Part shown: positions 1 through 20,068 of the stretch, piece after piece
Layout of the letters: each line of letters starts with the position of its first letter
Position numbering within the stretch: the first letter of the stretch is position 1
Source: a virus
Direction: 5' to 3' (one strand)
DNA length: 20,068 bases
Virus record (IMG/VR): IMGVR_UViG_3300044960_000935
Location: 1-20,068 of that record
Made by a program: the position numbers and the translations under genes
Notes under the pieces: generated by a model
Told to the model about the DNA's origin: nothing
The model's input: only the letters and a program-made list of their open reading frames with translations
Databases searched by the model: none

Positions 1-816
1 ATGTGGATCAGCTTCCTTCGGGTCGGTCCGGGCCAGGTGCTGGCGGACATCATCGCCTCGGGGCGGGTGCCCGCGGTGCGGCTGACCGAGATCTTCCGGC
101 AGGCGGCGTCGAGCCGGATCGTGGTCAATGCGCATCGGATCAATGCCGGGCGGATGCCCGAGGTGGTGCGCGGCGACCCGGAGAGCGACTTCCACATCGT
201 CGAGGTTCCCGACCCGGAGACGGCGGCGGAGCGCATCGTCGAGCTGGTGCGGGAGCGCATTCCGCGCCGTTTTGGATTGGACCCGATCCGCGATGTGCAG
301 GTGCTCTGCCCGATGCAGCGTGGGGGTGCCGGGGCGCGGGCGCTCAATGTGGCGCTGCAGGCGGCGCTGAACCCTGCGGGCGCGCCGCGCGTCGAGCGCT
401 TCGGCTGGGTGTTCGCGCCGGGCGACAAGGTGATGCAGATCGACAACGACTACGAGCGCGAGGTGTTCAACGGCGATGTCGGACTGGTCCGGGCCGTGGA
501 TGCGGAGCTGGGCGAGCTGACGGTGGCCTTCGACGGGCGGGAGGTCGTCTACGGCTTCGGGGAACTGGATGCGCTGGTGCCGGCCTATGCGGTGACGATC
601 CACAAGAGCCAGGGCTCGGAATATCCGGCGGTGGTCGTTCCGGCACTGACGCAGCACTACAGCATGTTGCGGCGGAACCTCCTGTATACGGCGGTCACGC
701 GCGGCAAGCGGCTGGTGGTGCTGGTCGGACAGAGGCGGGCGCTGGCGATCGCGGTGAAGGACCGGGCCGGCCGCGGGCGCTGGACACGGCTCAGGGAGTG
801 GCTGGCGGCGGGGTGA
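1..816 (+). CDS. RecD2-like SF1B DNA helicase, C-terminal part, frameshifted at the window edge
   Basis: ATP-dependent 5'-3' DNA helicase of the RecD2/TraA group, cut by the window start. Visible motifs are FRQA (about residues 32-35 of this reading), GDKVMQ (141-146), [10 protein letters not shown] (200-209, motif V) and [10 protein letters not shown] (227-236, motif VI). The ATG at base 1 is not the true start. Bases 3-20 in another frame read VDQLPS, and from base 22 the listed frame reads VGPGQVL; together these give the family's motif III, DQLPSVGPG. Dropping one G from the GGG run at 20-22 restores it, so the gene carries a one-base insertion or a sequencing error. It ends at TGA 814-816, tail to tail with the phage spike gene 37 bp away. 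It is probably a host gene beside the prophage, although a phage-borne helicase cannot be excluded. Confidence 0.85.
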
Positions 817-825
817 AGGGCGCTT

Positions 826-848
826 CGGCCCGCGCCCGGGAAGGGCCG
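826..848. terminator. Possible bidirectional hairpin between convergent genes
   Basis: In the 37-bp gap between the helicase stop and the spike stop, CGGCCC (826-831) can pair with GGGCCG (843-848) around an 11-nt loop. The convergent setting suits a shared terminator. There is no T-run on either side, and hairpins arise easily in DNA this GC-rich, so the call is weak. Confidence 0.3.
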
Positions 849-853
849 GGTGC

Positions 854-2683
854 TCACGGGATGCGCCTCTTGCGCACCTCCACCGAGAGGGTCGCTGCCG
901 GCAGATCGACGCTGAAGGCCGAGACGTTGCGTGCGACGACGCGGACGGTGTTGTTGGTCCAGACATGTCCTGCGACCTGCACGAAGCGGCTGGAGGTGAC
1001 GAGCGAGACGGCGACGTGATCCCCCTGCCGCGCGCCAGCCACCGTCACGTCGAACAGGTGCTCCGCGCCCGGGGCGAGGTTCGGCAGATCGACCTCCGTC
1101 TCAACGGCGAGGATGCGCTGGCCCGAGTTCGGCAGGGCGGGGGTGCCGTTCAGGATCGCCGGGGCGCCCTCCGGCAGGCCGTAGAGGCGCAGCGCCTGGA
1201 GGTCGATGATGCCGTCGAAGCCGATGATGCCGATCTGCGCGAAGGCCACGCCCGGCCCAAAGCGCAGCGTCATACGTCGGTTGAGGTTGGCGTCGTCCAT
1301 CGGCGCGCCGGCGTTCCAGCCCTTGGCCGGCGCGTTCCACAGCATGGTGGTGAGCGAGGCGAGCACGTCGCCCGGCACATTCTCGCGGATGTTGCCCGCG
1401 CCGTCGAAGCACCGCACGAAGAGCCGCCCGCCGGCGGCGCCGCCCATCAGCCAGTGCGCGAGGGCGAACTCCTTCGCCTGGGTCACGTCCACCACCCAGC
1501 CGAGGCCGCGATTGGCCACGAGCTGCACGGCGTGGGCGGTCGGCGTCAGCCCGGAGAGGCCGTTGAAGCAGAACTCCGCCAGCGCCGTCGCGGTGGTGGT
1601 GGAGGTCGCGATGGCGCAGAGCCCCTCGACGCCGATCTCGGTCGCCGACTGCCGGAAGGCCCTGGCGCGGACGTTCTCCACGCCTACCAGGAACCGCGTG
1701 AAGCGCGAGGCCGGGGCGCGGTGGCGGTTGAGGACGGCGTTGCCGCAGCGCGTGGCGGTCGGGTCGTAGAGGATGTCGACGAGATAGGTATTGGCCCAGG
1801 CGATGTCGTATTCGCGGTCCTGTGCTGCGGCGGTGTGGCGGGCGACGATCGGCGAGCAGGCCTCCATGCGGAGGTTGCGGCCGATGATGGCGCTGCCGTT
1901 CGTCTGGTTCAGGAAGGGGATGGCGAAGTTGCTGCCGGCCTGGCGGAGCTCGAAGTTCGGCCCGTCGAAGATGTGGCGGTTGTGGTTGGTGTAGGCGCCG
2001 GGGGCGTTGCCGAGGCGGATGCCGTAGCGGTTCAGCGCGGCGTTGACCCCGGTCGCGCAGGCGAAGTGCCCGCCGTAGTAGCGGACGGAGGTGTTCCAGG
2101 CGGTGGCGGTGGCGCACCAGATGTCGAGGCCGATGCGGTTGTTGACGATGCGCCCAAGGAAGAGCGTCGTGTCCTCGAAGCCCCGCCCGTCGCCGAGGGT
2201 GCGCAGGCCGATGGTGAAGCCCTCGACGCGGCGCAGCTCGACCTGCGAGGCGTCGAGGTTGCGCAGCGTGATGCCGATGTCGGCCTCCGAGGACCAGTCG
2301 GACTGGCTGGCGCGGATGACGTCGAGGCCGGTGTAGAGCTTCTCGCCGTTGCGGGTGGTGCCGCCGTCGCCGAGGACCAGCACCGAGGCGGGCGCGGTGC
2401 CGGTGTAGCGGATCGTGCCCTGCATGATGAGGCCGCGCGCGGGGCCGGGGAGCGTCACGGTGCCCGAGACGTTCCAGGTGCCGGGCGGGATGACGCAGAA
2501 CTTCTGATCCGCCCCGGCGCGATCGAACGCGGCCTGGATGGTGGCGGTGTCGTCGGCCACACCGTCGCCCAGGCCCCCGAAGTCGGAGGGCAGCACCGCC
2601 TCGCGGTCGCGGAGGTACTTCGCGAGGCCGGTCTTGGAGACGGCGGTGTCGAGGACGAGGATGTCGTCGATGCGGGCGGGCAT
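854..2683 (-). CDS. Tail spike / receptor-binding protein with pectate-lyase-like beta-helix
   Basis: A 609-residue virion protein predicted to form the tail spike that binds or degrades surface polysaccharide. Around residues 30-50 it carries FGGLGDGVADDTATIQAAF, the entry motif of the Pectate_lyase_3 / tailspike right-handed beta-helix family. The middle is rich in short repeated strands (GSAIIGRNLRMEAC, GLDIWCATATAWN) as expected of a beta-helix. The last ~80 residues (LPNLAPGAEHLFDVTVAG onward) resemble a C-terminal beta-sandwich trimerisation or binding domain. It is the last gene of the late operon, 11 bp after J, which fits a host-range protein. The start is the ATG at 2683-2681 with MPARIDDI; the preceding ribosome site is weak (CGGA). 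The enzyme activity, if any, is not assignable from the sequence. Confidence 0.85.
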   Translation of the reverse strand: MPARIDDILVLDTAVSKTGLAKYLRDREAVLPSDFGGLGDGVADDTATIQAAFDRAGADQKFCVIPPGTWNVSGTVTLPGPARGLIMQGTIRYTGTAPASVLVLGDGGTTRNGEKLYTGLDVIRASQSDWSSEADIGITLRNLDASQVELRRVEGFTIGLRTLGDGRGFEDTTLFLGRIVNNRIGLDIWCATATAWNTSVRYYGGHFACATGVNAALNRYGIRLGNAPGAYTNHNRHIFDGPNFELRQAGSNFAIPFLNQTNGSAIIGRNLRMEACSPIVARHTAAAQDREYDIAWANTYLVDILYDPTATRCGNAVLNRHRAPASRFTRFLVGVENVRARAFRQSATEIGVEGLCAIATSTTTATALAEFCFNGLSGLTPTAHAVQLVANRGLGWVVDVTQAKEFALAHWLMGGAAGGRLFVRCFDGAGNIRENVPGDVLASLTTMLWNAPAKGWNAGAPMDDANLNRRMTLRFGPGVAFAQIGIIGFDGIIDLQALRLYGLPEGAPAILNGTPALPNSGQRILAVETEVDLPNLAPGAEHLFDVTVAGARQGDHVAVSLVTSSRFVQVAGHVWTNNTVRVVARNVSAFSVDLPAATLSVEVRKRRIP

Positions 2684-2694
2684 GGCGCGTCCGA

Positions 2695-4687
2695 TCAGAG
2701 AGCGTTGCCGGTGACGGGGCCCGCGAAGGCGGAGAGGTTCCCCTGGGGCGAGACGCTGCGCAGCCAGAACCACCGCTGCTGGCCGGCAACCAGGTCGGTG
2801 CGGGTCCAGGGCAGCGCGGTCGGCTCGGCGGGGAGGTTCGCGGCGGCGAGGAGGTCGTTGGTCTCCGCCTCGAACACCTGCAGGAAGGCGGCTTCGCCCG
2901 GCAGGCTGCCAGAGATCTGGATGCCCCCCGGCAGGTCGGTCGCGGTCAGCCCGGAGGGCGGCGGCGGCACGAGCGCCTCGCGCCAGCCGGAGACGGCGCC
3001 GCTGCGCGCCTGCGCCCGCAGCCGGAAGGCGGTGGGCTCGGTGGTGGGGATGGTGGCGTGGGTGGCGCTGACCCCCGCGGCGAAGCCCTGCCAGAGGGCG
3101 ACGGAGGCCGGGCGGAACTCGACCTCGTAGCCGGCGAGATGGGTGGAGCCCACGGCGGACCAGGCGATGGCGAGCATGGCGAAGGCCACCGTCTGCGGCG
3201 TCTCGACCGTGAGGCTGTCCGGCGCGGCGATGACGCCCGGCTGCGGCAGGACCACCGAGGGGCTGTCGCCGGTCGCGCGCTCGTCCGTGGCAGGGTCCCA
3301 GTCCCACACCGCCGCATCCTCCTCGGCCAGCGTCAGGTCCACCCCGCCTTCGGGCGCGAGGCGCCAGCCGACCACCCGCGCCGGGAAGCGTCAGCCGGTC
3401 GAGGGCCACCATCACCCCGTCCCAGGGCCGCAGGCGGAGGGCGGAGAGGGTCATCTCCGCCACCACCACGCGCTGGCGGCGGTTGCGCTCCAGCTCGATC
3501 TTCATCAGCCGCTGGACCATGGCGGGCGAGGTGGTGAGCGGGAAGTCGAGGTCGCGCCAGATCTGCTCGCCCCCGTCCTCGGCGACGTAGTTGGAGGCCA
3601 GCAGCGGCGGCGCGTCGGTCGGCTGCCAGTTCTTGGCCGGGTCGACGTAGACGGCGCGCACCCCGTTGAAGAGATCGCGCCGCGGGCGCGCGCCCTGCAC
3701 GGTCACGCTGCCGCGCAGCTCGGCCGAGGTGACGGTCGCGGCCGGCAGGGCGGGGGCCCCGGCATGGATGAAGAACCGCCCGCCCGAGACCACGAGCACG
3801 CCGGCCATGGCAGCCACGATCTTACGGGTGATCTCGATCTTGCCCTCGGCGAGGGAGAGCGTGCCGTTGACGGTGTAGCGGCGCTCGGCGGTGCCGTCGC
3901 GGCGCCCGACGATCTCGTCGCAGATGTTGGCGGCGGCGATCAGGGAGGGCAGGTCGATGTCCTCCCAGGACGCTTTCCAGCCGAACGGCGCGGTCAGGTA
4001 CCAGGCGAGGCAGAGGGCCGGGTTGTCGGACCAGCCGACCTGGCCGGTGCGCGGGTCGAGGATGGTGTCCGCGCCCTCGACGATGGCGGAGACATTGGGC
4101 GGGCCGGAGGGGAAGGCCTCGGCGGTGAGCTTCAGCCGCAGCGCGATATAGGCCCGGCCACGCCCGCGATGATCGGCCGTCCACTTGCCCCCGGTCTCGG
4201 CGATGAGGTTGGCGTCCGCGGCCTGGTCGGGATCGCCAAGGTGGCGGTCGATGCGCACCAGCCCGGCGAAGGAAGGATCAGTCTCCGACTTGTCGCCGAG
4301 GAACACCTCGCCGATCGCGCGCACGCGGTGCGCGGCGAGCACCACCACCGAATAGAAGTAGCCATCGGTGCGGCCCTCGTCGTCGGCGGCCGAGTGCAGG
4401 AACACGATCGGCCCCGAGACCTTGGCGCGGCCGAGGACGATCTGGTGCTCGGTGATCGGCTGGCGGAAGGACTGGGTGCGCTGCTGCGCCTCCTGCGCTG
4501 TGGAGCCGCCGCTTCCGCCGCCGAGGGCGCTGTTGCGCGGGCGTTTCTGCGGGAAGATGGCCCCGCCGATGAGCGAGACGCCGATGGCTGCGCCGGCGCC
4601 GACGATGGCGCCGATGACGCCGCCACCAACCGCGGCCGAGACGGCACCGGCCGCGACCACGGCGATGAGGGGGACGGCGGCGGGCAT
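2695..4687 (-). CDS. J: Tail tip attachment protein (J-like), frameshifted near 3382
   Basis: Tail tip/host specificity protein in the lambda J position, between the DUF6950 gene and the spike. It starts at ATG 4687-4685 in a TGATG overlap with the upstream stop. The N-terminus is an Ala/Gly/Val-rich hydrophobic stretch (residues ~1-48), followed by a J-like core (ITEHQIVLGRAKVSGPIVFL, LCLAWYLTAPFGW). The frame runs well to VMVALDRLTLP, then decays into Arg-rich shadow sequence. The protein continues in another frame from RVVGWRLAPEGGVDLTLAEE to the stop at 2695 (GPVTGNAL), with fibronectin-like strand patterns. One extra G at about 3381-3382 explains the break; corrected length is about 663 residues. 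Uncorrected, the first frame runs on into the spike gene. It is either a real mutation that disables the tail tip or a sequencing error. Confidence 0.85.
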
Positions 4688-5037
4688 CAGCCGATCCTCC
4701 AGGCCTGGGTGCAGAGGGTGATCGGCGCGCGCAGCAGTCCGCGCAGTCCGACGAAGGCGACGCGGCCCGCGTCGAGCACCACGCCGAGGCGGTCGGGGTC
4801 GGGGGCGAGCGCCACGTCTCCCATGCCCGCCAGCAGCGGCGCCACGCGCGGCAAGCCGGTGCTGTCGGCGGAGGCCGCCAGGTCGGGCAGCACCCGGATG
4901 GCGGGCCGCTCTCCCGTCACCGCCTCCACCGCGGCCAGCGCGAAGATCGCGCAGTTCCACTCCCTTGGATGGAAGGCGCGCGTCTCGGCCTCCCGCAGCA
5001 GGGCTGCGAGCCGGGCGACCCAATCGGGATGGCGCAT
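4687..5037 (-). CDS. DUF6950-like small tail-module protein
   Basis: A 116-residue protein resembling the DUF6950 family found next to tail tip genes in alphaproteobacterial phages. The recognisable parts are the EWNCAIFALAAVEAVTG segment (about residues 26-42), with a Cys where NlpC/P60-like proteins place theirs, the GDVALAPDPDRLGVVLDAGR stretch, and the AWRIG C-terminus. By position it corresponds to lambda K, a tail tip assembly protein with a peptidase-like fold. The catalytic His and the third residue of a true NlpC/P60 triad are not evident, so enzymatic activity is doubtful. It lies 3 bp after the preceding gene, and its TGA overlaps the J start. Confidence 0.7.
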   Translation of the reverse strand: MRHPDWVARLAALLREAETRAFHPREWNCAIFALAAVEAVTGERPAIRVLPDLAASADSTGLPRVAPLLAGMGDVALAPDPDRLGVVLDAGRVAFVGLRGLLRAPITLCTQAWRIG

Positions 5038-5040
5038 CGG

Positions 5041-5631
5041 CTATCGCGCCGGCAGCCGGATCTCGGCGTCCTGCAGGGCGGGCACGAATTCGAAGAAGCG
5101 GTCGCCCGGGTACTCGGCCTGCTGGTCCGGGTCGGTGTAGCGCCGCACCTCGGCGCGCTCGAGGTCGACGAGGCGGCTCTCGCAGGTCAGCGCCACGCGC
5201 GGCTCCTCGCCGTCCACTACCTCCATGGTGTCCATCAGCCCGGTCCAGAGCGGGAACGGGTCGGCAACGAAGGCGCCCTCGGCATCGAGCAGCGCCAACC
5301 ACAGCCGCGCCGGCCGCAGCCGAAAGCTGCGCTCGGCGAGAGCGATGTCGATCACCTCCTGCGGCACGGGTGAGAGGGTGAGGGTCAGCCGCACGGCGCG
5401 CAGCTCCACCGTCTCCTCCACCTCCGACATGGCGCCGAGGTCGCCGATGCCGGCGAAGGTCAGGCCGGCCCAGGAGAGCCCCCCAAGGCCCGTCCACACC
5501 CGGAAGGGGCCGCTGGCGAAGTCGAGTTCGCAGAGGATGACGGGGGCGACGACCGGCGCGGTGGCTGCGGCCGAGGCCTGCAGCGTGAGACGCGGCGTCG
5601 CGCGGACCGCGGGATCGCCCTCGGTGGTCAC
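5041..5631 (-). CDS. Tail tip/baseplate hub-like protein
   Basis: A 196-residue tail protein of a family common upstream of DUF6950 genes in alphaproteobacterial prophages. The seen signature is FRVWTGLGGLSWAGLTFAGI near the start, then EETVELRAVRLTLTLS, the LWTGLMDTMEVVDGEEP segment, and the C-terminal RRYTDPDQQAEYPGDRFFEF plus LQDAEIRL. The WTG and YPGD motifs are typical of this hub-like family. The start is GTG at 5631-5629 in a 4-bp GTGA overlap with the preceding gene, implying translational coupling. A longer open frame extends upstream, but it lies over the neighbouring gene and is Arg-rich shadow sequence. The exact structural role is inferred from position. Confidence 0.75.
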   Translation of the reverse strand: MTTEGDPAVRATPRLTLQASAAATAPVVAPVILCELDFASGPFRVWTGLGGLSWAGLTFAGIGDLGAMSEVEETVELRAVRLTLTLSPVPQEVIDIALAERSFRLRPARLWLALLDAEGAFVADPFPLWTGLMDTMEVVDGEEPRVALTCESRLVDLERAEVRRYTDPDQQAEYPGDRFFEFVPALQDAEIRLPAR

Positions 5632-6317
5632 GGCAGCGCCTCCTCGAAGCGGGCGGTGATGGCGGTGAAGCGGCCCGGCCGGGTCGGGTTGGCGCTTTCG
5701 TCGTCGGAGACCAGGCGCATCGGCACGGTCGGGTTGCTCAGCACCAGCGGCTCGCCGATCGGCGCCGCGGCTCGCAGCGGCGGGGCGATCGGGATGGTCG
5801 CGGTGCCGGTGCCGGAGGCCACGACGCGCTCCGTTGCCATGTAGAGGCGACCGGCGATGCCGAGGTAGTCCCCGGCCCCGACGGCGACGGCGTTCGGGTA
5901 CCAGCCCTGGGTGGCGATGGAGAGCGCGCCCCTGGGTGCCCCCGCCGCGAAGGCGGGGTTCCCCGAGCCCACCACCATCCCCGTCCCGTCGGTGAAGATC
6001 GTCGCGTCGTCGAAGGAGAACGGACCGCTCGGCACGTCGCCCTGGCTCCTGGGATCGCCGGTGCGGAACTCGCGCCGGAAGTCGCGCAGGCGGACGGTGT
6101 TCACCGCGCCGGCCAGCGCCGCGAGCAGCCCCTCCAGCACGCCGGCGAGGCGGGCGTTCAGCGGATCGAAGGTCAGCTCGGCCACCCAGCGCGCCCCCTC
6201 GCGGCGCAACACCTGCGCCTGGCGGGTGATGGGCGAGACGAAGCGCAGCGTGTTCGGCTGGAGGTAGAAGACCTGCCGCGACGGGCGCAACTCGGCGGGC
6301 CAGGCGTATTCCGTCAT
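5628..6317 (-). CDS. Distal tail protein, putative
   Basis: A 229-residue structural protein directly after the tape measure, the usual place for a distal tail or tail-tip adaptor protein. The N-terminus (WPAELRPSRQVFYLQPNTL) and the VRLRDFRREFRTGDPRS region recur in phage tail modules; the rest alternates Gly-rich turns and short hydrophobic strands, as in a beta-sandwich. It starts at ATG 6317 behind one of the best ribosome sites in the window, and it overlaps the next gene by GTGA. I cannot name a Pfam family with certainty, so the role rests on context and on the beta-rich composition. Confidence 0.7.
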   Translation of the reverse strand: MTEYAWPAELRPSRQVFYLQPNTLRFVSPITRQAQVLRREGARWVAELTFDPLNARLAGVLEGLLAALAGAVNTVRLRDFRREFRTGDPRSQGDVPSGPFSFDDATIFTDGTGMVVGSGNPAFAAGAPRGALSIATQGWYPNAVAVGAGDYLGIAGRLYMATERVVASGTGTATIPIAPPLRAAAPIGEPLVLSNPTVPMRLVSDDESANPTRPGRFTAITARFEEALP

Positions 6318-6322
6318 GCGCG

Positions 6323-6335
6323 CCCCTCCTCCTTA
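6323..6335 (-). promoter_or_regulatory. Strong Shine-Dalgarno overlapping the tape-measure stop codon
   Basis: On the minus strand the tape-measure stop TAA (6335-6333) runs directly into AAGGAGGAGGGG, followed by CGCGC and the ATG of the distal tail gene. The stop codon therefore forms part of the ribosome site of the next gene, allowing terminating ribosomes to reinitiate. It fixes the start at 6317. Confidence 0.75.
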
Positions 6336-8489
6336 CCCCCTGACGGTGTCGTAGGCCGCGCCGCCGCGGCGGATGGCATCCAGCGTCATCGCCGAGGCCT
6401 GGCGGGCGATCTGCCCGGCGAGCAGCCGCAGCCGCGCCTCGACGCCGGCATCGGCCCCACGCGCGTCGATGTTGATGGTCTGCTGGATGGTGGTGCCGGC
6501 CGGCGCCACGCCGTTCGGCAGCACCACGCCCGACTGGCGGGGGACGAACCACTCCGGCCCGCGCTCGCCGACGATGTAGGGCTGGCCGGCGGTCACCGGG
6601 CCGCCCTCCGCCCGAAACAAGCCACTGATCCAGGAGCCGATGCTGTCGAACACGCTGCCGAAGGAGAACCCCGACAGCGCGCCGGTCAGCGCATGGCCCA
6701 AGGGCTCAGTGATGGTCCGCCGCGCGATGATGCGGGCGATGTCCTGGGCGATGCCCTTCAGCACCTCCGAGAGCTTCGCGCCACGAACCACCGCGTCCTC
6801 GAAGGCGGAGGAGAAGGTCAGCCCGAGTTCGCGCGCGGTATCGGCGGCGCGTTCGGTCGCGCGCTGCACGCGCTCCTGGCCGCGCTCCAGCTCCTCCAGC
6901 GCGGCATCGGCCTCGCGGGCGATGGTCTCATCAGGGATGGAGACTCCCAGCCGCTCGGCGCGCTCCACCAGTATGCCGAGGTTGGACAGGCGCCGCTGGT
7001 AGCGCTCATAAGCGTTCTCGTTCTGCTGGATCAGGCGCTCGCGCTCGCGCAGCACCTCGTTCAGCTCGCGCTCGGCCTCGCGGTTGTCGCGCTGCGCGGC
7101 GGCAACGCGCCGGACGCTGCCCTCGAGGCGGCGCAGCGCCTCGTCGCGCTCACGCACGGCCAGGGCCTCGAGGCGCTGGCGCTCGGCGGCGTCGATGGTG
7201 CCGGCGGCCTCCGCCTCGCGCAGCCGGCGGAGGCGCTCCTCGTATTGCTGGGTGATCCGGAAGCGATCGTCGAGCTGACGGGTGAGTTCCTCCACCTCCT
7301 GCGCCGCGCGGCGGCGGCGGGCGTCGGCGGCCTGCTGGCCGGCGCGCTCCTGCTCCTCGATGCGGCGGACCACGGCCTCGCGCTCCGCCGCCTCGATCTC
7401 GGCGAGGATTTCGAAGTATTGGCGACGCAGCTCCTCCAGACGCGCACGCGCATCCACGCCCGCCTTCTGCTCGGCGATGCCGGTCAACCCGGGACGGAGG
7501 CTGCCGCGGCGGGGCGGCGCGCGCAGGCTGGGGCGGCCGTCCTGCTCGCTCTCCAGCCGGCCGATCTGTGTGGACAGCGCCTCGGCCTGGAGGCGGAGGT
7601 CGGCGAGGCGCTCCGCCTCGGTCCGCAGCCCGGCACCCTGGCGCACGCTGTCCAGCGCGCGCGCGGCGGTCGAGAGGGCCCGGGCGAGGGCGTCGGAGAG
7701 GCCGACGGCGCGGTCGAGCTGGCCGAGGAAGGTCTCGGTCGCCGCCGTGAGTTGCCCGAAGGCGCGGGACAGCGAGAGCGGCGCGCGGTCGAGCTCCGCG
7801 CCGAGGCGTTCACTCGCGCGGAGCAGCGCCGGAAACACCCGGTCGGCGGTGAGTCGGCCCTCGGAGCCGAGCCTGCGCAGCTCGCCGACGGAGACCCCGA
7901 GCTCGCGCGCCAGGGCCTCGGCGAGCAGCGGCATGGCCTCGAGGACGGAGCGCAGCTCGTCGCCCTGCAGCGTGCCGGAGGCCAGCGCCTGGGCGAGCTG
8001 CAGCGTGGCGCTGCCGATCTCCTGTGCCGAGGCGCCGGAGACGATGGCCACGCGCTGCAGGCCGGTGACCAGGCGCACCACCTGGTCGGAGGTGGCGCCG
8101 ATCTCGCGGGCCGCGATCGAAAAGCGCTGGAAGGCGTCGACGCTCTCGGCGACGGCGACGCCGGTCGAGAGCGCGTTGCGGTACAGCGCCTCGTAGACCG
8201 CGCTCGCGCGTTCGACCGAGCCGGTCGCGTTCTGCAGGCGGGATAGGCTCTGGGTGAGCGCGTCGCCGGCCTGGACCAGGACGCGGACACCAGCGGCGAG
8301 GCCGGCGAGCTGGATGCCGCGGGTGGCGAGGTCGAGCAGCTCGAGCGAGCGCGAGGCGCGCTCGGCGCCGCCCCTGATCTGGTCGAGGGAGCGCTGGCCG
8401 GCCTCGCCGACCTCGCGCAGCTCCTGCTTGACCCGGGCGGCGGCGTCCAGCGAGAGCCGCACCGAGACGCGACGGGTGGCATCGGCCAT
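6333..8489 (-). CDS. Tail tape measure protein
   Basis: A 718-residue protein that sets tail length and fills the tail tube before DNA ejection. The N-terminal ~270 residues match the tape-measure N-terminal domain (QNATGSVERASAVYEALYRN; the VSGASAQEIGSATLQLAQAL stretch; LRSVLEAMPLLAEALARELG). From about 280 to 570 it is a long Glu/Arg/Ala coiled coil. A hydrophobic Gly-rich segment follows (LGHALTGALSGFSFGSVF), then YIVGERGPEWFVP and VVLPNG, a common tape-measure C-terminal pattern. Using the general rule of about 0.15 nm per residue, the tail would be roughly 100 nm. The start at 8489 lies 1 bp from the stop of the GT extension, with a GGGGAG ribosome site inside that gene. Confidence 0.95.
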   Translation of the reverse strand: MADATRRVSVRLSLDAAARVKQELREVGEAGQRSLDQIRGGAERASRSLELLDLATRGIQLAGLAAGVRVLVQAGDALTQSLSRLQNATGSVERASAVYEALYRNALSTGVAVAESVDAFQRFSIAAREIGATSDQVVRLVTGLQRVAIVSGASAQEIGSATLQLAQALASGTLQGDELRSVLEAMPLLAEALARELGVSVGELRRLGSEGRLTADRVFPALLRASERLGAELDRAPLSLSRAFGQLTAATETFLGQLDRAVGLSDALARALSTAARALDSVRQGAGLRTEAERLADLRLQAEALSTQIGRLESEQDGRPSLRAPPRRGSLRPGLTGIAEQKAGVDARARLEELRRQYFEILAEIEAAEREAVVRRIEEQERAGQQAADARRRRAAQEVEELTRQLDDRFRITQQYEERLRRLREAEAAGTIDAAERQRLEALAVRERDEALRRLEGSVRRVAAAQRDNREAERELNEVLRERERLIQQNENAYERYQRRLSNLGILVERAERLGVSIPDETIAREADAALEELERGQERVQRATERAADTARELGLTFSSAFEDAVVRGAKLSEVLKGIAQDIARIIARRTITEPLGHALTGALSGFSFGSVFDSIGSWISGLFRAEGGPVTAGQPYIVGERGPEWFVPRQSGVVLPNGVAPAGTTIQQTINIDARGADAGVEARLRLLAGQIARQASAMTLDAIRRGGAAYDTVRG

Positions 8490-8490
8490 G

Positions 8491-8817
8491 TCAGGTGGTC
8501 TCCCCCTCGCGGCGGGCAGCAGCGCCCTCGGCCATGCCGACGCGGATCGCGAGCAGCAGTTCGGCGGCAGCCCAACCCATGGCGCCCAGGTCGCGCGCGG
8601 CGGCGAGAGCGGCCGGCATGTCCAGGCTCAGCCCGCCCATCGTGGCCTCGGCACAGGCCGTGCCGGCGGCCCAGCAGGCGTGCCCTTCGAGGCTGGTAGG
8701 CGCGTGCGCGGCGTAGGGGCAGGCCTCGGCGCAGTCGCGGGCGAGGGCCGCGCAGCCACGGCAGTATTCGGGCCCGCGGCCGAAGTGCCAGGCGGCGCGG
8801 GCCCTCAGCCGTTTCCC
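8491..8817 (-). CDS. T extension of tail assembly chaperone, made by -1 frameshift (GT protein)
   Basis: An open frame with no convincing start of its own, entered by a -1 slip at GGGAAAC (8817-8811) in the upstream chaperone gene. After the slip it adds 106 residues (starting RLRARAAWHF) and stops at 8491, 1 bp before the tape measure. This is the lambda G/GT arrangement, in which the rarer fusion binds the tape measure and tail tube during assembly. The extension has six cysteines in its first half: CRGC, then Cys at spacings of about 6, 3, 14 and 5. This suggests a metal site or disulfides and is followed by an Ala-rich helix. I do not recognise the T domain as a named family. The fusion would be about 228 residues from the 9182 start, or 236 from 9200. 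Confidence 0.8.
   Translation of the reverse strand, partial: GKRLRARAAWHFGRGPEYCRGCAALARDCAEACPYAAHAPTSLEGHACWAAGTACAEATMGGLSLDMPAALAAARDLGAMGWAAAELLLAIRVGMAEGAAARREGETT
8770..8817 (-). promoter_or_regulatory. Programmed -1 ribosomal frameshift element
   Basis: On the minus strand, heptamer G GGA AAC (8817-8811) is in the correct X XXY YYZ phase relative to the chaperone frame. A 6-nt spacer, GGCTGA (8810-8805), includes the zero-frame stop. Then GGGCCCGCG (8804-8796) pairs perfectly with CGCGGGCCC (8778-8770) across a 17-nt loop. Slippery site, spacer length and GC-only stem all match known -1 frameshift signals; lambda uses GGGAAAG at the same gene position. Confidence 0.85.
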
Positions 8818-9182
8818 TCGGCGACCACCGCGGCGACGGGGGCGGTGGCGCGGTCCCAGAAGGCGGCGGCGATGTCGTCGAGGTCCATCAGCCGCTCCAC
8901 CGCCTCGGGCGAGAGCGGCAGCTTCTGGCCGGCGGCGTCGCCCACGCCCTCCCAGGCGGTGACGGCGTGGCGAGCCAACGCCTTGACCAGGAAGGCGAAG
9001 GCCAAGCCGCGCGACATGTCGGGATCGAGGTCCTCGCCAGCGGCACGGATCGCGGCCAACTTTCGCGCGGCGGCCGCCTGCGCGGCGGCCATGACGGCGG
9101 TGGTCACGGGGCGGATCTCGACGCGCACGCCGCGCGGCAGGTCGAGCCAGTAGGGCTCGGTGGGGAGGTCGAGGGTGAGCAT
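8805..9182 (-). CDS. Tail assembly chaperone (lambda gpG analogue), zero-frame product
   Basis: A 125-residue protein located just before the tape measure, the usual site of the tail assembly chaperone that coats the tape measure and is absent from the finished virion. The chain begins MLTLDLPTEPYWLDLPRGV, has an Ala-rich helical middle (TTAVMAAAQAAAARKLAAI) and ends VAEGNG at TGA 8807-8805, three codons after the frameshift site begins. I prefer the ATG at 9182 because GGAGG lies 11 nt upstream; an ATG at 9200 would add six residues (MEGPYS) but has no clear ribosome site. The role is assigned from position plus the frameshift signal, since G proteins diverge strongly in sequence. Its start faces the Phd antitoxin gene, giving a divergent intergenic region of 54 bp. 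Confidence 0.8.
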   Translation of the reverse strand: MLTLDLPTEPYWLDLPRGVRVEIRPVTTAVMAAAQAAAARKLAAIRAAGEDLDPDMSRGLAFAFLVKALARHAVTAWEGVGDAAGQKLPLSPEAVERLMDLDDIAAAFWDRATAPVAAVVAEGNG

Positions 9183-9236
9183 GGAATAAGGACCCTCCAT
9201 GGGTTATGTATCTTGCAGGAACCAAGGAACCCCGCG

Positions 9237-9500
9237 ATGACCGAGCCGATGCTCAAGGTCCCGGCGGCCGAGGCGCAGCGGAACTTCGGCCTTTACCAGG
9301 ACAAGGCCCTCACCCAGCCCGTCGCCATCACCCGCAACGGGCGGCCACGAACGGTGCTGATCTCGATCGAGGAATACGAGCGCCTCAAGCGCCGCGACCG
9401 GCAGGTGGTGCGCACCGAGGACGCGCCGCAGGAGATCGTGGACGCCATCCTCGCGGCGCGGCCGCCAGAGGAGAACAAGCGCTTCGATCATGAGGTCTGA
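9237..9500 (+). CDS. Antitoxin, Phd/YefM family
   Basis: An 87-residue type II antitoxin that would neutralise the overlapping PemK-like toxin and repress its own promoter. The N-terminus is a Phd/YefM DNA-binding domain: LKVPAAEAQRNFGLYQDKAL, then VAITRNGRPRTVLISIEEYE (about residues 29-48), close to the family's hallmark RNGRPxxVLxSxxEYE. The charged C-terminus (APQEIVDAILAARPPEENKR) is the likely toxin-binding tail. The start at 9237 has AAGGAA 7 nt upstream; a longer open frame reaches back to 8967 but runs antisense through the chaperone gene and is rejected. An AT-richer tract (TTATGTATCTT, 9204-9214) sits where a promoter would be. It lies on the strand opposite to all the virion genes. 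Confidence 0.85.
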   Translation: MTEPMLKVPAAEAQRNFGLYQDKALTQPVAITRNGRPRTVLISIEEYERLKRRDRQVVRTEDAPQEIVDAILAARPPEENKRFDHEV

Positions 9501-9933
9501 CGCGCCGGCGCTGCCGGCTGTCGGCGACGTGATCCGCTACGCCTACCTCTGGAGCCACGAGCACGCGGCTGGACGAGAGGAAGGGTCGAAGGATCGTCCG
9601 GCCGCGGTGGTGGCCCTGGTTCGCCAGGAGGACGGCCATTGTGAGGTCGTCGTCCTGCCGATCACCTCTACCCCGCCGGACGAGCCCGGTGCGGCGGTCG
9701 AGGTTCCCGCCGAAACCCGCGCCCGCCTCGGCCTGCAACGGGAGCCGTGCTGGGTCGTGGTCACCGAGTACAACCGCTTCGTCTGGCCGGGGCCGGACCT
9801 TCGCCCCGTCGAAGGCGGCACGGGGCCGTTCACCTATGGCCCGCTGCCCGACCGGGTGATGACTGAGATCCGTGCTGCCTTCGCGGCGTGGCGGCAGAAG
9901 CGCCGCGTCGCCGCCATTCGGCGCACCGAGTAG
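9490..9933 (+). CDS. Toxin, PemK/MazF-like
   Basis: A 147-residue putative endoribonuclease toxin of the MazF/PemK superfamily. Features are the N-terminal GDVIRYAYLW strand, KDRPAAVVALV (about residues 34-44, equivalent to the GxxRPxvVl element of MazF), VVVLPITSTPPDEP (residues ~53-66, like the CPIT segment) and VTEYNRFVWPGPDL. It is longer than typical MazF (about 110) because of a loop around WSHEHAAGREEG and a basic C-terminal tail. It overlaps the antitoxin by 11 bp, a normal TA layout. Pairing a MazF-fold toxin with a Phd antitoxin is less common than with a MazE-type one. The stop lies only 3 bp from the stop of the convergent tail tube gene. It appears intact. Confidence 0.75.
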   Translation: MRSDAPALPAVGDVIRYAYLWSHEHAAGREEGSKDRPAAVVALVRQEDGHCEVVVLPITSTPPDEPGAAVEVPAETRARLGLQREPCWVVVTEYNRFVWPGPDLRPVEGGTGPFTYGPLPDRVMTEIRAAFAAWRQKRRVAAIRRTE

Positions 9934-9936
9934 GTC

Positions 9937-10896
9937 TCACGCATACTCGCTCGCCTGCTGCTGGTTCCGGAGCACCACGGTCATCATGCGGCCGGCGGAG
10001 CTGTTGTAAGCGGCGCGGAACTCGAAGCTCGCCTCGACTCCTCCCGGCCCCTCGATCGGGGTCTTGGCGAGTGCCAGATAGACCTCGTGCAGGGTGAAGG
10101 TCAGGCTGCGGTTGGCGTCGATCGTGTAGCTGAAGGCGAACTCGGCTGGCGTGTTGTTCTGCGCCTGGGTCAGCAGCGTGGTGTCGGCGAAGCGCGCGGT
10201 GATCTGGCCGGTGGCGCGCGCGATGCCGGGATCCACCCCCTCCACCTTCCGGTCGGCGCGGATGGTGCGCACCATCTCCATCCCGTTGGCGTAGGTGAGC
10301 CGCGCCCCGGTCACCTGGGCGAGCGCGGAACCGTTGCGGCTGATCGCCCCTTGCGCCTTGTGGAAGGCGGTGTAGGCGGCGGCGCTGGTCGGCGTGCCGC
10401 CCGAGCTCGTGGCACCGCGCGTCGAGCCCTGGCCCATCAGCCCGAAGGTCGCGGTGGCGGGGCCGGTCGGCGAGAAGTCGATCTCCATCGTATCCGCGCG
10501 CACGCCGGTGCAGAGATCGTAGTTCGGCACGTCGGGATAGCCGATCTCGATGCTGTTCGAGGGCAGCGCCGCGGCGCCCGAGCCGAAGGTATGGACGAAG
10601 TCCGGGCTGGTGCCGGTGGTGGTGGGTGCCCCAAGCAGCAGGCGCAGCCAGTGGCCGATGTTGACGAGGTCGACCGGCACCACCGCCTGGCCCTGGACGG
10701 TGACGGTGTCGAGGAAGGGCGCGGCCGGATCGCGGCTGGAACCCACGCCGATGACGTCGGCATCGAGCAGCGGCTGCTCGGCGCCGAGGTCGCAGGAGAG
10801 GAAGGGCATGCGCAGCCAGTCGCCCGCGGGGGCGGTACCGTAGGTCGCCTCGGGGATCATGAGCAGGCGGCAATTGGCGCCGATGGCACGGGGCAT
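9937..10896 (-). CDS. Major tail tube protein
   Basis: A 319-residue structural protein predicted to polymerise into the tail tube. The N-terminus is RAIGANCRLLMIPEATYGTA, followed by DADVIGVGSSRDPAAPFLD and VDLVNIGHWLRLLLGAPTT; these are recognisable features of long phage tail tube proteins with pre-strand insertions. The C-terminal half is beta-rich (ARATGQITARFADTTLLTQA; LHEVYLALAKTPIEGPGGVE; AAYNSSAGRMMTVVLRN). Its place upstream of the chaperone and tape measure is the standard siphovirus order. The start ATG at 10896 has only a weak ribosome site. The gene that should precede it, the tail terminator, is reduced to a fragment. Confidence 0.85.
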   Translation of the reverse strand: MPRAIGANCRLLMIPEATYGTAPAGDWLRMPFLSCDLGAEQPLLDADVIGVGSSRDPAAPFLDTVTVQGQAVVPVDLVNIGHWLRLLLGAPTTTGTSPDFVHTFGSGAAALPSNSIEIGYPDVPNYDLCTGVRADTMEIDFSPTGPATATFGLMGQGSTRGATSSGGTPTSAAAYTAFHKAQGAISRNGSALAQVTGARLTYANGMEMVRTIRADRKVEGVDPGIARATGQITARFADTTLLTQAQNNTPAEFAFSYTIDANRSLTFTLHEVYLALAKTPIEGPGGVEASFEFRAAYNSSAGRMMTVVLRNQQQASEYA

Positions 10897-10931
10897 CGGG
10901 GGTCGCCGGGATCAGCGGAAGGGAGGAAGCG

Positions 10932-11111
10932 TCAGGCCAGCGGCGAGCCGGCGACGGTGAAGAACAGGCTGACGGGCACCAGCCCGGCACGGGCCGCGGC
11001 GGCGCCCTCGACCTCGACATCCTCGAACTCGGGCGCGCCGGGCTGCGACCAGTCCACCGCACCGCCGAGGCTGCGGTCGGCGGTGATGGCGGCGCCGATG
11101 TCCACCAGCGG
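10932..11111 (-). pseudogene. Tail terminator/completion protein, C-terminal remnant
   Basis: About 59 codons (PLVDIGAAITADRSLGGAVD through LVPVSLFFTVAGSPLA) with the look of the C-terminus of a tail terminator protein: conserved RSLGG, PGAPE and a closing VPVxLxFT strand. There is no start codon or ribosome site in this frame near the fragment, and the expected N-terminal ~80 residues are missing. The frame is joined, one base out, to the DUF6441 gene upstream. The stop at 10932 is normal, 35 bp before the tail tube start. A terminator caps the tail and lets it join the head, so loss would block virion assembly. The family call is by resemblance and position. Confidence 0.6.
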
Positions 11112-11659
11112 CCCTTGCGGTTGCCGGTGCCGACCTCGGCGAGGCCGCCGGCAATGAGGCGGGTGCGGCGGCGCCGGCCGGTCTGCTCGCCCTGCTGCAG
11201 CGGCAGGCACCACACGAAGCCCCGCCCCGATCTGAAGGGCCGCAGGAAGCCCTGCCCGGAGGCGACCATCTGCGCCGGCGTCACCCGCATCCCCTTCTCG
11301 CCGCGGCCCCGGCGCCCCCGCGCCGCGGTGAAGCCGGTCGGGATGGCGAGGAACTTCCGCCCGCCCCTTGCACGGATCAGCGCGCCGCGCTCGAAGGCGT
11401 CGATGACATGGGGCGCCCTGGTCCAGACCAGCCCCGCGGGCCGCAGCGACTGGCCCGAGGACTGGAAGACCCGCGCGCGCCAGGCGTTGGCGATGCCGCG
11501 CCCCCTCCCCCCGAAGGCCGACACCACCTGCTGCCGCAGCTCCTGCTTGACCTGCTCGGTCTCGGCGCGGATCGCCGTCATGGCCGCCCGCTCACCGGCG
11601 CGGACCTCGGTGGCGAGCACCTGCCGCAGGTCGCCGAGGAGGGTGGCGGTGAGCTTCAC
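11111..11659 (-). pseudogene. DUF6441-like phage protein, C-terminally disrupted
   Basis: A morphogenesis protein of the DUF6441 type, usually found between head-tail joining and tail genes. The reading starts at GTG 11659 (VKLTATLLGDLRQVL), in a GTGA overlap with the holin-like gene. It has an N-terminal helical region (ERAAMTAIRAETEQVKQELR), then GIANAWRARVFQSSG and RAPHVIDAFERGALIRARGG, which are family features, and FLAIPTGFTAARG. After about 183 residues (AEVGTGNRKG, near 11111) the frame turns into Arg/Pro-rich shadow sequence and finds no stop for over 1 kb, crossing the tail tube gene. The terminator fragment picks up in the frame one base away. The usual family C-terminus is not visible, so a deletion fusing two genes, or a lost C in a GGGCC(C)G run, is likely. 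Confidence 0.65.
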
Positions 11660-11976
11660 GGCCGGTCCTGGCCCCGCGGCAGGCCGGCGCGGTGGCGGAT
11701 GATCGCGACCGCGAGATCGTGCAGCGCCGCCTGGCCGAGATAGCCGAACACGAAGGCAAAGAGGAACCTTCCGTACTCGTTGAACTCGAGGAAGCCCCCG
11801 AGCGCATAGCCGGCGCTGCCGAGCAGGGCGGCGGAGGGCAGTTCCCAGGCGAGGCGCCAGCCGAAGCGCCGGCGCTCCGGGTGGTTCCAGCGCACGAAGC
11901 CCCCGGCGAGACCGGCCGCGGCGCCGATCGCGAGTTCGACCGCCATCGCCCAGACGCTCGGGCTGTTCTGCGGCAT
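11656..11976 (-). CDS. Small membrane protein, putative holin
   Basis: A 106-residue protein with three hydrophobic segments at about residues 10-28 (MAVELAIGAAAGLAGGFV), 47-64 (LPSAALLGSAGYALGGFL) and 70-95 (FLFAFVFGYLGQAALHDLAV), and a charged C-terminal tail (RHRAGLPRGQDRP). Size, topology and the endolysin gene two places upstream suggest a class I holin, possibly of the LydA-like group, that would form pores in the inner membrane. The start ATG 11976 has GGAG six bases upstream. Oddly, it is not next to the endolysin; the FII-like joining gene lies between. Another membrane role is possible, since the sequence alone does not prove lysis function. Confidence 0.6.
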   Translation of the reverse strand: MPQNSPSVWAMAVELAIGAAAGLAGGFVRWNHPERRRFGWRLAWELPSAALLGSAGYALGGFLEFNEYGRFLFAFVFGYLGQAALHDLAVAIIRHRAGLPRGQDRP

Positions 11977-11985
11977 GGGCGTCTC

Positions 11986-12294
11986 CTATCGCTGGCAGAA
12001 CACGCGCCAGGCGGTGCCGGAGGCATCGCGCTCGGCGTGGGTGACGGTGAGCAGGTCGGGGCCCAGCTCGAATGTGTCGCCCGCGGCGAGACCGGGCAGC
12101 GTGGCGATGGCGACCGAGAGGACGTCGGTCGCCGCGAGGATCTCGGTCCCGAAGGCTTGGCCGACGCGATCGGGCGAGGAGCGCAGGACGCGCACCGCAA
12201 CTGGCGGGCCGGAGCCGCCCTGCCGGTAGAGGGCTTCGACCCCGAGGTTCGGGTCGGCCACCAGCGCGGCCATCGCCTCCGCGAAGGCGTTCAC
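11986..12294 (-). CDS. Head-tail joining protein (FII-like)
   Basis: A 102-residue head-tail connector protein of the lambda FII-like group (often labelled 'ATP-binding sugar transporter-like' in phage annotations). It opens with VNAFAEAMAALVADPNLGVE and has YRQGGSGPPVAVRVLRSSPD, then GTEILAATDVLSV and AAGDTFELGPDLLTVT, ending WRVFCQR. The acidic/Asp-Pro N-terminal helix and the GDTFxLGxxxxTV strand pattern are family marks. The start is GTG 12294-12292 in a GTGA overlap with the endolysin stop. It would sit at the portal-tail interface. Confidence 0.75.
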   Translation of the reverse strand: MNAFAEAMAALVADPNLGVEALYRQGGSGPPVAVRVLRSSPDRVGQAFGTEILAATDVLSVAIATLPGLAAGDTFELGPDLLTVTHAERDASGTAWRVFCQR

Positions 12295-12818
12295 GATGCC
12301 CCCACCATGGCCAGAGCCTTGCCGCGCACCTCCTGCACGCGGCGGCTCCAGCCGCGCCGGAAGGCGGGCCAGTGCGGCAGGGTTTCCAGGAATGCCAACC
12401 GGAGACTGCAGAGGCGGGCGATGACATCGGCGCGGTCTTGCGCCCGGCGCACAGCCCGCAGCGTCTGCGGGCCGATCACACCATCGGGCGTGAGGCCAAG
12501 CGCCCCCTGCAACCAGAGGGCCGCGCGACGCCGCCCGCTGTGCACCGCGGCGTCGAACACGGCCAGGTCGATCCCGGCCGGCAGCTCGTCGCCATGCACG
12601 GCGTTCCAATAGTGCGCGCGGTAGATGGCGCGCGCCTCGGCCTCGGTCAGCGAGCGCACATGCTCGCAGGTCACCGGCTGACGTCGCCAGCCTTCCAGGG
12701 TGCGGCGGGTTATGCCCCGGTTGGTGCAGCCGCCGGGATCCTGGGTGTGGTCGACGTAGCCGCCCTCGTGGCGCCGCACCTCGGCCAAGCAGGCGGCGAA
12801 GCGATCGGGCCGTGGCAT
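12291..12818 (-). CDS. Endolysin, GH108 family lysozyme
   Basis: A 175-residue peptidoglycan hydrolase. The N-terminal domain is glycosyl hydrolase 108 (ZliS/secretion-activator type): RRHEGGYVDHTQDPGGCTNR then GIT, with catalytic Glu18 in HEGGY. Cys31 stands where the family often has Ala or Pro. The C-terminal half has the PG_binding_3-like pattern (LAVFDAAVHSGRRRAALWLQ, LGLTPDGVIGPQTL). No signal peptide is visible, so export would need a holin. The gene starts at ATG 12818 within a TGATG overlap with DUF2190 and ends in GTGA with the joining gene. A lysis gene inside the head-tail connector block is unusual; lambda-like phages normally keep lysis genes elsewhere. Confidence 0.9.
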   Translation of the reverse strand: MPRPDRFAACLAEVRRHEGGYVDHTQDPGGCTNRGITRRTLEGWRRQPVTCEHVRSLTEAEARAIYRAHYWNAVHGDELPAGIDLAVFDAAVHSGRRRAALWLQGALGLTPDGVIGPQTLRAVRRAQDRADVIARLCSLRLAFLETLPHWPAFRRGWSRRVQEVRGKALAMVGAS

Positions 12819-13168
12819 CACGCCCCTGCGGCCGGCACGCGGGCGAGCATCACCCGCACCGTGGCGTCCGATGCCGCGGCTGCTATGGTCGCGATACCGA
12901 CCTGGACGTTGCCGGTCGCGGTGGTGGTGATGCGGCGGTTGGTGTCGTCCCAGAACAGCCGCGCTCCGGCAGAGATGGCCTGGGCGGGGTCCTTCGGCAG
13001 CTCGAACTCGCCGCGGGTCTCGCATTCGACGGTTTCGTTCTGCGCGGCGTCGGAGGCCGCCACCCCGAAGAAGGCGCCGACCAGCAGGCCCTGACCGGCG
13101 AGGATGCCACCGGCGTAGGGCACCACCATCGGGATGGAACGGGCGTCGGGACGGAGGCAGTTGCGCAT
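12818..13168 (-). CDS. DUF2190 capsid-associated protein (decoration/cement)
   Basis: A 116-residue protein of the DUF2190 family, found just after the major capsid gene in many phages and thought to decorate or stabilise the head. Seen features are MVVPYAGGILAGQGLLVGAF, FGVAASDAAQNETVECETRG, the ELPKDPAQAISAGARLFWDD stretch and ITTTATGNVQVGIATIAA, all typical of the family's small beta-barrel. The start ATG 13168 has AGGAG eight bases upstream. It faces the MazE gene across an 89-bp divergent gap; before that insertion it would have followed the capsid gene directly. Confidence 0.85.
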   Translation of the reverse strand: MRNCLRPDARSIPMVVPYAGGILAGQGLLVGAFFGVAASDAAQNETVECETRGEFELPKDPAQAISAGARLFWDDTNRRITTTATGNVQVGIATIAAAASDATVRVMLARVPAAGA

Positions 13169-13227
13169 GGATGGGTCTCCTGCGGTGGGTGGAGGCGCGG
13201 CGCGGCTTGAAGTCCGGCCAGTCGCGC

Positions 13228-13239
13228 GTTACATGTAAC
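13228..13239. promoter_or_regulatory. Perfect palindrome upstream of mazE, candidate autoregulatory operator
   Basis: GTTACATGTAAC is a perfect 12-bp palindrome in the 89-bp divergent gap, 18 bp before the mazE start. It is AT-rich in otherwise GC-rich DNA. MazE or MazEF complexes typically bind such sites near their own promoter. The site could also affect the DUF2190 side. Confidence 0.5.
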
Positions 13240-13257
13240 CCGGTGTTGGAGGTACCG

Positions 13258-13506
13258 ATGCCCGGCTCCGAAGTCCGCAAGCGGGTCGCCGCCCATCGTG
13301 CCGCGCTGCGCCGGCGCGGGCTGCGACCGATCCAGATCTGGGTGCCGGATACCCGCGCTCCCGGCTTCGCCGAGGAGGCGCGCCGTCAGTCGCGGCTGGT
13401 CGACGCCGACCGCGCGGAATTCGACGATGTGATGGGGTTCATCGAGCGCAATTCCGCCTGGCCGGAGGATGACAGCGACGTCCCCGACTACGATGCGCCG
13501 CGGTGA
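13258..13506 (+). CDS. mazE: Antitoxin, MazE family (DUF3018 type)
   Basis: An 82-residue antitoxin of the DUF3018/MazE-like family. The hallmark is VRKRVAAHRAALRRRGLRPI followed by QIWVPDTRAPGFAEEARRQS (about residues 26-45), then an acidic, likely disordered toxin-binding tail (WPEDDSDVPDYDAP). The start ATG 13258 is set by GGAGG five bases upstream. The frame could open earlier, at 13171, but that would cross the palindrome and lacks a ribosome site. It overlaps the toxin by 14 bp and is encoded opposite to the virion genes. Confidence 0.88.
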   Translation: MPGSEVRKRVAAHRAALRRRGLRPIQIWVPDTRAPGFAEEARRQSRLVDADRAEFDDVMGFIERNSAWPEDDSDVPDYDAPR

Positions 13507-13825
13507 TGTCGTTCTCGTCGCCGACCGTGACGGTGGTGACTATGCGGGCAAGCCTCGCCCGGCGGTGGTGATCCAGTCCGATCTCTACGACCAGACGCTG
13601 AGCGTCGTGGTCTGCCCGGTGACCTCGGTGCCGAAGGATGCGGGTCTGCTGCGGGTGCCGCTGTTGCCCAGCGACAGCCTGGCGCTGCGGGCACCGAGCT
13701 GGGTGATGGTGGACAAGCTCACCAGCATCCGGCGGGATCGGGTCGGAGGCGTGATCGGCCGCATCTCGGACGACGAGGCGTTGGCGCTGAACCGCAGCCT
13801 CGCCGTGTTCCTGGGCTTCGCCTGA
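13493..13825 (+). CDS. mazF: Toxin MazF, mRNA interferase
   Basis: A 110-residue sequence-specific endoribonuclease of the MazF family, of normal length. It has MRRGDVVLVADRDGGDYAGK (the RGDvv start), KPRPAVVIQSDLYDQTLSVV (residues 20-39, with the conserved RPaVViQ), VCPVTSV (about 41-47) and PSWVMVDKLTSIRRDRVGG (about 68-86), the known MazF core including the catalytic-region Arg and Thr positions. It looks intact. Its TGA (13823-13825) directly abuts the stop of the convergent capsid gene, the two together making TGATCA, so no terminator fits between them. Confidence 0.92.
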   Translation: MRRGDVVLVADRDGGDYAGKPRPAVVIQSDLYDQTLSVVVCPVTSVPKDAGLLRVPLLPSDSLALRAPSWVMVDKLTSIRRDRVGGVIGRISDDEALALNRSLAVFLGFA

Positions 13826-15922
13826 TCAGGTCCCCGGGTTGAACCAGGCGCCGCGCCAGTCGATGGCGCCGACACCGAAGTCGAAGATCACGCTGACCTC
13901 GACGCCGTCCGCGCCCTGCACCGGGCCGGTGGTGACCTGCGGTCCCTCGGCGCCGTTGAGGTAGCCGTAGACATAGACCGGTGCCGCGACCGGGTCGGAG
14001 AACAGGTACCAGCGGTTCGCCCCGATCAGCGGCTCGATCACCGGCTGCACGAAGCCGGCAAAGACATTCGCCTTGCCGATCTCGCTCGCCTGCACGACCA
14101 CGGTCGCCTGGCGCGCCGCGAGCTCGAGGTTCGGCCCGACCAGCAGGCGCATGGTCTGGCCCATCGAGATCGGCAGGCCGTCGAGCGTGCGCTGCTTCAT
14201 GATGGCGGCGCGGCCGGCGCCGATGGTCGCGGTGTCGAGCGGCGTGCCGGTGCCGGCCTTGTTGGCGCGCGCGGCAGCGGTGCCGAACACCGCGGCGCTG
14301 CCGGTGGCGAGCGTCGGACCGTCGCCGTTGGCGCTGTTGAGCAGGTTGTAGGCGGTCGCGTTCTCGAACTCGGCGACGCGGCGGCCGATGGCGGCGGCGA
14401 AGTCGGTGAAGGCGCCAAGATCATCGTTGACCAGCATCGGCCGCGTCACGCGCAGGCGCCGCGCGAAGGTCTGCAGCAGCACGATCTCCTGGCTCTCGGA
14501 CATGGTGCCGACCTGGATCTCGCCGTTCTCGGCGAGCGGCAGCAGGGTCGGGAAGTCGCCGATGCGCAGGTGTCGGTGCGGCTTGAAGTCGCGGAAGTCG
14601 CGGCGGAGGAAGATCTGCCGGTAGGTCGGCTGCGCCGGCTGATAGGCGGCGAGCAGCATCTTGTTGGCGGCGGCCGCCAGTAGCAGCGGGAAGTCGGAAC
14701 TGGTGTGGAAGGCGCGCTCGGCGAGCAGGGTCGGGTTGCGCGGGACCTGGCGATCGCCGCGCAGGCGGAGGAGCTCGCCGATCATGTCGGACGGGCGCCA
14801 GCCCAGGAACTCCGCATGGCGGCCCTCCCCGCGCGGCTGGTAGCCGGGCATGGCGCGGGCGGCGATGGCCTCGGCCATGGCGTCGAGGATCTGCGCCGGG
14901 TCGTCGTGGCCGGGGCCGGTCTCGGGGCGCGCCGGAATGGACGGGCGGGGCCCCTGCGCCACCAGGGCGTCGAACAGGGCGCGGCGGGCCTGGTCGCCGG
15001 TCCAGCCGGCCGCGATGGCCTCCGCGCGGATCGGGGCGATGCGCTCGGGCGGCAGGAGGGCGCGGGCCGCCTCGACCGCGGCGTCGATGCCGGCGATGCG
15101 TTCGCGCTCGGCGCGCCGGGCCTCGGCGCGCACGGCATCGAGATCGGGCGCCGGCACGGCCGGTGGGGGCGCGGACGAGTTGGCCGGTGCGGGGCTGGCG
15201 GTCACGGTGGTCTCCTGGGGCGGGGTGGACGGCGCAGCGGAGGGCGGCGCCGACAGGGCAGCAGCCGGGGTGTCCGGCGTCGTCTCGGGCATGGTGGTGT
15301 CCTCGTCGGGCAGGGCGGGTTCGATCGCGATGGCGGGCGCGCCCTGCGGCGCCTCGCCACGCACCGCCGCATCCCGATCCACCGGGACCGGCACGACGGA
15401 GATCTCGAAGGGTTCCCAGTCCACCGCGCGGTGGATGGTCTCGCCGGTGGCGGGGTCGGCGCGCGGCTCGTAGCGGTGCACGCGATAGCCGACGCTCACC
15501 GCCCGCAGCGTGCCGTCGGCGATGCGCTGCCAGACCGGCTCGACATCGGCCGCGGCGCTGAACTGCAGCGTGGCATAGCCGCGGCCGCGCTCGAGACGGG
15601 CGGCAGTGACGCGGCCGAGCACATCGCGGGCATCGCCGCGGCGGTGGGTGTTCAGCACTGGGGCCTGGCCGGAGCGGAGCGCCTCCATGCGCACCGCGTT
15701 CGGGGACATCTCCAGCTCCTCGGTGATCAGGCCGAGGGCGGGGACGAAGTTGCGGGCCCGCGCGCCCGTGCTCCACACCACCTCGACGGTGCGGGCGGCA
15801 CGATCCACGGTGGCGGGCGCGGTGATGGCGCGCTGCGCGACCAGGGGAATGTCCCCGGCCATCGGCGCAACAGCAGGCTCCGGCGCGGCATCACTGCCGC
15901 CCGGCTCGGTGGTTTCGGTCAT
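13826..15922 (-). CDS. Prohead protease / major capsid protein fusion
   Basis: A 698-residue polyprotein combining scaffold protease and capsid subunit. Residues ~30-200 are an HK97-type U35 prohead protease: QAPVLNTHRRGDARDVLG with catalytic His93, LRAVSVGYRVHRYE with Ser143, and FEISVVPVPVDRDA. Residues ~200-290 are a Pro/Ala-rich linker that may act as scaffold. The rest is a HK97-fold capsid protein (FLGWRPSDMIGELLRLRGDR; QTFARRLRVTRPMLVNDDLG; SVIFDFGVGAIDWRGAW near the end). Lambda and HK97 use separate genes, but this fusion is a known class in proteobacterial phages. The protease would cleave itself away during head maturation. The start ATG 15922 is 50 bp from the portal stop and has a modest AGGG site. 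The C-terminus looks complete despite the abutting mazF. Confidence 0.93.
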   Translation of the reverse strand: MTETTEPGGSDAAPEPAVAPMAGDIPLVAQRAITAPATVDRAARTVEVVWSTGARARNFVPALGLITEELEMSPNAVRMEALRSGQAPVLNTHRRGDARDVLGRVTAARLERGRGYATLQFSAAADVEPVWQRIADGTLRAVSVGYRVHRYEPRADPATGETIHRAVDWEPFEISVVPVPVDRDAAVRGEAPQGAPAIAIEPALPDEDTTMPETTPDTPAAALSAPPSAAPSTPPQETTVTASPAPANSSAPPPAVPAPDLDAVRAEARRAERERIAGIDAAVEAARALLPPERIAPIRAEAIAAGWTGDQARRALFDALVAQGPRPSIPARPETGPGHDDPAQILDAMAEAIAARAMPGYQPRGEGRHAEFLGWRPSDMIGELLRLRGDRQVPRNPTLLAERAFHTSSDFPLLLAAAANKMLLAAYQPAQPTYRQIFLRRDFRDFKPHRHLRIGDFPTLLPLAENGEIQVGTMSESQEIVLLQTFARRLRVTRPMLVNDDLGAFTDFAAAIGRRVAEFENATAYNLLNSANGDGPTLATGSAAVFGTAAARANKAGTGTPLDTATIGAGRAAIMKQRTLDGLPISMGQTMRLLVGPNLELAARQATVVVQASEIGKANVFAGFVQPVIEPLIGANRWYLFSDPVAAPVYVYGYLNGAEGPQVTTGPVQGADGVEVSVIFDFGVGAIDWRGAWFNPGT

Positions 15923-15972
15923 GTGAATATCCCTGGGGGAGAAGCCTGGGACGATCTGTGGACAGGCGACGC

Positions 15973-17454
15973 TCAGCCGAGCTCCACCTGGCTCGCAGCC
16001 GCCTGGCGCAGAGGAGCCGCCGCGCCGGTCGCGGCGATCTCGACGGCGGCCATCTGCGCGGCGTCCTGGGCGGTGCCGGACTTGGCGACCCGGCGCGGAT
16101 CGGTGTCGAGCGAGATGCCGGCGTCATCGAGCAGCGCATTCGCCTCGCGGATCATCTCCACCGCCGCCCGGAAGTCGTAGCCGAAGGCGCCCACCGCCTC
16201 CGGCTGCGACACGAAGCCGGCCCGCACCTGGGCGATCAGGGCGGTGGTGTCCTTGAGCGGGTCGATCATCTCGTGCGCCGGCGGGACATGGCTGACGCCG
16301 TCGGGCATCTCCGCGCCCCACAGCCCCAGCAGCGCGCCCTGGGCGTGGAAGCGCTCGGCGATGGGCCGCACCAGCATCGGGATCAGCATGCCGTACTGGA
16401 CCTGCTCGCACAGGCGACGGAACTCGATCTTGCCCGCGCGGAGGGAGGAGTAATTGGCCTGCGTCAGGTCGCCGGAGACCTGGTCGTAGGTCAGGCCCGC
16501 GCCGACGGCGGCGGCCTCCAGGGCGCGTCGGGCGAAGGCGGCGTGGCTCCCGCCGCCCGAGGGGTTCACCACCTCCACGCTGCCCATGCCGCGGCGATAG
16601 AGGATCATCCCCGGCTCGAAGCTCTCGACGGCCCGGCCCTGGGCGTCACGGAGCAGGCCGGCCGCCGCGCCGGTCAGGGCCTCATCGCCTTCTTCGGTGA
16701 CCACCGCCGCCAGGCAGGCCTCGATCTTGGCCTTCATCAGCAGGGCGGCCTCGTAGTCGCCGAGGTCGCGCAGCCGCAGCAGCACGGGCGCGAGCCAGGA
16801 GACGTCGCGCAGCTGCCCGGGCCGGCGCTTGCGATAGACGTGCAGCACCTCGCCCGCCGGGATGCGCTCGCTCGCCATCCGGACCCCTTGGAGCATCCAG
16901 GCGCCCGGATGGGTCGGGAACAGCCAGTAACCGATCGGCGCGCCGGCCTCACCGAGAGCGATGCCCTGGATGGTCGGCGCGCCCGCCACCATGCCGTTGC
17001 GCGCGGTGTCGAGATGGTCGCTTTCCAGCACCTGCAAGCGAAGCCCGACCGGATTGGCGACCGATGGCGGCGCCATGAGGAAGCGGACGAAGCACTCGCC
17101 GCTCTCGACCACCGCCCGCATCACCAGGGCCTGCAGCCCGTAGAGGTCGAGCCGCCCCTCGGCATCGCAGGCGGCGCTCTCCGCCCAGCGCTGCCAGGCA
17201 CGGCCATGCGCGTCATCGGGCCAGCGCGTGGTGATCCCGGCGCCGACCGCATTGCCGGTCCAGAGATCGACGATGCGGGCGGCATAGGGGTCGTTGCGCA
17301 CGGCATCGCGGGCACGGCGCGCGACCGTCGCCGCGGCCAGGCCGACCTCGGCGTTGGCGCTGCCGCCGGAGGGTGTCCAGGCCGAGGCGCGGTGGTCCTG
17401 CGCCGCGGCGTAGCCGCGAAGCACCTGCCAAGCTGCACGCAGGCGTTCCATCAT
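15973..17454 (-). CDS. Portal protein, lambda family
   Basis: A 493-residue dodecameric portal through which DNA enters and leaves the head. Typical lambda gpB-family features are ARDAVRNDPYAARIVDLWTG (about residues 47-66), then NAVGAGITTRW, VMRAVVESGECFVRFL, VLESDHLDTARNG, and GEVLHVYRKRRPGQLRDVSW plus LAPVLLRLRDL. GLTYDQVSGDLTQANYSSLR is also a strong family motif. The length is close to lambda gpB (533). The start ATG 17454 has GGAG eight bases upstream; a second ATG follows at once. It is separated from the gpW gene by the VapBC insertion, where one would expect direct adjacency. Confidence 0.95.
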   Translation of the reverse strand: MMERLRAAWQVLRGYAAAQDHRASAWTPSGGSANAEVGLAAATVARRARDAVRNDPYAARIVDLWTGNAVGAGITTRWPDDAHGRAWQRWAESAACDAEGRLDLYGLQALVMRAVVESGECFVRFLMAPPSVANPVGLRLQVLESDHLDTARNGMVAGAPTIQGIALGEAGAPIGYWLFPTHPGAWMLQGVRMASERIPAGEVLHVYRKRRPGQLRDVSWLAPVLLRLRDLGDYEAALLMKAKIEACLAAVVTEEGDEALTGAAAGLLRDAQGRAVESFEPGMILYRRGMGSVEVVNPSGGGSHAAFARRALEAAAVGAGLTYDQVSGDLTQANYSSLRAGKIEFRRLCEQVQYGMLIPMLVRPIAERFHAQGALLGLWGAEMPDGVSHVPPAHEMIDPLKDTTALIAQVRAGFVSQPEAVGAFGYDFRAAVEMIREANALLDDAGISLDTDPRRVAKSGTAQDAAQMAAVEIAATGAAAPLRQAAASQVELG

Positions 17455-17494
17455 CCTGCGATCTCCACTGGAAGCCGCCCGCGCGAGGCATTAA

Positions 17495-17522
17495 GTAAGA
17501 CCCGACAAAACTGCGGTATTAC
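17495..17522. promoter_or_regulatory. Imperfect inverted repeat upstream of vapB, candidate operator
   Basis: GTAAGACC (17495-17502) and GGTATTAC (17515-17522) are inverted copies matching at 7 of 8 positions, separated by 12 bp. They lie in an AT-richer pocket immediately before the vapB ribosome site (AGGAG, 17523-17527). AbrB-type antitoxins usually bind such repeats to repress their own operon. Confidence 0.4.
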
Positions 17523-17533
17523 AGGAGCGCCCT

Positions 17534-17782
17534 ATGGCGACGACGGTCACGACCAAGGGTCAGGTCACCATCCCGAAGGAGGTGCGCGACCTCCTCGGCA
17601 TCAAGCCTGGCAGCGCCGTCACCTTCGAGGTCGCCGAGGATGGCCGTGTGGTGCTGAGCAAGGCCGGTGGTCGGCGCGGGGCCCCGGCGCGGCCCTCGAG
17701 CCGCTTTGCCAAGCTGCGCGGCCGTGCCACCGCCGGCATGACCACAGACGAGATCATGGCGCTGACCCGCGGCGAGGAGTGA
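17534..17782 (+). CDS. vapB: Antitoxin VapB, AbrB/SpoVT family
   Basis: An 82-residue antitoxin with an N-terminal swapped-hairpin DNA-binding domain: TKGQVTIPKEVRDLLGIKPG (residues 7-26), then VTFEVAEDGRVVLSKA, the classic SpoVT-AbrB signature. The C-terminal third (FAKLRGRATAGMTTDEIMAL) is the toxin-binding helix region seen in VapB proteins. It starts at ATG 17534 behind AGGAG with a 6-nt spacer. The vapC remnant follows after 1 bp. The antitoxin looks fully intact although its partner is not; it could still bind its operator, or neutralise a related VapC made elsewhere in the host. Confidence 0.9.
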   Translation: MATTVTTKGQVTIPKEVRDLLGIKPGSAVTFEVAEDGRVVLSKAGGRRGAPARPSSRFAKLRGRATAGMTTDEIMALTRGEE

Positions 17783-17783
17783 G

Positions 17784-17960
17784 GTGACCCTCGTCGACAC
17801 CAATGTGCTGCTCGACCTCGTTACCGACAACGCGGATTGGGCGGAATGGTCGCAGCGACAGCTGGAAGCCGCGGCCGTGCGCGGGCCGGTGCTGACCCGG
17901 GATGTCCGCCGGTATCGTTCCTACTTTCCCACCGTTCGGCTGATCGCACCGGCGGGCTGA
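17784..17960 (+). pseudogene. vapC: VapC PIN-domain toxin with large internal deletion
   Basis: A 58-residue remnant starting at GTG 17784 (VTLVDTNVLLDLVTDNADWA), the PIN-domain N-terminus with the first catalytic Asp (residue 5). At about residues 35-37 it jumps to LTRDVRRYRSYFPTVRLIAP, the extreme C-terminus of VapC. Family members are about 130-140 residues, so roughly 75 central residues are gone, including the conserved central Glu and the Asp-rich active-site segment. The frame is kept across the junction (nt ~17886-17894). Such a product cannot form the Mg-binding acidic pocket and is presumably inactive as an RNase. The stop at 17960 lies 14 bp from the convergent gpW gene stop. Confidence 0.8.
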
Positions 17961-17974
17961 CAGCGAGCCGCCGA

Positions 17975-18211
17975 TCACCTGCCATGGCCCCGCGAGAAGC
18001 TGGCCAGCGTCACCGAGGGCCGCCGCGCGGTGCTGTTCTCCGCCCCGCGCAGCACGGCGAGCGCCCGGCCGATCTCATCCAGGCTCCGATACTCGACGGT
18101 GCGCCCCTCGAAGCTCACGCGCGTGGTGCCGCCGGTGTAGACGGCGGCGAGCGCGGCGGCGCGGCTGCCGGGGGGCTGCGCCAGTGCCCAGGCGAGGACG
18201 GCCGGGTCCAT
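17975..18211 (-). CDS. Head-tail joining protein, gpW-like
   Basis: A 78-residue protein resembling the gpW head-completion family: LAALAAVYTGGTTRVSFEGR then TVEYRSLDEIGRALAVLRG, with the amphipathic helix, beta-hairpin (TTRVSFEGRTVEYRS) and second helix of that fold. gpW plugs the portal after DNA packaging and provides the tail attachment surface. The start is ATG 18211 in an ATGA overlap with the upstream stop. In lambda the order is terminase, W, portal; here two extra genes precede it and a TA cassette follows it. Confidence 0.85.
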   Translation of the reverse strand: MDPAVLAWALAQPPGSRAAALAAVYTGGTTRVSFEGRTVEYRSLDEIGRALAVLRGAENSTARRPSVTLASFSRGHGR

Positions 18212-18816
18212 CACGCGGCCCTGAGTGTGGGCAGCGGCGTCGCCGCGTTGACAAGATAGGACAGGCCGCTCGGCGGGTTCGGCATGATCGGCGCAGCGGC
18301 CTGATGGGTCAGCGGCGCGAAGAACCCGTTCTCGCTGCCGGTGCCGCCGCCCGATCCGCCATCGGCCGCGGTCGAGCCGAGCAGCAGCGTGTTCCCCCCG
18401 CTGAAGGCCTGGGTGGAGGTGCCGCGCACCGAGGGCGTGCCCGAGAAGCACAGCAGCAGCCACCAGATGCCAGCCGAAATCCAGCGCGGTTGCGCGAAGG
18501 GGCAGATTGCCGCGCCAGCGTTGGCAGTGTCGGCGTCCACGAGCGGCTCCTCGATCACCGCCCCCGGCCGCCCGGCGCCGTTGTCGGCGGCGAGCGCCAT
18601 GCGCAGGAGGCCCGCGGCACCGGTGGTCACGCTCACCGCCATGGCCGAGAACAGGCCGGGTCGGGCGAGCACATAGGGCACGCAGTAGAGCCGGTTCGCC
18701 ACCATGGCGAGAGACGCCCCGACGGCGCGCGCATGCTGCGAGGCGTAGAAGCGCCCCGGGACGTAGGGCAGCATCGCCGGGCCGGGCGGGAGGTAATGCT
18801 GGAACAGCGCGGTCAT
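18211..18816 (-). CDS. Unrecognised virion-like protein
   Basis: A 201-residue protein I do not recognise. It begins MTALFQHYLPPGPAMLPYVP and contains YASQHARAVGASLAMVANRL, a hydrophobic patch (PRWISAGIWWLLLCFSGTPS) and a Gly/Ser-rich loop (STAADGGSGGGTGSENGFFA) near the C-terminus. Alternating short hydrophobic strands and small-residue loops suggest a beta-sandwich structural or decoration protein, not an enzyme. It overlaps both neighbours by ATGA junctions, so it is part of the late operon. Its position between terminase and gpW is not standard for lambda-like phages. Confidence 0.65.
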   Translation of the reverse strand: MTALFQHYLPPGPAMLPYVPGRFYASQHARAVGASLAMVANRLYCVPYVLARPGLFSAMAVSVTTGAAGLLRMALAADNGAGRPGAVIEEPLVDADTANAGAAICPFAQPRWISAGIWWLLLCFSGTPSVRGTSTQAFSGGNTLLLGSTAADGGSGGGTGSENGFFAPLTHQAAAPIMPNPPSGLSYLVNAATPLPTLRAA

Positions 18817-19166
18817 GCGAGCGCCCGGATGCCGAGGGTGATGGTGCGGGCGGCGGCCTGGTTCACTGGCGCCGCGGCAAGGCCGGAGCGCAGCCGGAGC
18901 CAGCGCCAGCCGAGCAGCAGGGTGGGCGGCAGGGTCAGCGCGCGGCCGGCGGCGACGCTCAGCACCACCTCGTTGCCGAGGTGGTCGTGAAGGTCGGCCC
19001 AGGCCGTGGGCTCGCCCTCGTCGAGCGAGCCCTGGACGGTGAGCGGGGCGTCGGTCCAGGCCGCGGGCAGCAGCAGCAGGCAGACGCCGTAGCCGACGCT
19101 GGCGACCGGCGCGCTCAGCGCCTGGCCGGCGGCGATCGTGGTGCGCACCGGGACGAGGGCGGTCAT
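18813..19166 (-). CDS. Unrecognised small virion-like protein
   Basis: A 117-residue protein with no family I can name. The core (PLTVQGSLDEGEPTAWADLH, DHLGNEVVLSVAAGRALTLP, LLLGWRWLRLRSGLAAAPVN) reads like a jelly-roll module of the kind found in phage fibres and decoration proteins: a strand with sensed value, a 'W..L.D..G' turn, then 'G.RWLR.RSG'. It starts at ATG 19166 with GGAG six bases upstream, 14 bp after the terminase stop, and overlaps the next gene by ATGA. It may work with that next gene as a pair. Confidence 0.65.
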   Translation of the reverse strand: MTALVPVRTTIAAGQALSAPVASVGYGVCLLLLPAAWTDAPLTVQGSLDEGEPTAWADLHDHLGNEVVLSVAAGRALTLPPTLLLGWRWLRLRSGLAAAPVNQAAARTITLGIRALA

Positions 19167-19180
19167 GAGGGTCTCCAGGC

Positions 19181-20068
19181 TCAGCGCAGCCAGCCGCCCC
19201 GCGGGGCGAGCCAGGCGCGGGGACGAAGGTCAGGTCGCGTGGCTGGGGCAGTCGTCGTGACCGGCGCTGCCGCGTCTGCCGAGGGCGCCGCTGCCGGCAG
19301 GGACAGCGCATCCGCCATCCGCGCCCAGCGGCCCTCCCCCCAGCCATCCATGCCGAGCGCCGCCGCGGCGGCGCGGGCATAGACGCGGCAGTCCAGCGCC
19401 TCGTTGCGCTCGCGCGTCTTGACCCATTCCAGCCGCCGGAAGCCGTTCCTTCCGGCGCGCGCGACGAGCTGCTCCGCCGTGAGCTGCCGGCAGAACTCCT
19501 CGCCTGCCGCATGCACCGGCAGGTGGACATAGCCCGCGGGGAACGGATCGCCGCTCTCCTCGGTCGGCCGGGCGAGCTTCAGCCACCCGTAGGTCTCGGC
19601 CTTGAGGAAGGAGGAGCCGACCGGCCAGACCTTGAGCCCGCCGAGCTTCCGCCCCTGCCGCCGCACCTCCGTCGCCGCCGGCTGGCCGACCGCCGCGCGC
19701 AGCCCGTCCTGGCCCTTGACCGCGATGGCGCGCCCCGCCCCGGCGCGGCGGACGAAGGCGTAGACCTCGGCCGTCGTCATGCCGTCGCCGCTGTCGATCG
19801 CCGCCATGGCGACCGGCAGGCGGTGCCCGCTCTCGTGCCGCCAGGTCTCGCCGAGCAGCAGCCGCAGTTCCTCCCAGACCTGAGCCTCGAACGGGTTCCC
19901 CGCCAGGACGCGGTGCTCGACCAGCCAGGACTGCCGGTCCTGGCCCCAGGCCCAGACCGAGGCCTCGAGGCGATCGCGCTGCACGTCGACGCCGGCCGTC
20001 AGCAGCAGCCCGCCCATCGGCACGGTGCCGGGCGGCCAGTGTTCGCGGCGGCCGTAGAGCCGCTGCCA
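19181..20068 (-). CDS. Terminase large subunit (gpA family), nuclease-domain part
   Basis: C-terminal 295 residues of the DNA-packaging motor subunit, cut by the window end; the ATPase domain lies beyond 20068. The visible part is the gpA-type nuclease: LLLTAGVDVQRDRLEASVWA (first catalytic Asp), AMAAIDSGDGMTTAEVYAFV (second), then GRAIAVKGQDG, AETYGWLKLARP, GYVHLP, and the terminal TRERNEALDCRVYARAAAAA (third Asp). These are the expected positions for the cohesive-end-cutting nuclease of lambda-type terminases. The reading frame stays open upstream of the internal ATG at 20023 (WQRLYGRREHWPPGTVP), so that ATG is not the start. The C-terminal ~50 residues are a low-complexity Ala/Pro/Thr tail. 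Confidence 0.95.
   Translation of the reverse strand, partial: WQRLYGRREHWPPGTVPMGGLLLTAGVDVQRDRLEASVWAWGQDRQSWLVEHRVLAGNPFEAQVWEELRLLLGETWRHESGHRLPVAMAAIDSGDGMTTAEVYAFVRRAGAGRAIAVKGQDGLRAAVGQPAATEVRRQGRKLGGLKVWPVGSSFLKAETYGWLKLARPTEESGDPFPAGYVHLPVHAAGEEFCRQLTAEQLVARAGRNGFRRLEWVKTRERNEALDCRVYARAAAAALGMDGWGEGRWARMADALSLPAAAPSADAAAPVTTTAPATRPDLRPRAWLAPRGGWLR

Follow-up and report, generated by a model that had tools for sequence, protein, structure and literature searches.

The window analysed here is the whole of a virus record, 20,068 bases in length, and the locus described lies on its minus strand. The hosts of the source phage are Roseomonas-like bacteria (Acetobacteraceae). Although the initial annotation had stated no strand, all the signal elements that it named were present and all of them were on the minus strand. 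In window coordinates, the genes and features of the locus are:

9937..10896, minus strand: tail tube protein, 319 aa (Phage_tube_2, PF18906, E=2.2e-55)
8805..9182, minus strand: G, the zero-frame product of 125 aa, a tail assembly chaperone (PHROG 313)
8811..8817, minus strand: slippery heptamer G_GGA_AAC, in phase; 239/245 relatives have the identical heptamer in this position
8805..8810, minus strand: spacer of 6 nt, GGCTGA, whose TGA (8807..8805) is the zero-frame stop
8770..8804, minus strand: predicted stimulatory hairpin of 9 bp, arms 8804..8796 and 8778..8770
8491..8811, minus strand: T, the -1 frame extension, 106 codons plus stop, with CxxC-x6-CxxxC and a C-terminal half similar to DUF7697 / PHROG 11212
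6333..8489, minus strand: tape measure protein, 718 aa (TMP_3, PF20155, E=3.3e-50; PHROG 339, E=2.6e-58)

G is flanked by the tail tube gene (Phage_tube_2) upstream and the tape measure gene (TMP_3) downstream, which is the classic place of G/GT in siphophages. It matched PHROG 313 'Tail assembly chaperone' with E=4.6e-16, as did 13/13 of the relatives searched, and a fold comparison with viral structures returned the phage Molivia tail assembly chaperone as a weak match (E 3e-3). The start of G at ATG 9182 was supported by the relatives; GGAGGG at 9193-9198, 10 nt upstream of this ATG, is likely its ribosome-binding site, and an alternative upstream ATG lies at 9200. The 3' end of G reads GTC GCC GAG GGA AAC GGC TGA, giving the phase GA[G|GGA|AAC]|GGC|TGA. 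The initial annotation had claimed a G_GGA_AAC in the correct phase and a 6-nt spacer carrying the zero-frame stop, and both were found, at 8817..8811 and 8810..8805, respectively. The coordinates also agreed with its -1 frame of 106 codons: the frame goes from CGG (8811) to TGA (8493..8491) with sense codons throughout, and the tape measure ATG follows at 8489 after a gap of one base. The fusion, put earlier at about 228 residues, has a predicted length of 230 (124 + 106) because G starts at ATG 9182. Among 3075 codon positions in nine minus-strand genes, an in-phase X_XXY_YYZ (Y = A/T) occurred only once.

Downstream of the spacer, GGGCCCGCG (8804..8796) pairs with CGCGGGCCC (8778..8770) with 17 nt between the arms, which is the perfect 9-bp GC stem and 17-nt loop that had been proposed. 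RNAfold placed three further inner pairs (CCG/CGG) past a 1-nt bulge (one bulged C), and the MFE of the hairpin was -25.8 kcal/mol, with z = -2.3 against shuffles. Perfect stems of at least 9 bp at a spacing of 5-9 were found at 0.5% of minus-strand positions. The hairpin was also considered as an intrinsic terminator, and this was rejected since no U run is present.

Relatives were gathered by scans with G and with T of IMG/VR contigs and of bacterial genomes, the host-genome relatives coming from Falsiroseomonas, Neoroseomonas, Siccirubricoccus, Roseococcus and other Acetobacteraceae. In 239/245 junctions GGGAAAC was in phase and preceded the WHFG Trp codon by exactly 27 nt, and a zero-frame stop (TGA or TAA) followed two codons past the heptamer in 238 of the 245 relatives. 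The initial annotation had suggested aligning homologues, and had held that homologues lacking the heptamer or the downstream frame would speak against a frameshift; in the alignment, heptamer and spacer were retained at these frequencies and the T frame was conserved as a protein. A few distant relatives carried other shifty heptamers, AAAAAAC (three) and AAAAAAA (one), and one contig (L161) had GCCAGAC close to its edge. Two further exceptions were seen. L012 has GTGAAAC (4366-4372) plus a premature zero-frame stop, and L157 (2974-2990) keeps GGGAAAC with the nearby zero-frame stop gone and the next one 67 codons on. Therefore, some natural copies either manage without the precise signal or reflect decay or sequencing errors, and L012 and L157 would be useful natural mutants, decayed copies or errors. 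GGA was used at 108/108 of the distinct GGGAAAC sites examined, yet it makes up 1.6% of Gly codons in the relatives' G and T, where AAA accounts for 4.3% of Lys codons. Judged from this codon usage, the slip signal is maintained against codon bias.

Similar support was obtained for the hairpin. In the relatives its mean energy was -25.0 kcal/mol, versus -20.9 kcal/mol in synonymous recodings of the same region (mean z -1.5), whereas seven control positions recoded in this way gave mean z from -0.5 to +0.7. Rare codons were frequent at the pairing positions: GGG was used in 51% and CCT in 44%, against a background in the relatives' G and T of 2.8% of Gly and 4.6% of Pro codons, respectively. 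The relatives fell into two stem registers, class A (that of the window) and class B. In register A (61 sequences), 90.9% of cells were paired and five cells were compensatory, a result reached by 0/500 shuffles; in class B, 95.1% of cells were paired, and covariation was looked for in this register and none was seen. Pairing collapsed when the register was slid, and part of the hairpin is already forced by the amino-acid sequence alone. Thus, the expected conservation of the stem held in that relatives retain a hairpin, but it is often in another register and not the same 9 bp. A downstream RNA structure is not present in every member of the G/GT chaperone frameshift family.

T is under purifying selection: dN/dS was 0.23 in the T frame and 0.18 in G, compared with 1.7 and 1.5 in the remaining two frames, and stop codons within the T frame were found in 0/180 sequences. 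When the T frame was read from the nearest stop upstream as far as Cys19, 109/187 distinct junctions contained no ATG, GTG or TTG, and slippage is therefore the only ordinary way into the T frame in these. The earlier claim that T has no start codon and is missed by automatic annotation was thereby upheld for the start codon in these junctions; annotation usually loses or truncates T and does not always miss it. For example, the annotated T of a Nostoc phage begins internally, 42 codons into the frame, with the cysteines left off.

T might also be made separately by internal initiation and not be fused to G, in which case its DUF7697 half could start at an ATG at T residue 60 (window 8640, minus strand). 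This ATG is conserved in 224 relatives, with GAGG upstream of it in the window and a Shine-Dalgarno-like core in 99/225 sequences, and both DUF7697 and PHROG 11212 span only the C-terminal half of T. However, the most conserved part of T, with WHFG and the four cysteines, lies upstream of any start and could not be initiated in the startless junctions, and the invariant slip site with its rare codons would be left without a reason; we regard separate synthesis of T as improbable. It is possible that a short extra product corresponding to the DUF7697 half is made from the residue-60 ATG alongside the fusion. The second frame could alternatively be reached by slippage of the polymerase instead of the ribosome, and distant relatives do contain A runs, A8 in the Nostoc phage and A7 in a faecal phage contig. 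The GGG AAA run, however, is too short for efficient polymerase slippage, and a downstream hairpin would be needless for it, so that transcriptional slippage seems very improbable. A sequencing error or a decayed gene can be dismissed with near certainty. Errors often produce such frame breaks, and L012 may be a decayed copy, but hundreds of independent assemblies share the identical break to the base; a stop intervenes, purifying selection acts on either side, and the relatives refute this reading.

We conclude that the locus is very probably a programmed -1 ribosomal frameshift in the tail assembly chaperone gene of a siphophage. The site, its phase, the spacing, the hairpin and the selection on both frames are shown by the comparison of related sequences; we infer slippage itself and its efficiency, and, by analogy, the roles of G and T. 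Most ribosomes would terminate at TGA 8807 and release G (125 aa). A minority would pause at the GC hairpin while GGA-AAC is occupied by tRNA-Gly and tRNA-Asn; a one-base backward slip to GGG-AAA and continued reading from CGG would result in the G-T fusion of 230 residues. By analogy with lambda, G would coat the tape measure protein, and a few copies of G-T would bring in tail tube subunits via T.

The four cysteines of T (Cys19, 22, 29 and 33) were invariant in 136/136 distinct close relatives, and four cysteines with similar spacing were also present in relatives from Rhodobacter, Nostoc and faecal phages. They probably bind a metal. The AlphaFold model of T was mainly helical with pLDDT 86, falling to 63-78 around the cysteines, and this dip would fit a metal missing from the model. 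The C-terminal half of T matched the Pfam family DUF7697 (PF24752) in 7/14 relatives (best E 2.9e-16) and PHROG 11212 in 9/14 (best E 4.4e-16); T of the window itself scored 15.2 bits against DUF7697, below the curated cut-off of 27. Both models cover 52-55 positions and leave out the cysteine-bearing N-terminal half, a truncation that probably stems from gene callers choosing an internal ATG as the start. Besides DUF7697, the only Pfam match of T was a weak one to DUF1799 (E=0.058). A search of solved structures with the T profile found none (best E 0.61), and Foldseek/VIA against PDB gave chance-level matches only and no solved fold. Among viral folds, T had weak matches only, including tape measure chaperones of the phages Scapp (E 0.56) and Shivani (E 4.9), and relatives of T sought in plasmid records were not found.

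The region between the tail tube gene and G (window 9183-9936) was hypervariable. Among 195 relatives having both genes, the gap was about 0.6-3.9 kb in 183 and held nothing in 12, where the tail tube stop adjoins or overlaps the ATG of G. ORFs of at least 70 aa in the gap fell into 181 families, and the opposite strand encoded about 70% of their residues. When 74 representative opposite-strand ORFs were searched with PADLOC and Pfam, matches included PtuA (Septu), HEC-06, PD-T4-6 and GmrSD restriction, as well as caspase, patatin, protein kinase and toxin-antitoxin proteins. The gap looks like a hypervariable hotspot for defence or other cargo inside the tail operon; as a cargo site it would be more striking than the frameshift itself and merits separate study. 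In the window, the plus-strand region 9237-9933 in this gap carries a Phd/YefM-type antitoxin (PF02604, E 1.5e-14) and a PemK-like toxin (E 0.0013, below the cut-off), and 19 relatives have the antitoxin at the same site and 18 have the toxin there. A second toxin-antitoxin pair, MazE-like (PF11455) and PemK (PF02452), was seen elsewhere in the window at 13171-13825 on the opposite (plus) strand, just past the end of a 698-aa ORF at 13826-15922.

The last base of the slip site may be related to the lysine tRNAs of the host. In E. coli, AAG heptamers are highly shift-prone and A_AAA_AAC is less so, and roughly half of bacteria possess just one lysine tRNA (PMC5009743). tRNA-Lys(CUU) was found in 6/7 Acetobacteraceae genomes tested, the seventh simply having no exact match to the search pattern. 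The window site may end in AAC, and not in the AAG of lambda, owing to a dedicated tRNA-Lys(CUU) in these hosts: this tRNA would hold AAG and resist slipping, as its CUU anticodon would pair poorly with AAA after the slip, and AAC may then be the better second codon. We tentatively propose, as an idea somewhat short of probable, that T represents a previously undescribed four-cysteine metal-binding class of T in phages of Acetobacteraceae, Rhodobacter and cyanobacteria, and that the last base of the slip site could be predicted from the tRNAs of the host, AAG not being slippery where tRNA-Lys(CUU) is present. In the open papers to which our search was limited, no description of this T class or of the tRNA rule was found. 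The rule is testable in linking the last slip-site base to host lysine tRNAs. Furthermore, the series of more than 100 distinct signal sequences is among the best-sampled natural sets for the phage tail chaperone frameshift, the orphan Pfam family DUF7697 is tied to the T half of a tail chaperone, and the two chaperone frames should be joined in the annotation of Acetobacteraceae prophages.

The tail chaperone frameshift is conserved in long-tailed phages, including gpG/gpGT of lambda (reviewed in PMC5009743), and our comparison with lambda draws on this review and general knowledge. Shared with lambda are the location of the gene between those for tail tube and tape measure, an X_XXY_YYZ near the end of G, the -1 shift and a C-terminal T extension. 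The G/GT logic suggested by the initial annotation was thus supported by gene identity, gene order, slip site and a conserved T frame. Unlike in lambda, C is the last base of the window heptamer, which is followed by a strong GC hairpin with the stop lying inside the spacer; sequence searches with T found no known lambda-type T family. The heptamer had indeed been noted to end in C instead of G, but GGGAAAC at this gene has a precedent: G_GGA_AAC is present at the tail chaperone gene of HCTV-1 (PMC5009743), and AAAAAAC, likewise ending in AAC, at those of Acinetobacter phage Loki (PMC5313236) and IME_AB3. HCTV-1 and Loki have unrelated hosts and are likened here by the AAC ending of the heptamer. 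Also close are the Rhodobacter capsulatus phages RcKemmy and RcMeacham and their relatives, which have the identical GAG-GGA-AAC site, a 6-nt spacer and a hairpin, together with a homologous G (35-38% identity) and a T likewise with WHFG and four cysteines. They differ in the stem sequence (10 bp, at the same 6-nt spacing) and in the zero-frame stop, which comes about 30 codons further on, and therefore the spacer normally holds a stop but need not do so. The R. capsulatus phage paper regards the tail chaperone frameshift as usual, and the chaperones of RcKemmy and RcMeacham are already annotated as a joined CDS. Since joined chaperones are annotated in these homologous phages, the locus represents the known G/GT device of lambda and not a new mechanism; what is added is one more well-supported case, together with the four invariant cysteines of T, the DUF7697 identity of its C-terminal half and the proposed link between AAC and the host lysine tRNAs.

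Follow-up and report, generated by a model that had tools for sequence, protein, structure and literature searches.

We asked why a tailed phage should carry toxin–antitoxin (TA) modules on the strand opposite to its virion genes. The window (the whole stretch of DNA analyzed, IMGVR_UViG_3300044960_000935, a 20-kb fragment of 20,068 nt) contains a minus-strand virion operon with three plus-strand TA cassettes, Phd-PemK, MazEF, and VapBC, whose neighbors were assigned by profile matches to tail tube, tail assembly chaperone, capsid, cement, lambda-type portal, and head-tail adaptor. Gene order and strands make each cassette an antisense unit nested inside a co-directional operon, a single virion transcript being assumed. 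The relatives of the window are prophages and viral contigs, mainly of Acetobacterales (NCBI taxonomy), and isolate genomes (e.g., Neoroseomonas, Rubritepida, and Roseicella) carry the same cassette families at the same junctions. We regard the window as the virion operon of an Acetobacterales tailed-phage lineage, probably prophage-borne, in which small accessory cassettes can dock antisense at several sites. Several loci per assembly were found in 20 of 53 assemblies. Among co-resident prophages, those of Rubritepida flocculans have differing TA families, which is suggestive, and AbrB and RelB occur at both M090S1 loci; such cases are few.

At site A, a Phd/YefM antitoxin of 87 aa (9237..9500, plus strand; PF02604, 1.5e-14) precedes a toxin of 147 aa (9490..9933, plus strand). 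The toxin matches PF02452 below threshold (0.0013; 19.4 bits vs. a gathering score of 23.1), and a sequence search of the PDB returned no match for it; the 28 best PDB structure matches of its predicted model (mean pLDDT 71) are all MazF chains, only two of them with E <= 0.001. We take it to be a full-length PemK/MazF-like protein. Its stop lies 3 bp from that of the tail tube gene on its right (9937..10896, minus strand; PF18906, 2.2e-55), a gap found in all 10 distinct loci measured. On its left is the tail assembly chaperone (8805..9182, minus strand; phrog_313, 4.6e-16), whose start was re-assigned to 9182, the more likely position given the GGAGG ahead of it and the same start codon in several empty relatives. 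The divergent region between the Phd and chaperone starts (9183..9236) has a TATGTAT element in 10 of 13 carriers.

Site B lies between the cement protein (12818..13168, minus strand; PF09956, 1.2e-29) and a capsid protein with an N-terminal protease-like part (13826..15922, minus strand; PF25209, 1.7e-44; PF04586, 4.6e-4, just below threshold). Its MazE-like antitoxin of 82 aa (13258..13506, plus strand) starts behind GGAGG and matches PF11455 (1e-23, for a longer reading in the same frame), and its full-length MazF/PemK toxin has 118 aa (13469..13825, plus strand; PF02452, 3.1e-23). The toxin TGA abuts the capsid stop (TGATCA, 13823-13828). Upstream of MazE, the palindrome GTTACATGTAAC (13228..13239), a possible operator, is found in 12 of 17 distinct MazE carriers, a count that includes the window. 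Empty relatives have a hairpin at the capsid site, and in carriers the cassette occupies its place.

At site C, between the portal gene (15973..17454, minus strand; PF05136, 2.6e-95) and a gpW-like head-tail adaptor (17975..18211, minus strand; phrog_2545, 9.2e-11; no match in Pfam), an intact AbrB/VapB antitoxin of 82 aa (17534..17782, plus strand; PF04014, 4.6e-14; TIGR01439, 7.9e-17) is followed by VapC', a remnant of 58 aa (17784..17960, plus strand). Alignment to the intact VapC of loci L076, L151, and L069 showed an in-frame deletion of the 134-aa VapC that removed 228 nt between short TGCTGA repeats and fused residues 1-37 in frame to the last 21. AbrB also occurs with no VapC match in L014, L165, and L268. 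The divergent region from the AbrB start to the portal start (17455..17533) is alike in other AbrB-VapC carriers.

The three plus-strand TA pairs of the original prediction are thus all in place, but because most of VapC' is deleted, site C does not hold a complete module and only two cassettes are complete. Known antitoxin and toxin families are adjacent, as in type II TA systems; the antitoxins and the site B toxin exceed the Pfam cut-offs, whereas the site A toxin falls below them but has a MazF-like model. An NCBIfam search returned no match for PemK, MazF, or MazE. The geometry that had been proposed, each cassette antisense and tail-to-tail with the upstream virion gene, agrees with the stop-to-stop gaps that we measured (3, 0, and 14 bp at sites A, B, and C), and profile matches bear out the split gene pairs, namely tail tube/chaperone, capsid/cement (previously labeled DUF2190), and gpW-like adaptor/portal.

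Are these cassettes fixed parts of the operon? Relatives frequently lack them: with an empty site defined by a gap <200 bp, 108 of 139 distinct gpW-portal junctions and 109 of 151 capsid-cement junctions are empty, as are 6 of 91 at the tail site. The cassettes are therefore present or absent between genes that adjoin in relatives, as expected of morons, and these empty sites and the scattered carriers rule out fixed ancestral genes, the outcome that would have spoken against the original prediction. Antisense genes of 14 TA clusters occupy 16 of 139 gpW-portal, 31 of 151 capsid-cement, and 28 of 91 tube-chaperone distinct junctions; sense TA genes occupy 5 of 139, 0 of 151, and 0 of 91, respectively, and 3 of 128 TerL-gpW junctions. 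In total, 75 junctions have antisense TA genes vs. 8 with sense ones, five junctions entering both counts. Of 58 cases measured, 51 have the toxin stop 0-27 bp from that of the upstream gene, toxins >400 bp away being left out. No TA or cargo slots were seen in this set at chap-g8491 (0/90), holin-gp10 (0/69), or p7787-holin (0/68 distinct).

The tail site acts as a hotspot for many unrelated kinds of cargo and has an antisense bias: 85 of 91 distinct tube-chaperone junctions have a gap of at least 200 bp, and 107 cargo clusters (>=60 aa) were distinguished there. Antisense cargo clusters outnumber sense ones at this site, 68 to 27 (p = 3e-5). Counting clusters rather than junctions leaves no significant antisense bias at gpW-portal (4:3) or capsid-cement (7:3). 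A strict antisense rule is ruled out by the 8 junctions with sense TA genes and by sense cargo at several sites; antisense placement is a strong bias, not a rule.

Each of the 14 TA clusters keeps to one junction except for three matches (two ParE before TerL and one VapCc beyond cement), and all 18 matches of the Phd cluster are antisense, after the tail tube. Junctions are common to unrelated TA families, and different antitoxins swap ahead of the same virion gene. Duplication of one cassette, which had been doubted from the start, is ruled out because the antitoxin families differ and rarely change site. In 21 host genomes, close copies of PemK and MazF sit at their phage junctions, one of the PemK copies (L281) having only one of its two flanks visible. 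On a tree of 69 operons the carriers are scattered: 9 carriers need 9 state changes, 11 need 10, and 20 need 17. Identity of PemK correlates poorly with that of its flanks (PemK-tube 0.35, PemK-chaperone 0.20, tube-chaperone 0.81), whereas MazF (0.55/0.37 with flanks, 0.60 between flanks) and VapCb (0.72/0.59, and 0.76) match their flanks in divergence about as closely as the two flanks match one another, so that exchange is clear only for Phd-PemK. By these correlations, at least Phd-PemK has passed from one lineage to another while keeping its site. Scattered carriers, together with Phd-PemK divergence that does not track the flanks, point to few founding insertions followed by spread between phages. 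Repeated insertion at stop codons, as originally proposed, holds insofar as the insertions were separate; one-junction families and host copies at phage junctions indicate few founding events per site rather than many.

Median dN/dS is 0.08-0.33 for TA genes (0.13 for the Phd cluster) and 0.16-0.23 for virion genes; by this measure, TA genes are under purifying selection even as cassettes come and go rapidly. The cassettes are not chance arrangements, because many relatives have homologous antisense cassettes at these very junctions and dN/dS is well below 1. All three cassettes co-occur in 5 of 69 operons vs. 0.42 expected under independence, L187 and L266 resting on partial or weaker matches. 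A tree-aware pair test gave 4.0 vs. 0.1, 3.1 vs. 1.1, and 2.1 vs. 0.1 pairs (P = 0.125, 0.625, and 0.5), the pairs being too few to reach 0.05. We do not claim co-selection of the three cassettes, the independent contrasts being too few.

Regulatory signals were sought at 9000-18300. A simple sigma-70 scan with an E. coli-type consensus found no promoter-like site there, and the two terminator-like sites (9191-9205 and 10127-10148, plus strand) are as many as shuffles give. Divergent regions upstream of antitoxins are partly conserved among carriers, and operator patterns fitted by eye were found for PhdV (10/19), AbrB (6/16), PhdP (10/13), and ParD (6/16), many carriers showing no fit. Since the tail-to-tail packing is tight and no terminator-like site lies between the stops, overlapping transcription is likely and some interference is to be expected.

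We give roughly even chances to our best reading, that the cassettes are maintenance or defense modules expressed in lysogeny in a noncontiguous-operon arrangement, like the antisense defense genes of phi80 and JBD26, and silenced by late transcription. In the lysogen, promoters of their own would drive the cassettes, which may there stabilize the prophage (addiction) or protect the cell (abortive infection). Upon induction, late transcription would run antisense through them and lower TA expression, leaving the phage unharmed; the orientation would also prevent virion genes from being switched on by a cassette promoter in the lysogen. In the window phage, site C retains the antitoxin but has lost most of its toxin. 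Against this reading stand the level of TaiEcA in phi80 after mitomycin C (see below), the scan without a promoter-like site, and the sense TA genes in relatives. Antitoxins are usually less stable than toxins, so a shut-down of expression could free the toxin, which also counts against harmless silencing.

A possible alternative, to which we give appreciably less weight, is insulation only: the modules are selfish or serve maintenance, late antisense transcription has no regulatory role, and a sense cassette with its own promoter is disfavored since it would activate virion genes in the lysogen, or else late transcription would over-express it. Cargo at the tail site is diverse, including metabolic genes and some defense-like genes, and has the same antisense bias, and relatives of PemK and MazF are abundant on plasmids (512 and 260 records, vs. 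1 and 0 phage records; for VapC, 144 vs. 0). At TerL-gpW and portal-capsid, moreover, genes adjoining the upstream stop are mostly sense. The interference expected from overlapping transcription argues the other way.

It is unlikely that the cassettes release toxin upon induction, with antitoxin supply stopped and the freed toxin shutting down host or competitor expression or aborting untimely induction. The geometry would suit this, for late polymerase would cross toxin and antitoxin before the cassette promoter, and the toxins belong to RNA-cutting kinds. However, RNases of the MazF or PemK type would attack the late mRNA of the phage as well, and AbrB kept without a full VapC, in the window and in the three loci with no VapC match, implies that the VapC toxin is dispensable there. 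A speculative idea that we rate as slightly less probable still is a multi-slot platform in which TA modules act as sensors of the virion operon: leaky or externally triggered late transcription, from a co-resident or superinfecting relative, would tip the cassettes and arrest the cell, and orphan antitoxins such as the AbrB of the window would neutralize the same toxin of co-resident relatives.

Very improbable is a regulatory use in which an antitoxin-operator unit in the divergent region controls the downstream virion gene and the toxin is secondary; the divergent regions between antitoxin and virion gene starts and the survival of AbrB without VapC fit it, but sites B (109/151) and C (108/139) lack a cassette in most relatives, and different antitoxins replace each other ahead of the same gene. 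Assembly error or a decayed prophage, with debris mimicking cassettes, could account for the broken VapC' in a 20-kb fragment but is contradicted by the same families at the same junctions in isolate genomes with low dN/dS, and we dismiss it.

These results turn an anecdote into a testable rule, that TA and other cargo recur antisense at certain virion-gene junctions. One and the same site is found in nature empty, filled, or with its toxin deleted, which allows a test of whether antisense placement silences TA genes during lysis, and of whether prophage TA modules serve maintenance, defense, or neither. The tail tube-chaperone junction of these phages is a place to seek unknown defense genes.

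Among the papers listed, judged by titles and the beginnings of abstracts, we recognized none that describes antisense TA slots within a virion operon, in a body of literature mostly outside subscription journals and preprints. Antisense accessory genes in late operons are already known from phi80 and JBD26; here TA cassettes of varied families occupy several such slots. Plasmid phd-pemK and mazE-mazF modules have homologous toxins, with a matching antitoxin annotated adjacent in several of the records listed; they are about 50% identical among the matches listed, whereas the PemK and MazF cassettes of phages resemble each other more closely and are bound to one junction. In the available text on phi80 (PMC11364771), taiEcA lies antisense in the late operon, is expressed in the lysogen, and falls when Q is expressed; the TaiEcA level is unchanged after mitomycin C and drops only with Q supplied. 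This taiEcA/atiEcA noncontiguous operon resembles the window in having an accessory gene antisense inside a late operon, but it pairs one defense gene with a counter-defense partner, whereas in the window lineage type II TA modules replace one another at several sites. The tab gene of Pseudomonas phage JBD26, as far as its report is available (PMC10884400), is likewise an accessory gene against the strand of the late operon, on the minus strand of a prophage with its own promoter and giving constitutive defense; unlike the window cassettes, it blocks tail assembly, sits between terminase genes, and is not a TA pair. Phage 80alpha of S. aureus, in the accessible account (PMC11087260), similarly couples a prophage immune gene (tha/ith) to the life cycle through antisense architecture, but there it is the inhibitor that lies antisense, the defense gene belonging to the cI operon. 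The antiviral hotspots of P2 and P4, as outlined in the portion available (PMC9122126), share with the window lineage a fixed phage junction with rapidly changing cargo that includes defense genes; the hotspot of P2 is next to cos, between A and Q and outside the head-tail operon, whereas the window lineage uses several junctions, two of them with TA pairs in most or many filled cases.

In this 20,068-base virus record, the minus strand of the window carries the virion genes between roughly 20 kb and position 854: terminase, two small genes, head-tail adaptor gpW, portal, capsid, cement, endolysin, attachment protein, holin, tail tube, chaperone, tape measure, and additional tail genes. Three toxin-antitoxin (TA) pairs lie on the plus strand inside this head-tail operon, their coordinates and strands bearing out the original prediction: Phd-PemK (9237-9933) between tail tube and tail assembly chaperone (tube-chap), MazE-MazF (13258-13825) between capsid and cement, and AbrB(VapB) with a broken VapC, VapC′ (17534-17960), between gpW and portal. 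Convergent, nearly touching stops had also been claimed, and we measured the same gaps of 3, 0, and 14 bp, respectively, with TGATCA spanning both stops at capsid-cement. PemK scored under the Pfam cut-off; the 28 best PDB matches of its AlphaFold2 model (8 sequences, mean pLDDT 71) were all MazF chains (best E = 3.2e-4, two matches at E ≤ 0.001, TM to query about 0.5).

The window also holds a GH108 endolysin within the operon (12291-12818, minus), matched by tblastn (E 1e-4) in 3 of 279 sequences, window counted. Between the terminase and adaptor genes lie two sense genes (18211-19166, minus; 117 and 201 aa), which occur in 46 and 45 distinct loci, the window being one of them, and which returned zero matches in a Pfam search. 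A RecD-like helicase fragment, its C-terminal portion (UvrD_C_2, SH3_13; 1-816, plus), directly adjoins the last tail gene and may be host DNA at the edge of a prophage.

The comparison set comprised the window and 278 loci (numbered L), from viral contigs found by tail tube (55 loci), portal (best 80 of 506), and capsid (best 80 of 448) searches, and from genome contigs (best 80 of 204). Loci were chosen for likeness to the window, so frequencies hold for that neighborhood; redundant junctions were merged via shared k-mers, and gaps >6 kb were left uncounted. By NCBI ranks, 71 of the 80 genome loci are Acetobacterales (Roseomonadaceae 50, Acetobacteraceae 19, Elioraeaceae 2), the other nine being MAGs titled Rhodospirillales (4), Methylocystis (2), Rhodobacteraceae, Fimbriimonadaceae, and Microbispora. 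Polylysogeny is common, since 20 of 53 assemblies (by accession prefix, among the best 80 of 204 genome loci) held at least two loci.

The original prediction had looked to cassette-free relatives, and empty sites exist at all three junctions: gaps are <200 bp in 108/139 distinct gpW-portal, 109/151 capsid-cement, and 6/91 tube-chap junctions. Empty gpW-portal genes mostly overlap at GTGA or lie 8 bp apart, and in five of six empty tube-chap pairs the stop codon of the tube gene shares bases with, or directly abuts, the chaperone start; in the filled examples inspected, the next virion gene usually has a GGAG-type site in front of it. Three other junctions held no cargo (chap-g8491 0/90, holin-gp10 0/69, p7787-holin 0/68). 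Empty capsid-cement gaps contain a strong GC-rich hairpin (z < -2 in 104/109, 30 mononucleotide shuffles each; e.g., L063 and L149), a candidate attenuator or mRNA end protector. TA carriers have the cassette between capsid stop and cement ribosome site; by raw folding energy, the last 85 bases gave -19.0 to -26.0 kcal/mol in eight of nine hand-picked filled sites, and -32.5 kcal/mol in L041, which has its own stem. At portal-capsid, relatives (43 distinct loci) have a sense gene, missing from the window, whose product of about 497 aa is perhaps a virion decoration protein.

We searched all loci by tblastn with 14 TA clusters drawn from these same junctions. Antisense matches (unmerged loci) fell at gpW-portal for AbrB (25/25) and VapCb (11/11), at capsid-cement for MazE (24), MazF (18), Phd(VapC) (30), VapCa (15), and VapCc (12), and at tube-chap for PemK (16), Phd(PemK) (17), ParD (27), and ParE (26); off-site were ParE before TerL (2) and VapCc past cement (1). 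Some additional matches had only one of the two flanks. Sense matches (unmerged) were RelB (6) and YafQ (3) at gpW-portal and ParE (3) at TerL-gpW. After merging, antisense TA genes occupied 16/139 gpW-portal, 31/151 capsid-cement, and 28/91 tube-chap junctions, and sense ones 5/139, 0, and 0, respectively, plus 3/128 at TerL-gpW; the five sense gpW-portal loci carry antisense AbrB too and were counted both ways. Antisense toxins end 0-27 bp from the upstream stop in 51 of 58 cases (those ≤400 bp away), the remaining seven being six at 92-315 bp and one 10-bp overlap, and TGATCA recurs in MazF, VapCc, and ParE cassettes. Between g8491 and tape measure, 5/86 distinct junctions carry an HTH_17-PIN pair in antisense (e.g., L190:18402-19511 and relatives), possibly another TA kind in a further slot.

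Aligned with intact 134-aa VapC (L076, L151, L069), VapC′ lacks 228 nt in frame, flanked by short TGCTGA repeats, so that residues 1-37 are fused to the last 21; E45 and D98, which we take to be two of the four acidic PIN-domain residues, are missing. The adjacent AbrB is intact. AbrB also occurs without a VapC match in L014, L165, and L268, and next to RelB in L265, L134, L187, L177, and L170. At gpW-portal of L134 and L170, sense RelB-YafQ stands beside an antisense AbrB that lacks VapC; a single junction here combines two TA kinds.

The cassettes turn over. Of 69 distinct operons (from 100 loci) that have the full set of six flanking genes, 41, 21, 2, and 5 carried TA genes at 0, 1, 2, and 3 sites, respectively. 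Carriers are scattered in a FastTree phylogeny built from five concatenated proteins (9, 10, and 17 presence changes), a tree only approximate because concatenation joins recombining genes. The operons closest to the window on that tree are L149 (Caldovatus sediminis), which has no recognized TA genes at the three sites, and L020 (an IMG/VR contig), which has only ParDE, at the tail site. The TA genes are under purifying selection, with median dN/dS of 0.08-0.22 (RelB 0.33; virion genes 0.16-0.23) and no TA pair >1 (pairs 72-98.5% identity, dS 0.05-2.5). A putative operator, GTTACATGTAAC, lies upstream of MazE in 12 of the 17 carriers.

Rank correlations of cassette with flank identity (across non-independent pairs; flank-to-flank reference in brackets) were 0.35/0.20 (0.81) for PemK, 0.20/0.16 (0.82) for Phd, 0.06/0.25 (0.27) for ParE, 0.55/0.37 (0.60) for MazF, 0.43/0.19 (0.36) for VapCa, 0.43/0.87 (0.34) for VapCc, and 0.72/0.59 (0.76) for VapCb. 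Judged from these sequence comparisons, movement independent of the flanks is therefore clear for Phd-PemK, but not for the other families compared. In 21 host genomes PemK had 14 matches; all five at ≥71% identity are in phage, four between tube and chaperone and one (L281) adjoining the chaperone with the tube match absent, and the nine at ≤56% had no core gene within the 1.5-kb flanks searched. MazF had four matches at ≥75%, at capsid-cement, and one at 41% elsewhere. VapC had two at ≥90% at gpW-portal; an 81% copy (L301) and weaker ones lie elsewhere, so this family is less phage-bound. Plasmid relatives numbered 512 records for PemK (509 <60% identity), 260 for MazF (all <60%), and 144 for VapC (102 >60%), and 50,697 deposited phages yielded one, zero, and zero, respectively.

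Cargo clusters at tube-chap, delimited with a purpose-made ORF caller, are predominantly antisense (68 vs. 27 sense, P = 3e-5); the bias is nonsignificant at gpW-portal (4:3) and capsid-cement (7:3). Among matches listed for 106 tube-chap representatives, PADLOC gave mads, RmrA, PtuA, and CapP (2-3 members each), and Pfam gave DUF4238, SIR2, STAND, and HEPN/Toprim, together with metabolic genes and transposases. Cargo there reaches 5.8 kb within the 6-kb limit (e.g., L014, L016, L018, L046, L209) and includes numerous unnamed proteins besides defense-like genes. This junction is a cargo hotspot and a place to seek new defense systems.

The TA cassettes would be expressed in lysogeny and shut down by late antisense transcription, and any benefit would come through maintenance or defense. 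A literature search, with subscription journals and preprints mostly outside it, found no description of several fixed antisense slots with interchangeable TA modules in one virion operon. The closest precedent is phi80, whose antisense immune protein drops once Q is supplied yet is steady after mitomycin C (PMC11364771); even in that phage, silencing is thus an uncertain step. Tab (PMC10884400), tha/ith (PMC11087260), the P2/P4 hotspots (PMC9122126), and an oppositely oriented arsB among the structural genes of two Paracoccus prophages (PMC6536676) are known examples of antisense morons or phage hotspots, and TA systems of Acetobacter prophages have been cataloged already (PMC9379143).
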